Assembly: GCF_018603515.1 (NCBI RefSeq)
Contig: NZ_JACATN010000003.1
Coordinates: forward strand, 806,001 to 870,000
Direction of reading: 5' to 3'
DNA length: 64,000 bases
DNA from: Zobellia barbeyronii
GTDB taxonomy: Bacteria > Bacteroidota > Bacteroidia > Flavobacteriales > Flavobacteriaceae
The position numbers were made by a program, and so were the translations under genes. Shown in pieces: positions 1 to 64,000 of this stretch. The notes beneath the pieces are model-generated. The model worked only from the letters and a program-made list of their open reading frames with translations, did not search any database and was not told where the DNA came from. Numbering within the stretch: position 1 is the stretch's first letter; each line of letters starts with the position of its first letter.

Positions 1-1
1 T

Positions 2-586
2 GCATTAATGGTCTTCTCATTTATGGCTTTCGCTCAAAATAATTTGCAAAACAACATTAACGTTAATGGCGCTTACGAATTTAGTATTGCCCCAGAATAT
101 TCTAGCAAGATGATCGTAAGTCTAAATAACGTGTATTACGACACACAGACCATGAACCTTGAAGAAGTAAAAACTAGGTATATGGAAAATTTGACCAAAG
201 CAGGCATAGAGAAGGAGCAGCTTAAAGAAGTTCCTCTTTATTATGCACTTTTGGGTTATGAAAAAGAAGGCACCGTGTACGAGTTCAAAACGAAATCCTT
301 AGAAGAAATGCAGAAGTTTCTTAATGTAAAAGCCATTGGCGTTACACGCTCGGATACGAACCTTGAAGCTCAATTGAGCGACATGCAAATGGCAGAGTAT
401 GCAAAACTTGCTTTTGATGACGCTAAGGCTAAAGCGACAGCTATTGCTCAAAAAATTGGAAGAAAAATTGGAAAAGCAATCTATATTAATGATACGAACT
501 CACAGAAAATAGTAGAATCTATGTACTACGGAAACTCAGAACAGAAGAAAATGTATTACTTATCTGTCTCCTTTGAGTTATTGTAA
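2..586 (+). CDS. SIMPL-like (DUF541-type) secreted protein, 5' end missing
   Basis: The reading frame is open to the left edge, with codons for Ala and Leu before the first visible Met, so the true start lies outside the window. The visible N-terminus is a hydrophobic stretch ending in AFAQN, the tail of a signal peptide, so the mature protein is probably periplasmic or surface exposed. The C-terminal half (AKLAFDDAKAKATAIAQKIG, then GKAIYIND) has the helix and glycine pattern of SIMPL/DUF541 proteins, whose biochemical role is poorly defined. The frame ends at a TAA and is followed by a plus-strand hairpin. Family assignment is by eye and moderately sure; no specific function is claimed. Confidence 0.6.
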   Translation, partial: ALMVFSFMAFAQNNLQNNINVNGAYEFSIAPEYSSKMIVSLNNVYYDTQTMNLEEVKTRYMENLTKAGIEKEQLKEVPLYYALLGYEKEGTVYEFKTKSLEEMQKFLNVKAIGVTRSDTNLEAQLSDMQMAEYAKLAFDDAKAKATAIAQKIGRKIGKAIYINDTNSQKIVESMYYGNSEQKKMYYLSVSFELL

Positions 587-610
587 AGAATGATTATTTA
601 GTAGAAAAAT

Positions 611-661
611 TAAGCCTTCGTAGAATATACTTAATCATGGTATTTTTACGGAGGTTTTTTA
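611..661 (+). terminator. Probable intrinsic terminator after the SIMPL-like gene
   Basis: The arms AAGCCTTCGTA and TACGGAGGTTT pair with G-U wobbles around a loop of roughly 25 nt, and the 3' arm runs into a T stretch. It sits about 30 bases after the stop codon, between convergent genes. Confidence 0.6.
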
Positions 662-706
662 TGCTGACATTTTTGAAGTCAAATAAAACCTAGTAGGATT
701 ATAACA

Positions 707-1684
707 TTACTTTTTTCGGTCCACCACGTAGTTCACCATCAATTCAAGTGAATCTCTATAGGTTGATTTTGGATAGGTAGATAGTATTTTTAATGCTTCT
801 TCTTTAAAATGTAGCATTTTTTGAACAGCATAATCTAAGCCTCCGCTATCCTTTACAAAGGCAATTACTTCTTTGACCCGCTTCTTATCTTTATTATGGT
901 TTTTTACCGAATTGATAAGCCACTTCTTGTCAGATTTTGAACAAATATTAAGTGTATGTATTAAAGGCAATGTCATTTTTTGCTCTTTAATATCTATTCC
1001 CGTAGGTTTCCCTATTTTCTCATCTCCATAGTCAAAGAGATCATCTTTTATCTGAAAAGCCATGCCACAAAGTTCTCCAAACTTTCTAAAAGTTTCCACA
1101 TCTAATGATTGTGGCTGAACCGAACAAGCTCCTAAACTACAGCACGCAGCAATTAAGGTTGCCGTTTTTTGACGGATGATATTATAATATACATCTTCGG
1201 TAATATCTAAACGTCTTGCTTTTTCAATTTGCAATAATTCGCCCTCACTCATTTCGCGTACTGCAACAGATATAATTTTAAGAAGGTCAAAATCTTCATT
1301 ATCTATAGACAGCAAAAGTCCTTTTGACAACAGATAATCACCCACCAAAACAGCAATCTTATTTTTCCAAAGTGCATTTATAGAGAAAAAGCCTCGGCGT
1401 TTATTACTTTCATCAACTACATCATCATGAACCAATGTGGCAGTATGAATGAGTTCTATTACCGATGCACCACGATAGGTGCGTTCGTTAACTTCACCAT
1501 TGTTGAGCATTTTGGCCGTAAGAAATACGAACATGGGTCGCATTTGCTTCCCTTTTCGATTTACAATGTAATAGGTTATGCGATTCAGTAGCGCAACTTT
1601 TGAAGACATCGCCTCACGGAACTTTTCCTCGAAAATTTCCATTTCGTGGTTTACAGGTTCCTTAATTTGCGATACTATTTTCAA
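707..1684 (-). CDS. Polyprenyl (octaprenyl-type) diphosphate synthase
   Basis: Trans-isoprenyl diphosphate synthase that condenses isopentenyl diphosphate units onto an allylic primer, most likely to make the side chain of menaquinone. At 325 residues it has the usual family length. Visible signatures are GKQMRP at residues 45-50 (substrate phosphate binding), the first aspartate-rich motif D87-D88-x-x-D91, and the second motif D214-D215-x-x-D218, both needed for Mg-diphosphate binding. It is transcribed alone, converging with the gene to its left. Product chain length cannot be read reliably from the sequence, so octaprenyl versus solanesyl or heptaprenyl is left open. Confidence 0.9.
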   Translation of the reverse strand: MKIVSQIKEPVNHEMEIFEEKFREAMSSKVALLNRITYYIVNRKGKQMRPMFVFLTAKMLNNGEVNERTYRGASVIELIHTATLVHDDVVDESNKRRGFFSINALWKNKIAVLVGDYLLSKGLLLSIDNEDFDLLKIISVAVREMSEGELLQIEKARRLDITEDVYYNIIRQKTATLIAACCSLGACSVQPQSLDVETFRKFGELCGMAFQIKDDLFDYGDEKIGKPTGIDIKEQKMTLPLIHTLNICSKSDKKWLINSVKNHNKDKKRVKEVIAFVKDSGGLDYAVQKMLHFKEEALKILSTYPKSTYRDSLELMVNYVVDRKK

Positions 1685-1862
1685 AAAATCGAGTTTTGTT
1701 TGCTACCTATTTTAAGCGCATAAATTTAGGTAAAAAGAAAAGAGTACATCGTATGCTTGCAGCAGTAATCACAAAAAGCATATCAGTTACTCCCAATATG
1801 AATTTCAATGTGAGAAATACTTACAATTTGAAGTAAAGATATAAGTACAGAAATTTAACGCC

Positions 1863-2903
1863 TTATTGTTTATTGGCCAATTGACCACAAGCTGCATCAA
1901 TATCCTTACCTCTAGACCGTCGCACAGTTACCACTATACCATTTCTTTCCAAGGTGTTCACGTACATATCTATTGCACCATTTGATGCTTGCTGAAACTC
2001 TCCATCATCTATAGGGTTATACTCTATAAGATTCACTTTTGAAGGCGCAAATTTACAGAAGCTCACCAAGGCATCCACATCAGACTGAGAATCATTAATT
2101 CCCTCCCAAACAACATACTCATAGGTAATCCTACTTTTTGTTTTAGAATACCAATATTCCAATGCTTCTCTTAAGTCCGCTAAAGTAAAAGTAGCGTTGA
2201 AAGGCATTATTGACGTGCGGATTTCATCAATAGCAGAATGCAATGAAACCGCCAATTTAAACTTCACCTCATCATCTGCCATCTTACGAATCATCTTGGG
2301 CACACCAGATGTAGAGACAGTAATACGTTTAGGAGACATACCTAAGCCTTCTGGAGAAGTTATCTTGTCTATGGCTTTCAATACATTATTATAATTCATG
2401 AGCGGCTCGCCCATACCCATAAAAACAATATTACTTAAAGGCTTGTCAAAATACAGGCGACTCTCATTATCTATGGCAACCACCTGATCGTAAATTTCAT
2501 CAGGATTTAGATTACGCATACGCTTTAAACGCGATGTTGCACAAAACCGGCAATCAAGACTACAACCTACTTGACTAGATACACAAGCTGTAGTTCTAGT
2601 TTTAGTTGGAATAAGAACCGACTCTACTACCAGGTCATCATGCAAACGAACGGCATTTTTAATCGTGCCGTCATTACTACGCTGCATTAAATCTACCTTA
2701 ATGTGATTGATCACAAAATTAGCTTCCAGCATATCTCTAGTTTCCTTTGAGAGATTAGTCATCCCCTCAAAAGAATGAGCAGCTTTCTGCCACAGCCATT
2801 CATATACCTGATTACCACGAAAAGCCTTGTCTCCATTAGAAACAAAGAAATCGCGTAATTGTTCTTTGGTAAGTGCCCGTATGTCCTTTTTTTGTGCCTT
2901 CAC
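1863..2903 (-). CDS. rlmN: 23S rRNA (adenine2503-C2) methyltransferase RlmN
   Basis: Radical SAM enzyme that methylates C2 of A2503 in 23S rRNA and, in characterised homologues, A37 of some tRNAs. The CxxxCxxC cluster motif is C114-x3-C118-x2-C121. The second catalytic cysteine near the C-terminus is C339 in DIDAACGQ, matching the cysteine that forms the methyl-transfer intermediate in E. coli. The 346-residue length is normal. The start is GTG: an in-frame TAA lies two codons upstream and the conserved sequence KKDIRALTKEQLRDFF begins a few residues in. A terminator-like hairpin ends only about 12 bases before the start, which is unusual. Confidence 0.95.
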   Translation of the reverse strand: MKAQKKDIRALTKEQLRDFFVSNGDKAFRGNQVYEWLWQKAAHSFEGMTNLSKETRDMLEANFVINHIKVDLMQRSNDGTIKNAVRLHDDLVVESVLIPTKTRTTACVSSQVGCSLDCRFCATSRLKRMRNLNPDEIYDQVVAIDNESRLYFDKPLSNIVFMGMGEPLMNYNNVLKAIDKITSPEGLGMSPKRITVSTSGVPKMIRKMADDEVKFKLAVSLHSAIDEIRTSIMPFNATFTLADLREALEYWYSKTKSRITYEYVVWEGINDSQSDVDALVSFCKFAPSKVNLIEYNPIDDGEFQQASNGAIDMYVNTLERNGIVVTVRRSRGKDIDAACGQLANKQ

Positions 2904-2915
2904 ATTTTAGAAACT

Positions 2916-2959
2916 AAAAACCCTTCTATACTTTTCAATAAAATATAAAGAAGGGTTTT
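2916..2959 (-). terminator. Intrinsic terminator after queA, directly abutting rlmN
   Basis: On the minus strand the arms AAAACCCTTCT and AGAAGGGTTTT enclose an AT-rich loop and run into TTTTT. It lies 32 bases after the queA stop and about 12 bases before the rlmN GTG, so it can act either as the queA terminator or as an attenuator for rlmN. Confidence 0.85.
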
Positions 2960-2991
2960 AAAAAATTTATGTTTTTACCAGTTTGGTAAAA

Positions 2992-4041
2992 CTAGATAAT
3001 TAGCATTGCATCACCATAAGAATAGAACTTGTACTGCTCTAAAATGGCTTCTTTGTATGCTTTCTTCATTAAATCATGACCTATGAAAGCAGATACCATC
3101 ATCAACAAAGTTGATTTAGGCAAGTGAAAGTTAGTTACCATACAGTTTGCAATACTGAATTCGTATGGAGGAAAGACAAACTTATTTGTCCAACCATCAA
3201 ACGTATTCAATGTATGTTGTGAAGAAACTGCACTTTCAAGTCCACGCATTACCGTAGTACCTACAGCACAAATACGTTTTTTCTTTTTCTGAGCATTGTT
3301 AACTATCTCTGTAGCTTTCTCATCAATAAAAAGTTCTTCGCTATCCATTTTATGTTTAGACAGGTCTTCAACCTCAACAGGGTTGAAAGTACCTAAACCA
3401 ACATGAAGCGTTACTTCTGCAAAATCAATTCCTTTAATCTCAAGACGCTTTAATAAGTGCTTTGAGAAGTGAAGACCTGCAGTTGGTGCCGCAACAGCTC
3501 CTTCATGCTTTGCATATATAGTTTGATAACGATCCTCATCTTCCGGCTCTACATCTCTCTTGATGTATTTTGGCAATGGAGTTTGACCTAATTCACGAAG
3601 TTTTCTTCTGAAATCGATATAAGAACCATCATAAAGAAAACGCAATGTTCTACCTCTAGATGTTGTGTTATCTATAACCTCAGCTACTAACGTCTCATCT
3701 TCTCCAAAGTACAACTTGTTACCGATACGTATTTTACGAGCTGGATCAACAAGAACATCCCAAAGACGTTGTTCTTCGTTTAACTCACGCAACAAAAACA
3801 CTTCGATTCTTGCACCAGTTTTCTCTTTATTCCCGTATAAACGAGCAGGAAAAACCTTAGTGTTATTCAAAACCATTACATCGCCTTCATCAAAATAATT
3901 GATAAGGTCTTTGAACATTTTATGTTCTATTTTTCCGGTTTCACGGTGAATAACCATTAATTTGGACTCATCCCTGTTTTCTGCAGGATACTCGGCCAAT
4001 AAATTATCAGGTAATTCAAAATGGAAGTGCGATAGTTTCAT
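2992..4041 (-). CDS. queA: S-adenosylmethionine:tRNA ribosyltransferase-isomerase QueA
   Basis: Transfers and isomerises the ribosyl moiety of SAM onto preQ1-modified tRNA to give epoxyqueuosine in queuosine synthesis. The 349-residue length and the sequence throughout are typical: [11 protein letters not shown] and [17 protein letters not shown] at the N-terminus, [11 protein letters not shown] around residue 185, [10 protein letters not shown]-like [12 protein letters not shown], and a C-terminal [16 protein letters not shown] region. It appears monocistronic: it has its own promoter-like sequence upstream and a strong hairpin downstream. No preQ1 riboswitch was recognised in the 171-base upstream gap. 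Confidence 0.97.
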
Positions 4042-4072
4042 CTATGAAATTTAGTTAAGTGTTTTGCGGTTG

Positions 4073-4104
4073 CAAATATACGATGTGCGAATAGGCGTTG
4101 TCAA
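4073..4104 (-). promoter_or_regulatory. Bacteroidota-type promoter of queA
   Basis: Minus-strand TTG (4104-4102), a 21-base spacer, then TATATTTG (4080-4073). This fits the TTG / TAnnTTTG promoter consensus of Bacteroidota, and it lies 32 bases before the queA start. Confidence 0.6.
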
Positions 4105-4212
4105 GTAAAACAGCGATTATATTGACACTTACCTTTTTACAATCATCAATTAATTAACCAACTTATTGCAAAAAAGCAAAAACAAAACCGTAAAAACTTG
4201 ATTATTAAATAT

Positions 4213-5442
4213 TTATATAGATTTTGAGACAAATCCCAATTTCTCTAAATCTTTCCAAAAGTCTGGGTATGATTTTGAAACTACTCCTGCATCGTTAACA
4301 AACAACGGTACTTTCATTGCTAAAGGAGCAAATGCCATGGCCATTCTATGATCATTGTAAGTATCTATTGCAATGTCTGCATTCATTGTATCAGACAAAC
4401 TTAATGTCAACTCTTTTTCCGTCACCGTAATGTTTGCACCAAGTTTTGAAAGTTCTGTATGCAATGCTTCCAAGCGATCAGTTTCTTTAATTTTAAGGGT
4501 ATGCAAACCCGTTAAATGACACTCCATTCCTAAACCAAAACAAGTAACAGCTATGGTTTGGGCAATATCAGGTGCATTGCTTAAATCAAATTGAACCTTT
4601 TGCTCTTTCGGGTTTTCAATTTTTCTAAGAATTACATTATTCCCTTCGAATTGAGTTTCTACACCAAATTCGGTATATAACTCCTGAAGTGCGCTATCTC
4701 CTTGGAGGCTATTATTTTTATATGCAGATAAGGTAATTTCACTACCTACCTCACTCAAAGCTACAATACTGTAATAGTAAGAAGCAGAACTCCAATCGGA
4801 CTCCACAACTAAACTAACGTCATCAACACTTGCTTTTGGTGACACCTTGATTGTGTTCCCTTCAAAAGAATTTTCTATCCCAATTTGAGACAAAAGAGCC
4901 AATGTCATTTTTATGTAAGGAACCGATGTAATCTTGCCCACTAAATCTAGTTCCAGTCCATTTTGCAGGCTGGGAGCAATTAGTAAAAGAGAAGAAATAT
5001 ATTGGCTACTAATATTAGCAGGTAGACTTACCTGGCTTTTTATCAACTTTTTTCCTTTGATACGAATTGGTGGGTATCCATCATTCTTTTCATACGAAAT
5101 TTCCGCACCTAAACTCTGCAACGCCTCTACCAAAACCTTTACAGGTCTTTCGGTCATACGTTGCGATCCAGTAAGGGTTACTTCTTTTCCTTCTTGCGAA
5201 GCAAAATACCCAGTAAGGAAACGCATTGCAGTACCAGCATGATGAATATCTACTACGCCGTTCTCTATCTTAAGTCCCTTTTGCATAACCTCAGCATCAT
5301 CTGAATTTGAAAGGTTTTTTATGCTAATATTTGGGTATAACGCCTGCAACAACAAAGACCGGTTAGATTCACTTTTAGAGCCGGTAATCTGAATGTTATT
5401 ATGTAGTAATTTGTTTGACGGAGCGGATAGGTGTAGTTTCAA
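4213..5442 (-). CDS. aroA: 3-phosphoshikimate 1-carboxyvinyltransferase (EPSP synthase)
   Basis: Sixth step of the shikimate pathway, joining shikimate-3-phosphate and phosphoenolpyruvate. N-terminal substrate residues are in TGSKSESNR (K23, R28). The GTAMRFLTGYF segment around residue 70 is the conserved PEP loop region, and KETDRLEAL plus NDHRMAMAFAPLA in the C-terminal half are signature strings. At 409 residues it is slightly shorter than E. coli AroA but complete. It lies downstream of the MazG-like gene on the same strand, separated by 104 bases containing two hairpins. It supplies chorismate to the aromatic operon located at 11.6-15.6 kb. Confidence 0.96.
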   Translation of the reverse strand: MKLHLSAPSNKLLHNNIQITGSKSESNRSLLLQALYPNISIKNLSNSDDAEVMQKGLKIENGVVDIHHAGTAMRFLTGYFASQEGKEVTLTGSQRMTERPVKVLVEALQSLGAEISYEKNDGYPPIRIKGKKLIKSQVSLPANISSQYISSLLLIAPSLQNGLELDLVGKITSVPYIKMTLALLSQIGIENSFEGNTIKVSPKASVDDVSLVVESDWSSASYYYSIVALSEVGSEITLSAYKNNSLQGDSALQELYTEFGVETQFEGNNVILRKIENPKEQKVQFDLSNAPDIAQTIAVTCFGLGMECHLTGLHTLKIKETDRLEALHTELSKLGANITVTEKELTLSLSDTMNADIAIDTYNDHRMAMAFAPLAMKVPLFVNDAGVVSKSYPDFWKDLEKLGFVSKSI

Positions 5443-5472
5443 AAGCTGTTCTCTTTAATAGATTCTTAAAAT

Positions 5473-5525
5473 AGGTAGATTTGCTTCCAAATCTACCTCT
5501 CTACCCCAGTGTACACAGGGTAAAA
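5473..5525 (-). other. Intergenic double hairpin between the MazG-like gene and aroA
   Basis: An 11-bp perfect inverted repeat (AGGTAGATTTG 5473-5483, CAAATCTACCT 5488-5498, 4-base loop) is followed by a second dyad centred on GTGTACAC with flanking TACCC/GGGTA. Neither has a convincing T-run, so this looks like an RNA processing or regulatory element rather than a clean terminator. Confidence 0.45.
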
Positions 5526-5546
5526 TTCAAGTTGCCAAATATAGCA

Positions 5547-5873
5547 CTATTTAAGCTTTTCATTATTGTGATGACGGTCATGATCTCGTTTTGTTTTCAA
5601 ATCGAGTTTTTTATCAAAAGCATCTTGAAGGTCAACACCTGTTTGATTCGCTAAACAGAGCGTTACAAAAAGGACATCGGCTAGTTCTTCTCCAAGATCC
5701 TTGTTCTTGTCCGACTCTTTTTCACTCTGCTCTCCGTACCTACGAGCTATTATACGAGCCACCTCACCTACTTCTTCCGTAAGTTGCGCCATATTAGTAA
5801 GTTCGTTAAAGTAACGAACACCATGCTCTTTAATCCAGTTATCTACCCTTTCCTGAGCTTTCTGTAGTTCCAT
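5547..5873 (-). CDS. MazG-like nucleoside triphosphate pyrophosphohydrolase
   Basis: Small all-alpha NTP pyrophosphohydrolase of 108 residues, a single MazG-type domain. The metal-binding signature is visible as E33-E34-x-x-E37 (TEEVGEVARII) and E62-E63-x-x-D66 (GEELADVLF). Such enzymes clear non-canonical or excess (d)NTPs; the exact substrate cannot be told. Its start overlaps the end of the upstream DUF3857 gene by 35 bases, which suggests co-transcription and translational coupling. The C-terminus is short and basic/His-rich (KRDHDRHHNNEK). Annotation of the domain is confident, physiological role is not. Confidence 0.88.
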   Translation of the reverse strand: MELQKAQERVDNWIKEHGVRYFNELTNMAQLTEEVGEVARIIARRYGEQSEKESDKNKDLGEELADVLFVTLCLANQTGVDLQDAFDKKLDLKTKRDHDRHHNNEKLK

Positions 5874-7902
5874 TAGAAGTAATTTTTGATAAAACTACTT
5901 TTTCTGTTTGTTTTTCAACGATATTTTTAAACAATTCTTTTAAGCCGTTGTAGTAGCTTGCAGCTATCACCGCTTGGTTTATCTTAACATCAACCCTAAG
6001 TTGTACTGCTGTTCCATTATCTAAAACTTGATATTGAAATCCTCCTATATTATCAACCATTGTCATGTTTGCACTTTCTGGCAAAGATGTTATTTTGTAA
6101 CCTTCAGGAATCGCTATGTTCACGGTATATTTTTCTCTCCATGGAAAGCTAAAATCTATTGGATATTCTCTTTTTTCCAGTTTAAAAGGATTTTCGTTCA
6201 TCGCAAGATGAAATAAAGGCGAAAAGTATATCTTATCACCCACAACGTCTGCTTGGTTGTCTAGCGAAAAACTATAACTCTCTAAAACAGGTTTTCCCAT
6301 ACTGCCTTTATTTTTAATAGAGTAATCAGATATTTCCATTCCATTGTTTTTGTTTTCCAATTTCTCTAGGTAATCATCTTCTACACTGTTGGCATATTTA
6401 TTTCTGAACAAATAGGCATTATAGTCTCTATTACTATGTCTTACTTTCCCCTCAATACTCCCATTTTCTTTTAAGTTAATACTTAACTGTACACTTTCCT
6501 CAGAAAGGTTTTTAGGAAAAAGATCTACCAAAACTATAGAGCCATCTTTTTGGATTTTCCTTCCAAACCAGTTTAGCGCTCTTGTTGGCAACAAATTAGG
6601 CCTAGTATACTTATTGGTTGCATCTAACAATATTAGATTCCCATCTATTTCAACCGAAGCAATTACGTAGTTAAAACCTTCTCTAGTAGGAGACATAGGA
6701 ACCCCATGACTTCGTGTACTTACCAATACAGGACTAGCGCTTAGGCCAGCTTCTTGGAGCATTGCTGTTAACATAAGGTTTATATCTGCAATATTACCAG
6801 ACTGTTCTTTATATGCAGTTTTCACTCCTTTATCTACATAATATCCGTAAATATTATTCCAATTCATGCGCCCCTGTACATGTGAGAAGATAGCCCCCAT
6901 CAATTCAGTCTCGGTAGATGTTTCACCCCGTAAAACCTCAAGCTCATCTTTAAAATATCTTGTAGATTTTAATTGCCCTCCAAAATTATCACTTTCATAT
7001 ATTTTCTTAATTACATCTTCCCATGTGGTGGTATAGTTTTCCTGTAGTTGCTGAGGAAATTTCACATACTGAAGTTCATAATTAACAGAGCTCCTATAAT
7101 TATTCATAGCATTCACAAACGGCTCCTCTTTTAAAGCAGGTATGTTGGTCATGTTATAATTAGTAATATTCACTTTATAATCTATGCTTTGACCAGAGTA
7201 TTCTGTAGATGTTACTCCCCATCCCCCACCACTTGTAGTTCTAGATTTATTTGTGAAATTTATTTTATCAGACTTTGTGCTATACTTTGGATTCACCGCT
7301 AGATATCCTTTCATGTTTGGTTTAAAAACAAAATACTCTGGGGCTGAAATACTGATTTCTTGTTGTTTTATAGGTATGTCATATTGAAGTGCAATTTCAT
7401 CTATTGAATAATAAAAGGGAGATGTTATTCTATATTGATACTCAATTACACAACCTTCTTTTACATTTGGAAGCGTAAATTTTTCTTCATTTCTATACTT
7501 ATTTAATTCTGTCGTGAAAATAGCAGATTTTTCCATTTTGCTCTTTTCAATTTTACCATTCTTCAATGTATGGGTATATGCTTTTAACCCAGAAACAGTT
7601 TCTATATCATTATTATTTCTGTACAAAGATTGAGACACAGTGGCGTAATCAAACCCCGCTTTATCATAAATTTTAATTCTTTCAAATACTTCTGTAACGA
7701 CACTAAATCCAGCTCCTTGGATATAATTAAATCTAATATCCTTACTTCTATACAAAACGGTTGCCGTTGCAGAAGAATCGCGAGGATTAAAGGTCTCTTT
7801 TAACTCTTCTTCGGAAACTTTTCCAAATTTAAATTCCTGCGCGTTACCAGAAAATGAAATGGCAAGAAGAACTAACAAAACGGTTGTTCGAAGTTGTATC
7901 AT
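5839..7902 (-). CDS. Secreted DUF3857 / transglutaminase-like domain protein (paralogue 1)
   Basis: 687 residues. A signal peptide (LLVLLAISFSGNAQ) leads into a DUF3857 beta-sandwich region (about 60-260), followed by a transglutaminase-core-like helical domain (about 290-420; TAYKEQSGNIADINLMLTAM and SPVLVSTRSHG) and a C-terminal beta-rich DUF3858-like region. The canonical transglutaminase Cys is replaced: where the paralogue has YGDCKGL, this one has SGNIADIN, so it is probably not catalytically competent. It follows its paralogue at 7933 by 30 bases and overlaps the MazG-like gene. Role unknown; such proteins are common in Bacteroidota envelopes. Confidence 0.85.
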   Translation of the reverse strand: MIQLRTTVLLVLLAISFSGNAQEFKFGKVSEEELKETFNPRDSSATATVLYRSKDIRFNYIQGAGFSVVTEVFERIKIYDKAGFDYATVSQSLYRNNNDIETVSGLKAYTHTLKNGKIEKSKMEKSAIFTTELNKYRNEEKFTLPNVKEGCVIEYQYRITSPFYYSIDEIALQYDIPIKQQEISISAPEYFVFKPNMKGYLAVNPKYSTKSDKINFTNKSRTTSGGGWGVTSTEYSGQSIDYKVNITNYNMTNIPALKEEPFVNAMNNYRSSVNYELQYVKFPQQLQENYTTTWEDVIKKIYESDNFGGQLKSTRYFKDELEVLRGETSTETELMGAIFSHVQGRMNWNNIYGYYVDKGVKTAYKEQSGNIADINLMLTAMLQEAGLSASPVLVSTRSHGVPMSPTREGFNYVIASVEIDGNLILLDATNKYTRPNLLPTRALNWFGRKIQKDGSIVLVDLFPKNLSEESVQLSINLKENGSIEGKVRHSNRDYNAYLFRNKYANSVEDDYLEKLENKNNGMEISDYSIKNKGSMGKPVLESYSFSLDNQADVVGDKIYFSPLFHLAMNENPFKLEKREYPIDFSFPWREKYTVNIAIPEGYKITSLPESANMTMVDNIGGFQYQVLDNGTAVQLRVDVKINQAVIAASYYNGLKELFKNIVEKQTEKVVLSKITSNGTTESSGKGR

Positions 7903-7932
7903 ACGTATGGTTTTTTTATTACGGTGGTTTGG

Positions 7933-9843
7933 TTATTTTTTAAGAAGAACAATCTGTGAATTATCCGTACTGGCAATCTCTTTTCTAAAATTGCGATATT
8001 CCTTGTATTTATCTTTTGAATAAAATCCCTTTTTGAGCAAAAACCTTCTTTTGTATTTCACAGAATGATTATCTGCATTCTGCTCAAAACTTACGGAATA
8101 CGTGCCAAATTCATTTTCAATTTTCTTAGCGTTTGGAAGCGCCTCTACTATGTACCCTGCAGGAAGTTGAATTGCAAAGCTATCTTCATCTAAAAACCCT
8201 CTTTGAATTTCAAAAGGCAATTTTCTGTTGCGATAACGATCAGGCACAACATTTTGATTGTTGAACGCATTTGCGGTAAATAGAATTCTATCTCCACTTA
8301 TTGAAGCATAGTTTGTTGCATTAAGTGAAATATCTTCAGTAAAGATTACATCGTTTGTATTGTTATCAAAATGATAGTTTGTGATAGTTAGATTATTAAT
8401 TGAACTCCACCTACTCTTAAACTGCTTTACAACATCCTCTTCGGTTTTTTCCTTTAACCTAAAATGCGCGTTATACTGGCTTCCTTTTGTGACAAGATGT
8501 GTCTCTCCGGAAATACTACCATCAGGCTTTAATTCATATGACGCTTCTATGGATTGATAATTATCTTCATTGACGTAAGCCGTGGTCGTTACAATTTCTC
8601 CTCCATCAGGTTTTACAATCATCACTTTTCTATCGTCCGTAAAAGTCCCAATATATCCAAACGGGAGAATCTGGGATGTACAATCTACCCAGTAGTAAGT
8701 TTCATTATAAGGGATGGCTAAAATAATATGATTGCCCTGGGCTAAATCAGCAAAATCATCTTCAAAATCAACTTTATCTCCTCCAGCTTCTACCACAGCG
8801 TAGTAGGATGCAACACCCACTTCTTTCAAAAGTGCCTTGGTATAGTTAGAAAGACCTTTGCAGTCACCATATTTAACCTTATCAACATCAATAGCAGAGA
8901 TAGGCTGAAGGCCGCCAATACCAATTTGAACACTAATGTACCTTGTATTATCCTGAACGTATTTGTAAATGATTTTAGCCTTTTCAAGATCATCATCTAC
9001 CCCCAAAACTAGAGCCTTTGCTTTTGCTACAGTCTGCGGACTTAGTTTATCTCTACCTGATAAAAGCTTGTTATCTACCCAAGAACCCATGTCCGTCCAG
9101 TTATCAATAGAAGCATCAAATCCTTTATAATGAAAATTAGGTATTCGTGCCATTAACTTAGGACTGATTTTCTCAAAAGACGGACTCATACCTTCCCTTT
9201 TCATGGCCGGAATAGTATGGGCCGTGTAGGTTATAGAATTATTTGTTTCCTTTTTATCAAATTCTAAACTCTCTAGATTTTTTTCATAGATTACGGGTTT
9301 TTGACCTGCATCTGCATACACTATGGAATAATGACTTTTTTCAACACTTACTGTAAATCCGCTTAAAAAATACCAAGAGGGAATAGACCCGGTATCCGAT
9401 GTTTCGTATTCATAATTAAATTGAATAGTGTATGGATAACTTATAGGAGTGTAATTATAATACAGTTTGCGATAGTCAATATACAGTGAAAAGCCATCTA
9501 CGGCACTTACGTCTTTAAAATCCTTTTTCTTGATTTTTTCAATCTCGTTACCAACTGCATCGTAGACCACAATGTTTATACTCTTTATTTTCTTTGAACT
9601 ATCATATCCCAGACCGTTTCGAGCATTACGATTGCCTAGTTTATTCAGTACGGTAATAACCTGCTTATTCTTAACGGTCATTTTTTGTTGAGAGAGAATT
9701 TCAACATCCAACTGATCTAGACGAACAACGGCATTTGCGTTATCCGTCAAAGTTTTATTAATAAAAAGGGAATTGTATTTTAATTCTTGTGCATAGGAAA
9801 GAAAGCTCAAGAATAATAGAGGGAATAATAACGATAGTCGCAT
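7933..9843 (-). CDS. Secreted DUF3857 / transglutaminase-like domain protein (paralogue 2)
   Basis: I choose the start at 9843 (MRLSLLFPLLFLSFLSYAQ), which gives a clean signal peptide. The frame extends 13 codons further upstream, but that extension is hydrophilic and would bury the signal. The mature protein has a DUF3857 region, a transglutaminase-like core with the motif KYGDCKGLSNYTKALL (the nucleophile-type Cys is present) and a downstream YWVDCTSQILPFG segment matching the His/Asp part of the fold, then a beta-rich C-terminus. The intact Cys suggests a possible active peptidase or transglutaminase-like enzyme, unlike its neighbour. About 637 residues. Confidence 0.85.
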   Translation of the reverse strand: MRLSLLFPLLFLSFLSYAQELKYNSLFINKTLTDNANAVVRLDQLDVEILSQQKMTVKNKQVITVLNKLGNRNARNGLGYDSSKKIKSINIVVYDAVGNEIEKIKKKDFKDVSAVDGFSLYIDYRKLYYNYTPISYPYTIQFNYEYETSDTGSIPSWYFLSGFTVSVEKSHYSIVYADAGQKPVIYEKNLESLEFDKKETNNSITYTAHTIPAMKREGMSPSFEKISPKLMARIPNFHYKGFDASIDNWTDMGSWVDNKLLSGRDKLSPQTVAKAKALVLGVDDDLEKAKIIYKYVQDNTRYISVQIGIGGLQPISAIDVDKVKYGDCKGLSNYTKALLKEVGVASYYAVVEAGGDKVDFEDDFADLAQGNHIILAIPYNETYYWVDCTSQILPFGYIGTFTDDRKVMIVKPDGGEIVTTTAYVNEDNYQSIEASYELKPDGSISGETHLVTKGSQYNAHFRLKEKTEEDVVKQFKSRWSSINNLTITNYHFDNNTNDVIFTEDISLNATNYASISGDRILFTANAFNNQNVVPDRYRNRKLPFEIQRGFLDEDSFAIQLPAGYIVEALPNAKKIENEFGTYSVSFEQNADNHSVKYKRRFLLKKGFYSKDKYKEYRNFRKEIASTDNSQIVLLKK

Positions 9844-9923
9844 TGATTGTGTTTGGTTGTGGGAATCTAGCACAAAACACACATTTTTCTTACAAATTGA
9901 AGAAAAAAATCGACGAAACTACG

Positions 9924-10376
9924 TTATTCCCTGTTTTTTGTATCTATTGCAATAGTAACAGGACCATCATTTAATAAATCTACCTTCATATCTGCACCAA
10001 AAATACCTGTGCCGATTTTCTTGCTTAAATCTATTTCTACTTGAGCTATAAACTTTTCATATAACGGAATAGCAATATCAGGTTTTGATGCTTTTATATA
10101 AGAGGGTCTATTGCCTTTTTTAACAGCGGCATGCAAGGTAAACTGACTTACGACAATGGCATCTCCTCCACTATTTATAAGCGATTCGTTCATGACACCA
10201 TCAGCATCATTAAATATTCTAAGATTTGTGATTTTGCGAGATAGCCATTCAATATCTTCTTGACTGTCTGCATCTTCAATGCCCAGTAATATTAGAAGTC
10301 CGTTTTGTATTTCTGAAATTATTTTGCCGTCTACTGTTACACTGGCTCTTGAAACTCTCTGAATAATGGCTCGCAT
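9924..10376 (-). CDS. dtd: D-aminoacyl-tRNA deacylase
   Basis: Hydrolyses D-aminoacyl-tRNAs (and Gly-tRNA-Ala) to protect translation. The family signatures SQFTLHA (around residue 78) and NDGPVTIAID (around residue 136) are both present. These carry the catalytic Thr and the cross-subunit Gly-cisPro motif of the dimer. At 150 residues it is the standard length. It begins 35 bases after the rsgA stop and is likely in the same transcript. Confidence 0.97.
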   Translation of the reverse strand: MRAIIQRVSRASVTVDGKIISEIQNGLLILLGIEDADSQEDIEWLSRKITNLRIFNDADGVMNESLINSGGDAIVVSQFTLHAAVKKGNRPSYIKASKPDIAIPLYEKFIAQVEIDLSKKIGTGIFGADMKVDLLNDGPVTIAIDTKNRE

Positions 10377-10411
10377 TGCTCCTAATCTGATATTTCTTAT
10401 TCTTCTAAACG

Positions 10412-11365
10412 CTACTTTTTAACGTCATGAATATCAACCCTATAATTCTCATCATCGCCATTTACCATTTGCACATAACTTCTGTAACGGCTCCAGGCTA
10501 CTTCATCATTCTCCAATGCGTCCTTTACGGCACATTTAGGTTCGTCTATATGTAAGCAATTATTGAACTTACAATTTCCTTTAAGTTTGAAGAACTCAGG
10601 AAAGTAATCCCCTATCTCCTCCTTTTTCATATCAACGATACCAAAACCCTTAATACCAGGGGTATCTATTATACGAGCACCAAAATCCAAATCGAACATT
10701 TCAGCAAACGTTGTGGTATGTTGCCCTTGTAGATGTTGCCCGGAAATTTCTTTAGTTTTTATATCGAGTTTAGGCTCTAGAGTGTTTACTAATGTAGATT
10801 TACCTGCACCCGAATGACCTGCGAACATGCTGGTTTTATCAAGCATCATTTCTTTTACCTTATCTACATTTTTACCGGATTTAGCCGAAATACCAACACA
10901 GGTATACCCTATTTTTCTATAAAGTTCAGCCAAGTACTTAATCTCCCCCAATTCTTCAATAGCGTAGCTATCTACTTTGTTAAAGAGTAAAACCGCAGGA
11001 ATATCATAAGCTACTGCAGTTGCCAAAAATCGGTCAATAAAAACAGTGTGGGTTGTTGGGTTATTTAACGTAACAAGCAAAAACACCTGATCTAGGTTGG
11101 CTGCAATAATATGCGTTTGCTTTGAAAGGTTCACCGATTTCCGAATGATGTAGTTCTTACGGTCATCAATACTATGAATGGTTCCTACAGTAGCATCGCC
11201 CAATTGTTCAATCTCAAACCCCACTGTATCGCCTACCGCTATAGGATTCGTGCTTTTAATACCCTGAATCCTGAACTTACCCTTAATACGGCATTCGTAA
11301 TATTCACCATCTTGTGCTTTTACGGTATACCAACTCCCAGTAGATTTATATACGATTCCTTTCAT
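10412..11365 (-). CDS. rsgA: Ribosome small-subunit-dependent GTPase A
   Basis: Circularly permuted GTPase acting late in 30S maturation. An N-terminal OB-fold (residues 1-70) is followed by the G4 motif NKVD (about 129), then the P-loop GHSGAGKST (about 182) and the G3 motif DTPGIKGFG (about 221): the permuted order is diagnostic. A C-terminal zinc-binding element CKFNNCLHIDEPKCAV completes the family architecture. 317 residues, usual length. It sits 190 bases downstream of the terminator ending the aromatic operon, so it is probably expressed from its own promoter together with dtd. Confidence 0.97.
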   Translation of the reverse strand: MKGIVYKSTGSWYTVKAQDGEYYECRIKGKFRIQGIKSTNPIAVGDTVGFEIEQLGDATVGTIHSIDDRKNYIIRKSVNLSKQTHIIAANLDQVFLLVTLNNPTTHTVFIDRFLATAVAYDIPAVLLFNKVDSYAIEELGEIKYLAELYRKIGYTCVGISAKSGKNVDKVKEMMLDKTSMFAGHSGAGKSTLVNTLEPKLDIKTKEISGQHLQGQHTTTFAEMFDLDFGARIIDTPGIKGFGIVDMKKEEIGDYFPEFFKLKGNCKFNNCLHIDEPKCAVKDALENDEVAWSRYRSYVQMVNGDDENYRVDIHDVKK

Positions 11366-11554
11366 GCATTTACTTGGTTTTCAAGTAGAGTGCAAAATAA
11401 CGCTTTTTTACGCTAAACATGGCCTTTATTAGGTCGTTAAAAGGTTTTGTTAATTTCATATAGTTTACTTACACTTCTAGCAACATTTCTAGAAGAGTGA
11501 AACAGGAGCTTGTTTAGAAAGAAAAATCTCATATTCCTACCACAAAAACACCAT

Positions 11555-11589
11555 AAAAAAACACGGCTTACCAGAAGGCAAGCCGTGTT
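11555..11589 (-). terminator. Intrinsic terminator ending the aromatic amino acid operon
   Basis: Minus-strand stem AACACGGCTT / AAGCCGTGTT (10 bp, perfect) with a 10-base loop followed by a run of T residues. It lies 26 bases after the DAHP synthase stop. Confidence 0.95.
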
Positions 11590-11614
11590 CTTATAAATGT
11601 ACATATAACTAATA

Positions 11615-12697
11615 CTATCCGTTTACAATCTTCTCTTGATGATTGATTGACTCTTGGTGAATAGCTTTGAACATCTTAAGAATAAATTCTTCGCTCAATC
11701 CTTTTGATTCTCCTTCAAGAATCATAGCACCAAGAATTTGGTTCCATCGGTTAGATTGTAGCACCGCTACGTTCTTTTGTTTTTTCAACTCACCAATACC
11801 ATCTGAAACTTTCATACGCTTGCCCATAGCCTCTAGCAACTGATTATCAAGAATATCTATCTGAGCTCTTAAGTTGCTCAACTTAGCATTGTAATCTGCT
11901 TCACTATTAGTTTCTTTTCTGATTTTCAAATCTCTCATGATCTGTACTAATTTTGCTGGTGTTACCTGCTGAGCAGCATCACTCCAAGCATTATCAGGGT
12001 CAAAATGAGTCTCGATCATTAAACCATCAAAGTTCAAATCAAGTGCAGTTTGCGAAACATCAAAAATCATATCACGCTTACCTGTAATGTGAGATGGATC
12101 GTTGATCAATGGCAAATCTGGAAACTTATTTTGAAACTCAATAGCCAATTGCCATTCTGGAATGTTTCTGTATTTTGTTTTCTCATATGTAGAGAAACCT
12201 CTGTGAATAGCTCCTAAATTCTTTATACCAGCAGTATACAAACGCTCAATACCACCTAACCATAAGGCTAAATCTGGGTTAACTGGGTTTTTCACCAATA
12301 CAATCTTATCTGTACCTTCTAAAGCATCTGCAATTTCTTGCATGATAAACGGACTTACAGTAGAACGTGCTCCTATCCATAGAAGATCAACATCATTCTC
12401 TAAAGCTAGATCAACGTGGGCTCTGTTAGCAACCTCTGTAGCCGTTTTTAAGCCAGTCTCTTCTTTTACTTTCTTCAACCATTTTAACCCAATAGCACCA
12501 ACGCCTTCAAACATACCAGGACGTGTTCTTGGCTTCCAGATACCCGCACGGTAATAATTTACATCGGTATCTTTTAACTCGTGAGCAATACGCAACACTT
12601 GTTCCTCGGTTTCAGCACTACATGGCCCTGCTATTACTAGTGGATGGTCTAAACCCATATCATCCAACCATGTTCTCATTTCTTTTGAATTCTCCAT
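11615..12697 (-). CDS. Bifunctional 3-deoxy-7-phosphoheptulonate synthase / chorismate mutase
   Basis: First step of the shikimate pathway fused to chorismate mutase. Residues about 1-255 are a type I-beta DAHP synthase barrel (VIAGPCSAETEEQ, YYRAGIWKPRTRPGMFEG, LIETHFDPDNAWSDA-like metal and PEP sites). Residues about 270-360 form an AroQ-class helical chorismate mutase (LRAQIDILDNQLLEAMGKRM). Such fusions allow allosteric feedback through the mutase domain. The start overlaps the tyrA stop in a TAATG arrangement, so the two are translationally coupled. It is the last gene of the operon and ends at a strong terminator. Confidence 0.95.
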   Translation of the reverse strand: MENSKEMRTWLDDMGLDHPLVIAGPCSAETEEQVLRIAHELKDTDVNYYRAGIWKPRTRPGMFEGVGAIGLKWLKKVKEETGLKTATEVANRAHVDLALENDVDLLWIGARSTVSPFIMQEIADALEGTDKIVLVKNPVNPDLALWLGGIERLYTAGIKNLGAIHRGFSTYEKTKYRNIPEWQLAIEFQNKFPDLPLINDPSHITGKRDMIFDVSQTALDLNFDGLMIETHFDPDNAWSDAAQQVTPAKLVQIMRDLKIRKETNSEADYNAKLSNLRAQIDILDNQLLEAMGKRMKVSDGIGELKKQKNVAVLQSNRWNQILGAMILEGESKGLSEEFILKMFKAIHQESINHQEKIVNG

Positions 12698-13557
12698 TAC
12701 TTCTTGTTTAGTGGTATTCCGTTTAAAATTTCCTTTATTTTATTAGTGTCGTTCATTTCGTTAAAAATGCCCTTGTAATCTCCTTTTTCCAACAGTTGTT
12801 TAAACTCCTGAAGGTTCTGTATATATTCGGTCAATGTTTCGACCACATTCTCTTTATTCTGTTCAAAAATAGGCGTCCACATGGCCGGTGAACTCTTTGC
12901 TAACCTAACCGTGCTCTCAAAACCACTGCCCGCCATGTCAAAAATATCACGTTCATTTCTCTCTTTATCAATTACAGTCTTTCCCAACATAAAAGAGCTG
13001 ATGTGTGACAAATGCGACACGTATGCAATGTGCTTATCATGTGCTTCTGGATTCATATACCTAATACGCATTCCAATCTCTTGAAAAAGCTCTAAAGCCC
13101 TTTCTTGAAGTTTGAAAGCTGTTTTCTCTACCTCGCAAATAATATTGGTCTTACCTACATATAAATTTTCAATAGCTGCCCTGGGACCTGAATGCTCGGT
13201 ACCTGCAATAGGATGCGCTGCTAAATAATTTCTGCGCTTTGGATGTGCATCTAATGTTTTACAAATCAAACTTTTTGTAGACCCACCATCAAAAACCACA
13301 CAATTATCATTTACTGCATCCAATATCTTTGGAAGCTCCGTAATCATTACATCTACAGGAATACTCACAATGACCATATCGGCAAGTGCTAAATCTGCAT
13401 AACTCGATTCTAAATCGATTACACCCAAATCTAAGGCTTCCTTTATATGCGAAGCGCTTGTATCTATCCCGTAAATTTTGCTCTCTGGACGCAGGCGTTT
13501 GATGTCCTTTGCGAAAGAACCTCCTATTAACCCAACACCAACTATAAAAACGTTCAT
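12697..13557 (-). CDS. tyrA: Prephenate dehydrogenase
   Basis: Oxidative decarboxylation of prephenate to 4-hydroxyphenylpyruvate, the tyrosine branch. The N-terminal Rossmann motif is VGVGLIGGSFAKDI (residues 6-19). Downstream, HPIAGTEHSGP carries the catalytic His region and HDKHIAYVSHLSH the helical dimerisation domain of the family. 286 residues, no ACT domain. It is the third gene of the operon, 23 bases after the aminotransferase stop and overlapping the next gene by one base. Confidence 0.94.
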   Translation of the reverse strand: MNVFIVGVGLIGGSFAKDIKRLRPESKIYGIDTSASHIKEALDLGVIDLESSYADLALADMVIVSIPVDVMITELPKILDAVNDNCVVFDGGSTKSLICKTLDAHPKRRNYLAAHPIAGTEHSGPRAAIENLYVGKTNIICEVEKTAFKLQERALELFQEIGMRIRYMNPEAHDKHIAYVSHLSHISSFMLGKTVIDKERNERDIFDMAGSGFESTVRLAKSSPAMWTPIFEQNKENVVETLTEYIQNLQEFKQLLEKGDYKGIFNEMNDTNKIKEILNGIPLNKK

Positions 13558-13580
13558 TTTATCAACTCTAATTCGCCTGT

Positions 13581-14726
13581 CTAAAACCGACTAATTGCTT
13601 CTTTTATTTTATCTTCCGTAACGCATAATGAGAAACGAATATAACCTTCGCCATTGCTTCCGAAAATAGTTCCTGGGGTTATGAAAAGATTCTTTTCATA
13701 CAGCACCTCGTCTATAAATTCCTCGGCAGATTTGCTTCCTTCCGGCAATTTTGCCCAAATAAACATCCCAACAGCATCAGTATCGTAGGTACAATTTAAC
13801 TTGTCCGCTAATCGATACATTAACGCTCTTCTAGAGCTATATACCTCATTCAACTTATCAAACCATTCTTGACCGCTTTTCAGCGCCTCAATGGCTCCTT
13901 TTTGTATTCCGTAAAACATACCGGAATCCATGTTACTTTTCACCTTTAATACCGCATTAATATGCTCTGCATTTCCTAAAACCATTCCTACGCGCCATCC
14001 GGCCATGTTAAAGGTCTTACTTAGTGAATTGAGTTCTAACGCTACATCTTTTGCGCCATCAATAGCCAAAATACTGGCTGGTGAATCATTTAGCACAAAA
14101 CTGTACGGGTTATCGTTCACCAAAAGAATATCGTTCTTTTTGGCAAAAGCAACCAACTTTTTAAACTGAGCCTCTGTGGCCGTTGCTCCAGTTGGCATAT
14201 GTGGATAACTCGTCCACATAATTTTAACCTTGGTTAAATCATGCTCTTGTAATTCTTCCAAATCTGGAAACCATCCGCTTTCCGCGGTCAGGTTATAATA
14301 TTTAGCCTCTGCTCCCACCAATTTCGTAACCGACGTATATGTTGGATATCCTGGATTAGGAATCAAAGCTACATCGCCTTCGTTCAAGAAAGCCATGCTA
14401 ATATGCATAATGCCTTCTTTGGAGCCCATTAAAGGCAAAATCTCCGTAGATGCATCTAACGTAACACCAAATTTTAAACTATAAAAGTCAGCTACAGCCT
14501 CCCTTAACTCAGGTAAACCTTGATAACTTTGGTACTGATGCGCGCCACTTTCTAAAACAGCATCTTGAATACTTTTGATTATTGCTTCGGATGGAGCCAA
14601 GTCAGGACTACCGATACCCATATTGATAACAGGTCTTCCTTCGGCAATCAAACCACGTACCTCTCTAAGCTTCTTTGAGAAGTAATATTCTTCAACTGTA
14701 TGTAAACGATTTGCCGTCCGTATCAT
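13581..14726 (-). CDS. PLP-dependent class I/II aminotransferase of the aromatic operon
   Basis: Fold-type I aminotransferase of 381 residues. The PLP-lysine lies in NSLSKTFNMAGWRVG (about residue 230), and NPGYPTY, TSYPHMPTGA and NDNPYSFV are typical substrate and cofactor loop segments. Its position between pheA and tyrA, with a 4-base ATGA overlap with pheA, argues that it transaminates phenylpyruvate and 4-hydroxyphenylpyruvate to Phe and Tyr. The family also contains methionine and LL-diaminopimelate aminotransferases, so the substrate is inferred from context only. Confidence 0.88.
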   Translation of the reverse strand: MIRTANRLHTVEEYYFSKKLREVRGLIAEGRPVINMGIGSPDLAPSEAIIKSIQDAVLESGAHQYQSYQGLPELREAVADFYSLKFGVTLDASTEILPLMGSKEGIMHISMAFLNEGDVALIPNPGYPTYTSVTKLVGAEAKYYNLTAESGWFPDLEELQEHDLTKVKIMWTSYPHMPTGATATEAQFKKLVAFAKKNDILLVNDNPYSFVLNDSPASILAIDGAKDVALELNSLSKTFNMAGWRVGMVLGNAEHINAVLKVKSNMDSGMFYGIQKGAIEALKSGQEWFDKLNEVYSSRRALMYRLADKLNCTYDTDAVGMFIWAKLPEGSKSAEEFIDEVLYEKNLFITPGTIFGSNGEGYIRFSLCVTEDKIKEAISRF

Positions 14727-15550
14727 ATTCTAGCATTTTTATATTCACCCAACACTTTAAAGTCTTCGGCCATGATGTTCAACAGTGCTTTTGCCTTGTC
14801 AAAATTGTCATATTCGTCAAAAGTTACGTCTACAAAAAAGGCATACTTCCAAGGTGTCTCTATTATGGGTAACGACTGTATTTTTGTTAAATTCAATCTG
14901 CAATCGCTCATTACGTTAAGCACAGCAGCAAGACTCCCGCGTTTATGGTCTGTAACAAAGCGTAACGAAGCTTTGTTAATTTCCTCTTTTGGAAGCTCCT
15001 TATTTTTTGTTTTTACAATGATAAAACGGGTTGCATTATTTTGAATGGTCTGTATGTTGTCCGCTACGATGTCCAAATCATATAAACTGGCAGCAACTGC
15101 CGGTGCTATTGCTGCAATATGGGTTAATTGTTGGTCCTGAATACGCTTTGCAGTTTCAGCTGTATCTACATCTTCCACCATTTTAATCTGCGGATAATCG
15201 CCAAAAAATTCCTTGCATTGCAATAAAGCCATTGGGTGTGAACGAACCTCTTCTATATCAGATATTTTTTGTCCCTTTAAGACCATCAAATTGTGATGTA
15301 TGTTCAAGTAATGCTCACCTACAATATGCAAGTCTTTATGGTAAACCAATGCATAATTAGGGATGATTGAGCCCGCTATAGAGTTCTCAATAGCCATTAC
15401 TCCAATATCTGCTGTTTTTTTCAGCAGTTGGTCCACCAAGAAATCAAATGACATGCATTCAACCATATCCACATTATCGTCAAAATACTCACGGGCCACT
15501 TGGTGGTGGTTGGATCCCTTAATTCCTTGAATGGCTACTTTTAATTTCAT
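14723..15550 (-). CDS. pheA: Prephenate dehydratase
   Basis: Converts prephenate to phenylpyruvate, the committed step to phenylalanine. I choose the start at 15550 (MKLKVAIQGIKGSNHHQVA). The frame runs upstream to a TTG at 15613, but that extension overlaps the terminator hairpin and lacks homology-like character. The dehydratase core carries ENSIAGSI and NATRFIIV (the catalytic Thr-Arg-Phe motif). The C-terminus (about 190-275) is an ACT domain with IQSLPI where proteobacterial enzymes have ESRP, consistent with allosteric Phe control. About 275 residues. It is the first structural gene of the operon, preceded by a Phe-rich leader attenuator. Confidence 0.95.
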   Translation of the reverse strand: MKLKVAIQGIKGSNHHQVAREYFDDNVDMVECMSFDFLVDQLLKKTADIGVMAIENSIAGSIIPNYALVYHKDLHIVGEHYLNIHHNLMVLKGQKISDIEEVRSHPMALLQCKEFFGDYPQIKMVEDVDTAETAKRIQDQQLTHIAAIAPAVAASLYDLDIVADNIQTIQNNATRFIIVKTKNKELPKEEINKASLRFVTDHKRGSLAAVLNVMSDCRLNLTKIQSLPIIETPWKYAFFVDVTFDEYDNFDKAKALLNIMAEDFKVLGEYKNARI

Positions 15551-15611
15551 AACTGGCTTTCTTCCTGGTGACGACAAATTTTCTAACTGAAATTCCGAAT
15601 AGGTATTGAAC

Positions 15612-15640
15612 AAAAAAAGTCCCGTTTTACACGGGACTTT
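15612..15640 (-). terminator. Attenuator terminator upstream of pheA
   Basis: Minus-strand stem AAAGTCCCG / CGGGACTTT (9 bp, perfect) with a 7-base loop (TGTAAAA), followed by seven T residues. It lies between the leader peptide stop at 15665 and the pheA start at 15550. The 5' arm can alternatively pair with GGGACT at 15677-15672 inside the leader. Confidence 0.95.
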
Positions 15641-15664
15641 AATTTGTTTATATCATGCAATATT

Positions 15665-15736
15665 TTACAACAGTCCCATACCTCTCTTAAAAAAGAAGTA
15701 AAAATAAAAACCGCTAAAAAAGAATTGCTTTGTCAT
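15665..15736 (-). CDS. Phe-rich leader peptide of the pheA operon (pheL-like)
   Basis: A 23-codon open frame (ATG to TAA) that contains QFFFSGFYFYFFFKR: eight Phe codons (residues 5-7, 10, 12, 14-16) and two Tyr codons (11, 13). It ends 25 bases before a perfect terminator hairpin that precedes pheA. The final codons, Gly-Leu-Leu-stop, contain GGGACT, which is complementary to the 5' arm of the terminator. A ribosome stalled on the Phe/Tyr codons leaves this segment free to form an antiterminator; a ribosome reaching the stop masks it and lets the terminator form. That is the logic of proteobacterial pheL-type attenuation. The reading is direct from the sequence; regulation is inferred. Confidence 0.92.
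   Translation of the reverse strand: MTKQFFFSGFYFYFFFKRGMGLL
15672..15677 (-). promoter_or_regulatory. Antiterminator strand within the leader peptide gene
   Basis: GGGACT on the minus strand is identical to part of the terminator 3' arm and complementary to AGTCCC at 15638-15633 in the 5' arm, with possible G-U/A-U extension outward. Pairing would preclude the terminator. Confidence 0.75.
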
Positions 15737-15787
15737 AACACACTTAAACTTCGGCTAAAGTAACAATTAAATTTAAAAATAAACTGA

Positions 15788-15840
15788 TAGAGCACATTTT
15801 TTTCAATTTTATATATAACTCGCAATCAGGATGTGCTCTA
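15788..15840. repeat. 10-bp inverted repeat upstream of the leader, in an otherwise empty stretch
   Basis: TAGAGCACAT (15788-15797) and ATGTGCTCTA (15831-15840) are perfect inverted repeats with a 33-base AT-rich spacer, about 50-100 bases upstream of the leader peptide start. The remainder of 15737-16065 is AT-rich and holds no gene I can support. Confidence 0.5.
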
Positions 15841-16065
15841 ATTTTGAATTCCATAGTTCACATGCTCTTTTGAAAAAAATACAATATTACTTTATTCCTT
15901 GTTTTGATGAAGCACTACTTTACACTCTTAAAAAGCTCCCTGTAAAACGCCATACTCAAGAGAAAAATCTAACAGTTAATTTGTTATACTATATCTATAA
16001 GCGCTACCATTATCTCCAAAAATATTGAAAGCTTGTTCGCAAAACTTACATCCAACTAAAAACAA

Positions 16066-16104
16066 AAAGCCCGAAAGTCAACTCATGACTTCCGGACTTT
16101 TTTT
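16066..16104 (-). terminator. Terminator of the 155-residue membrane protein gene
   Basis: Minus strand: AAAGTCCGGAAGTCA pairs with TGACTTTCGGGCTTT (wobbles allowed) around a short loop, followed by TTTTT-rich sequence. T-runs exist on both sides, so it may also act on the plus strand. Confidence 0.75.
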
Positions 16105-16119
16105 AAATTATGGACTTCA

Positions 16120-16587
16120 TTAAAACTTCAAAGCCAATCCTACTCCATTTTCATTAACAGCAGGCACCATACGGAACGAAGTTCCATTACCAACACTATC
16201 ATTATAGTTGAGTATTGCTTCTTTTTTGTTTTTCATGGCATGGTGAAAGAAAATAGAACCAATGATTGCCGTTCCTCCAAAAGCAATTGCAGGTGCGGCT
16301 ACACTCTTATGGTCGTTCTCATTAACTAAAAACCAAATTGCTGTTCCAAAATTGGCAGCTCCAGCAATCATACCTCCAAACATTTGTTTTTTGGATTTTT
16401 CCCAGTTCACCTGTGCCACTTGGCTTTCGGACATTATTTTGTCAATTTCTTTCCAGGTGAGTTTATCTTTGTCTTGATAAAATTCAGGCCCCCACATTCC
16501 TGAGAAAGAAGTTATTTCCTGTGCTGTCATGGTCAAGGCAAAAAGCCCGCACCCAAGAGTTAAAAAGATTACTTTTAAATTTTTCAT
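16120..16587 (-). CDS. Small exported membrane protein of unknown function
   Basis: 155 residues. The N-terminal signal peptide is VIFLTLGCGLFALTMTAQ. Two further hydrophobic, glycine/alanine-rich segments (about 69-87 MFGGMIAGAANFGTAIWFLV and 93-113 AAPAIAFGGTAIIGSIFF) look like transmembrane helices. The stretch between the signal and the first helix (DKDKLTWKEIDKIMSESQVAQVNWEKSKKQ) is helical and charged. I do not recognise the family. It is monocistronic, with a terminator directly downstream. Confidence 0.7.
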   Translation of the reverse strand: MKNLKVIFLTLGCGLFALTMTAQEITSFSGMWGPEFYQDKDKLTWKEIDKIMSESQVAQVNWEKSKKQMFGGMIAGAANFGTAIWFLVNENDHKSVAAPAIAFGGTAIIGSIFFHHAMKNKKEAILNYNDSVGNGTSFRMVPAVNENGVGLALKF

Positions 16588-16698
16588 AGCTTTTTTTTAT
16601 AAAGCTAAATCATTTGAACACAGTAGTCAACCCTTTAACCCTCAGAAAACCAGATGAATCAATTATTTAAGTATTAGAATTAAAATCTAGTCCAAAAA

Positions 16699-17937
16699 CT
16701 ACTGAATTGGACCATCAGAAGAGATAAGATGATCTATAATTTCGTCTAGTTCAGGTTGAATTTTAGGATCAGTGCAGTTGGTTAAAATGGAGAATACCAT
16801 TTGCTCCTTAGGATAAACAAAGAAATTAGAGTAACCCCCAACGCCATTACCCACATGGCCGTAAAATAGCCTTCCTTTTGAATCTTCACTCACCTGCCAT
16901 CCTAAACCGTAATAAACAGAAGCTCCGTTAACTTTTTGAGCCGTAAGAAACTCATATTGCAGTTCACTATTTAAAACTTGACCATCAAGATAAGCTTGCC
17001 CAAATTTGGCTATATCTTCTGTTGTAGAAAGAAAACCACCACCCGCCAATTTGTAGAAATTATCTACGGGAATAGCTTTCCTAAATCCTAATCTGTTTTT
17101 GGAGTAGAATGTCACCACATCGCTTGCTCTCGACTGCGCTCGAGCTGGCGCTACATTTTTATCATAAGAATCGGGAGCTGGCTCCTTTAATTCATCAAAA
17201 TTAAACTCTATTTGACCAGCAGGGTCAACTTCTTCTTGCACAGTATTTACTGGGTCTGACTGAGCGCAGTCGAAGTTTGACCCAGCGTAGTTAAAGTCAG
17301 GCCAAAACGTATGGTCCATTCCCAATGGCTGTAAAACTTTCTTTTCCACATATTCCTCAAAAGGCACTCCGCTTACCTCTTGCATTGCCAAGGAAATCAA
17401 AACCCAATCAAAACTATTGTAGAGATAGTCCGTTCCCGGTTCAAAAAGAAGTTCATCATCCTTAAAAAGCTCAATACTCTCCCTAATAGAATATGGTTTA
17501 TTCAACCCATACTCCGTACCTCTATACCCTCTTATACCCGCGGTATGACTTGCCAACTGACGAATGGTAAAGTCATACTTCTTCTTAGGGTAATACGGTA
17601 CGTATGTATAAAAGGAAGCGTCTAAATCCATTAATCCTTCTGCTACCATATGTGCCAAAGCAGTAGCCGAAATAGGTTTTGAAACACTGGCTATTCTAAA
17701 AACTGAAGCTTGAGGATTTATGGAAGTTTTCTTTTCCATATCTGCAAAACCATATCCTTTTTGAACGAAACGCTCTCCATTTTTTAAAACGGTAATTGCC
17801 AAACCCGTAACTTTTTCATCTTTGATCAAGTCCGTTAAAAGCAAATCGGCAGCAACTAATCCGTTCAGCGATGGTTCATCACCCAGAACACGCTTTTTTG
17901 CGAGTAGGTTTTTGATATATTTTAGAATCGGATTCAT
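16699..17937 (-). CDS. Beta-lactamase-family serine hydrolase carrying two in-frame repeat insertions
   Basis: Class C beta-lactamase / D-Ala-D-Ala peptidase fold, 412 residues. The catalytic SxxK is S84-V-S-K87, the YxN-type motif is YNS in TDYLYNSFDW, and the third motif is GHVGNG near the C-terminus. There is no obvious signal peptide, so it may be cytoplasmic or use another route. Between the catalytic motifs the protein carries SNFDCAQSDP and APARAQSRASD, encoded by two inverted copies of a GAGCGCAGTCGA element. These segments look like repeat insertions that stayed in frame. The substrate is unknown; family members include peptidases and esterases. Confidence 0.85.
   Translation of the reverse strand: MNPILKYIKNLLAKKRVLGDEPSLNGLVAADLLLTDLIKDEKVTGLAITVLKNGERFVQKGYGFADMEKKTSINPQASVFRIASVSKPISATALAHMVAEGLMDLDASFYTYVPYYPKKKYDFTIRQLASHTAGIRGYRGTEYGLNKPYSIRESIELFKDDELLFEPGTDYLYNSFDWVLISLAMQEVSGVPFEEYVEKKVLQPLGMDHTFWPDFNYAGSNFDCAQSDPVNTVQEEVDPAGQIEFNFDELKEPAPDSYDKNVAPARAQSRASDVVTFYSKNRLGFRKAIPVDNFYKLAGGGFLSTTEDIAKFGQAYLDGQVLNSELQYEFLTAQKVNGASVYYGLGWQVSEDSKGRLFYGHVGNGVGGYSNFFVYPKEQMVFSILTNCTDPKIQPELDEIIDHLISSDGPIQ
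17130..17141 (-). repeat. REP-like element, copy A
   Basis: The core GAGCGCAGTCGA lies on the minus strand here, embedded in CTCGACTGCGCTCGAG, a near palindrome, inside a coding region. Confidence 0.65.
17251..17284 (+). repeat. REP-like palindromic element, copy B
   Basis: The core GAGCGCAGTCGA (17262-17273) is on the plus strand, flanked by the perfect 6-bp inverted repeat TGGGTC (17251-17256) / GACCCA (17279-17284). It is the same core as copy A but in opposite orientation, 120 bases away. Confidence 0.75.
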
Positions 17938-18023
17938 ATCGGTTTTTGGTCAGCGCAAAGTTACAGATTGCATCTGTGCCCATACCAATTTCACTTACAG
18001 AACTTTTGGCTTAAAAGAAGAAA

Positions 18024-18842
18024 TTATTTAAACACCAATCGCCCTTTGTACAACACTTCCACATCAACTTCTGCAGGTTGATTTGAGCTAAAAACATCAC
18101 CAACGCCACGAATTACACCTTTTATAGACTGTTGTGGGTTAACGAACATATCATTTGAGCCTCTGTGATTTAGTGTCACATTTTGAGCTATTAAGTCTGC
18201 GGCATCAATTCGCGAATCTCCCGCTGCTACAGTCAAATTTAAATTATCGCTGGCACCTTTCAATTTAAAATAAGCTATACCATTCACCACAACACTCAAA
18301 GTTTCAGTGTCTAGTTCTAAATCAAATTCCCCGTCAGTAGTTTGCGCTTCTGGGTCGGCAAAACTTTCTGACAAGAGTGTTAACCGTGAATATCCCAAGA
18401 CACCATCACTAGTAATTGGCCAGCCTGTACTACTGCGTATCTCGGTAATATTAGGTGAGGTTACATAGATTTTTGTAACACCATAATCTCTAAAGTAATT
18501 GCAATCATTGGTATCCCGTAAAAGCAAACGTCCATCTACAACCTCAGCAGTAACTTCGTTTCGCAATACGTTTCCCGTCTCAATTTCAACCTTCTGTTCT
18601 ACCCCTTGTTTTACAATTAACGTAACGTTTTCAAAAACAGTGATCTTGGTAAAATCATCAACAGTTACTTCTTCACGAACAATATCACCAGTATTCTGAA
18701 AACAGTCCGAAGCATTTTCACCGTTGCACGAAAAAAATAGGACAACACAACACAGCATCACAAAAAAACGAGACACGCGCAAAACTGTACCAACACCCAA
18801 AGGTGTGGTTTTGCTTTCTCTATTTTTTAATTCTTTTACCAT
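18024..18842 (-). CDS. Lipoprotein with a head-GIN (DUF2807) domain
   Basis: 272 residues. A membrane stretch followed by LFFSC (C39) looks like a lipoprotein signal; the short N-terminal extension (28 residues before [11 protein letters not shown]) may be wrong, in which case the start is at 18758. From about residue 55, a right-handed beta-helix-like repeat of the head GIN / putative auto-transporter adhesin family follows ([49 protein letters not shown]). Function in this family is unproven; surface adhesion has been suggested. It lies 13 bases after the PagL-like gene on the same strand, probably co-transcribed. Confidence 0.85.
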
Positions 18843-18855
18843 ATGTCGTACCTCT

Positions 18856-19959
18856 TTATAATCTAACGCCTATTCCAAATTCAACAGCTTCCGCTGCAGC
18901 TCCATGTGACTTAAGGCTTACTACTCCAAACACTTTCTCTCCAAAGTAACGTTTCAAACTAACACGGTTATATACCTTTCCTTCAAAATCAAAAGGGTAA
19001 TACACATAGTAACCCAATTGGGTTCCTATAGAAAGTTTATTGATAAAAAGTTCGTGACCTACAAAGACACCCACCCTTTTAAAATCGGTATCTGGGTCAA
19101 TATTATTTTCTGGAAATGCAATGGTTTGATATTCTATGAGTTCCTTTAAAAAGTTACTAAAAAACACATCCGCACCTAACTGAATTGCACTTCTACGACC
19201 TAACCGCTTATCTGCATAACCAGAGAATATATAGAAAGGATACTGGCCATGACCTATATTATCGCTTTGGTTTATTCCTGCTCTAAAAATAAGATTATAC
19301 TTTATTGGCTCGGTAACCCTCACCTTCTCTCTCCGTATATATTCCGTGTCTTTACCCTCTAAAGTATACGTCAACCCTGCAGTAAAAGCAAAAGTATTGG
19401 TAGAGGTATTAGGTGCCTTTACGTTTGCATTTGAGAAATGCATGATAGAAATACCCGCCTTAAAACCTAAGCCCTTATAAAGATTCTCTTTGTGATAATT
19501 TAGCATCACATAGTTAGAACTCAATATTCTGGTACCGTAGGCATTGTTTCTAAAATTGGTCTCCCGGTCATAAGGGTTGGTCATATATGCCAAACCTTGA
19601 GCCACTCTAAATTGAAGATTCCGTTTTAGAAAGTAAAAATTAAAATGGGCATATACAGCATAGGCTTCACCCAAAACAGAACTGTTGGTGTTTTGGTAGA
19701 TAAAGGAACCTCCCAAATCTGGGTAGTTGTACAGCTGTTGCCATTCTTCAAGACCATAGGTCTTTCTATTGTAGGCCAAAATAACACCAGCAGGGTGACC
19801 CGTAATTAAATGAGAAATATCCGGATTATGTAGAATAACGGAACCATAAAATTGGTTCACTTCAAACGTATAACTGTTAAGTCTGTCGGTCTCTTGCGAA
19901 AAGCAATATCCAACACACATCAGAAAAAATAAAAACACCCTTGGGTTCATGGAGCGCAA
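18856..19959 (-). CDS. Outer-membrane acyloxyacyl hydrolase / lipid A 3-O-deacylase (PagL-like) family protein
   Basis: 367 residues with a signal peptide ([15 protein letters not shown]) and many alternating beta-strand segments ending in GIGVRL, typical of an outer-membrane barrel. The string IMHFSNANV places H174 and S176 in the H-x-S-N arrangement used as the catalytic pair in PagL-type deacylases. This suggests modification of lipid A acyl chains. PagL itself is only about 150 residues, so this is a larger relative, and enzymatic activity is inferred from the motif. A second Met (codon 4) could also be the start. Confidence 0.75.
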
Positions 19960-20023
19960 AAATAATACTATTCGTTATTTTAAACCCAAGGTTCGCCCAT
20001 ATTTTCTTACAACGTCTGTATTT

Positions 20024-20977
20024 CTAAAAAAGCTGCTCGGCAATCGCCTTAATATTATCAGATTTACCCATTGAGTAGTAGTGTAATACGGGTACACCCG
20101 CAGCTTTCAACTCTTTAGATTGCTGAATAGCCCATTCCACTCCAACCTTACGCACATCTTTGTTAGAAGAGCAATCATCAACAGCATCAATAAGATCTTG
20201 CGGTAAATCTATTCTAAAGACCTGTGGCAATAATTGCAAATGCCTTTTAACGGCAATTGGCTTAATACCCGGTATAATAGGTATGGTAATGCCCATTTTC
20301 TTGGCCGCATCCACAAACTCAAAATACTTCTGGTTATCAAAAAACATCTGGGTTACTACGTAATCAGCACCGGCATCTACTTTTTCTTTCAGTCTTCTTA
20401 AATCTGATTTTAAAGAAGGTGACTCTAAGTGTTTTTCCGGGTATCCTGCCACACCAATACAAAAATCGGCACAATTATCACTATCTACCGTATCATGTAA
20501 ATAGTTACCACAGTTCAATTCATGCACCTGTTTTACCAAGTCTACAGCAAAAGCATGCCCACCTTTAGTTGGCTGAAAATATTTTTCATCTTTCATGGCA
20601 TCACCACGCAACGCCATAATATTATCAATACCTAAGTAATGGCAATCCACCAATAGATACTCTGTTTCCTCTTTTGTAAACCCACCGCAAAGAACGTGGG
20701 GTACGGTATCTACGTCATACTTATGTTTTATAGACGCACAAATTCCCACGGTACCAGGACGCATACGGGTCAACTTTTTATCCAACAGTCCGTCTCGTTC
20801 CAAGTAAACATACTCCTCACGAGAAGTAGTTACATCAATAAACGGAGGGTTAAATTCCATTAAAGGATCAATGTTATCGTAAAGCTGTTGTATCTGGTGC
20901 CCTTTAACCGGTGGTATAATTTCAAAGGAAAATAAAGTTTTATCCTTTGCATTTTTTATGTGGTCCGTTATTTTCAT
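20024..20977 (-). CDS. metF: Methylenetetrahydrofolate reductase
   Basis: FAD-containing reduction of 5,10-methylene-THF to 5-methyl-THF, the methyl donor for MetH. It starts with KTLFSFEIIPPVKG (the catalytic Glu is in FEIIPP). GGFTKEETEYLL, NIMALRGD and AGADYVVTQMFFDN are conserved folate and flavin segments. 317 residues, usual bacterial length. It lies downstream of the metH genes on the same strand, about 145 bases after a small gene; the gap contains a repeat element. Confidence 0.96.
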   Translation of the reverse strand: MKITDHIKNAKDKTLFSFEIIPPVKGHQIQQLYDNIDPLMEFNPPFIDVTTSREEYVYLERDGLLDKKLTRMRPGTVGICASIKHKYDVDTVPHVLCGGFTKEETEYLLVDCHYLGIDNIMALRGDAMKDEKYFQPTKGGHAFAVDLVKQVHELNCGNYLHDTVDSDNCADFCIGVAGYPEKHLESPSLKSDLRRLKEKVDAGADYVVTQMFFDNQKYFEFVDAAKKMGITIPIIPGIKPIAVKRHLQLLPQVFRIDLPQDLIDAVDDCSSNKDVRKVGVEWAIQQSKELKAAGVPVLHYYSMGKSDNIKAIAEQLF

Positions 20978-21025
20978 GTATGCTGCCCTTTAAAATGGGA
21001 AATTTAATGTTTGTTCTATTTTATG

Positions 21026-21101
21026 GCGTTCGAGCGGGCTATTCGCTAAATTTTTTAAAGCTAAATGGACTTTAAAAAGATATCGCTGCTATCCCTAACG
21101 C
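21026..21101. repeat. Dispersed intergenic hairpin element (Flavobacteriia type)
   Basis: A 76-base unit bounded by GCGTT (21026-21030) and AACGC (21097-21101). It has the characteristic flanks CGAGCGGGCTATTCGCT and CTGCTATCCCTAACGC and a central perfect stem TTTTTAAAG / CTTTAAAAA. From memory, elements with these two flanks and a variable central hairpin recur between genes in Flavobacteriia. It separates metF from the upstream metH cluster. No protein is encoded. Confidence 0.6.
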
Positions 21102-21121
21102 TTCTTTTTACTTTAAATTAA

Positions 21122-21364
21122 TTATACGTCCGCGAGCATTTGCTTCACCTCTTCATAACTTTCTAGGTATTCCCAATAAATCCATCTGCCATCTAAATAA
21201 TCGGTCAAAATGTATTTTTCACTAACCGATTTTATGCGATCCACCGCTACCAACTTTTTGGAAAAACCGTCTACAACAACCCTCTCCTCTATTTCCTTAT
21301 TATTCTGGTCATACCCATGGCTAATCATAAAACTGCCCATGCTTACCTCTATGTATTTTTTCAT
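21122..21364 (-). CDS. Small hypothetical protein coupled to metH
   Basis: 80 residues starting MKKYIEVSMGSFM. The ATG at 21364 follows the metH TGA (21368-21366) by one base, a TGATATG arrangement that points to translational coupling. The frame extends further upstream inside metH, but that part is only the shadow of the metH C-terminus. It is soluble and charged, with aromatic residues near the C-terminus (DGRWIYWEYLESYEE). I do not recognise the family. A role linked to methionine synthase is possible from position only. Confidence 0.7.
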   Translation of the reverse strand: MKKYIEVSMGSFMISHGYDQNNKEIEERVVVDGFSKKLVAVDRIKSVSEKYILTDYLDGRWIYWEYLESYEEVKQMLADV

Positions 21365-21365
21365 A

Positions 21366-24101
21366 TCAGTCATCTGCAATATTTGGAGCCAACCATTTGG
21401 TAGCCTTTTCCAGAGTAATTCCCTTTCGTTCTGCAAAATCGGACACTTGATCTTCCTTAATTTTACCTAAACCAAAATATCTAGCTTGTTCATTTCCGAA
21501 ATAATACCCGGAAACCGATGATGCAGGCCACATGGCCAAACTATCGGTGAGTTTTACTCCAATTCGCTCCTCTACCTTAAGCATATCCCAAAGTGTTACC
21601 TTTTCTAAGTGATCAGGACAAGCAGGATATCCTGGCGCAGGACGAATACCTTTGTATTTTTCGTCAATTAATTCGTCATTTTTAAGATGTTCATTACCGG
21701 CGTAGCCCCAATGTTTCATCCTAACCTCTTTATGCAAATACTCAGCAAAAGCTTCTGCCAAACGATCACTTAATGCTTTTACTAAAATGGAATTATAATC
21801 ATCTAAATTCTCTCTGTACTTATCTGCCAATTCATCCGTTCCAAAACCAGTGGTTACACAAAAACAACCTACGTAATCTTCTTTTCCCGATTCTTTTGGA
21901 GCAATAAAATCTGACAAAGCATAATCTGGTACGCCTTCACGTCTCTTTAATTGCTGACGCAAGGTTCTAAAAGTATATTTCTTAGTCTCTTGACCATCTT
22001 CAACATCTACTTCAATATCATCATGATTGGCTAAAGTATTAGCAGGAAAGAGTCCAAAAACTCCTTTACCCGTTAATTTCTTACCCTTTAAAATATCATT
22101 CAACATTTGTTTTGCATCAGCAAAAAGCTCGGTAGCCTGTTCGCCAACTATCTCATCCGTTAGAATATCTGGATATTTACCGTGTAGCTCCCAACTTCTA
22201 AAAAATGGAGTCCAATCGATAAATGGTACCAATTTTTCAAGATCTACCTCTTCAATAACTTGAATACCTAATTGCTTAGGCTTTACTATTTCAGCCGCGT
22301 TCCAATCTATTTTAAACCTATTATCTCTAGAGGCTTTAATAGATTTGTATTCTTTCTTCTGAGTACGGCTCAAGAACTTTTCTCTAAAAACATCATAGTC
22401 TTCTTTGATTGTTTTTTTGTACGTAGCCGAAGTTTCTTTTTTCAATAAATCACCCACTACGGTAACCGCTCTTGAAGCATCATTTACATGCACAACCGCC
22501 TCACTATATTGAGGGTCTATTTTTACTGCCGTATGAGCTTTGCTGGTAGTTGCCCCGCCAATAAGCAAAGGCAGTTTAAAGTTCTTGCGCTCCATCTCTT
22601 TGGCCAAATGTACCATCTCATCTAGAGAAGGTGTAATAAGTCCGCTAAGACCAATCACATCTACATTATGTTCTATTGCCGCAGCAATGATTTTTTCTGG
22701 CGGTACCATGACACCTAAGTCAACAATTTCATAGTTGTTACATGCCAAAACTACACTCACAATATTTTTACCAATATCATGAACATCACCTTTTACGGTG
22801 GCCATTAAAATCTTACCATTCCCCTTATCGTCTCCGTCTTGAGGATTTTTCAATTTTTCTTCTTCAATATAGGGCAGCAAATACGCTACCGCTTTTTTCA
22901 TAACACGTGCCGATTTTACCACCTGCGGCAAGAACATTTTTCCGCTTCCAAAAAGGTCACCTACCACGTTCATACCTGCCATTAAATTCCCTTCAATAAC
23001 CTCAATAGGCTTATCTGCAGCAATACGTGCCTCCTCTATATCTTCTATTATATATTGATCTATTCCTTTTACTAAAGCTCTGGTAATTCTATTTTGTAAA
23101 GGTTCTTCTCTCCATGAAAGGTCTACCTTACTTTCTTTAGCCTTACCCACAACCGATTCTGCAAAATCTAGCAGTCTTTCTGTGGCATCGTCTCTACGGT
23201 TAAGAATTACATCTTCTACGCGCTCTAATAAATCTTTTGGAATATCATCGTAAATCTCCAACATGGTTGGGTTTACAATTCCCATATTCATACCCGCTTT
23301 AATAGCATGGTATAGAAACACAGAATGCATAGCTTCACGCACGGGATTATTTCCCCTGAAGGAAAACGAAACATTACTTACCCCACCACTAATACTCGCG
23401 TAAGGTAAATTCTCGCGTACCCATTTGGTAGCTTTTATAAAATCTATGGCATTGAGTTTATGCTCATCCATTCCTGTTGCTACAGGAAATATATTAAGGT
23501 CAAAAATGATATCTTCTGGTGCAAAACCAACTTGGTCTACCAGAATATCATAAGACCTCTTAGAAATCTCTATTCGTCTATCAAAATTATCTGCCTGACC
23601 AACTTCATCAAAAGCCATTACAATCACCGCTGCACCGTATCTCTTTACTAATTTAGCGTGATTGATAAATTCTTTTTCACCTTCTTTTAAACTGATGGAG
23701 TTTACAACACATTTTCCTTGAACAACCTGTAAACCTGCCTCAATAATATCCCATTTGGAACTATCTATCATGATAGGCACTCTAGAAATATCTGGCTCAG
23801 CAATAACCAAGTTCAAAAACTTGACCATAGCCTCTTTACCATCGATCAAACCATCATCCATATTAATATCGATGATTTGGGCTCCACCTTCTACTTGGTC
23901 TCTAGCAACACTTAAAGCCTCTTCAAACTTGCGTTCTTTAATGAGACGTAAAAATCGCTTGGAACCGGCCACGTTGGTACGCTCACCCACGTTCACAAAA
24001 TTACTTTCGGGGGTGATTACCAAAGGTTCCAGACCCGATAATTTTAAATATCTAGCTGGCTTCTGATTATCAGTTACTGGTATGTCTGAGTTGTTACTCA
24101 T
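21366..24101 (-). CDS. metH: Methionine synthase, B12-dependent, pterin/cobalamin/activation part
   Basis: 911 residues corresponding to the last three modules of E. coli MetH. They are a methyltetrahydrofolate-binding barrel (about 25-300; [25 protein letters not shown]), a helical cap and cobalamin-binding domain (about 310-560) with the lower-ligand motif DVHDIGKN near residue 440 and [13 protein letters not shown], and a C-terminal SAM-binding reactivation domain with [12 protein letters not shown]. The homocysteine-binding module is a separate gene immediately upstream; together the two total about the length of one full MetH. A GGAG sequence precedes the ATG. Expressed under the SAM-I riboswitch upstream. 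Confidence 0.96.
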
Positions 24102-24170
24102 AATATCTCCATCACTTTTTGTGACAATTGATGAATTCGTTTCTTATTCTTCTTTATGGCAAATGTATTA

Positions 24171-25166
24171 CTACACAGATACTGCACGCGGGTCATACTT
24201 TCTCACCAAATCTGCAATGGCAGTAATATGCTCAGGCGTGGTACCACAGCATCCGCCAACGATGTTCACCAAACCTTTTTCTACATATTCTTTTATCTGT
24301 GCAGCCATTTGCTCAGGAGTTTCGTCATATTCTCCAAAAGCATTAGGTAAACCAGCATTTGGATGTGCCGAAACGGCATGGCCTGTTTTATTTGCCAAAA
24401 CTTCTAAGTGTGGCACCAATTGGTCCGCACCCAACGCACAATTAAAACCAACTGAAAAAATTGGAATATGTGAAATAGAAATCAGAAAAGCCTCTGCTGT
24501 CTGTCCAGATAAAGTTCTTCCCGAGGCATCGGTAATAGTTCCGCTTACCATTATAGGGACTTCTATTCCGCGTTCTTCTTTTACTTCTTCTATGGCAAAA
24601 AGTGCCGCTTTTGCATTTAGCGTATCAAAAATAGTTTCTACCAACAGTAAATCTGATCCACCATCCAATAAAGCTTCTACCTGCTGCTTATAAGCAATAC
24701 GAAGCTCATCAAAAGAAACTGCTCTATATCCTGGATCGTTTACATCTGGAGACATGCTTGCTGTTTTGTTCGTTGGACCTATACTTCCTGCAACGAATCT
24801 TGGCTTGTTTGGTTCCTTTGCCGTAAACTCATCCGCTACTTTTTTGGCAATACGTGCAGACTCGTAATTAAGTTCGTACACTAAATCTTCCATATAGTAA
24901 TCTGCCATAGCGATGGTAGTACCGGAGAAAGTATTGGTTTCTACGATATCTGCACCAGCAGCAAAATACTTGCGATGTACTTCTGCAATAGCTTCCGGTT
25001 GGGTCAAGGACAACAAATCATTATTACCTTGTAAAGGATGCTCCCAATCCTTAAAACGCTCTCCGCGAAAATCTTCCTCGGTAAATTTATAGCGCTGTAA
25101 CATGGTCCCCATGGCACCGTCCAGCACTAGTATGCGTTCCTTTAATATTTCTCGAATATCTTTCAT
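24171..25166 (-). CDS. Homocysteine S-methyltransferase module of split methionine synthase
   Basis: 331 residues corresponding to the N-terminal module of MetH. It starts [19 protein letters not shown]. The zinc ligands are the Cys in [13 protein letters not shown] and the Cys pair in [13 protein letters not shown] near the C-terminus. It transfers the methyl group to homocysteine together with the downstream cobalamin-containing protein, 69 bases away. It is preceded by an unusually good Shine-Dalgarno sequence and a SAM-I riboswitch. Confidence 0.95.
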
Positions 25167-25171
25167 TTTTT

Positions 25172-25178
25172 CCTCCTT
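25172..25178 (-). promoter_or_regulatory. Strong Shine-Dalgarno sequence of the homocysteine methyltransferase gene
   Basis: Minus-strand AAGGAGG, 5 bases before the ATG at 25166. Good Shine-Dalgarno sequences are rare in this organism type. Upstream CCTT-containing segments between the riboswitch and this site could pair with it. Confidence 0.7.
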
Positions 25179-25298
25179 CTAATTGAGCATCCATTTATAA
25201 TTGAATTCGATATCAGAAATATCAAAAACATTATTTAAAATCAATCTACAAACAATTATCAAGCAAAGGAATAAGGACAATTATAATTGCCTCTCTTT

Positions 25299-25402
25299 GT
25301 TATCTGTCCTACAAATATGTAGGATAGAATGTAGCACCTTCTTTATAAGAAAAGGGTTGCCAAGGTTTCACAGGGTCTAATCCCTCCGCCTTTCTTGATA
25401 AC
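25299..25402 (-). promoter_or_regulatory. SAM-I (S-box) riboswitch upstream of split metH
   Basis: On the minus strand P1 is GTTATC (25402-25397) / GATAAC (25304-25299). The core reads AAGAAAGGCGGAGGGA, then GACCCTGTGAAACC, TTGGCAACC and AAGGTGCTACATTC in the order and spacing of the SAM-I class. The variable P4 is a short AT-rich hairpin of CCTACA/TGTAGG. It lies in the 391-base gap before the homocysteine methyltransferase gene. SAM binding should reduce expression; the downstream sequence has no clear terminator, so translational control through the Shine-Dalgarno site is plausible. Confidence 0.95.
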
Positions 25403-25494
25403 AGTCACGTATTTTAATGAACGATTTGCAAAGTAACGCCACATATGGTTCAAAACCAAAGAAACCTAGTTGTTTTTGGTACTTTGCGTTAGTT

Positions 25495-25529
25495 AAAAGC
25501 CTTCTGTTCTAATATTAGAATAGAAGGCT
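25495..25529 (-). terminator. Terminator at the end of the cysteine operon
   Basis: Minus strand: AGCCTTCT and AGAAGGCT flank the self-complementary TTCTAATATTAGAA, with one mismatch, followed by TTTT. It lies about 30 bases after the stop of the ferredoxin-NADP reductase gene. Confidence 0.85.
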
Positions 25530-25557
25530 CTTACCAATTATATGCACTAATAGCTAA

Positions 25558-26619
25558 TTAAGAAATACTTTGAACGACCTCTTTTTTGGCCTCTTTCTTT
25601 GTACCGTCAAATCCTTCTACTCCACCTACAGTGGTGTATTTCATAACGTATCTTTTACCTGGATTTATCAATTTGTAAGCAAACTGACACATCACTGCAG
25701 CTTCATGGAAACCTGATAAAATCAGTTTTAATTTACCTTCATACGTATTGACATCTCCAATAGCAAAAACTCCCGGTATGTTCGTTTGGTAATCTTTAGC
25801 GTTGTTTACCTTGATGGCATTTTTCTCGATTTCTAAACCCCAATCACCGATTGGACCTAATTTTGGAGAAAGACCGAACAATGGAATAAAGCTATCTACC
25901 TCAACATAACTCTCTCCTTTTTCCGGATCGTTATGCTTAACAACAACTGCCTCTAAATGATCATCGCCATATAGTTTCTTCACCTCAGCTTCGGTGAACA
26001 ATTTTATTTTTCCTGCTTTTGCTAATTCTGCTGCTTTTTCAACAGAATCTAAAGCTCCTCTAAATTCATTTCTTCTATGCACCAAAGATACTTCTGAAGC
26101 AACGTCTGCTAAGAAAATAGCCCAATCCAAAGCAGAATCTCCACCTCCGGCTATAATCACTTTTTTGTCGCGATATACCTCAGGATCTTTAATCATGTAG
26201 GCAACTCCCTTATCCTCAAAATCAAGAATATTCTCGATAGGTGGTTTTCTAGGTTCAAAAGAACCGAGTCCACCAGCAATAACTACTACTGGAGCCTGGT
26301 GCTTTGTACCTTTGTTAGTTGTTACGATAAAAGAACCGTCTTCTTGCTTATCTAAAGTTTCAGCACGCTCACCCATAGTATAACCAGCCTCAAAAGGCTT
26401 AATTTGCTCCAAAAGATTCGTTACTAAATCACCTGCTAGGATTTCCGGAAAAGCCGGAATATCATATATTGGTTTCTTTGGATAAATTTCCGAACACTGA
26501 CCACCTGGTTGTGGCAAAGCATCTATCAAATGACATTTAAGCTTTAACAAGCCTGCTTCAAATACGGTAAAAAGACCTGTAGGGCCTGCGCCAATGATGA
26601 GAATATCTGTTTTTATCAT
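25558..26619 (-). CDS. Ferredoxin/flavodoxin-NADP(+) reductase, thioredoxin-reductase-like type
   Basis: 353 residues. N-terminal FAD dinucleotide fold IIGAGPTGLFTVFEAG, second dinucleotide fold VIIAGGGDSALDWA (about residue 158) for NADP(H), and C-terminal GVFAIGDVNTYEGKLKLILSGFHEA that closes the FAD site. There is no CxxC pair of thioredoxin reductase, which points to the YumC-type ferredoxin reductase. It is the last gene of the cys operon. The operon's sulfite reductase lacks a CysJ partner, so this protein is the likely electron source through ferredoxin. Partner assignment is inference. Confidence 0.85.
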   Translation of the reverse strand: MIKTDILIIGAGPTGLFTVFEAGLLKLKCHLIDALPQPGGQCSEIYPKKPIYDIPAFPEILAGDLVTNLLEQIKPFEAGYTMGERAETLDKQEDGSFIVTTNKGTKHQAPVVVIAGGLGSFEPRKPPIENILDFEDKGVAYMIKDPEVYRDKKVIIAGGGDSALDWAIFLADVASEVSLVHRRNEFRGALDSVEKAAELAKAGKIKLFTEAEVKKLYGDDHLEAVVVKHNDPEKGESYVEVDSFIPLFGLSPKLGPIGDWGLEIEKNAIKVNNAKDYQTNIPGVFAIGDVNTYEGKLKLILSGFHEAAVMCQFAYKLINPGKRYVMKYTTVGGVEGFDGTKKEAKKEVVQSIS

Positions 26620-26621
26620 AA

Positions 26622-27419
26622 CTATTTACTTAACTGTAATTCTTGATTCTGGGCAATGGATAAAATGCTCGCCCTGTGTTTTACTACTTCACCTATTATA
26701 ATTATTGCTGGATTGGTCAATTGCTGCTTTTCCACTTCATCTTCAATGGAAGCAATAGTACCTACCGCAATTTTTTCGTCTTTTCTGGTCCCGTTTTGCA
26801 CGATTGCAATTGGGGTTTCAGATTTACCTTCTGTTTTGAACAATTCCGCTATCTGTGATAATTTGGACATGCCCATTAAAATAACGACTGTAGCGTTACT
26901 TTTAGCGGCCAGAGCCACATCACCTGAAAGCTTATGCTCTTTAGTTGTCCCTGTAATTACCCAAAAACTTTCGGCGGCACCTCTTTTGGTAACCGGAATG
27001 TTCTGTGAAGCTGGAACCGACAAACATGAGGATATACCAGGAACCATGGCTACTTGCAACCCGTGAGCTGCAGCGTACTCCATTTCTTCGGCGCCACGGC
27101 CAAATACAAATGGATCTCCGCCTTTTAAACGTACCACATGGGCATTGGTTTTAGCTCGGTTTACAATCAATTCGTTTATCTGTTCTTGTTGGTACGCATA
27201 ACACCCTTTTCTTTTACCTACAAAAATCTGTTCGGCTTTAGGTGCATAGTCCAACAACTCAACCGACACCAACGCATCGTACAACACTACATCTGCACTT
27301 GCAAGCGCCTTAATAGCCTTGAGCGTAATTAGCTCAACGTCACCAGGACCTGCTCCTACAACCGTAAAGCAACCGCCCACGTTGGATAAAGTGTTATTAT
27401 TTTGGTTGGTATATTTCAT
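26622..27419 (-). CDS. cobA: Uroporphyrinogen-III C-methyltransferase
   Basis: SAM-dependent double methylation of uroporphyrinogen III to precorrin-2, the entry to siroheme. FTVVGAGPGDVELITLKAI at residues 18-36 and VRLKGGDPFVFGRGAEE (about 97-113) are the family SAM/substrate signatures; VPGISSCLSVPA follows. 265 residues, so it lacks the CysG dehydrogenase/chelatase half, which must be elsewhere. It sits between the sulfite reductase (2 bases away) and the reductase gene (2 bases away), fitting siroheme supply for the reductase. Confidence 0.94.
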   Translation of the reverse strand: MKYTNQNNNTLSNVGGCFTVVGAGPGDVELITLKAIKALASADVVLYDALVSVELLDYAPKAEQIFVGKRKGCYAYQQEQINELIVNRAKTNAHVVRLKGGDPFVFGRGAEEMEYAAAHGLQVAMVPGISSCLSVPASQNIPVTKRGAAESFWVITGTTKEHKLSGDVALAAKSNATVVILMGMSKLSQIAELFKTEGKSETPIAIVQNGTRKDEKIAVGTIASIEDEVEKQQLTNPAIIIIGEVVKHRASILSIAQNQELQLSK

Positions 27420-27421
27420 AC

Positions 27422-29512
27422 TTAAGCTTCTGCTAATTCTTGTTTTCTGAACTTCTCAACTGCTTTTAAAAACACCTTAGCATCATCTAAGTAGCTTTTT
27501 GCAAAAGCTTCCGTTGGTTCGTTCTTATTCAATTTTAAAACAAGTTCTTCAAAACCTTGACCTAAATCTATTCTACCAGAGGCAACAAATTTTTCATCAA
27601 AATCTTTAATGATACTTGCATGCGTGTTTACTTTCGCTTTTTCTGAAGTCAACATAGCTTTTGCAGAGTTTACCATTGAAGAATACGAATGGTAGATACT
27701 AGCCGCCCATTTGTTTTCATCAAAAGACTCTTGTGCTGTTTGTATTTTCTCTTCGCTTTCAAAAAGTAACGTAGCGATAAGGTCAATTACCACACCGGCA
27801 CATTCACCAATACCTATTGCTTTTTCGTAACGTTCTGTTGTTCCCCAGTCAATAAAGTCTTCTGCGGTAAGATTATCTACATCCGATAATGGCGTTAAGA
27901 AATCATAGAAATACATCTGACCTTTATCTTGGTAATAATCGGCATATGATTTTCCGTTTCCGTTTTTATCAAAATCATCCAAAATTAATCGTAATGCCTG
28001 AGGACCTCTTTTAGAAGGAACCTTCACTACTTTATCGGCAAATCTTCCGTTACCATTACCATCAGTACCACCACCCAACAATACTTGAAGTGCAGGTGCT
28101 ACCAATTTATCTTTTGTTCTAACACTCATACCCTGAAAACCAATATTGGCCATGTTGTGCTGACCACAGGCGTTCATACACCCACTGATTTTAATTGCTA
28201 CATCTGGATTACTGATGTATTGAGGGTAATCTGCTTTTATAATTCTTTCTAACTCCTCTGCAATACCTGTACTACTTGCTATACCTAAGTTACATGTATC
28301 TGTACCTGGACAAGCTGTAATATCTATTGCTTTGTTATAACCCGCTTCTGCAAAGCCTAATTTATTTAATTCATTGTAGAAAAAAGGAATCAACTCAGTA
28401 GCTACGTAAGGAATCAATATGTTTTGACGAAGACTTAATCTCACTTCTCCAGCAGCATATTTATCTACTAAGTCTGCTAACAATCTTGCTTTGTCTGTAT
28501 AGAAATCACCTAAAAGTACTTTGATACCAATAGCTGAATACCCTTCCTGCTTTTGAGGAATAAGATTCGTTGACTTCCAGATTTCAAAAGCTTCTGTGTC
28601 TTCTATTTCTACTTGTGGTGCATCAACCTTAGCTATCTTAACTTCAGGATATGCATCTGCATCAATAGGATAAGTTTTATAAGGAACTGCCTTTTGCTCT
28701 TCTTCCAATAAGGCTTTGAATCCATCAACACCTAAATCTTTTAACAAGAACTTCATTCTTGCCTTGGCTCTACTCTTTCTTTCACCATAACGGTCAAAAA
28801 CACGAACCACACCATCCATTAATGGAATGATTTTATCTGCTGCAAGAAATTCAAACAGCAAATCTGCATGACGTGGCTGTGAACCTAAACCACCAGCTAA
28901 CATTACTTTAAAACCTCTTACACCATCTTGAATCTTAGCGATAAAACCAAGATCATGCATGTATGAAAGACCAGTATCTGCATCACTAGCAGAAAAAGAA
29001 ACCTTGAACTTACGTCCCATTTCTTGACTGATAGGGTTACGCAAGAAGTATTCAAAAAGTGCATGTGCGTATGGCGAAACATCAAACGGCTCGTCTACAT
29101 CAATACCAGCAGTTTCACTAGCAATTACGTTACGTACCGTATTACCACAAGCTTCACGAATAGTAACATCATCTTTCTCTAACTCTGACCAAAGTTCTGG
29201 CGTACGAGCTACATCTACATAATGTATCTGAATATCTTGACGTGTAGTAATATGTAATCTACCTCTAGAATATTCATCAGAAACATCACTGATACGCTTT
29301 AACTGCTTAGAACTAACTTTACCATATGGCAATTTAATCCGAATCATCTGCACACCAGGCTGACGTTGACCGTAGATACCTCTGGCCAAACGCAAACTGC
29401 GGAACTTTTCTTCATCTAAATTACCTTCATTGAACTGACGGATTTTAGCTTCTAATGCTAAAATATCCTTCTCAACTACAGGATTTTCTATTTCTGTTCT
29501 GAAACTCTGCAT
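27422..29512 (-). CDS. Siroheme/[4Fe-4S] sulfite (nitrite) reductase, ferredoxin type
   Basis: 696 residues. Two ferredoxin-like half domains each precede a siroheme domain. The cluster/siroheme cysteines are in ACPGTDTCNLG (about residues 400-408) and SGCMNACGQH (about 445-452). RLHITTRQDIQIH near residue 90 is a substrate-binding arginine segment. After about residue 575 there is a helical C-terminal extension rich in charged residues, absent from E. coli CysI and possibly HEPN-like. Sulfite is favoured over nitrite as substrate because the gene lies in a cysDNH operon. An internal 124-base gap upstream holds a candidate operator motif. Confidence 0.9.
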   Translation of the reverse strand: MQSFRTEIENPVVEKDILALEAKIRQFNEGNLDEEKFRSLRLARGIYGQRQPGVQMIRIKLPYGKVSSKQLKRISDVSDEYSRGRLHITTRQDIQIHYVDVARTPELWSELEKDDVTIREACGNTVRNVIASETAGIDVDEPFDVSPYAHALFEYFLRNPISQEMGRKFKVSFSASDADTGLSYMHDLGFIAKIQDGVRGFKVMLAGGLGSQPRHADLLFEFLAADKIIPLMDGVVRVFDRYGERKSRAKARMKFLLKDLGVDGFKALLEEEQKAVPYKTYPIDADAYPEVKIAKVDAPQVEIEDTEAFEIWKSTNLIPQKQEGYSAIGIKVLLGDFYTDKARLLADLVDKYAAGEVRLSLRQNILIPYVATELIPFFYNELNKLGFAEAGYNKAIDITACPGTDTCNLGIASSTGIAEELERIIKADYPQYISNPDVAIKISGCMNACGQHNMANIGFQGMSVRTKDKLVAPALQVLLGGGTDGNGNGRFADKVVKVPSKRGPQALRLILDDFDKNGNGKSYADYYQDKGQMYFYDFLTPLSDVDNLTAEDFIDWGTTERYEKAIGIGECAGVVIDLIATLLFESEEKIQTAQESFDENKWAASIYHSYSSMVNSAKAMLTSEKAKVNTHASIIKDFDEKFVASGRIDLGQGFEELVLKLNKNEPTEAFAKSYLDDAKVFLKAVEKFRKQELAEA

Positions 29513-29570
29513 GCTATATCTATTCTAGTTTCTTACCTTTTAATAGGTAGATTTATTAATTGTATATTTT

Positions 29571-29587
29571 CCCTATAGGTTTTGTAG
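29571..29587 (+). promoter_or_regulatory. Candidate cys-operon operator, copy 1
   Basis: CCCTATAGGTTTTGTAG, 59 bases upstream of the sulfite reductase start. It matches two other copies upstream of the first operon gene (consensus CCCTATNRRTYTWRTAG). Confidence 0.45.
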
Positions 29588-29636
29588 AGCTGATTGAATC
29601 AGCACCCTTAACCTTTTTAGTTTAAAGAGACACTTC

Positions 29637-30884
29637 TTAACTTATGAAGCCTGCTCCTACTGTACTATTGGTCTGTGTATCTATTAAGATAAATGAACCA
29701 TTGGTACGGTGATCTTTAAACTTATCGTAAAAAATAGGCTTGTTTAATTTGAAAGTTACCTGAGCAATATCATTCATGCCCAACCCATCTACATCCGTAT
29801 CAATACCTGAATAATCAGGATTAATTTTGTGATGAATGTTATCTACTTTGGCCAATACCTTGTTCACACCATGTTGCACAACGTATTTCTTACCTGTAGT
29901 CAGCTTATTAGAATCCATCCAAGAAATGGTAGCTGTAAACTGCTTTTCTATAGTAGGCATCTCGTCAACTTTCACCAACATATCTCCTCTACTGATATTA
30001 ATCTCATCTTCTAAAGTTATCGTTACCGATGACCTTCTTGAAGCGGTCTGATATTTCTTATCGTGAAAGTAAATCTCTTTAATCTTAGATTTTGTCTGAG
30101 ACGGAAGTGCTACCACCTCATCACCAACACTTAATTCACCACCGTAAACTTTACCAGCGAATCCTCTAAAATCATGAAAATCTTCTGTCTTAGGACGAAT
30201 AACATACTGAACTGGGAAACGCGGCGTACCAACGTTAAAAATATCTTTACGGTCTAAAGCTTCAAAATGCTCCAATAAAGTTGGACCTGTATACCAAGGT
30301 GTTTTGTCTGTTTTATTTACTACGTTATCACCTTTAAGGGCACTAACAGGAATAAATGTAATCTTCTGATCTTGGTAATCTCTTTTTGCCATCAATTCCT
30401 GAAAATCGGCTTTAATAGCATTATAAGTTTCCTCAGAATAATCTACCAAGTCCATTTTATTAATAGCTACTACCACGTCTTTAATACGCAATAGGTTATT
30501 AATAAAAAAGTGACGGTTGGTTTGCTCTATAACTCCTTTTCTAGCATCGATTAAAATAATTGCTGCTTGAGATGTAGATGCACCAGTAACCATGTTACGT
30601 GTATATTCTACATGCCCAGGAGTATCGGCTATAATGTAACTTTTCTTTGCAGTTGAAAAATAGATGTGTGCTACATCTATAGTAATACCTTGCTCACGTT
30701 CTGCCACTAGACCATCTGTAGCCAATGAGAAGTCTAGGTAATCATACCCTTTACTCTTACTGGTCTTTTCTATGGCTTCTAGCTTATCGCTAGTCAATGA
30801 TTTTGTATCGTACAGAATTCTACCGATCAAGGTACTTTTTCCGTCATCTACACTACCTGCTGTTGCTATTTTTAATACGTCCAT
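29637..30884 (-). CDS. cysN: Sulfate adenylyltransferase large (GTPase) subunit
   Basis: GTPase that drives ATP sulfurylase. P-loop GSVDDGKSTLIGRILYD (residues 10-26), G3 ADTPGHVEYTRNM, G4 NKMDLVD. 415 residues with the EF-Tu-like beta-barrel domains after about residue 220, and no C-terminal APS kinase domain. It follows cysD at 80 bases in the same operon. Confidence 0.96.
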   Translation of the reverse strand: MDVLKIATAGSVDDGKSTLIGRILYDTKSLTSDKLEAIEKTSKSKGYDYLDFSLATDGLVAEREQGITIDVAHIYFSTAKKSYIIADTPGHVEYTRNMVTGASTSQAAIILIDARKGVIEQTNRHFFINNLLRIKDVVVAINKMDLVDYSEETYNAIKADFQELMAKRDYQDQKITFIPVSALKGDNVVNKTDKTPWYTGPTLLEHFEALDRKDIFNVGTPRFPVQYVIRPKTEDFHDFRGFAGKVYGGELSVGDEVVALPSQTKSKIKEIYFHDKKYQTASRRSSVTITLEDEINISRGDMLVKVDEMPTIEKQFTATISWMDSNKLTTGKKYVVQHGVNKVLAKVDNIHHKINPDYSGIDTDVDGLGMNDIAQVTFKLNKPIFYDKFKDHRTNGSFILIDTQTNSTVGAGFIS

Positions 30885-30963
30885 CTTCTTTGGCTGTAGG
30901 CCCTGAGCATAATACTCCTGGCATTTTTAATCAATTTTTTAAACTAGTTCTCTTTTGAGAATT

Positions 30964-31866
30964 CTAAAAGTATCCTTGTTGCTTTCTCTTCTCCATTGCC
31001 GCTTCTGACCTTTTATCGTCAATACGGGCTCCTCTTTCAGAAATACTAGAATCACGAATTTCCTCAACAACAGACTCAATATCGGTAGCATCAGAAAACA
31101 CAGCTGCAGTACAACTCATATCACCAACAGTACGGAAACGTACCATGCGCTCTAAAACTTCCTCATCATCTTCTTGGTACACATAATCAGAATGTGACCA
31201 AATTAGACCGTCACGTAAGAATACTTTACGTTTATGTGCAAAGTAAATAGAAGGTATTTCAATCTCTTCTTCTTTAATATAAGACCAAACATCTAGCTCC
31301 GTCCAGTTAGAAATTGGAAAAACACGTACGTTCTGTCCTAATTCTATCTGACCGTTTAACATATCAAAAAGCTCTGGACGTTGGTTACGCTCATCCCACT
31401 GACCAAAATCATCACGTACAGAAAAAATACGCTCCTTTGCTCTTGCCTTTTCCTCATCTCTACGAGCACCACCAACACAAGCATCAAACTTGAATTCCTC
31501 AATAGCATCTAATAATGTAGTTGTCTGCAAAGAGTTTCTACTTGAGTACCGACCTGATTCTTCTTTTACCTTACCTTGATCAATAGAATCCTGAACATTT
31601 CTTACGATAAGCTCAAGACCTAACTCCTCAACCAATCTATCTCTAAACTCTATAGTTTCAGGAAAGTTATGACCCGTATCTATATGCATTAAAGGAAAAG
31701 GGATTTTAGCTGGCCAAAATGCCTTTTGTGCCAAACGCACCAATGTAATAGAATCTTTACCTCCGGAAAACAAAAGTACCGGTCTCTCAAATTGAGCAGC
31801 TACTTCTCTAAAGATGTAGATGGCCTCATTTTCTAAGGCGTTGATGTGTGATGTATCTTGGCTCAT
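30964..31866 (-). CDS. cysD: Sulfate adenylyltransferase small subunit
   Basis: Makes adenosine 5'-phosphosulfate from ATP and sulfate. PP-loop motif LLFSGGKDSITLVRL (about residues 32-46), HIDTGHNFPET, and GGARRDEEKARAKERIFS are CysD signatures; SCTAAVFSDA and the basic C-terminus MEKRKQQGYF are typical. 300 residues, full length. It lies between cysH and cysN. Confidence 0.97.
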   Translation of the reverse strand: MSQDTSHINALENEAIYIFREVAAQFERPVLLFSGGKDSITLVRLAQKAFWPAKIPFPLMHIDTGHNFPETIEFRDRLVEELGLELIVRNVQDSIDQGKVKEESGRYSSRNSLQTTTLLDAIEEFKFDACVGGARRDEEKARAKERIFSVRDDFGQWDERNQRPELFDMLNGQIELGQNVRVFPISNWTELDVWSYIKEEEIEIPSIYFAHKRKVFLRDGLIWSHSDYVYQEDDEEVLERMVRFRTVGDMSCTAAVFSDATDIESVVEEIRDSSISERGARIDDKRSEAAMEKRKQQGYF

Positions 31867-31938
31867 AATTTTTTGAATATATTGTTCGCTACTGCTATGC
31901 TTGGATTATTATTTTTTCGCTTAAAGCGGGATGTCTTT

Positions 31939-32562
31939 TTAAGTATGTAACCCACACTCGCGATTCTCAAGAACCTTTGTTGGGTCAAAATATTTATGTT
32001 CGTTAGGCAATTGCTTTTCTTCTAGATATGCATCTAATTGAGCATCGCTCCAATGATAAAACGGACTCACTTTAAGAACACCGTCTCTGCTTACACTCAA
32101 AATATCTAATGAATCCCTTAATGCAGTTTGCCCTTTTCTTAAGTTAGTAAACCAAACATCTGGCTTATGTGCAGCCATTGCTCTTTTAAAAGGTTCTAGT
32201 TTTACCTGCTCGGTAAAAACGGCATGCTTTGGGTCATCTATTTGAGGTATTCCCATTACACTATCACGGTGTGCGCTAGTTTGTTTAGGCACATACAAAT
32301 CTATATTAAGACCTAATTTCTCAATGATTTCTTCTGCATGCTTATATGTATTTGGTGTGTTATAACCTGTATCGCACCAAATTACCGGAATATCGTTCTT
32401 TACATCTGCAACTGCATTTAGAATAGCCACCTCGTAAGGTCTAAAGTTGGTAGTAACTACCGCATTTTTAGCATTCTCAATAGCCCAATCAATTATTACC
32501 GAAGGATTTGCTTCTTTAAAACGCTCGTTAAGCTTTTGGATTTCTTTTTCTGAAAAACTCAT
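31939..32562 (-). CDS. cysH: Phosphoadenylyl-sulfate (PAPS-type) reductase
   Basis: Reduces activated sulfate to sulfite with thioredoxin-type electrons. The catalytic Cys is in the C-terminal RECGLHT (residues 201-207). PP-loop-like region AVVTTNFRPYEVAILNAV is at about 34-50, and WCDTGYNTPNTY follows. The CC...CxxC cysteines that bind the [4Fe-4S] cluster of APS reductases are absent, so by the usual rule it should use PAPS. That would require an APS kinase (cysC), which is not in this operon. 207 residues is on the short side. Confidence 0.92.
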   Translation of the reverse strand: MSFSEKEIQKLNERFKEANPSVIIDWAIENAKNAVVTTNFRPYEVAILNAVADVKNDIPVIWCDTGYNTPNTYKHAEEIIEKLGLNIDLYVPKQTSAHRDSVMGIPQIDDPKHAVFTEQVKLEPFKRAMAAHKPDVWFTNLRKGQTALRDSLDILSVSRDGVLKVSPFYHWSDAQLDAYLEEKQLPNEHKYFDPTKVLENRECGLHT

Positions 32563-32569
32563 ATCCTAT

Positions 32570-32833
32570 TTATTTACCCCAATTAATTTTATTCCATAAA
32601 CGCTCGTGAAAGAAGTACAAAAACATCTTAGTCACAAAATCTACAGAAGCAATAGAAGCAGCAATAGCTACTTCATTAGTTAACAAATAAGAAACTATCA
32701 AGGTATCTAACGTACCAATTACCCTCCAGCTTACCGCTTTGGCGATACTACGGACAGGTTTTTCAGATTTTTGATCCTCTGAAAAATTCTTTTTGGAAGC
32801 TGCTTTATCTAAAATCAATTGATCTACAATCAT
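32570..32833 (-). CDS. DUF2061 membrane protein, first gene of the cys operon
   Basis: 87 residues. After a charged N-terminus, VRSIAKAVSWRVIGTLDTLIVSYLLT and VAIAASIASVDFVTKMFLYFFHERLW form two membrane segments with the DUF2061 signature (SWRxxGTLDT, ExxxKxxLYFxHERxW). DUF2061 proteins recur in Bacteroidota sulfate assimilation operons, but their role is not established. It is 7 bases upstream of cysH. Confidence 0.88.
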   Translation of the reverse strand: MIVDQLILDKAASKKNFSEDQKSEKPVRSIAKAVSWRVIGTLDTLIVSYLLTNEVAIAASIASVDFVTKMFLYFFHERLWNKINWGK

Positions 32834-32852
32834 TTTTGTGTTAATCTAATTA

Positions 32853-32869
32853 CCCTATCAATCTAATAG
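32853..32869 (+). promoter_or_regulatory. Candidate cys-operon operator, copy 3
   Basis: CCCTATCAATCTAATAG. It lies 20 bases before the first operon gene and just downstream of the -7 element, so it would cover the transcription start. Confidence 0.5.
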
Positions 32870-32875
32870 AGTAAA

Positions 32876-32883
32876 CAAATGTA
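32876..32883 (-). promoter_or_regulatory. Probable -7 element of the cys operon promoter
   Basis: TACATTTG on the minus strand matches TAnnTTTG. No good TTG at -33 was found, so it may need an activator. Confidence 0.45.
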
Positions 32884-32932
32884 GTACATTTATATTGTGT
32901 TAGACGGCTGAAATCTAAAGAATTTACTTTAA

Positions 32933-32949
32933 CCCTATAGATTTAGTAG
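32933..32949 (+). promoter_or_regulatory. Candidate cys-operon operator, copy 2
   Basis: CCCTATAGATTTAGTAG, 15 of 17 positions identical to the copy at 29571 and 80 bases from copy 3, i.e. about eight helical turns. Confidence 0.5.
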
Positions 32950-33012
32950 ATTATTAAAAAAATGCAGTAAATATTGAAGATTTTTTACCAGATATATGAA
33001 ATAATCGGAAAA

Positions 33013-33423
33013 TCAGGCTATTAAATCAGCCAAAGTGTTGTTACGGTACACCTCTAAATTGGCATCGCGCACCATAAGCATGAGCTTATTTACAGAACAA
33101 GTAGCCTCATCCGGACAGTCAGCACATTTTTCGTAGAAGTTAAGACTTACACAGGGAACCATGGCAATTGGGCCTTCCAAAATACGCATGACATCTGTCA
33201 TTAGCACTTCTTTTGGGTCTTTAATTAAGTAGTAGCCACCACCTTTACCTTTCTTGGAACCTAAAAATCCGCTTTTGCGGAGAGAAAGTAAGATACTCTC
33301 TAAGAATTTCTGTGAGATATTCTCAGCTTTAGCAATTTCAGAAATCTGTACAGGCTGTTTGTCTTTCTGCGCAGCCAAGTAAGTTAGCGCCTTTAACCCG
33401 TATTTTGTCTTTTTTGAAAGCAT
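33013..33423 (-). CDS. Rrf2-family transcriptional regulator with four conserved-type cysteines
   Basis: 136 residues, an Rrf2-type winged helix: MLSKKTKYGLKALTYLA, then the recognition region ISQKFLESILLSLRKSG and wing GSKKGKGGGYYL. The C-terminal part carries C91, C100, C103 and C109, resembling the cysteine cluster that binds an Fe-S centre in IscR/NsrR, although the spacing differs from IscR. The gene is directly upstream of the cys operon on the same strand, 179 bases away, so it is a good candidate for its regulator in a CymR- or IscR-like manner. Effector and target are inferences. Confidence 0.88.
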   Translation of the reverse strand: MLSKKTKYGLKALTYLAAQKDKQPVQISEIAKAENISQKFLESILLSLRKSGFLGSKKGKGGGYYLIKDPKEVLMTDVMRILEGPIAMVPCVSLNFYEKCADCPDEATCSVNKLMLMVRDANLEVYRNNTLADLIA

Positions 33424-33493
33424 GGGGTAAATATAGGGAATTTAACACTTTTTAAATTTTATTTGGGAAAACCTTCTTAAAGCGAAACTAATC

Positions 33494-33507
33494 CAAAGTT
33501 ATATTTG
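33494..33507. promoter_or_regulatory. Overlapping divergent -7 elements
   Basis: Minus strand TAACTTTG (33501-33494) faces the Rrf2 gene and plus strand TATATTTG (33500-33507) faces the barrel protein gene. Both match TAnnTTTG and overlap by two bases, so initiation in one direction should interfere with the other. Confidence 0.5.
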
Positions 33508-33576
33508 CGCTGCCACTATTATTTAAATTTTGAAAAACATCGATTCTTTCAAAACTAAGGACAAAACCAATTACTT

Positions 33577-34161
33577 ATGAAGTTTATAAAATTACTATTG
33601 TTCTTATGTATATCTCAAATTATTAATGCTCAAACTAATGACTTTTCAAAATCTGATAAGATAACAACTATTGGCGTATTCTTAGACACCTATTTAATAG
33701 ATTTCTATGACGGCCTAGATGTAGGCAGTACTGTTTCTTATTCTAGGGATTTTTATCGTAAAGGCAAGCATTCGTTCGCATACAACCCCTCCTTAGGTTT
33801 CTTCAATTCAATAAATACGGAAAACCGATATATTTTGGGTTTCGGTGCCCAATATCGATTTGAATTCACCAAACGCTTGAATGTTAGGGTGAATCTTGGC
33901 GTAAACTATATTCTAACGAAATTCCTATACGATCGGTTTGAATATAATGCCCAAAACGAACAAATAGCTCAAAACAGCATTAAAAGTAATTTCGGTCCAT
34001 CTTTTGGGTTGCAATATAGCTATGACCTTTTTAAGATAAAATCAGCATCATTTGCACCAGTTTTAGGTTATAAATTAATAAAACTAGATGGGGGCAATTA
34101 TTCCAGACCAACCGAGGGATTTTCTTCTAGTATTTCTTTAGGAATTTTATGTAAATTTTAA
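33577..34161 (+). CDS. Small outer-membrane beta-barrel protein
   Basis: 194 residues. Signal peptide KFIKLLLFLCISQIINAQ, then alternating aromatic/polar strands (YILGFGAQYRFEFTKRLNVRVNLGVNYIL, FGPSFGLQYSYDLF, SISLGILCKF) ending in a terminal Phe, as in outer-membrane barrels. No enzyme motif is seen. It precedes a serine hydrolase by 5 bases and is probably co-transcribed with it. Confidence 0.7.
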   Translation: MKFIKLLLFLCISQIINAQTNDFSKSDKITTIGVFLDTYLIDFYDGLDVGSTVSYSRDFYRKGKHSFAYNPSLGFFNSINTENRYILGFGAQYRFEFTKRLNVRVNLGVNYILTKFLYDRFEYNAQNEQIAQNSIKSNFGPSFGLQYSYDLFKIKSASFAPVLGYKLIKLDGGNYSRPTEGFSSSISLGILCKF

Positions 34162-34166
34162 AATAC

Positions 34167-35321
34167 ATGATGACAAAAATAAACTGTATAGGATTAGTGA
34201 TTACATTTTTAATGGTTAACTCATGTACTATAAAAGATGATATTCCGGCAGAACTTACCAACAATAATTTATCGTCAGATATTGATATTGCAGTTGACAA
34301 TATCTACAACGGCTATAAGGACAATTTAAACACTATAGGTCTCTCCATTGGGATATTAAAGAACGGTGAAACCCACTTTTATGGTTATGGTGAAACAAAA
34401 AAAGGTAGTGGCAACATTCCTAATCAAAACACATTTTATGAAATTGGATCAATTTCTAAGACTTTCACCTCTATTCTAGCGGTTAACATGTTATTGCAAC
34501 AAGACTTAGACATCGAAACAAGTATAAAGTCGTATTTACCAGAAGATTTACCTACCTTAAATAGAAATGGTATTGAAGTTAACTTTAAACATTTACTAAC
34601 ACACACTTCTGGTTTAGGTCGTATGCCCAATAACTTTAATAAATCTAAAGATGCTGGAAAAGAATTTGCCGATTATGATGAACGCCTTTTATATTCATAT
34701 ATAGAAAATGCAAGGTTACACGCTGATCCTTTTACCCAATTTTTGTACTCTAACGTAGGTATGGGAATAGTTGGTACTGTTTTAAAACGAAATTATGAAA
34801 TGGATTATGGTAAAGTACTTCAGCAAGAACTTACGATTCCATTAGGTCTAAGTAATACGACGGCATATTTTGAAGATACCAATATTGATAATTGGGCTAC
34901 GGGATATAATTACAAAGGGAAAGAAACAGACTATTGGGAAACGTTGAATGCATTAGATGGTGCAGGAGTAATTAATTCCACAATCTCAGATTTATTAATC
35001 TATGCTCAGGCAAATATTACCCCCCCAGAAACACAACTAGGCAATGCTATACGGATAACTCATGAAGTTTACTTTAAAGAATATGAAACCGGTGATTATG
35101 GAAAAAGTCAAAATTGTTTGGGCTGGTTTAAATTTACACCTACTAGTCTACCGGATAAATCCTTTATTCAACATAATGGTTTAACTGGAGGTTTCAACTC
35201 AGAGCTATTAATAAATCTAGAAAATGAAACAGCAATAACCGTACTATTTAACAAAGCTCCCCTCAATAATGAAGGAAGACAAGCTTTTATTTCAGAATTA
35301 TTACAACTACTTTCCGAATAG
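34167..35321 (+). CDS. Lipoprotein beta-lactamase-family serine hydrolase
   Basis: 384 residues. The lipobox-like LMVNSC (C20) predicts a lipoprotein. Catalytic SxxK is in EIGSISKTFTS (about residue 94), the Y-x-N motif is in FLYSNVGMG (about 194), and the third motif is HNGLTGG near the C-terminus. It is an AmpC-like periplasmic hydrolase of unknown substrate. The codon after the start is also ATG, so the start is uncertain by one residue. It is a separate lineage from the 16.7-kb hydrolase, without the repeat insertions. Confidence 0.88.
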   Translation: MMTKINCIGLVITFLMVNSCTIKDDIPAELTNNNLSSDIDIAVDNIYNGYKDNLNTIGLSIGILKNGETHFYGYGETKKGSGNIPNQNTFYEIGSISKTFTSILAVNMLLQQDLDIETSIKSYLPEDLPTLNRNGIEVNFKHLLTHTSGLGRMPNNFNKSKDAGKEFADYDERLLYSYIENARLHADPFTQFLYSNVGMGIVGTVLKRNYEMDYGKVLQQELTIPLGLSNTTAYFEDTNIDNWATGYNYKGKETDYWETLNALDGAGVINSTISDLLIYAQANITPPETQLGNAIRITHEVYFKEYETGDYGKSQNCLGWFKFTPTSLPDKSFIQHNGLTGGFNSELLINLENETAITVLFNKAPLNNEGRQAFISELLQLLSE

Positions 35322-35568
35322 ATTTCACGCCAATCTGGTTTGCCACTTCTATATTACTATCTATTTTTTTAAGAAAGACGGTCACACAACCTATACCCTC
35401 CATTACACCTGTTTCAGCTCTTTCTTATATAGATAACTCACTATGTGCTATAAAAATCAGATGGATTAAACCATGTCAAAACGGTAAGGTTTATAAAAGT
35501 GTAAGATTATACTTATTTTAGTCTAGTTGTTTAAGTGGCTTATTGGTATTATCGTCAAAATTCAAGAA

Positions 35569-35989
35569 ATGAACATCCGATATAAGAAAAAGCGATTACG
35601 AGTAAACCTATTTATAGCTATTCTGTGGGGGGTTCTGGTTGTCTTGACTCTCTTTTTCAGCAGCAAAAGACAATGGTTTGACTATACCTACTTTGTAGTG
35701 TTTGTCTTGTACCTCGCCCAATATTTTTATGAAAACAAAAACCAATATCTGACCATTAAAGATGGTACTATTAGTAGAAACCTACTATTTCAGAAAAAAA
35801 AAAAAGATGAATTTGAATGAAATTACACAGGTCAAAAAATTCGCTGGTGATTATATATTAAAAACGAAACGAGAGGAATTGACCATCTATACTCAAGTCA
35901 TAGATGAAGATTCTTTAGCCGATTTAGATGCTGTTTTATCTCAGTTGGACTTACCTACAGATAGAACACCGTTTGCGAAAGCGGTTTAA
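35569..35989 (+). pseudogene. Two-TM membrane protein gene split by a +1 frameshift at a 12-A run
   Basis: The first frame (from ATG 35569; a TTG at 35527 is possible) encodes MNIRYKKKRLRVNLFIAIL with two membrane helices, then YLTIKDGTISRNLLFQKKK, and stops shortly after a run of 12 A (35794-35805). The next frame continues MNLNEITQVKKFAGDYILKT to 35989, the expected continuation of a bacterial PH-like domain. Eleven A residues would give one intact protein of about 139 residues. This may be a sequencing error, a true mutation, or productive slippage on the A run. Family not firmly recognised. Confidence 0.7.
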
Positions 35990-36061
35990 TTAGAAGTACT
36001 TATTATACCACCCCACATTCATTCCAAACTGCCTTGGATTTTCATTAAATCTATATAAATT

Positions 36062-36475
36062 TTGATTGACGAAAAAGATTTTATCTTAAGAGAAATACAA
36101 AGGCTAACCATGCTTATACAGATGCTTATTGGTAAGGTAAAAGGTTCTAATGCTGGAAATATAGGCTCAGAAGCAAACGAGATTGACCAAGCACTAAAAA
36201 GTGAATTTGATTTATCATTGGTAGAAATTATAGAAAAATCAAATGAAGACTTATTGAATATAGTTGGTAATATGAATGAAGTTCATATTGAAAATATAAT
36301 AGAGCTCCTATTTGAAATAAACAAAAAAAGTAAAGAGCAGATTGGAAATTTAAACTTGAATACATCAGAATTAATTAAAAAAAACATCTTACTGATTGAG
36401 TTCTTAGACAAAAGGTCGAATACCTTTTCAATGCCCAGAATGAATATGAAGAACACTTTACAGCAATGGCTCTAA
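36062..36475 (+). CDS. Hypothetical helical protein with TTG start
   Basis: 137 residues. A stop codon lies two codons upstream of the TTG at 36062, so TTG is the only usual start that keeps the amphipathic N-terminus IDEKDFILREIQRLTMLIQMLIG. The rest is predicted helical and charged, with a Leu/Ile-rich repeat region (LLNIVGNMNEVHIENIIELLFEINKK). No membrane segment or signal peptide. Family not recognised. Confidence 0.65.
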   Translation: MIDEKDFILREIQRLTMLIQMLIGKVKGSNAGNIGSEANEIDQALKSEFDLSLVEIIEKSNEDLLNIVGNMNEVHIENIIELLFEINKKSKEQIGNLNLNTSELIKKNILLIEFLDKRSNTFSMPRMNMKNTLQQWL

Positions 36476-36500
36476 TTTAACTTAGCAACCACTTTAAAAC

Positions 36501-37361
36501 ATGAAAAAAATAAAAACTATTAGCCTTTCTATACTAATTCTATTAGCTATTTACGCCGCGTATCTTTATCTGTCTGACCCTTATACAAAGGCTTTGATTA
36601 CTAATAACGAAACAATACTATTTTACAGACCTTCTACGGAGGTTGGTGATATGACTGATTTCAATTTTTCAGAAAATACTTTACAAGTAGAAGATTCTAT
36701 TACCATACACACCTATATATTCAGTCCAAAAACGAATCCAAAAGCTAACATATTTCTAGTTAGAGGAAATAGCGGTAACACCAGTACGTATGCAGATTTA
36801 ATTAAACCCTTAGTCAATAATGGATTTAAAGTATATTCTACGGATTGGAGAGGTTATGGAAAATCCACCGGAAAACCCAATTATAGGGGGATTTTGAAAG
36901 ATTCTGAAGCAGCATTCACAGATTTTTTGAAGCATGTTAAAAATGACAGTATCAAAACCGTAGTATACGGCATGTCTTTAGGTGGCCAAGTTGCCGTTAA
37001 GCTTACCAAAGGCAACCCTGATAAAGTAGACGCTTTGGTTTTAGATGGTTCTTTAGCATCTGCCTACAGCTTTATTGAAGATAATTTTCAGGGATTCTTG
37101 ATGCGTAATTTCATTAAAGATTCCACAGCATATAATCAAGATTATGTGGCCATTAGAGATATTGCGGATATAAAAAACATACCAAAACTAATTATTCACA
37201 GTACAAAAGACAGGGCAGTTCCTATTGAACGTGGCCAAATGATTTTTGCTTCTGCCAAAGAACCAAAAACATTTTGGGAAACAAATACGCAGCACATTCA
37301 AACGCTAAAGGATTTACCGGACGAGACTAATCAACAGCTTAGCACATTACTGGAGCAATAA
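36501..37361 (+). CDS. Membrane-anchored alpha/beta hydrolase
   Basis: 286 residues. An N-terminal hydrophobic anchor (ISLSILILLAIYAAYLYL) precedes an alpha/beta hydrolase fold of the BAAT/peptidase S9-like type. Oxyanion region VRGNSGN, nucleophile elbow YGMSLGG (S159), acid D237 in HSTKDRAV, and His H265 in NTQHIQTL form a complete triad. Substrate unknown; likely an esterase or acylaminoacyl-type hydrolase at the inner membrane facing the periplasm. It follows the hypothetical helical gene by 25 bases. Confidence 0.85.
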   Translation: MKKIKTISLSILILLAIYAAYLYLSDPYTKALITNNETILFYRPSTEVGDMTDFNFSENTLQVEDSITIHTYIFSPKTNPKANIFLVRGNSGNTSTYADLIKPLVNNGFKVYSTDWRGYGKSTGKPNYRGILKDSEAAFTDFLKHVKNDSIKTVVYGMSLGGQVAVKLTKGNPDKVDALVLDGSLASAYSFIEDNFQGFLMRNFIKDSTAYNQDYVAIRDIADIKNIPKLIIHSTKDRAVPIERGQMIFASAKEPKTFWETNTQHIQTLKDLPDETNQQLSTLLEQ

Positions 37362-37486
37362 ACGTCAACAAATGACATTACTAAACATTTTTTCAATTCA
37401 CCCCCTAATAACTACAACTCAGAAACATCTTCTTTAAAAAACCATGGTATTGTCCGAGTTTTACTTTAATAACCAATACAAACACC

Positions 37487-38143
37487 ATGGAACAAACGAT
37501 TACTTTCTTTATTTACCTACACGCTTTCTTTGGAGGAGTGGGCTTGATTACCGGAATAGGAAGCATCATTGTTAAAAAAGGTAGCTCGTTACACAAAAAA
37601 TTCGGCAAATTGTTCTCTATTGGAATGATTGGTAGTTCTGTAATTTCCATGCCAATAGCCATGACGCCAAATCATGAAAATCTATTTCTATTACTAATAG
37701 GCTTATTCACCATATATCTTGTTCTGGTCGGCAATCGTGCGTTGGCTTTCAAAATAAAAACTGAAGCCGATTTAATAGACAAAGTAATTTCAGGAAGTAT
37801 GTTTTTCTTTTCGGTGATAATGCTGGGAATTGGCATATATACCCTTTTGAACACGAATACTATGGGTGTATTATATGTATTTTTTGGAGGGTTTGGGCTG
37901 CTCTTGACGCTTAAAGACTTTCAGTTTTATAGAAATTCTCAGAAGACCAAAAATGGGTGGTTAATATCACATATCGGCAAAATGATAGGTGCCTTAATTG
38001 CTTCTATTACGGCATTTATAATTGCTGGTCTTAGCATTGGAAACCTCATTGCCTGGACACTTCCTACCGTTCTTGGAACTATCTATATTATCTATTGGAA
38101 AAGAAAGGTTAGCCCAAAAACTGTGGCTTCCAAAAAACTATAA
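37487..38143 (+). CDS. Multi-pass membrane protein (DUF2306-like)
   Basis: 218 residues with about six or seven hydrophobic helices (FFIYLHAFFGGVGLITGIGSIIV, MIGSSVISMPIAM, LFLLLIGLFTIYLVLVGN, GSMFFFSVIMLGIGIYTLL, GVLYVFFGGFGLLLTL, GALIASITAFIIAGLSIG, LPTVLGTIYIIYW). A conserved-looking His-containing first helix (YLHAFFGG) and HKKFGKLF and SHIGKMIGAL segments resemble DUF2306-type membrane proteins. Function unknown. Plus strand, followed by a bidirectional terminator. Confidence 0.7.
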   Translation: MEQTITFFIYLHAFFGGVGLITGIGSIIVKKGSSLHKKFGKLFSIGMIGSSVISMPIAMTPNHENLFLLLIGLFTIYLVLVGNRALAFKIKTEADLIDKVISGSMFFFSVIMLGIGIYTLLNTNTMGVLYVFFGGFGLLLTLKDFQFYRNSQKTKNGWLISHIGKMIGALIASITAFIIAGLSIGNLIAWTLPTVLGTIYIIYWKRKVSPKTVASKKL

Positions 38144-38322
38144 ATAGATACTAAGTACATCATTTTGAAGCCTCAAAAAAAAACAAGACACCTACTAACG
38201 GTGCTCCAGCCTATAGTTAGATGGACTCTCCCCTACTAATTTTTTTGAAGAATCTAGAAAAGCTAATGAATTAATCTTTTGGAACCCTTGGCTGTGGTAA
38301 AAAAACTAGGCTTCTAGATAAT

Positions 38323-38356
38323 AAAAAAGCTTCCCGTTGGGAAGCTTTTCTTTTTT
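38323..38356. terminator. Bidirectional intrinsic terminator between convergent genes
   Basis: Perfect 11-bp stem AAAAGCTTCCC / GGGAAGCTTTT with a GTT loop; A-run before and T-run after serve both strands. It separates the membrane protein gene from metZ. The rest of 38144-38394 shows nothing else. Confidence 0.92.
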
Positions 38357-38394
38357 AGTAACTACTAAAATAAAATGCTACAGTATTTTCTTCT

Positions 38395-39564
38395 CTACCC
38401 TAACGCCTGAGAAATATCGGCAATAATATCATCTATATGCTCTAGACCTACAGAGACACGCACCATACCGTCTGTGATGCCCGTTTCTGCTCTTTCTTCT
38501 ACAGAAAGCTTACTATGAGTAGTAGAGGCAGGATGCGTTACTATACTACGTGCATCACCCAAGTTAGCCGAAAGCGATAACATTTTTATAGAGTCGAAAA
38601 ACTTTTGTCCGGCTTGTAGTCCACCCTTAATCTCAAAAGCTACTACACACCCACCGGCTTTCATCTGCTTTTTAGCAATTTCATATTTAGGGTGCGATTT
38701 TAGAAATGGATATTTCACCCAATTCACTTTCTCATTCGCTTCCAAAAATTCCGCTAATTTCAATGCATTTTCACAATGACGGTCAACACGTACCGCTAGT
38801 GTTTCCAAGCTTTTAGAAAGTACCCAAGCATTAAAAGGAGACAATGCCGGCCCGGTAATACGAGAGAAACGATATACTTTATCTATTAATTCTTTAGACC
38901 CTACAGTAATACCTGCAAGCACACGACCTTGACCATCCATTAATTTCGTTCCAGAGTGGATTACCAAATCTGCTCCAAATTTAATAGGCTGTTGTAAGTA
39001 AGGTGATGCAAAACAATTGTCTATTACCAATATTAAATTATGCTTTTTTGCAATCTTTCCTAAAGCTTCCAAATCCAGTATATCTACACCTGGGTTAGTA
39101 GGAGATTCTGCATATATGATTTTGGTCTTTGGTGTAATCAATCCCTCAATAGCATCTAAGTCATCAATCTTAAAGTAGCTATGATCAATATTCCATTTCG
39201 GGAAAAAGTTAGTGAACAACGAATGTGTTGACCCAAAAATACTACGTGCAGAAAGCACATGGTCGCCACTATCTAAAAGCGCCGCCAACGTAGAAAATAC
39301 AGCAGCCATTCCCGAAGCAAAAGCAAACCCATTTTCGGCACCTTCCATCTGGCATACCTTCTCTATGAATTCAGATGAATTGGGATTTGAATAACGCGAG
39401 TAGATGTTTCTTTCTTTCTCTTCCGCAAACGAAGCGCGCATATCTTCTGCATCTTCAAACACAAAACTAGAAGTCATGTACATTGGTACAGAGTGCTCTA
39501 GATTTTTAGTACGTTCCAACTGTGTTCGAATGGCGTTCGTTTCAAATTTCTTTTCCATGATCAT
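38395..39564 (-). CDS. metZ: O-succinylhomoserine-type sulfhydrylase (MetZ-like)
   Basis: PLP enzyme of the Cys/Met metabolism family, 389 residues. PLP-lysine in VIHSGTKLMDGQGRVLAG (about residue 207); SRYSNPN and FASGMAAV near the N-terminal cofactor site, and SLGDARSIVTHPASTTHS at the C-terminal substrate loop. The HSGTKLMDGQGR string is characteristic of MetZ rather than MetB or MetC. It forms homocysteine directly from acylhomoserine and sulfide. It lies 46 bases after the metX-AK-HSD fusion, so the acyl donor is probably O-acetylhomoserine despite the family name. A second Met (codon 3) could be the start. Confidence 0.85.
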   Translation of the reverse strand: MIMEKKFETNAIRTQLERTKNLEHSVPMYMTSSFVFEDAEDMRASFAEEKERNIYSRYSNPNSSEFIEKVCQMEGAENGFAFASGMAAVFSTLAALLDSGDHVLSARSIFGSTHSLFTNFFPKWNIDHSYFKIDDLDAIEGLITPKTKIIYAESPTNPGVDILDLEALGKIAKKHNLILVIDNCFASPYLQQPIKFGADLVIHSGTKLMDGQGRVLAGITVGSKELIDKVYRFSRITGPALSPFNAWVLSKSLETLAVRVDRHCENALKLAEFLEANEKVNWVKYPFLKSHPKYEIAKKQMKAGGCVVAFEIKGGLQAGQKFFDSIKMLSLSANLGDARSIVTHPASTTHSKLSVEERAETGITDGMVRVSVGLEHIDDIIADISQALG

Positions 39565-39610
39565 GTAATTTACAGAAAGAGAACTTTCTCTACTGTTTCA
39601 ATTTTATAAT

Positions 39611-42600
39611 TTATCCTTTTTCGGCTATTCTGAGGATATCCCCAAAAACACCTCTTGCCGTAACTGCAGCGCCTGCTCCCGCTCCTTGTATCACTAATGG
39701 ATTTTTACCATAAGATTCCGTATAAATCTCAATTATAGAATCAGAACCTTTTACTTGCCCTAAAGCACTTTCTTTTGGCACCGAAACAAGTTTTACATCT
39801 AATATACCTTTCTCTTCTTGAAGGTTTCCGTGTAAATCGCCCACATATCGTAATACATGACCTGGTTTCTGATTCTTTTTAATTTCGTTGAACTTCGCAT
39901 CTACCAAATCTAGGTTGTCAAGAAAATGGTTTACATCGCCATCTCTCAATTCTTCCGGTATTAGGTTTTCAATATTTATATCAGAAAACTCATTGCTCAA
40001 ATCCAATTCTCTTGCAAGAATCAACAGCTTTCTACCTACGTCATTACCGGAAAGGTCTTCACGAGGGTCTGGTTCCGTAAAGCCGCTTTTCATTGCCGCT
40101 CTTAATATGTTCGAAAATGGCTCTTCGCTCTCAGAAAAAGTATTGAAAATATAACTTAACGAGCCCGAGAATACACCTTTTATACCTGTGATATTTTCAC
40201 CTGAAAGATGTAATAAACGTATAGTATCTATTAAAGGAAGACCAGCGCCTACATTAGTTTCATACAAGTATTGTTTCTGATGTTTGTCCAGTTCTTCTCG
40301 CAATAGTTGATAATAATCAAAGCCTAATGTGTTCGCTATTTTATTGGACGAAACTATATCAAAACCATTCTCTACAAACTCAAAATAATGAGCTACAAAA
40401 TCACTGTTTGCCGTATTATCAACAACAATCAGATTTTCTAAATGGTGCTCTTTTGTATAGGCAATAACATCTTCAACGCTATAAGCAATACCTTTATCCT
40501 CAATCGCGGATTTCCAGTTTTTAGGAATTCCCTTTTTATTCAATAAAATCTTTCTAGAATTGGCTACAGCAAAAACATTCAGGTCTATACCTTTTCGCTT
40601 TTGTATGGTCTTAGTCGATTTTAAGATTTGGTCAATAAGCGTTCCACCAACATTTCCGTGACCAAAAATGACCAAGTTCACCTTTTTGCTAATTCCAAAA
40701 ATCTGACCGTGCATTACATTCAATGCTTTATTCAAGTCAGATTTTCTTAGGACAAGACTCACGTTCTTGCCAGATACCGTGTTATTAAAAAGTAGCGGTG
40801 CAATCTGGTTTTTAATCAAAGAGTTGTACGGTCTATGGAACGTACTCAAGTCCTGACCCACAATTGATATAACCGAAACCTCATCCAAAACGGTAATCAT
40901 ATTAATATCCTTAGACTGGTAATCGCTTTCAAATTCTCTATCTAAAGCACGTTTGGCTTCTAGAGCTTGATCGGCATTTACAACCAACCCAATACCTCGC
41001 TCAGAAGAACCTTGCGAAATAATACTAACACTTATATTACTTTTTTGAAGTGCGCTAAAAATACGGGCATCCACCCCTACTTTACCCAAAAGACCTCTAC
41101 CCTCTACATTAATTAAGGATACATTTTCAATAACAGATAGCGATTTAATACCACCCTCTTCGGTCTTTGCACTTATTAGTGTGCCTTCATTATCATTGTT
41201 GAACGTATTTAAAATACGCAGCGGAATATTCTTTTCCAGTAATGGAATTATGGTTTTGGCGTGCAAAATAGTAGCACCAAAATTAGCTAGTTCATTAGCC
41301 TCCCCATAAGAAAGGTGAGAGATACGTTTAGCATCTGACACCAAATCAGGATTAGCCGTGTAAATACCATCTACATGGGTGTAATTCTGGAGCTCTTCTG
41401 CATTCAAAAAGTTAGCGAACAATGCTGCAGAATAGTTACTACCGTTCCTACCCAAAGTTGTTGTTTCTCCTTTTTCATCAGAAGCTATAAAACCTGTAAT
41501 AATAGGCACTTCATCTGCCTCTAACTTAGCAAACTTTCGTAACACATTCTCTTTTGACAAAGCTTCATTAACAGAAGCATCGCCAAAATTAGAATCGGTT
41601 TTTATCAGTTTTCTAGAATCTAGCATTACAGCTTTTATGCCTTTCCCTATCAATAATTTAGTAACCAATTTCGCGGAAATAAGCTCTCCAAAAGATAATA
41701 ACTGATCCTTTATCTTTAAGCTGTAATCTCCCAAAAGAGATACTCCTTCAAGCAACTTTGCGAGGTCTTTGAACTCCGCCGAAAGGTTAACGTTCTTAAA
41801 TGTATGCTTCTGATATTTTTCAAAAGCCTCAAAATCTTTATAATAGTTTTCGCCATTGGCGGCCTTTTCTAAAATAGCTTCCAATTGATCCGTCCCCTTT
41901 GCCCGAGCAGACAGAACTACGGCAATATTTTCACCTTCTTTTACCTTGCTAGAAATAATTTCCAAGACACGTTCCAACCCTTCACCATTGGCAAGTGATT
42001 TTCCGCCAAACTTTAGGACCTTTGCTTGTTTTGACTTTCCATTGGTACTAAAAATAGGTTCCAGCAACCTTTCCATCTGTTCAAACTCAATCAAAAAAGC
42101 ATCGTGCCCATGAAGAGAATGTACCTCACCATAAGTAACGTTACCATTAGCCTGAGCTAAACGCTTGAAAGTTTCTTTATTTTCTTTTGCCGTAAAGAAC
42201 AAATCAGAATCTACCCCAATAATATGAATGTTTACATCACTATTTTGAAGGTCGATAAAATTCTGTTCCCCATCTCTCATGACATCTATAGTCTTGAGCA
42301 ATTGGTTCATTAATTTATAGGCCGAAAGCTGAAAACGTTCTTGCAGTTTTTCTCCGTGATGTCTTAACCAGCTCTCCACATTAAAAACCTGGAGCTCTTC
42401 ATTAGTACTCCTTTTGAAACGTTCTTTGAACGATTCCGGTGTACGATAACAAAGCATAGCATGCATACGTGCATCATGAACAGGCTGCTTACTATTTACC
42501 AAAAATTGCTCTTGAATCTGACAGTTACCTATCAACCAATCCGTAGATTTCCAATCAGATGCCACGGGAATCAAATGTTGCATCATTTTAGGGTTGAGTG

Positions 42601-43024
42601 CAGCCATTTCCCAAGCAATACCTCCTCCTAAAGAGCCACCCAAAAGAGCGAACAATTTCGTGATTTCAAGCTTTTGAAGACCTAACAAGAAAATTCTTGC
42701 AATATCTCCTGATACGAAATCCTTATAATTATCGATAATAAATTTATCCTCTCCGTTTCCGGGAATATTAAACGATAGTATCGTATATTTTCTGGTGTCA
42801 ATGCACTTGCCCTCCCCAATAAGTGCAGACCACCAGCCGCCTTTTCCCGTAACATTAGAGTTACCGGTTAAAGCATGGTTGACCTGTACAATGGGAGCAG
42901 TGTGCAATTTTTGACCAAACAACTGATAAGACAACTCAATATCTTGAGTTACCCCACTAATTGTAGTATAGTTTGCTAATTTCAAATGATGAAGCATACG
43001 ACTTATATTAGACCTACCCGACAT
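39611..43024 (-). CDS. Fused homoserine O-acetyltransferase - aspartokinase - homoserine dehydrogenase
   Basis: 1137 residues in three modules. Residues about 1-335 are a MetX alpha/beta hydrolase: nucleophile GGSLGGGIAW (about 129), acid GVDSDLFF, and His HSLHGHDAFLIEF. Residues about 343-785 are an aspartokinase with VLKFGGKSLANGEG at the start and ACT-type regulatory strands (IISQGSSERGIGLVV). Residues about 795-1137 are homoserine dehydrogenase (VIFGHGNVGGTLIDQIL, GAGLPLIDTIRLL, GFTEPDPREDLSGNDVGRKLLILAREL). One polypeptide thus carries the first and third steps of the aspartate pathway and the committed methionine step. Start may be the internal Met at 42997. It follows metY by 48 bases. 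Confidence 0.93.
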   Translation of the reverse strand: MSGRSNISRMLHHLKLANYTTISGVTQDIELSYQLFGQKLHTAPIVQVNHALTGNSNVTGKGGWWSALIGEGKCIDTRKYTILSFNIPGNGEDKFIIDNYKDFVSGDIARIFLLGLQKLEITKLFALLGGSLGGGIAWEMAALNPKMMQHLIPVASDWKSTDWLIGNCQIQEQFLVNSKQPVHDARMHAMLCYRTPESFKERFKRSTNEELQVFNVESWLRHHGEKLQERFQLSAYKLMNQLLKTIDVMRDGEQNFIDLQNSDVNIHIIGVDSDLFFTAKENKETFKRLAQANGNVTYGEVHSLHGHDAFLIEFEQMERLLEPIFSTNGKSKQAKVLKFGGKSLANGEGLERVLEIISSKVKEGENIAVVLSARAKGTDQLEAILEKAANGENYYKDFEAFEKYQKHTFKNVNLSAEFKDLAKLLEGVSLLGDYSLKIKDQLLSFGELISAKLVTKLLIGKGIKAVMLDSRKLIKTDSNFGDASVNEALSKENVLRKFAKLEADEVPIITGFIASDEKGETTTLGRNGSNYSAALFANFLNAEELQNYTHVDGIYTANPDLVSDAKRISHLSYGEANELANFGATILHAKTIIPLLEKNIPLRILNTFNNDNEGTLISAKTEEGGIKSLSVIENVSLINVEGRGLLGKVGVDARIFSALQKSNISVSIISQGSSERGIGLVVNADQALEAKRALDREFESDYQSKDINMITVLDEVSVISIVGQDLSTFHRPYNSLIKNQIAPLLFNNTVSGKNVSLVLRKSDLNKALNVMHGQIFGISKKVNLVIFGHGNVGGTLIDQILKSTKTIQKRKGIDLNVFAVANSRKILLNKKGIPKNWKSAIEDKGIAYSVEDVIAYTKEHHLENLIVVDNTANSDFVAHYFEFVENGFDIVSSNKIANTLGFDYYQLLREELDKHQKQYLYETNVGAGLPLIDTIRLLHLSGENITGIKGVFSGSLSYIFNTFSESEEPFSNILRAAMKSGFTEPDPREDLSGNDVGRKLLILARELDLSNEFSDINIENLIPEELRDGDVNHFLDNLDLVDAKFNEIKKNQKPGHVLRYVGDLHGNLQEEKGILDVKLVSVPKESALGQVKGSDSIIEIYTESYGKNPLVIQGAGAGAAVTARGVFGDILRIAEKG

Positions 43025-43041
43025 AATACCGGGTTAGGTCT
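43010..43041 (-). other. Strong hairpin over the putative start of the metX-AK-HSD fusion
   Basis: Minus-strand AGACCTAACCCG (43041-43030) and CGGGTAGGTCT (43020-43010) pair over 11 bp with a single bulged A and a 9-base loop containing the ATG at 43024. No T-run follows. It favours the start at 42997 or hides the first start. Confidence 0.75.
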
Positions 43042-43072
43042 TATTAATTTCTAATAGAAAAACTTATATTGA

Positions 43073-44347
43073 TTAGAGCGCTGCGAAAGCGTTTTCCAAA
43101 TCTGCTTTTAGATCCTCTATATCTTCCAAACCAACTGACAAACGAATTAAATCTTGACCTACACCTGCTGATGCCAATTGCTCTGCATTTAACTGCTGAT
43201 GCGTTGTACTAGCTGGGTGAATGATTAATGATTTGGTATCGCCAATGTTAGCTAATAGAGAGAAAATCTTAGTAGCATCGGTAACTTTTTTAGCCGCCTC
43301 AAAACCTCCTTTTATTCCAAACGTAACTAATCCACTTTGTCCTTTTGGTAGATATTCTTTGGCTAAATCGTAGTACTTACTACTCTTAAGACCTGGGTAG
43401 TTTACCCATGCCACTTCTTCTCTTCCTTCTAACCAAGTAGCCAATTCTAGAGCGTTTACACTATGTTGCTTGATACGTACATTCAATGTTTCCAAACCTT
43501 GAATAATCTGGAATGCATTAAACGGACTCAAAGCTCCACCAAAATCACGCAATCCTTCTAAAATCAATTTGAAAGTAAAAGCAGCTGCACCTAAAGCTTC
43601 GCTATAAACCAAACCGTGATAACCTGCGGATGGCTCAGTAAATTCAGGGAATTTTCCGTTAGTCCAATCAAAAGTTCCGGCGTCAATTATAGCTCCACCT
43701 AAAGAAGAACCATGACCACCAATATATTTAGTAAGTGAATGTATAACCAGGTTAGCACCATGCTCAATTGGATTCAAAAGTGCTGGCGAAGCTACTGTGT
43801 TATCTACAATAAAAGGAACCTGTGCCGCTTTAGCCTGTTTTGAAATCGCTTTTAAATCAAGTACATCCAATTTTGGATTTCCTAAAGACTCTACAAAGAA
43901 AGCTCTAGTATTATCTTGTACTGCTTTTCCAAAACTTTCTGGATCAGATGCATCTACAAAAGTTGTAGTGATTCCCAATCTTGGCAAGGTAACATTCAAT
44001 AAATTGAAAGTACCACCGTATAAACTGCTGGAAGCCACAATATGGTCTCCCGCTTTTAAAAGTGTCAATAAACCTGTAGAAATAGCAGCAGTTCCCGAAG
44101 CAAAAACTACAGCTCCTACCCCACCTTCTACGGCAGCCAATCTATCTTGAAGAATTTGATTGGTAGGGTTGTTCAATCTCGTATATATAAAACCAAGTTC
44201 TGCTAACGAAAATAAATTAGCTGCATGGTCCGTATCATTAAAAACGTATGATGATGTCTGATAAATAGGCACAGCACGTGTACCCGCAGTCTGCGTAGTA
44301 TCATGTCCGGCATGTAATGCGTTGGTTGAGAATTTCTGGTCACTCAT
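43073..44347 (-). CDS. metY: O-acetylhomoserine aminocarboxypropyltransferase (sulfhydrylase)
   Basis: PLP-dependent formation of homocysteine from O-acetylhomoserine and sulfide. 424 residues, the longer OAH-sulfhydrylase type. PLP-lysine in VIHSLTKYIGGHGSSLGGAIID (about residue 210); FSTNALHAGHDTT at the N-terminus and TKSLIIHPASTTHQQL at the C-terminus are typical. It lies directly under a SAM-I riboswitch and upstream of the metX fusion, completing the direct sulfhydrylation route. Confidence 0.94.
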   Translation of the reverse strand: MSDQKFSTNALHAGHDTTQTAGTRAVPIYQTSSYVFNDTDHAANLFSLAELGFIYTRLNNPTNQILQDRLAAVEGGVGAVVFASGTAAISTGLLTLLKAGDHIVASSSLYGGTFNLLNVTLPRLGITTTFVDASDPESFGKAVQDNTRAFFVESLGNPKLDVLDLKAISKQAKAAQVPFIVDNTVASPALLNPIEHGANLVIHSLTKYIGGHGSSLGGAIIDAGTFDWTNGKFPEFTEPSAGYHGLVYSEALGAAAFTFKLILEGLRDFGGALSPFNAFQIIQGLETLNVRIKQHSVNALELATWLEGREEVAWVNYPGLKSSKYYDLAKEYLPKGQSGLVTFGIKGGFEAAKKVTDATKIFSLLANIGDTKSLIIHPASTTHQQLNAEQLASAGVGQDLIRLSVGLEDIEDLKADLENAFAAL

Positions 44348-44472
44348 AATCTTAGATTTTTAATTGTTATTTAAAATAATTAAAAGCCCAACCCTAAACT
44401 GCAGCCTCGCAATTAGGTAAAATATCAAAAGAGTTATAAGAAGGCAAAAGATTAGTATGAGTAATCTATTTT

Positions 44473-44581
44473 GTTATCTGTCCCAATATTACAGGGATAG
44501 AATGTAGCACCTTCTCTGCGCAAAGAGGCAAAGGGTTGCTAAGGTTTCAAAGGGTCTATTCCCTCCACCTTTCTTGATAAC
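44473..44581 (-). promoter_or_regulatory. SAM-I (S-box) riboswitch upstream of metY
   Basis: P1 is GTTATC (44581-44576) / GATAAC (44478-44473). The core reads AAGAAAGGTGGAGGGAAT, GACCCTTTGAAACC, TTAGCAACC, AAGGTGCTACATTC in SAM-I order. P3 is a GC-containing stem (GCCTCTTTGCGCAGAG...) and P4 a short hairpin of TCCC/GGGA. It differs from the metH copy in P3 and P4 but keeps the core. It fills most of the 312-base gap between metK and metY. Confidence 0.95.
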
Positions 44582-44612
44582 TATTCAATACGTGTTTGAA
44601 CTTTTGTGAATG

Positions 44613-44645
44613 CAAATATATAGTCGGTGAATTTAAATTCACCAA
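44613..44645 (-). promoter_or_regulatory. metY promoter with an operator palindrome between its two boxes
   Basis: Minus-strand TTG (44645-44643), 22-base spacer, TATATTTG (44620-44613). The spacer contains the perfect 18-bp palindrome GGTGAATTTAAATTCACC (44626-44643), whose end overlaps the TTG. A protein bound there would block polymerase. Confidence 0.65.
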
Positions 44646-44659
44646 CATTTTTGAAAAAT

Positions 44660-45916
44660 TTATAAATTAAAGGCTTTTTTCACCTCATCTACCATGTCTA
44701 ACTTTTCCCAAGTAAACAATTCTACTTCTTTCTCAATACGACCGTTGTATGGCGATTCAAAAACCTTAGTTACTGTTCTTGGTTCTTTACCCATATGGCC
44801 ATAAGCTGCAGATTCTAAATAAATAGGGTTACGCAACTTTAAACGTTCTTCAATAGCATGTGGACGCATATCAAAAAGTGCCTTCACCTTCTTGGCAATT
44901 TCACCATCAGAAAGGCTTACGTTAGATGTACCGTACGTGTCCACATATATGGAAGTAGGCTCTACCACTCCAATAGCATAACTAACCTGCACCAAAATTT
45001 CATTGGCAACACCTGCTGCCACTAAATTCTTAGCAATATGACGTGCTGCATAAGCGGCACTTCTATCTACCTTACTTGGGTCTTTTCCACTAAAAGCACC
45101 ACCACCGTGAGCTCCTTTACCACCGTAAGTATCAACAATTATTTTTCTTCCCGTAAGTCCGGTATCACCATGAGGCCCACCAATTACAAACTTTCCGGTT
45201 GGGTTAATGTGATATTTAATCTTATCGTCAAATAAGTTTTGAGTTGCCTCAGGCAATTGCCCAACAACCCTTGGTATTAAAATCTCTACAAGATCTTTTT
45301 TGATTTTAGCTAACATAACATCATCATCCGCATCAAAAGCATCATGTTGTGTAGAGATGACAATAGTATCTATTCGCTGGGGCACATTATCATCAGAATA
45401 CTCAATAGTAACCTGAGATTTGGCATCTGGTCTTAAGTAATCTATGATTTTACCTTCTCTACGTAAGTCTGCTAAATTCTGAAGAATTTTATGCGAAATA
45501 TCTAAAGCCAAAGGCATGTAGTTTTCTGTCTCTTTAGTAGCATAACCGAACATCATACCTTGATCTCCTGCTCCTTGCTGTTCTTTTTGACCGCGATCTA
45601 CACCTTGGCTAATGTCTTGAGACTGCTCATGAATAAGTGAAATAACCCCACAAGAGTCTCCACTAAACTGATATTCACCTTTGGTATAACCAATTCCATT
45701 GATTACATCTCTTGCAATGGTTTGAACATCTAAATAAGTATCGCTCTTAACCTCTCCGGCTAAAACTACCTGACCTGTGGTAACCAAAGTTTCACAAGCA
45801 ACCTTGCTTTCTGGATCAAAAGCCAAAAAGTGATCTAATAAGGCATCGCTTATTTGATCGGCAACTTTATCAGGGTGTCCTTCGCTAACAGATTCGGAAG
45901 TAAATAAATATGGCAT
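44660..45916 (-). CDS. metK: S-adenosylmethionine synthetase
   Basis: Makes SAM from methionine and ATP. Diagnostic motifs: [15 protein letters not shown] (residues 11-25), the hexapeptide GAGDQG (about 117-122) before MMFGYA, and [19 protein letters not shown] (about 272-290) with ATP/metal-binding residues. 418 residues, slightly longer than E. coli MetK. It lies 266 bases downstream of the previous gene under a SAM-II-type riboswitch, so its own product should repress it. metY follows on the same strand after 312 bases. Confidence 0.98.
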
Positions 45917-45989
45917 AACAAACTTTTATTTTTATAAAAGGATTTGAACGCAATGCCCGAAGAAGATGATGTGAAAAAATTCAACATCA

Positions 45990-46067
45990 ACTGCTTTAGC
46001 ATTTTTTTTGTTTCATAGTCTAACTCAGACTCAAAACAGAGGTTGCAATCAGTCAAATCCCTCCTCT
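45990..46067 (-). promoter_or_regulatory. SAM-II-type riboswitch (long-loop variant) upstream of metK
   Basis: Minus strand: P1 AGAGG (46067-46063) / CCTCT (46042-46038) encloses GATTTGACTGATTGCAA, closely matching the conserved SAM-II loop. A long A-rich linker leads to GCTAAAGCAG (46000-45991), the conserved GCTAAA element. Loop bases ACTG (46053-46050) can pair with CAGT (45993-45990) to close the pseudoknot. The linker insertion is larger than in the compact alphaproteobacterial type. The element ends 73 bases before the metK start. SAM binding is expected to lower translation. Confidence 0.85.
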
Positions 46068-46085
46068 TTATTTATAACTAGGACG

Positions 46086-46112
46086 CAAAAGTATAAAAAA
46101 TGTTCAGTTCAA
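46086..46112 (-). promoter_or_regulatory. Bacteroidota-type promoter of metK
   Basis: Minus-strand TTG (46112-46110), 16-base spacer, TACTTTTG (46093-46086). It lies about 20 bases upstream of the SAM-II P1 helix, so transcription would start just before the riboswitch. Confidence 0.6.
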
Positions 46113-46126
46113 TATATTAATATCGT

Positions 46127-46155
46127 GTTATTTATTGCCTCAATTAATAAATAAC
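46127..46155 (-). terminator. AT-rich hairpin after the outer-membrane receptor gene
   Basis: Perfect 10-bp inverted repeat GTTATTTATT / AATAAATAAC with a 9-base loop, 28 bases after the stop of the gene ending at 46183. There is no T-run, so it is a weak terminator or an operator-like dyad. Confidence 0.4.
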
Positions 46156-46182
46156 ATATTTAAACCCCCTATTCATTATTAA

Positions 46183-48861
46183 TTATAGGTCATATTTTAC
46201 CGAAAAAAGTATGTAGCGAGGCTGCACAAAATAGGTCTGGGTAGTAAAAAATAAATCATTGGTACTATCTCTATTCAATGTAGTGGTATTTAGCAAGTTG
46301 GTGCCTTTTATACCATACTCCCAATGGCTATCTTTCTTTTGATACGTAATATTAGATTCTAAAAAACTATACGTATTGGCAATAGTATCTTCCTTGTCTG
46401 TATAATTATAATAGTCATAATCAATATTAAAAATAAAGTTCTTCAGAAAAGTAGCATCAAACCTAGCATAAGGCCTGCTTGTAAAGTATGTAGTCTCTAA
46501 ATTTCCGTTTTCATAATTATTTACGGTATATCTGTACCCCAATTCTAAATTGGGTGCATCTTTAAAATTAGTTGATAATGCCCCCGTATAGTTTTGCGTA
46601 AAAGAATTGGATGTACGTTGCAGGTTATCAATTAAATTATTGGTTGTAGACCATGACACATTCCCTCTTACAGAACCTTTTATCTTGCCAAAAGTGCGTT
46701 CATAATTCCCACTTGCGGACAATGACTCATCTTCAAAATTGGAATTGATAGTCGTACTCACCCTATTAATTCCAATAATATCAGCACTACTTTTTAGCGC
46801 ATCTATTCGTTTGGTATAGGCTACGTTCGCAAAAATGTTGGTCAAATTGAACATATTGAAACTAAAGAAATTCAACGATAGATTGTGATTTAGAGCACTT
46901 TCTAAATCTCTGTTGCCACTATAAAGAGAGTTATAATTATTAGCAACATACCCTTGCGCAAAATTGCTGACATCTGTAAAAGCCCTTGTTACCCGGTAAT
47001 TGAAACGTATGTTTTCTGATTTTTTCAACTGGGCATTAATATATAAATCCGGTAATAGAGAGGTAAGATTATCTTCTACTACAGTTGCTAATTGCTCATT
47101 CTTAACATTGAATTGATGGAGTGTAACTCCTGGATTAAAAGTAAAAATTCCTGCGATGACTTTATAATGAAGTCCCAAATACAAATCCGAAACATTAAAA
47201 GTAACGTCATTACCAAACTCAACTCCAGTCATATCTAACGTATCTTCATTATCTAAAATCTGAAAGATATCCGAACTAAAGTTCTGATGACTTTGGGTGG
47301 TTCCTAGTGTAAGATTGAGGTTACTTTTAGAACCAAGCACACGATAATAATCAACCTTTGCATCTACTTTATTGGTGATCACATTTTTAGATTGATTTAT
47401 ATTATATAGATTTTGATTTTCATCTACTGGAAAAATATCGGCAAAAGCAAATTCACTCCTAATTGCTTCATAAAAAGGGTCTTCGTCTTGATACAAATGC
47501 TGTGCCTCTACTGCAAAAATGTTCTTTTCATTCAATGTATAGTAGAGATTAAGATTCTGATTCACCGCTAAAGGCCTTTGCTTTTTAACTTCAGAAATCT
47601 CGTCCGTAATATTGGATATGGAAAGCACATCTACCTCTTCATTATCATCGGATTGCTTTAAAAGCGCATCATAATCCAATTGAAAATTAGCATTGGGTTT
47701 ATATCTAGCACTAAATTTCGCTAGCCCAAGGTGTACCGTCTGATCTGTATTTGTTGTGGCATTTTCTACATCGTTACTAGCTATATAGGTGGTATTTCTT
47801 TGAGATTTCATTAACGTTCCTGTATAGGAATAAATTCCGAAACCACTTAGGTCTAATGTCTCAGTTGGCGCATAACTAAAGTTGGCCGCAGCAAACTTAG
47901 TATCTATATCATTAGCTCTATTGTTCTGTGCTGTAGAAAGACCCAACCCATCAGCTCCGGTTGCTATTGAACTACCTCCTCTTGAGTTTATATTCCTAAA
48001 GCCACCGGTAAAATTTCTATAGTCGTTCCGAGTAAAAGGAACTTCGCCTAGATTGTTTAAATCGGTAATAATATTAATGCTGTATTTGGGACTGTAATAG
48101 AAAAGTTTAGGATGTGCTAGATATCTATCATCAGGACCAAAGCCCGCCGTTAACTCACCAAACCAAAAATTCTTTTTCCCTTCTTTCAGCCTAATGTTCA
48201 AGGCCACATTATCATCATCATTAGTAAGGCCTTTCATTTGAGAAACCTCATTGAAATTTCTTAATACTTCAACCTTACTTAGAGCATTTGCGGGAATATT
48301 TTCAACAGCCAATTTAGTATCGCCATCAAAAAAATCTTTCCCTTCTACCATAACCTTGCTAACAGTCTTCCCCTCTACCTCTATCTGACCATCATCGTTT
48401 ATCTCTATACCTGGAAGATTCTCCAGAACGTCTTTCAGCTTTTTTTCGGTACCAGAAACAAAAGCATCCGTATCATAAACAATAGTATCGCCTTTTACGG
48501 ACACTGGCATTTCATAAGTTACCTCTACCTCATCTAATTGACTTGCCTGTTCCTGCATGATAATGTCCTTAACGGCATCGGCATCAGTTGCGGTAAACGT
48601 AAATGACTCGGTCTTAAAACCCAAGTAACTAACTTTTACCGTGTATTGAAATCCAGATTTCAGCTTTAACTTATACAGCCCGGCATGGTTTGTAATGCCA
48701 TACGATTCCAACCCTTTGGTTTCCGTATTTATAGCTATAACGTTAGCCATATCCACACCCACATCTAAACTGTCCTTAACCGTTCCGGTCAATGAAATTT
48801 CTTGAGCCACGCCCATGGTTACCATGGTAAGGAAAAAGACAAATAATAAAATATTTCTCAT
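46183..48861 (-). CDS. Outer-membrane TonB-receptor-like barrel protein with carboxypeptidase-regulatory-like domain
   Basis: 892 residues. Signal peptide LLFVFFLTMVTMGVAQ, then a CarboxypepD-regulatory/CNA-B-like domain (about 22-105; SLTGTVKDSLDVGVDMANVIAIN), a plug-like region (VKGDTIVYDTDAFVSGTEKKLKDVLENLPGIEINDDGQIEVEG), and a barrel of the OMP_b-brl_3 type ending in FSVKYDL. The plug phrase VLENLPGIEI is the standard one for this Bacteroidota group. It is 47 bases downstream of a GLPGLI gene, a common pairing. The ligand is unknown. Confidence 0.88.
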   Translation of the reverse strand: MRNILLFVFFLTMVTMGVAQEISLTGTVKDSLDVGVDMANVIAINTETKGLESYGITNHAGLYKLKLKSGFQYTVKVSYLGFKTESFTFTATDADAVKDIIMQEQASQLDEVEVTYEMPVSVKGDTIVYDTDAFVSGTEKKLKDVLENLPGIEINDDGQIEVEGKTVSKVMVEGKDFFDGDTKLAVENIPANALSKVEVLRNFNEVSQMKGLTNDDDNVALNIRLKEGKKNFWFGELTAGFGPDDRYLAHPKLFYYSPKYSINIITDLNNLGEVPFTRNDYRNFTGGFRNINSRGGSSIATGADGLGLSTAQNNRANDIDTKFAAANFSYAPTETLDLSGFGIYSYTGTLMKSQRNTTYIASNDVENATTNTDQTVHLGLAKFSARYKPNANFQLDYDALLKQSDDNEEVDVLSISNITDEISEVKKQRPLAVNQNLNLYYTLNEKNIFAVEAQHLYQDEDPFYEAIRSEFAFADIFPVDENQNLYNINQSKNVITNKVDAKVDYYRVLGSKSNLNLTLGTTQSHQNFSSDIFQILDNEDTLDMTGVEFGNDVTFNVSDLYLGLHYKVIAGIFTFNPGVTLHQFNVKNEQLATVVEDNLTSLLPDLYINAQLKKSENIRFNYRVTRAFTDVSNFAQGYVANNYNSLYSGNRDLESALNHNLSLNFFSFNMFNLTNIFANVAYTKRIDALKSSADIIGINRVSTTINSNFEDESLSASGNYERTFGKIKGSVRGNVSWSTTNNLIDNLQRTSNSFTQNYTGALSTNFKDAPNLELGYRYTVNNYENGNLETTYFTSRPYARFDATFLKNFIFNIDYDYYNYTDKEDTIANTYSFLESNITYQKKDSHWEYGIKGTNLLNTTTLNRDSTNDLFFTTQTYFVQPRYILFSVKYDL

Positions 48862-48908
48862 TATGAAATTGTTAGATGCAACTTGGTAATAGTTTGTGAA
48901 TAGAAATA

Positions 48909-49763
48909 TTATTGAGGGCGGCCGTCTCCTCGTCCACGTCTATTCCTAAAGTTTTCGCGCATCTCTTTCATCTTCTCCTGTGATATCTCATCATATTCCG
49001 TCTGAGTAACTTTTTTACCTTTACTCGGAGCCTTGATTTCTATTTTCTCAGATGGGTTTAAAGTGATTTCAGAACACACTATAGTCGTAATATCATCACT
49101 TACAGCAAGAATAAGTCCCGGAAGCCCCCAATAGGAAGCTGGACCTTGGTTAATAGGTATCTCTGGAGTATACCACGCTATAATTTCAACTTCCTTTATA
49201 ATGAATTCCTCATCTTTTTTCTCACCTTCTTTCTTCTCCAAATCATTTGGACGGCGAAAAACAGCTCTCATATTAGGACGTTTTATAGTCTTTACAGCCG
49301 TAGCCTTAAAAGCCGTATAATTCCCTATCTGTTTGGTATCACTTTCTAATTTCCAATCTAGTTTCTCCAATTCATCATCAACTAGAAAAATTTTACCCAA
49401 AAGCTCGTTTTTGATTAAATATCTCTGGCTTTTAATATCCTTGTATAAATCACCACCAGAAGCCATCATAGCACCAAAACGTGGTCTTCTACCACCTTCT
49501 CTACCTCCTGGTTGTTCTAACTGTTCTTCTTCCTCATATATAGATTCTGTCTGATTGAAAGTAAGCTCAAAGGTTTTTTCATTGGCCTTTTTCATGCGCT
49601 CCATTATCTCCTTTTTACGGTCTTCTGGTATTTTTCTACCTCCAAAATCCATATTTACCTGAGTCTTGCTCTGGTATGTTGCTTTTCCCTGAAAATCTTG
49701 TGCGTACGAACTAGCGCATAGCAAAACAAGAATTAAACCTATAGACCACTTATCTTTCATCAT
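48909..49763 (-). CDS. GLPGLI family secreted protein
   Basis: 284 residues with signal peptide SIGLILVLLCASSYAQ and the family-naming motif in SYWGLPGLILAV (about residue 212). Beta-rich, with a glycine/arginine-rich insert (EQPGGREGGRRPRFGA) and a basic C-terminus (NRRGRGDGRPQ). Members usually precede a TonB-type outer-membrane protein, as here, and are thought to work with it; the function is not known. Confidence 0.9.
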   Translation of the reverse strand: MMKDKWSIGLILVLLCASSYAQDFQGKATYQSKTQVNMDFGGRKIPEDRKKEIMERMKKANEKTFELTFNQTESIYEEEEQLEQPGGREGGRRPRFGAMMASGGDLYKDIKSQRYLIKNELLGKIFLVDDELEKLDWKLESDTKQIGNYTAFKATAVKTIKRPNMRAVFRRPNDLEKKEGEKKDEEFIIKEVEIIAWYTPEIPINQGPASYWGLPGLILAVSDDITTIVCSEITLNPSEKIEIKAPSKGKKVTQTEYDEISQEKMKEMRENFRNRRGRGDGRPQ

Positions 49764-49960
49764 AATAGTTTGTTAGATTGAATTTAAGACTGTGAAAAAT
49801 CCATTTGGTTTAATCCACCTTTCAAAAGAAAATAAATGCGCATTTAAACATTTTTTCCTCTGTGCTTGAAATATTTTTTTTACTTCATACAGTTATCTTG
49901 TATCTTGTACCTTCTAATTGTTCTGAAAACAACAACACAACCATTAATTAATTTAGCTCT

Positions 49961-50575
49961 ATGCACATAGCAGTTGCCGGAAACATCGGTGCGGGAAAAA
50001 CAACCTTAACTAGATTATTAGCAAAACATTACAACTGGGAAGCCAATTTTGAAGAGGTCGTAGACAACCCGTATCTAGATGATTTTTATAATCAAATGGA
50101 ACGTTGGAGTTTTAATCTTCAAATCTACTTTTTGAACACAAGGTTTCGTCAAATCCTCCAAATAAGAGAAAGTGGCAAGGATATTATACAAGATCGGACC
50201 ATTTATGAAGATGCCTATATTTTTGCACCCAACTTGCATGCTATGGGCCTTATGACCAATAGGGATTTTACTAATTACCAAAGTCTTTTTGAGTTGATGG
50301 AAAGCTTAGTTCAACCTCCTGACCTGCTTATTTATTTACGTAGCTCTATTCCTAATTTGGTAAAACAAATTCATAAAAGAGGCCGTGAATATGAGAACAG
50401 TATATCAATAGACTACTTGAGTAGACTAAATGAACGTTACGAAGCATGGATACATGGTTATAGCAAAGGAAACCTTCTTATAATTGATGTAGACAATTTA
50501 GATTTTGTTGATGAACCTGAAGATTTAGGTACAGTTATCAATAAAATCGATGCAGAGATTAACGGCTTATTCTAG
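49961..50575 (+). CDS. Deoxynucleoside kinase
   Basis: Salvage kinase of the dNK/dCK/dGK family. P-loop GNIGAGKTTLTRLL (residues 7-20), the EEVVDNPYLDDFY substrate segment, the DRTIYED (DRx) motif around residue 78, and LIYLRSSIPNLVKQIHKRGREYE containing the lid arginines. 204 residues. Specific nucleoside cannot be read, with purine deoxynucleosides most often the substrate in bacterial homologues. It is divergent from the GLPGLI gene and meets the App1-like gene tail to tail with an 8-base gap. Confidence 0.92.
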   Translation: MHIAVAGNIGAGKTTLTRLLAKHYNWEANFEEVVDNPYLDDFYNQMERWSFNLQIYFLNTRFRQILQIRESGKDIIQDRTIYEDAYIFAPNLHAMGLMTNRDFTNYQSLFELMESLVQPPDLLIYLRSSIPNLVKQIHKRGREYENSISIDYLSRLNERYEAWIHGYSKGNLLIIDVDNLDFVDEPEDLGTVINKIDAEINGLF

Positions 50576-50582
50576 GTAGAAA

Positions 50583-51590
50583 TCATTTTATAAAACCATT
50601 TTCTTTAGCATGAGCAATGGCCTGTTCACTACTTTCCACCAATAATACCGGTGTTGTTTTGTAGGTTTCGAACAGTCCGCTTACGCGTTCCATTCTCCTT
50701 TTATGGGCTACACTTCTTAAATAGATTGCGCTAACTTGTTTAGGGTAAAGCTCTGCTATTTCTTTATAAATATCTGCGTCATGCTCACCACTATCTCCTA
50801 TCAAGATAAATTTTAGATTCGGATAGGTTTTTAAGATATTGAGTATTTCCTTTTGTTTTTGAGGTTTCTCTGCTCTTGATTTACCACCTCCCAATCTGGG
50901 AAAATTTCGCAAAAGAATAGGTCCTTTTGGAAAATCATTTTCTTGAAGAAAAAGTTCTAGATAGCGGTACAAGTTCCATGGGCTGTGGCTTACGTAAAAG
51001 ATTGGATTAGCAGCTGCTCCGGATTTTCCTCTATGTAACAAACCATAAAACTCTGCCGAACCCTTAAGTGGTGTTCGCTTACTTGCACGTTTTAAAATAG
51101 TGTTCACCACCACACGCCACTTTAGAGAAGATACTACACCGGTATGTAAGATGGTATCATCTATATCGCTTATAACTCCAAATTCCGCATTTTTAGAAGG
51201 AATTAAAACCTCACCCGGAAAGCGGTTTTGATGAAGTATTTCTCTACGCAGAGCACTATCATCATATGCAATTTCATAGTTTAACCATCCTTCCTGATTG
51301 GTAAGCTGACCTAAATCCTCAAGGGATTCATCAAAAACGTAATAGCCTCTCCTATCGGTTTTACCGGATAATATTCTACCATCTGATAGTTTTACCTTCA
51401 CGGAGGTGTGTCTTATTTCATCGGTTTCAAATCGTTTGTAACTGTTCCAAATTAGATTGAAGAAACCTTTTTGGGACAAATCTATTTCTTCATCCTCCAA
51501 AGCTCGGCCGCGTGCATAAAAATGCGAATCCGTACCATAACTCTGAAAAGCAATGATCTGCAACTTGTCTTTCTTCCCGAATAAACCCAT
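50583..51590 (-). CDS. App1-like phosphatidate phosphatase domain protein (DUF2183)
   Basis: Start chosen at 51590 (MGLFGKKDKLQIIAFQSYG); the frame runs 21 codons further upstream, but that part looks like a spurious hydrophobic extension. About 335 residues. An N-terminal beta domain is followed by the HAD-like motif GVISDIDDTILHTGV with the DxDxT catalytic aspartates, then YVSHSPWNLYRYLELF and FILIGDSGEHDADIYKEI. Fungal App1 dephosphorylates phosphatidate; the bacterial substrate is unproven. Confidence 0.88.
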   Translation of the reverse strand: MGLFGKKDKLQIIAFQSYGTDSHFYARGRALEDEEIDLSQKGFFNLIWNSYKRFETDEIRHTSVKVKLSDGRILSGKTDRRGYYVFDESLEDLGQLTNQEGWLNYEIAYDDSALRREILHQNRFPGEVLIPSKNAEFGVISDIDDTILHTGVVSSLKWRVVVNTILKRASKRTPLKGSAEFYGLLHRGKSGAAANPIFYVSHSPWNLYRYLELFLQENDFPKGPILLRNFPRLGGGKSRAEKPQKQKEILNILKTYPNLKFILIGDSGEHDADIYKEIAELYPKQVSAIYLRSVAHKRRMERVSGLFETYKTTPVLLVESSEQAIAHAKENGFIK

Positions 51591-51769
51591 AGCATCAAAT
51601 ATACTTAAATATAGCACTTGGACTAGACCTAATAAAAAACTACAAGTGCTCAAAAGGAACGTTCACGCAACCAAAGGTAGGTTTCCCTCAACGGTGGTTT
51701 TTTAGAAAAGAGTTCAGCAGTAAGTTTAACCAAATCTATTCTGCAGATAGACGCTAAAATTCAAAAAAA

Positions 51770-52474
51770 ATGAAGCCAAAGAAAAATCCACAACAGGACC
51801 TGAACCGCAACCGACCCATTTACTTTCTATTTGGACTACTATTTGTTCTTATGTTAACCCTAGCAGCATTTGAATGGAAAACCTACGATCATTCCTATGA
51901 CTATGATATTTCTATGAATATTGAGGATGAGCTAACTGAAGAGCTACCCATTTTGGTAGAGTTTAAAACACCACCATCTCCTAAACAAATTCAGGCGCCA
52001 CCTATTATTGAGATAATTGATGATGAAGACGAAGAAATAGAAGACATAATTGAATCTTCCGAAACAGACCAAGAAGAAAAAATCTTAGAGGTCTCAGATA
52101 TTGAAGTAATGGATAACGATGAGCCAGAAGAGATGTCCTTTATGGTTATTGAAGATGTACCGGTTTTTCCAGGATGTGAAAAGGAACAGAACAAAAGAGC
52201 GTGTTTCCAAACAATGATGAACAAACATATTGCAAAAAACTTTAGATATCCTGAATCTGCACAAGAAATGGGCATACAAGGCAGGGTGAATATTATGTTT
52301 GTAATACAAAAAGACGGAAGCATTGGCAATGTACAATTGCGAGGACCAGACAAAAGCCTTGAAAAAGAAGCCAAAAGAATAATAGATAAACTACCTCAAA
52401 TGGAACCGGGAAAACAGAGGGGTACACCAGTAAGAGTCCCTTTTAGCATCCCAATAAATTTTAGACTTCAATAA
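51770..52474 (+). CDS. TonB-family energy transducer
   Basis: 234 residues. One N-terminal membrane helix (PIYFLFGLLFVLMLTLAAF, about 18-36), a periplasmic acidic/proline linker (PPSPKQIQAPPIIEIIDDEDEEIED), and a C-terminal TonB domain (about 150-234; FRYPESAQEMGIQGRVNIMFVIQKDGSIGNVQL). It transmits the proton motive force to outer-membrane receptors such as the one at 46.2 kb. No exbB/exbD nearby. Shares a bidirectional terminator with hppA. Confidence 0.92.
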   Translation: MKPKKNPQQDLNRNRPIYFLFGLLFVLMLTLAAFEWKTYDHSYDYDISMNIEDELTEELPILVEFKTPPSPKQIQAPPIIEIIDDEDEEIEDIIESSETDQEEKILEVSDIEVMDNDEPEEMSFMVIEDVPVFPGCEKEQNKRACFQTMMNKHIAKNFRYPESAQEMGIQGRVNIMFVIQKDGSIGNVQLRGPDKSLEKEAKRIIDKLPQMEPGKQRGTPVRVPFSIPINFRLQ

Positions 52475-52477
52475 ATA

Positions 52478-52507
52478 AAAAAGGGACCATTTTCATGGTC
52501 CCTTTTT
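52478..52507. terminator. Bidirectional terminator between tonB-like gene and hppA
   Basis: Perfect stem AAAAAGGGACCAT / ATGGTCCCTTTTT with a TTTC loop, four bases after the tonB-like stop; A- and T-runs on either side serve both strands. Confidence 0.95.
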
Positions 52508-52526
52508 AAATATGAATTAGGTTAAG

Positions 52527-54902
52527 TTATTTTCGAATATCCACATTTTCAATAGTGATTTCGGTTTCTTTACCTTTATTCGATTCAACGTTTTTCTCAA
52601 AAGCCATCAATTGATTTTTTACGTCTGATTGAGTTCCTTTAAAAATTTTCTCTTGAGATAATTTTTCACCGTTCACAACTGTAGTATATGCAATTGTTGC
52701 CTCGGCCATGTGAGAATCTAGGTCATTCATTTCAATCCTAATCTCTTTATTATTCTCTACACCGGCCATGCCAGTAGCTTCCATTGCAATACTTGGCGCA
52801 ATAACCAAAGCCACAACAGACATCAATTTTAAAAGAATATTTAAAGAAGGTCCCGAAGTATCTTTAAATGGATCACCCACCGTATCACCTACAACGGCTG
52901 CTTTGTGTGCATCCGTACCTTTACGACCATCAGACTCAATCATCTTCTTAGCGTTATCCCAAGCACCACCAGCATTAGATTGGAAGATTGCCATTAGAAC
53001 ACCACAAGTTGTTACACCAGCCAAAAGACCACCTAGCATTTCTGCACCACCTATAAAACCAACCGCAACTGGAACCACTATTGCCAATAGGCCCGGCAAA
53101 ACCATTTCTCTAATAGAAGCTTTTGTAGAAATATCCACACACTTGTCATATTCCGCATAACCATCGGCGGCATCAAAAATAGCACGTTGTTCTGGTGTCG
53201 CTTTTGACATATCTGAATCTACCTCTCGCATTACCTGTAAAGCGGCTTTTAACTGAGGAATATCTCTAAATTGACGTCTTACTTCTTCGATCATTGCCAT
53301 TGCAGCACGACCTACAGCATTCATTGACAACGCGGAGAATACAAAAGGAAGCATCCCTCCTACTAAAAGACCCGCCATAATTTTAGGTTGTGACACATCA
53401 ATAGAAGTTACATTGGCCACTTTCATAAAAGCAGAGAACAAAGCTAAAGCCGTTAACGCTGCAGAAGCAATCGCAAAACCTTTACCTATAGCTGCTGTAG
53501 TATTACCTACTGCATCTAATTTATCTGTACGCTCTCTAACTTCCTTAGGAAGTTCTGCCATCTCTGCGATACCACCAGCATTATCAGATATTGGTCCGTA
53601 AGCATCAACAGCTAATTGGATACCTGTATTAGCTAACATCCCTACAGCAGCAATTGCGATACCATATAAACCTGCAAAATGATGCGATACTATAATTGCA
53701 GCTGCAATTAATAAAATAGGAATCATCGTAGACATCATTCCCACACCTAAACCAGCTATTATATTTGTTGCAGCACCAGTTTCAGATTGTTTTACAATTG
53801 AGTTTACTGGTTTTGAACCTGTACCTGTATAGTATTCCGTAATCTTACCAACACCTAAACCAGCAATAAGACCAGCAAGAGTTGCATAGAATATACCCAT
53901 TGCACCCATTGGTAAACCGTCTATAGATTCTGGGATTAAGGCAGTAATAATAAAGTATGAAGCCACAACCATTAAACCAGCAGAACCAAATTCGCCAACA
54001 TTTAAAGCAGTTTGTGGATTTCCACCATCTTTAACTTTCACAAAGAAGGTACCTATAATAGACATCACAATACCTACCGCAGCTAGCACTAAAGGAAGGT
54101 AGACAGCACCTAAACCTGCAAAATCAGGAGTAATAATAAATGCACCCAATACCATGGTACCTATAATAGAACCTACGTACGATTCAAATAAATCTGCTCC
54201 CATACCGGCAACATCACCAACATTATCACCAACATTATCTGCAATTGTAGCAGGGTTTAAAGGGTGATCTTCAGGAATACCTGCTTCAACCTTTCCAACT
54301 AAATCCGCACCAACATCAGCAGCTTTGGTATAAATACCACCACCTACTCTAGCGAAAAGAGCAATAGAAGAAGCTCCTAAAGAGAAACCTGAAAGAACAT
54401 TCAATACTAAACTTAAATTCTCTGCACCAGGCCACATAGACTGGTAAAACATGAACAGAACACTTAGTCCTAAAACTCCTAGTCCAACAACTCCTAGTCC
54501 CATTACAGCACCACCTGCAAAGGCAACTTCCAAGGCTTTGCCTAAGGAGGTTTTAGCAGCTTGGGTTGTTCTAACGTTTGCTTTTGTAGCAACCTTCATT
54601 CCTATGAAGCCTGCTAAAGCTGAACAAATTGCTCCTACTACAAATGATAGGGCCACCATTCCGTGAGAACCTTCTTCATTACTTCCTTTAAAAAACAGAA
54701 GAATAGCTACTGCTACTACAAAAATTGCAAGAATTTTGTATTCGGCTTTCAAGAAAGACATTGCACCATCGGCAATATTCTTTGCTATTCTTGCCATTTT
54801 TTCGTCACCAACTTCTTGTTTGGTTACCCATACGTCCTTGACGAAAACGAATACCAGAGCCAGTATTCCAAATACTGGCAAAAATTTCACTACTAATTCC
54901 AT
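52527..54902 (-). CDS. hppA: Membrane-bound ion-pumping pyrophosphatase
   Basis: Couples pyrophosphate hydrolysis to H+ or Na+ export. 791 residues with about sixteen membrane helices. Catalytic loops: [20 protein letters not shown] and [19 protein letters not shown] (about 200-245), [16 protein letters not shown], and the third cytosolic loop [29 protein letters not shown] has Ala where K+-independent enzymes carry Lys, so a K+-dependent type is predicted. H+ versus Na+ cannot be decided. After the last helix it has an extra hydrophilic tail of about 80 residues. The soluble pyrophosphatase gene is directly upstream. Confidence 0.96.
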
Positions 54903-54957
54903 TTGAGTTGTTGTTTAGGATTTCTAATGACAACTAAAGTAATGAAATTGATCTTAT

Positions 54958-54994
54958 AAAAAAAAGCCTTTTTTATTGCTAAAAAAGGCTTTTT
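54958..54994 (-). terminator. Terminator of the soluble pyrophosphatase gene
   Basis: AAAAAGCC... and ...GGCTTTTT arms around ATTGC, followed by T-rich sequence on the minus strand, 17 bases after the ppa stop and 56 bases before the hppA start. Confidence 0.85.
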
Positions 54995-55010
54995 GAAGAG
55001 TAATTATTAT

Positions 55011-55538
55011 TTATATCGTAAATGTACGCGTCTTTTTAAATTCGCTATTATCATAACGCTCTACACATTCATGATAGATTTTAACGGCTTCTTCAGCATC
55101 ACCCCATCCACCAGTATCAACTTTCTTCTTTTCTAAATCTTTATAGACTTTAAAGAAATGCTCAATTTCCTTTAAACGGTGAGGATTCAAATCACTAATG
55201 TCGTAATTGTTACTCCATATTGGATCTGAAACTGGTACACAGATAATTTTTTCATCCGGCCCTTTTTCATCGGTCATATGAAAGACACCAATTGGTCTTA
55301 CTTCCATTACTACCATAGGATATGTTGGTTCTGCTCCCATTACCAAAACATCTAGCGGATCTTTGTCCAGCGCTAAAGTCTCAGGAATGAAACCATAATC
55401 ACCAGGATACATCATTGACGAAAAAAGCATACGGTCAAAACGTATTTTATGTAATGTAAAGTCGTATTCGTATTTATTTCTACTTCCTTTTGGAATCTCT
55501 ATTAAAACATCAAAAGTTATGTCAGCTTTTTTTCCCAT
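55011..55538 (-). CDS. ppa: Soluble inorganic pyrophosphatase, family I
   Basis: 175 residues. YEYDFTLHKIRFDRML, the signature YPGDYGFIPETLALDKDPLDVLV with the metal-binding aspartates (D-x-D-P-x-D), and WGDAEEAVKIYHECVERY are all present. It hydrolyses pyrophosphate in the cytosol. Next to the membrane PPase but ended by its own terminator. Confidence 0.96.
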   Translation of the reverse strand: MGKKADITFDVLIEIPKGSRNKYEYDFTLHKIRFDRMLFSSMMYPGDYGFIPETLALDKDPLDVLVMGAEPTYPMVVMEVRPIGVFHMTDEKGPDEKIICVPVSDPIWSNNYDISDLNPHRLKEIEHFFKVYKDLEKKKVDTGGWGDAEEAVKIYHECVERYDNSEFKKTRTFTI

Positions 55539-55744
55539 TTTTTAGGTTTATTTTACAACCGCTAAGGTACAAAAATGCATACGTGTCCACCCAGAAATAC
55601 AAAAAAACATCTGATTTTGCAGTAAAAAATAAGAATCAACAAATTATAAGGGAGTCTACTACAGCGATAGGTATTTAAAAGTCTAAAAATATAAACCACT
55701 ACAAATGAGCGGACTACACTTTACTGACCAATTAAAGCATTTAG

Positions 55745-58246
55745 TTAGAAGTCAAATCCAAACGTTCCTGTAACACTAAAAGGACGAGCATCTGGAGCAT
55801 CCAAATAATTACCTCTAAAGTTGAAATCTATTCTAAGAATCTTAAAAATGTTACCAATCCCTAGCGAATACTCGTAGTAAATTTTATCAGATGGCGCCTG
55901 CAATGGTGTATTTATAGTTGCCGGCAAACTTAAAGCTTTGTTTTCATCAGACAAATCTCCCCAGACCCCTCTAAGTCCAATAATCTCCCGCAGATTAAGT
56001 TTCCTCAACAAAGGAATTCGTGAAAAAATACGACCATTAAAATTATGTTGTAAGTGCAATGCTACATAAGTATCGGTAACAAACTCATAGAAGTCAAGGT
56101 TAGGAAATGTTCCGTAGTTCGAAAAGAATGTCTGGTTTCCTGGCACTACATTTAATAGTCCCAAAGGCACTGTGTTAAAGGTCTTACCCATTTCTAAAGT
56201 TGAGAATAACCTACCAAAACCACCTATTTGCCAAGGCTGACTATAAGAGAATTGTAATTTACTATAGCTAAAATCGCTATCAAAAACCACATCCACACCT
56301 TTGGTGTAACTCAATAATAGCGTACTATAATCTTCGTTCATTCCCTTACGTTCCACGCCATAACCAATGGTTCTTTTTCCAGGCGTATAAACTACCAATG
56401 CATTAAAATCGAACTGGTTTATCTCTGATGAAATTCCTGTTGGAGAATCTGCATCTACATAATCTAGACTAAAATCATCTGGTAAGGCCGAACTTAACTT
56501 TCTAAACGTTCCTCCTATCCCAAGCCTAAGGTTGGTTACAGGTTCTATTTCTATATTGAATTTGCTCAGGTTGATATTCGTTAACCTATTATTAGCACCA
56601 ACAGTCACCAATGAAGACGAAGCTATACTTCTACCGAGCACATCATTCGTGGCAGTAAGACTTACACCTAACTGTTCAATATCTCTCCTGTTACCACCTG
56701 AAACAATAAGCCTACTCTTTTTATCAAGCAATATTTTACCGGACATACCGTGCTTGAATTTTTTATCGGTAAAACCATAAGCTGTATACCCTTCAACACG
56801 CCAAAGGTCATTTTCTCCAAAATACGAACGTGCACCAATACGAACACGTGGCCCTTCTGCTTGGTTATAACCAAAAACATCATAAACGGAACCAATGTCC
56901 ATGTTCCACTTATCAATCTCTACAAAACCACTACCCAAAATACTAACCAAATTGTAGTAAGACCTAAATTTTGGTACTGTTTTTAAAGTATCTAAAAGCT
57001 GATAAATTCCTTTTTCGTCCTTATTTAAGCTCTCCAACCTACTATTCTCCCAAAAAGTACTATCACGATTTAGGACTGCAGTATCATAAGGGTTACTCTC
57101 TGTCTTATAAAACTCTTTTGGCTTCTTTTGATCAAAAGTATAATTATCAAAAACAGTAGTACGTTTACCGTACATACCTCTTGACTCTTCTTTCTTCTGA
57201 AAACTAAAGTCGCTCATCATATAATCCCGTTTCAAAAGAAACACGGAATCATTAACTACCTCAAAATCTTGTTCAATATATATTTCTTTTACCCAGTTGA
57301 TGTTGGCACTTTTGGTCACTTCTAAGTTGATGTTCTTTACAGCATATGTAGAATCGTTCACCCAGAAATCACCTTTAAAAGTAAGTTCGTTCTTTCTTCT
57401 TGGGTAATAGACAATGTTGTAACACCATTTATCCTCAATAAACGCACTATCCCGCAGGGCATAATTATAAACATCAACCCCTGTTCTTGACAAAGGGCTA
57501 GTAAAACTCTTATCAAAGAACTTCAGGTAATTATCGTAGATATCATACTCTTGATATAGATCTGCAACAAAAGCAATTATAGACTGGTTGTTATCAAAAC
57601 CAGAGTTTTTATTACCTAAGATGTCTTCTTTCTCTTCATCAAGGCGATTATCTCCATAGACTTTAGAGAAAGTCTCGTTCAAAAATATTGGCAAATAGGT
57701 TTTACCGGTAATACGTGAAGTATCTAAATCCTTAAAGACAAACTCAAGACCCTTAAATATCTTTTTCTTCATTAGGGCGCTATCAATAGTATTCAGGTCA
57801 AATTCTACCTTCTCATACTTTTCAAAAGCATACTGGTTAAACTTCCGTAGACCGTTCTCCCGTTTTTTTGCCCATATTTTTCTCAGTATATCTACTGCAG
57901 GATTATTTTTCTTAGACTGCTTTCCACCAACAAGAACTACCTCATCTAGTTGCTGAGAAGACTCCTTCATTACAACCTTCATCTTATAGGTCACCTTGGT
58001 AGTCAATGGAATCTCCACACTCTCATACCCTATAAAAGAAATAAGAAGGATAGGATGGTCATCATCAGACTCCATATAAAAGTTACCATTATCATCGGTA
58101 ATAGTACCTTCATAAGAGCCTTTAAAAAGTACATTGGCAAAAGCTACCGGCTGGTTATCTTCGTCAATAACAATACCACCCACTTTAGTTTGCGCGCTGG
58201 CAACCAAAGAAAAAAGTAGTACAACAAATAATAGAAGGTTTTTCAT
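55745..58246 (-). CDS. DUF5686 / carboxypeptidase-regulatory-like outer-membrane protein
   Basis: 833 residues. Signal peptide NLLLFVVLLFSLVASAQ, a carboxypeptidase-D-regulatory-like domain (about 20-100; VGGIVIDEDNQPVAFANVLFKGSYEGTITDDNGNF), then a long DUF5686 region of beta-strands ending RPFSVTGTFGFDF with a terminal Phe, as in outer-membrane barrels. No plug-like TonB box was seen. Function unknown. It lies downstream of pdhB, separated by a terminator and 214 bases. Confidence 0.85.
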   Translation of the reverse strand: MKNLLLFVVLLFSLVASAQTKVGGIVIDEDNQPVAFANVLFKGSYEGTITDDNGNFYMESDDDHPILLISFIGYESVEIPLTTKVTYKMKVVMKESSQQLDEVVLVGGKQSKKNNPAVDILRKIWAKKRENGLRKFNQYAFEKYEKVEFDLNTIDSALMKKKIFKGLEFVFKDLDTSRITGKTYLPIFLNETFSKVYGDNRLDEEKEDILGNKNSGFDNNQSIIAFVADLYQEYDIYDNYLKFFDKSFTSPLSRTGVDVYNYALRDSAFIEDKWCYNIVYYPRRKNELTFKGDFWVNDSTYAVKNINLEVTKSANINWVKEIYIEQDFEVVNDSVFLLKRDYMMSDFSFQKKEESRGMYGKRTTVFDNYTFDQKKPKEFYKTESNPYDTAVLNRDSTFWENSRLESLNKDEKGIYQLLDTLKTVPKFRSYYNLVSILGSGFVEIDKWNMDIGSVYDVFGYNQAEGPRVRIGARSYFGENDLWRVEGYTAYGFTDKKFKHGMSGKILLDKKSRLIVSGGNRRDIEQLGVSLTATNDVLGRSIASSSLVTVGANNRLTNINLSKFNIEIEPVTNLRLGIGGTFRKLSSALPDDFSLDYVDADSPTGISSEINQFDFNALVVYTPGKRTIGYGVERKGMNEDYSTLLLSYTKGVDVVFDSDFSYSKLQFSYSQPWQIGGFGRLFSTLEMGKTFNTVPLGLLNVVPGNQTFFSNYGTFPNLDFYEFVTDTYVALHLQHNFNGRIFSRIPLLRKLNLREIIGLRGVWGDLSDENKALSLPATINTPLQAPSDKIYYEYSLGIGNIFKILRIDFNFRGNYLDAPDARPFSVTGTFGFDF

Positions 58247-58397
58247 CTAAGAAATTTTCTCTGTACTATATAAACAAATAATGTACCAGAACAGATTTTA
58301 TAATAATTCTTGGCTCGTTTTTACATAAAAATTAAAGTTCGCTTCTGTTTTTTGCCTACAACCTGAATTTAAGCTAAAAACATTGAACCGAACTACT

Positions 58398-58434
58398 AAA
58401 AAAAATGCTTCGCCAACATTAAGTCGGCGAAGCA
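58398..58434 (-). terminator. Terminator of pdhB
   Basis: Perfect 9-bp stem TGCTTCGCC / GGCGAAGCA with an 11-base loop, followed by eight T residues on the minus strand. 26 bases after the pdhB stop. Confidence 0.95.
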
Positions 58435-58460
58435 AAAGTACCTTTACAAATTTGTTATAC

Positions 58461-59441
58461 CTATTTTTTGTACATCACTTTCTTGACTGCGTTAACCACA
58501 TCTGTATGATTTGGCAACCATTCCGCCAACAAAACAGGAGAATACGGTGCAGGTGTATCTGCTGTATTTATCTTCTGAATAGGTGCATCTAAATAGTCAA
58601 AAGCGTGAGATTGCACATGAAAAGTTATTTCAGAGGCAACATTACCAAAAGGCCAAGCCTCTTCTAAAATAACTAAACGATTTGTTTTCTTAACCGATTT
58701 TAAAATTGCTTCGTAATCCAATGGCTTAACAGTACGCAAGTCAATGATCTCACAGCTTATTCCTTCTTTTTGAAGTTCATCAGCAGCTTTATCGGCCTCT
58801 TTTATAATTTTACCAAAAGAAACGATAGTAACATCACTACCTTCTCTACGGATATCTGCAACACCTAATGGAATTGTATAGTCTCCTTCAGGAACTTCTC
58901 CTTTATCTCCATACATCTGCTCAGACTCCATAAAAATAACAGGATCATTATCACGGATAGCTGCTTTCAACAATCCTTTTGCATCTGCCGGATTAGAAGG
59001 AACAACAACTTTTAGTCCTGGACAGTTAGCATACCAGCTTTCAAAAGCTTGTGAGTGCGTAGCACCCAACTGACCTGCAGAACCTGTAGGACCTCTAAAA
59101 ACGATAGGACAAGGAAACTGCCCACCCGACATTTGACGGATTTTAGCTGCATTGTTGATGATCTGATCGATACCCACCAAAGCAAAGTTAAAAGTCATAA
59201 ACTCTATTATTGGACGACAACCAGTCATTGTAGATCCTATACCTATACCTGCAAAACCTAATTCTGCAATAGGCGTATCTATAACACGCTTGGCACCAAA
59301 CTCATCTAGCATTCCTTTAGAAGCCTTATAAGCGCCATTGTATTCGGCAACCTCTTCTCCCATCAGGTAAACTGACTCGTCTTTTCTCATTTCTTCCGAC
59401 ATCGCCTCAACGATGGCTTCCCTAAATTGTAGTGTCTTCAT
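58461..59441 (-). CDS. pdhB: Pyruvate dehydrogenase E1 component, beta subunit
   Basis: Thiamin-dependent decarboxylation of pyruvate with the alpha subunit (not in the window). 326 residues. GEEVAEYNGAYKASKGMLDEFG at about 27-48, DTPIAELGFAGIGIGSTMTGCRPI, GPTGSAGQLGATHSQAFESWYANCPGLKVVVPSNPADAKGLLKAAI, and the C-terminal transketolase-like region (PFGNVASEITFHVQSHAFDYLDAPI) are typical of E1-beta. Other 2-oxoacid dehydrogenases are possible, but the sequence looks like the pyruvate type of Bacteroidota. Confidence 0.93.
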   Translation of the reverse strand: MKTLQFREAIVEAMSEEMRKDESVYLMGEEVAEYNGAYKASKGMLDEFGAKRVIDTPIAELGFAGIGIGSTMTGCRPIIEFMTFNFALVGIDQIINNAAKIRQMSGGQFPCPIVFRGPTGSAGQLGATHSQAFESWYANCPGLKVVVPSNPADAKGLLKAAIRDNDPVIFMESEQMYGDKGEVPEGDYTIPLGVADIRREGSDVTIVSFGKIIKEADKAADELQKEGISCEIIDLRTVKPLDYEAILKSVKKTNRLVILEEAWPFGNVASEITFHVQSHAFDYLDAPIQKINTADTPAPYSPVLLAEWLPNHTDVVNAVKKVMYKK

Positions 59442-59540
59442 ATTATATGGAGTATCTTTTTATTATGTGCGTTAAAAACGCAAGCAAAAATAGGAAAATA
59501 TATGTCAAATAATAGGCTCTAAGAATCAAAATAAGTTATA

Positions 59541-59568
59541 AAAAATACTATGCATGCATAGTATTTTT
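59541..59568. promoter_or_regulatory. 28-bp perfect palindrome, probable operator of etfBA
   Basis: The two 14-base halves AAAAATACTATGCA and TGCATAGTATTTTT are exact reverse complements, centred on ATGCATGCAT. It lies 47 bases upstream of the etfB start in the divergent gap with pdhB, at the place expected for a promoter. Confidence 0.8.
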
Positions 59569-59615
59569 GAAAAAGATTACATATCTTCGTCTAGATTATA
59601 AATAGCTTTATAGAC

Positions 59616-60356
59616 ATGAAAATATTAGTTTGCATAAGTAATGTTCCTGACACAACCTCCAAAATTAACTTTACGGATGGTGATACAAAGTTTGACACCA
59701 ATGGTGTACAGTTCGTAATAAACCCTAACGATGAGTTCGGTTTAACACGCGCCATGTGGTTTAAAGAAAAGCAAGGAGCTACAGTACATATTGCTACAGT
59801 TGGCGAAGCTAGCGTAGAACCAACTATGCGTAAGGCACTTGCAATTGGCGCTGATGAAGCCATTAGAATTAACGCTGTTCCAACAGACGGTTTTTTCGTT
59901 GCCGAACAATTGGCCAACGTAATTAAAGACGGAGCATACGACCTTATTATTGCCGGTAGAGAAAGTATTGATTATAACGGAGGTATGGTTCCTGGAATTT
60001 TAGCCACTCTTTTAGGAATGAATTTCGTAAACACTTGTATTAGTCTTGAGGTTGAAGGCACTACAGCTACCGCTATAAGAGAAATAGATGGTGGAAAAGA
60101 AACTGTACAGACTTCACTTCCCCTAGTTATTGGAGGACAAAAAGGTCTTGTACAAGAGAGTGACCTTAAAATACCCAACATGCGTGGTATTATGATGGCA
60201 AGAAAAAAGACACTTACCGTGATAGAGCCTGTTGGCGCTACAGTTGCCACTAAAGACGTTAAATTTGATAAGCCAGTAGCTAAAGGAAGCGTTAAATTGG
60301 TTAATTCAGCTGAAGAATTAGTAGAATTACTTCACAATGAAGCCAAAGTAATTTAG
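59616..60356 (+). CDS. etfB: Electron transfer flavoprotein beta subunit
   Basis: 246 residues. KILVCISNVPDTTSKINF at the N-terminus, FVINPNDEFGLTRAMWFKEK, and VVGEASVEPTMRKALAIGADEAIRI-like VGEASVEPTMRKALAIGADEAIRI are ETF-beta signatures; LIIAGRESIDYNGGMVPGILATLLG follows. It accepts electrons from acyl-CoA and other dehydrogenases together with etfA, 107 bases downstream. It is probably controlled by the palindrome upstream. Confidence 0.95.
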   Translation: MKILVCISNVPDTTSKINFTDGDTKFDTNGVQFVINPNDEFGLTRAMWFKEKQGATVHIATVGEASVEPTMRKALAIGADEAIRINAVPTDGFFVAEQLANVIKDGAYDLIIAGRESIDYNGGMVPGILATLLGMNFVNTCISLEVEGTTATAIREIDGGKETVQTSLPLVIGGQKGLVQESDLKIPNMRGIMMARKKTLTVIEPVGATVATKDVKFDKPVAKGSVKLVNSAEELVELLHNEAKVI

Positions 60357-60463
60357 TCACTATATATAGGTTGCAGTTTTCTAGATGCCGGTTCTTTGAC
60401 CAGAACATTAGAAACTACCATATACAGTTAAGCTTTATCCCTAAAAAATAAAACAATACACAA

Positions 60464-61432
60464 ATGTCAGTATTAGTATATACAGAATCCGAAAACGGAA
60501 AACTTAAAAAAAGTGCTTTTGAAGTGGCCTCATATGCCAAAGCAGTGGCAGACCAATTAGGTTCATCAGTTACCGCAATTTCTTTTAATGCAACCAGTAA
60601 CGATGAACTAGGTACTTATGGCGTTTCCAAAGTATTGAATGTAACAGATGACAAATTAGCTACATTTAACGCTCTTGCTTACGCTAATAGCATTGCACAG
60701 GCAGCAAAAAATGAAAATATTCAGGTAATTATAGTGAGCTCTAGTACGAACAGTAAATTTTTAGCTCCTATTCTAGCTGCTAAATTAAAAGCTGGTTACG
60801 TACCAAACGTGGTTGCCGCTCCTGAAAGCGCATCACCATTTACAGTAAAGCGTACTACTTTTAGTAATAAGGGTTTCGCACATACCGAAATTACCACGGA
60901 GACTAAGATTATAGGTGTTTCTAATAATTCTTTTGGTCTAAAAGAAAATGCAACGACTGCAGCAGTTGAGGCTTTTAATGCCGATTTAAGTGATGCTGAT
61001 TTTTCAGTTAAGTCCATTGAAATAGATAAAGTTGCTGGTCAAGTTACTATTGCAGATGCAGATATCGTAGTCTCTGGCGGAAGAGGTCTTAAAGGACCTG
61101 AAAACTGGGGAATGATAGAAGACCTTGCCGAAGTTCTTGGTGCAGCTACAGCTTGTTCCAAGCCTGTTTCCGATATGGGATGGAGACCTCATGGAGAACA
61201 TGTTGGGCAAACAGGAAAGCCAGTTGCGGCTAATCTTTATATCGCAATAGGTATCTCAGGTGCCATTCAGCATTTAGCAGGAGTTAGTTCTTCAAAAACA
61301 AAAGTAGTTATCAACTCTGACCCTGAAGCCCCATTTTTCAAGGCTGCAGACTATGGAATTGTAGGTGATGCCTTTGAAGTAGTACCTAAACTCATTGAAA
61401 AATTAAAAGAATTTAAAGCACAAAACGCTTAA
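60464..61432 (+). CDS. etfA: Electron transfer flavoprotein alpha subunit
   Basis: 322 residues. FAD-binding C-terminal half: VVSGGRGLKGPENWGMIEDLAEVLGAATACSKPVSDMGWRPHGEHVGQTGKPVAANLYIAIGISGAIQHLAG and VVINSDPEAPFFKAADYGIVGDA, all standard. The N-terminal domain (SVLVYTESENGKLKKSAFEVASYAK) shares the ETF fold with etfB. Followed by a long hairpin terminator. Confidence 0.96.
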   Translation: MSVLVYTESENGKLKKSAFEVASYAKAVADQLGSSVTAISFNATSNDELGTYGVSKVLNVTDDKLATFNALAYANSIAQAAKNENIQVIIVSSSTNSKFLAPILAAKLKAGYVPNVVAAPESASPFTVKRTTFSNKGFAHTEITTETKIIGVSNNSFGLKENATTAAVEAFNADLSDADFSVKSIEIDKVAGQVTIADADIVVSGGRGLKGPENWGMIEDLAEVLGAATACSKPVSDMGWRPHGEHVGQTGKPVAANLYIAIGISGAIQHLAGVSSSKTKVVINSDPEAPFFKAADYGIVGDAFEVVPKLIEKLKEFKAQNA

Positions 61433-61456
61433 TTTTCGTTAATTTGCGCTTATTAA

Positions 61457-61503
61457 AGGGCTGTTTAAATGCATGGTTTGCCCATATTTAAACAGTCTTT
61501 TGT
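61457..61503 (+). terminator. Terminator after etfA
   Basis: Arms GGCTGTTTAAAT (61459-61470) and ATTTAAACAGTC (61486-61497), with ATGG/CCAT pairing inside, followed by TTTTGTATTTT. It ends just before the start of the next gene. Confidence 0.85.
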
Positions 61504-61517
61504 ATTTTAATGATTCT

Positions 61518-62147
61518 ATGAGCTTAGTCAGGTTAAAAATAAAAGGTATTTCCTATAGCCAAACACAGAATGGAGCTTACGCTCTTATTCTGAACGAAGT
61601 TGAAGGCGATCGTAAACTACCCATTGTCATCGGTGCTTTTGAAGCGCAGTCAATTGCTATTGCACTTGAGAAAGAAATAAAGCCGCCAAGGCCTTTGACT
61701 CACGATTTGTTCAAAAATTTTTCGGATCGTTTTGATATTGTAATCAAACAAGTCATTATCCATAAATTGGTAGACGGCGTTTTTTACTCTAGCATAATTT
61801 GCGAACGAGATAAAATTGAAGAGATTATAGACGCTAGAACAAGCGATGCCATTGCTTTGGCACTCCGCTTTAACGCACCTATCTTCACCTATAAGACCAT
61901 TTTGGATAAAGCAGGAATCTTCCTTAAATTTTCGTCTAAAGACAAGGATAAAGAAGAGACTGACGATAGTATTGTGGTAGATGAAATTTTGCAAGAAGGC
62001 GAAACCGTAGAAATAGAATCTGGCGCAACAGATGGTTACACAGAACTTTCTATTGATGAACTCCACAAAGAACTAGACCTAGCCGTTAACAATGAAGATT
62101 ACGAAAAAGCGGCCAAGCTTCGAGACGAGATTTCCAAAAGAAACTGA
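61518..62147 (+). CDS. Bifunctional nuclease family protein with UvrB/UvrC motif
   Basis: Start at 61518 (MSLVRLKIKGISYSQTQNGAYALIL); the frame extends 15 codons upstream, but that overlaps the etfA terminator. About 209 residues. N-terminal DUF151/bifunctional nuclease domain (LPIVIGAFEAQSIAIALEKE, ARTSDAIALALRFNAPIF), an acidic linker (KDKDKEETDDSIVV), and a C-terminal UVR-type coiled motif (ELDLAVNNEDYEKAAKLRDEI). The nuclease activity reported for plant members is not established here. A 17-base gap precedes the transporter gene. Confidence 0.9.
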   Translation: MSLVRLKIKGISYSQTQNGAYALILNEVEGDRKLPIVIGAFEAQSIAIALEKEIKPPRPLTHDLFKNFSDRFDIVIKQVIIHKLVDGVFYSSIICERDKIEEIIDARTSDAIALALRFNAPIFTYKTILDKAGIFLKFSSKDKDKEETDDSIVVDEILQEGETVEIESGATDGYTELSIDELHKELDLAVNNEDYEKAAKLRDEISKRN

Positions 62148-62165
62148 TAAACAAGCAAGTACCCT

Positions 62166-63614
62166 ATGAAAATCAACCTTTGGATTGTTCTACTTGCCCT
62201 ATTTATTTTTTTCCCATCCATAGCACAAGAAACGATTGCAGTACCAGCCGCAGAAACGGCTGCTATAAATGATATTGTTTCACAAAACACCAATCACATT
62301 CAACCTAATGCAGGTTTTAGCTTAAATAGCTTAGGCCGCGGCATATTGGGTATGGCTGTACTTTTACTCATTTCATTTTTATTCAGTTCAAATCGCAGAG
62401 CCATCAACTGGAAGACCGTTGGTATTGGCCTTACATTGCAATTAGTTATTGCCATAGGCGTGCTGAAAATTCCATTTATTCAAAGAGTATTTGAGTCCAT
62501 TGGCGAAGTTTTCATTAGTATTCTGGGATTTACCCGTGCAGGAAGTAAATTTCTGTTTGAAGGACTTGTGGTTGACACCGGTACTTTTGGTTATATTTTT
62601 GCTTTTCAGGTATTACCTACCATCATTTTCTTTTCAGCACTTACCTCATTACTATTTTATTTGGGAATCATCCAAAAGGTAGTGAGAGTACTAGCTTGGA
62701 TGCTTTCAAAAACTCTAGGTATTTCCGGAGCGGAAAGCCTATCTGTTGCTGGAAACATCTTTTTAGGACAGACCGAAGCACCATTATTGATTAAAGCTTA
62801 CTTGGAAAAAATGACCAAGTCTGAAATTCTTCTAGTGATGATAGGTGGAATGGCTACCGTTGCCGGAGCTGTTTTAGCTGCCTACATTGGTTTCTTAGGG
62901 GGAGAAGATAAAGTATTGCAATTGGTTTTTGCCAAACACCTTTTAGCGGCATCGGTTATGGCCGCACCAGGCGCTATTGTAATTTCAAAAATATTATACC
63001 CACAAACAGAAGCAGTAAATACAGAGGTGGCAGTATCTTCTGAGAAGATTGGCTCTAATGTTTTGGATGCTATTGCTAACGGTACCACAGAAGGTTTGAG
63101 ATTGGCCGTCAATGTTGGGGCCATGCTTTTAGTTTTTGTGGCTATGATTGCCATGTTAAACGGAATTTTAGATTGGATTGGCGATTTGACTTCCTTAAAC
63201 CAATGGGTCGCTCTCAATACATCATATGATAAATTTTCGCTAGAGGCCATTCTTGGGACCATCTTTGCTCCACTAATGTGGCTTATTGGTGTTGCTAACG
63301 AAGATATTATGCTCATGGGGCAACTCTTGGGGATTAAGCTTGTAGCCAGTGAATTCGTAGGGTACATCCAGTTAGCTGAACTAAAAAATATGGCTACAGG
63401 AGCTAGCTTTACCTATAACAAATCTGTGATCATGGCAACGTATATGCTTTGCGGGTTCGCAAACTTTGCATCCATAGGGATACAAATTGGTGGCATTGGT
63501 TCATTAGCTCCAGGACAACGTAAAACTCTTTCAGAATTTGGCCTTAAAGCTGTTCTTGGTGGTTCTATAGCTTCCTTGTTATCTGCTACTATAGCAGGTA
63601 TGATTTTAGGTTAA
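62166..63614 (+). CDS. Concentrative nucleoside transporter (NupC/CNT family)
   Basis: 482 residues with about ten hydrophobic helices. CNT signatures GISGAESLSVAGNIFLGQTEAPLLIKAYL (about 182-210) and NGTTEGLRLAVNVGAMLLVFVAMIAMLNG (about 298-326) are present, followed by FAPLMWLIGV and GFANFASIGIQIGGIGSLAPGQR. An N-terminal signal-like segment (LALFIFFPSIAQE) precedes the first helix and is longer than in E. coli NupC. It takes up nucleosides with H+ or Na+, and lies near thyA and the deoxynucleoside kinase, which also handle thymidylate and deoxynucleotides. Confidence 0.93.
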   Translation: MKINLWIVLLALFIFFPSIAQETIAVPAAETAAINDIVSQNTNHIQPNAGFSLNSLGRGILGMAVLLLISFLFSSNRRAINWKTVGIGLTLQLVIAIGVLKIPFIQRVFESIGEVFISILGFTRAGSKFLFEGLVVDTGTFGYIFAFQVLPTIIFFSALTSLLFYLGIIQKVVRVLAWMLSKTLGISGAESLSVAGNIFLGQTEAPLLIKAYLEKMTKSEILLVMIGGMATVAGAVLAAYIGFLGGEDKVLQLVFAKHLLAASVMAAPGAIVISKILYPQTEAVNTEVAVSSEKIGSNVLDAIANGTTEGLRLAVNVGAMLLVFVAMIAMLNGILDWIGDLTSLNQWVALNTSYDKFSLEAILGTIFAPLMWLIGVANEDIMLMGQLLGIKLVASEFVGYIQLAELKNMATGASFTYNKSVIMATYMLCGFANFASIGIQIGGIGSLAPGQRKTLSEFGLKAVLGGSIASLLSATIAGMILG

Positions 63615-63721
63615 ATCAATATTCTTTACTTCAACTGAAAATATTTTGGTTAATAAATCTCTAATAACTACAACGAGTAGTCTTTGAGCTTTTACCAACA
63701 AAATTCTATTTTTGCCCCACT

Positions 63722-64000
63722 ATGAAACAATACCACGATTTACTAAAGCACGTACTAGATAACGGTAACCAGAAAGGAGACCGCACAGGGACAGGAACTT
63801 TAAGCGTTTTTGGACATCAAATGCGTTTTGACCTAAGTAAAGGTTTTCCTATGGTAACTACTAAAAAGTTACACCTGAAGTCTATTGTCTATGAATTGCT
63901 TTGGTTCTTGAAAGGTGATACAAACATCAAATACCTTCAAGAAAATGGTGTACGTATCTGGAATGATTGGGCAGATGAGAATGGAGACTTGGGCCCTGTT
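63722..64000 (+). CDS. thyA: Thymidylate synthase, 3' end cut by the window edge
   Basis: The ATG at 63722 opens [21 protein letters not shown], followed by [43 protein letters not shown] and [15 protein letters not shown]: the N-terminal third of ThyA, including the dUMP phosphate-binding Arg in GDRTGTGT. It converts dUMP to dTMP with methylene-THF. 93 codons are visible without a stop; the catalytic Cys lies outside. It starts 107 bases after the nucleoside transporter gene, probably from its own promoter. Confidence 0.97.

Follow-up and report, generated by a model that had tools for sequence, protein, structure and literature searches.

A predicted ribosome-mediated attenuator with a mixed Phe/Tyr code before the pheA operon of Zobellia barbeyronii and its relatives in Bacteroidia

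Introduction

The pheA gene of enterobacteria is controlled by ribosome-mediated transcription attenuation through the pheL leader, the closest described counterpart of the element analyzed here. The two share a Phe-rich leader peptide, a terminator before pheA, and an antiterminator that excludes the terminator and contains the end of the leader frame. The element in Zobellia barbeyronii differs from pheL in its mixed Phe/Tyr(/Trp) code, in having no Shine-Dalgarno-like motif, in an operon that includes tyrA and a DAHP synthase gene, and in a variable 1:2 hairpin.

Within the phylum, the Bacteroid-trp RNA (RF01692) is listed for Bacteroidetes in PMC2864571. Elsewhere in the Z. barbeyronii genome it matches at 54 bits (gathering score 49), ahead of a gene for anthranilate synthase, and this match also combines an amino-acid-rich short ORF with a terminator. 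It has Trp codons and another sequence, and RF01692 has no match in the window. PMC7366714 mentions short ORFs in B. thetaiotaomicron that resemble leader peptides. PMC9723704 (ISME Commun. 2021) describes structured 5′ elements that have no Rfam hits and precede pheA and hisG in Flavobacterium psychrophilum and in further genera of the Flavobacteriaceae; it also reports leader-peptide "clues" and proposes attenuation for amino-acid operons. Its pheA element is very probably the one analyzed here, judging from the gene, the family, the missing Rfam hit, and the proposed attenuation. The accessible portions of its text do not present a leader sequence, a pairing, or a codon logic, nor do they extend the range past the family. 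It was the only account of a pheA element in Flavobacteriaceae that we found in the open-licence PMC literature, where neither mixed Phe/Tyr leaders nor aromatic leader attenuators in series turned up for Bacteroidota.

A previous interpretation made from the DNA letters (the sequence-only reading) was not aware of the element as a standard annotation in this phylum. The element reaches the cut-off of no Rfam family, and PMC9723704 places the core idea partly in print for Flavobacteriaceae. The present analysis adds the class-wide extent, the pairing logic, the mixed aromatic code, the lack of a Shine-Dalgarno-like motif, and seven regions with serial attenuators.

Results

The leader and terminator upstream of pheA

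The window is the 64,000-nucleotide stretch of contig NZ_JACATN010000003.1 (positions 806,001 to 870,000) that was analyzed, and its features are collected in Table 1. The assigned gene identities agree with the four-gene operon proposed in the sequence-only reading, which includes the Tyr branch and the first shikimate step. The next gene after the DAHP synthase gene, about 250 nt further, encodes RsgA. The same-strand gene that precedes the leader occupies 16587-16120 and is followed by a terminator-like hairpin of its own (16102-16064). The window also contains three riboswitches in a span of 21 kb, two of the SAM (S-box) class and one SAM-II (25297-25404, 44471-44583, and 45986-46072, all on the minus strand) and a Flavo-1 RNA match at 21028-21106 on the minus strand that scores 42.6 bits against a cut-off of 42.

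Table 1. Positions of the operon genes and leader elements in the window.
Feature	Coordinates	Strand	Details	Basis
Putative Bacteroidota −7 promoter element	15755..15762	−	TACTTTAG	Direct reading
Leader peptide ORF	15665..15736	−	MTKQFFFSGFYFYFFFKRGMGLL*; ATG at 15736, TAA at 15665	Direct reading and conservation in relatives
Sensor codons	15689..15724	−	Phe/Tyr run, codons 5-16	Direct reading and masked folding
Segment 2	15672..15680	−	TATGGGACT; 9-bp duplex, −13.7 kcal/mol	Masked folding
Intrinsic terminator	15616..15640	−	10 bp, loop of 5, then T run	
Segment 3 (terminator 5′ arm)	15631..15640	−	AAAGTCCCGT	
pheA, prephenate dehydratase (PF00800)	14723..15550	−		
Aminotransferase class I/II	13581..14726	−		
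tyrA, prephenate dehydrogenase	12697..13557	−		Above NCBIfam cut-off
DAHP synthase fused to chorismate mutase	11615..12697	−		

The locus has a short aromatic-codon ORF and, between it and the first structural gene, an intrinsic terminator. The minus-strand reading agrees with the earlier description of a 23-codon frame with eight Phe and two Tyr codons. The terminator stem, AAAGTCCCGT/ACGGGACTTT, closes a GTAAA loop with all 10 of its 10 pairs perfect; the stem had been called perfect at 9 bp, and the 9 bp are the core of these 10 pairs. The hairpin lies 24 nt after the leader stop codon and 65 nt before the pheA ATG at 15550, so the distances given before (25 and 62) were off by a few bases. 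Segment 2 is located near the end of the leader ORF, and its partner is the terminator 5′ arm, making it the candidate antiterminator. The sequence-only reading had placed GGGACT at 15677-15672 with its complement AGTCCC in the terminator 5′ arm, and both the coordinates and the match are correct. Of the 645 ATG ORFs of 12-40 amino acids in the window, a count that includes nested starts, only 3 are followed at 70 nt or less by a perfect terminator with a stem of 7 or more. The leader is the only aromatic-rich ORF of the three, with an aromatic fraction of 0.43 compared to 0.08 for the next.

The Bacteroidota-type −7 promoter consensus is TAnnTTnG. The matching element would place the transcription start near 15750. 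When about 50 nt ahead of each leader ATG were searched, 102 of 133 leaders had this consensus, compared to 14.9 expected from shuffles, at a median distance of 26 nt from the ATG. A scan for sigma-70-type promoters was uninformative (28 found versus 26.1 expected). None of the 133 leaders has a Shine-Dalgarno-like motif before its start, and A is common just 5′ of the leader start in this set.

No Rfam family was detected at the leader locus at the gathering level, and none reached its cut-off in the 20 related loci tested. A permissive search gave a full-length match to the RF01859 Phe_leader model at 32.5 bits, where the gathering score is 55; the other permissive hits at the locus were weaker. 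The pheL mechanism invoked by the sequence-only reading therefore holds as a likeness in working and not as membership: the element is predicted to work like pheL and does not belong to the Rfam family.

The leader is conserved in most sampled families of Bacteroidia

We applied an automated rule to 168 pheA upstream regions, one per genome, from 35 families (30 relatives, 29 from a class sample, and 109 more). It requires a short ORF in which 5 or more of 10 codons are Phe/Tyr/Trp, with a terminator after this ORF. For most regions, the span scanned was only 420 nt. The rule identified leaders in 135 of the 168 regions, representing 26 of the 35 families of the class, and in 50 of the 52 regions from the window's own family. 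Among controls, it identified 11 of the 168 reverse complements and 6 of the 840 Markov copies. Stretches of 480 nt upstream of hisG, ilvD, and homoserine dehydrogenase domain matches, some lying inside coding sequence, gave 2 of 50. The homoserine dehydrogenase loci match one domain within a long fused gene, whose start most of them do not reach, which makes them invalid as a test for Thr/Ile leaders. ORFs with at least 7 aromatics were found in 124 of 168 regions, 2 of 168 reverse complements, 3 of 840 Markov copies, and none of the 50 control stretches. Among loci outside the class, 28 were examined from 77 genomes with a PF00800 match; none of the 28 fits the rule, and the number is still zero with 1.5 kb of upstream sequence. 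Two pheA matches fell outside the sample (G177, which is partial, and G082).

A set of 80 named loci was also compared, and the frame and hairpin are kept in all 79 usable ones (L288 has no upstream DNA). Their titles are nearly all Flavobacteriaceae with one labelled as a Rhizobium MAG, and the set partly overlaps the genome sample; L260 and L010 come from one contig, that of Pseudozobellia thermophila, the closest named relative among the loci compared. The sequence-only reading had proposed an alignment of the upstream regions as its check. The aromatic short frame and the covarying terminator and antiterminator arms are conserved in most related regions. Close relatives that lost the frame and kept the hairpin, the outcome it had set against itself, were not seen; all nine genomes of the genus that were searched and the 79 named loci keep both.

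Regions without a leader, by family and gene linkage

Outside the window's family, regions that the rule failed to identify came from f27 (8 of 8), f30 (8 of 13), f80 (4 of 4), f5 (2 of 2), and f76 (2 of 2), with one each from f12, f35, f38, f46, f67, f84, and f90. The two failures within the window's family are L025, which has no leader, and L023 (genome G020), in which a displaced leader, MNTTVYTYQTWNYFFFSKRNETSYV, stands 577 nt before pheA. The DNA separating the two includes repeat-like sequence and GC-rich hairpins. Inspection by eye of L123 (f46) revealed a leader followed by a terminator hairpin with a long loop. With these two later finds, leaders are known in 137 of the 168 regions, and they were not added to the 135. 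Re-examination of 1.5-1.7 kb upstream of pheA in the 31 leaderless regions found no ATG ORF with 6 aromatics in 10 codons. L126 (G081), a distant region from family f38, has a terminator hairpin before pheA and no aromatic ORF; possibly the leader was lost and the hairpin kept.

Leaderless pheA genes of families f30, f80, f5, and f90 (L346-L352, L359, and L189) tend to encode a different protein start. In f80, f90, f5, and L346 and L347 of f30, the start is YLGPEG, FLGPEA, or LLGPENT compared to IAIQG. Leaderless pheA genes with the altered start are perhaps another type of prephenate dehydratase.

Tabulation by hand showed linkage of pheA to the DAHP synthase gene, on one strand and no more than a few kb apart, in 42 of the 45 relatives that have pheA. 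The leader is present in 41 of these 42 linked genomes, a count that takes in the displaced L023 and the tandem L167, and G047 is the only linked genome without one. None of the three genomes with an unlinked pheA (G030, G040, and G053) has a leader.

The antiterminator pairing covaries

The best duplex between the stretch following the aromatic core and the terminator 5′ arm was computed for each of the 135 positive regions. The mean energy of the segment 2 duplex was −15.5 kcal/mol with its own arm compared to −10.1 kcal/mol with the arms of other families and −7.1 kcal/mol for shuffled segments. When each of the 26 families contributed a single leader, matched pairs averaged −15.45 kcal/mol compared to −10.14 kcal/mol (sd 0.63) for permuted pairings, and the lowest of 2000 permutations was −12.30 kcal/mol. 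By this computational comparison of matched and mismatched duplexes, the leaders contain a predicted antiterminator that is mutually exclusive with the terminator and covaries with it. The covariation is visible by eye in the letters of the arms: GGGACT/AGTCCC in the window, GAGACT/AGTCTC in L012, AGGACT/AGTCCT in L028, GAGGCTT/AAGCCTC in L030, and CGAGACCTT with AAGGTCTCG in L024.

Analyses of single leaders used 133 of the 135. L167 and L135 contribute to the pairing averages and were left out of the 133 because the automated ORF lies more than 100 nt from the terminator; both are tandem regions with a nearer leader. The antiterminator helix begins a median of 13 nt after the last aromatic codon (quartiles 11 and 14; 11 in the window) and a median of 13 nt before the stop codon (13 in the window). 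With a ribosome footprint like that of E. coli and the spacing found in the window, the helix would just come free when a ribosome occupies the last aromatic codons, and a ribosome at the stop codon would cover it. In 14 of the 133 leaders, the helix begins after the stop codon begins, and it is less certain there that a terminating ribosome would cover the helix.

Masked folding used the RNA up to the terminator loop without the 3′ arm, because the terminator always wins in the full-length molecule. In the window, placing Phe15 in the A site leaves a predicted antiterminator of −12.4 kcal/mol, which is shortened to −10.0 kcal/mol with Phe16 and is gone from Lys17 on, where only a −3.9 kcal/mol pairing is left. 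Wherever the ribosome is placed on the full-length leader RNA of the window, the terminator dominates (P 1.00), and the switch would therefore depend on the order of folding during transcription. The 2:3 pairing has P > 0.5 with a stalled ribosome in 131 of 133 leaders, which is weak evidence because the helix was preselected as the best duplex and is left free by construction.

A 1:2 hairpin that is built mostly from the U-rich codons and buries segment 2 has P 0.89 in the ribosome-free window leader, and a consensus fold of ten near relatives contains the 1:2 and 3:4 hairpins. Shuffling the upstream sequence lowered the family-mean P for 1:2 from 0.23 to 0.09 (Wilcoxon p 0.002). A 1:2 hairpin common to all lineages is unsupported, since 1:2 is stronger than 2:3 in only 45 of 133 leaders. 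A protective hairpin is thus predicted for the window and not in general, and the behavior of an untranslated leader may differ among lineages.

Tandem units and other leaders in the genome

Two aromatic leaders in series were found in 7 of the 168 regions, from five families: L099, L130, and L135 (f62, all three of that family), L131 (f75), L145 (f35), L167 (f13), and L177 (f47). A terminator-like hairpin follows both units in each region, with a weak score for the first unit of L135. An eighth region with two aromatic ORFs, L004, was not counted, since the start of the leader is overlapped there by the second ORF and no separate terminator comes first. In one genome (G059:C25:19052-19624), the pheA match below a tandem attenuator covers residues 3-192 only and has an in-frame TAG. 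To our knowledge, the signals of the Salmonella mgtCBR leader are other than aromatic shortage. The seven pheA leaders resemble the mgtCBR tandem attenuators in having two short ORFs in one attenuated leader, and they differ in the operon and in carrying aromatic-rich leaders in both units, as far as mgtCBR is described in the accessible text of PMC3641672.

The Z. barbeyronii genome has further leaders before other amino-acid operons. A Trp leader, MNRNNSNTWWWNNSRQIS, with a terminator coincides with the Bacteroid-trp match and precedes the trpE/anthranilate synthase operon, which was assigned by Pfam (L166, from 497; leader identified by eye). A His leader, MKNRTTHHHIHTHAQAR, with a terminator-like hairpin precedes hisG (L217, minus strand, about 1195). 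Upstream of ilvD (L227, minus strand, about 1029) is an Ile/Val leader, MKIKAHTIVVIDVILRRE, which likewise has a terminator-like hairpin. These leaders suggest that leader-peptide attenuation is a general habit of the organism.

Amino acids sensed and alternative explanations

Joint sensing of Phe and Tyr, which the sequence-only reading had suggested, is likely, because codons for both occur in all 133 leaders, and it is the simplest reading of the sequences; Trp codons are also present in 50. Family means of the aromatic composition are 0.55 Phe, 0.41 Tyr, and 0.04 Trp, and the codons 15-26 nt before the helix are 44-61% Phe and 35-47% Tyr. A leader that senses Phe only, with Tyr as a tolerated filler that has similar U-rich codons, would fit the mostly Phe run of the window and the two tandem leaders of L167, which are without Tyr and outside the 133. 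Exchanges between similar leaders argue otherwise: Tyr was the partner in 69 of the 97 that involve Phe, in pairs that are not independent, whereas the one-base neighbors of Phe account for four exchanges with Leu and none with Ser, Cys, Ile, or Val. Aromatic codons differ at positions 1, 2, and 3 in 396, 1527, and 2106 cases over 932 pairs, which agrees with Phe/Tyr interchange plus synonymous change. The operon also includes tyrA, and we consider sensing of Phe only unlikely. Aromatic-rich nascent peptides could also act in the exit tunnel, arresting the ribosome on a ligand in the manner of TnaC rather than by codon starvation. Sequence-specific arrest peptides are not known to vary widely in sequence, but the order and number of Phe, Tyr, and Trp and the N-terminal residues vary widely among families here, making arrest of this type highly improbable.

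A terminator before a biosynthetic operon would also suit a riboswitch or a T-box that binds a metabolite or tRNA. The Rfam searches of the locus and the 20 related loci speak against such an RNA, as do the shortness of the leader and its conserved content, which is coding, and we give this explanation almost no credence. Phe-rich ORFs by themselves are no great rarity in AT-rich DNA: 11 of 2000 first-order Markov copies of the 541-nt region gave an ORF with 10 or more aromatics, and a score of at least 5 was reached in 58 of the 168 reverse complements. A chance ORF before an ordinary terminator or the end of a small RNA is nonetheless barely conceivable given the conservation, the combined control rates, and the covarying pairing. 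An ORF followed by a 9-bp terminator occurred in none of the 2000 Markov copies, and the preceding gene already has a terminator-like hairpin. The RNA released by termination could still have a second function. Attenuation by a translating ribosome, as proposed in the sequence-only reading, is backed by the conservation, by pairing that is stronger within species than between families, and by the switch seen in masked folding.

Discussion

The pheA-aminotransferase-tyrA-DAHP synthase operon is very likely controlled by a ribosome-mediated transcription attenuator. The parts of this attenuator, their conservation, the covarying 2:3 pairing, and the spacing are established by computation. The element is well conserved, has a mixed aromatic code, and is occasionally duplicated in series. 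From these findings we infer translation of the leader, the transcription start site, termination, and a response to both Phe and Tyr. In the proposed mechanism, RNA polymerase would start just 5′ of the leader, and a ribosome behind it would translate the aromatic-rich peptide. A shortage of Phe-tRNA or Tyr-tRNA would halt the ribosome in the Phe/Tyr run, leaving segment 2 free to pair with segment 3, so that the terminator does not form and the operon is transcribed. When charged tRNA is plentiful, the ribosome would reach the stop codon and cover segment 2, allowing the 3:4 hairpin to terminate transcription.

On balance, the evidence tips towards an old, Bacteroidia-wide Phe and Tyr (and in part Trp) attenuator without a Shine-Dalgarno motif that belongs to a set of leaders in one genome (aromatic, Trp, His, and Ile/Val), with doubling in series in five or more families. 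If this is true, transcription-translation coupling must be tight in Bacteroidia, at least over leaders, and the tandem versions would be natural two-step gates. The element would provide a testable switch for aromatic amino-acid synthesis in a large class, one that works only if the ribosome closely trails RNA polymerase. It would thereby allow a test of coupling in Bacteroidota, whose leaders here have no Shine-Dalgarno-like motifs, and the loci, of which the 20 tested reach no Rfam cut-off, are a ready set for a new RNA family.
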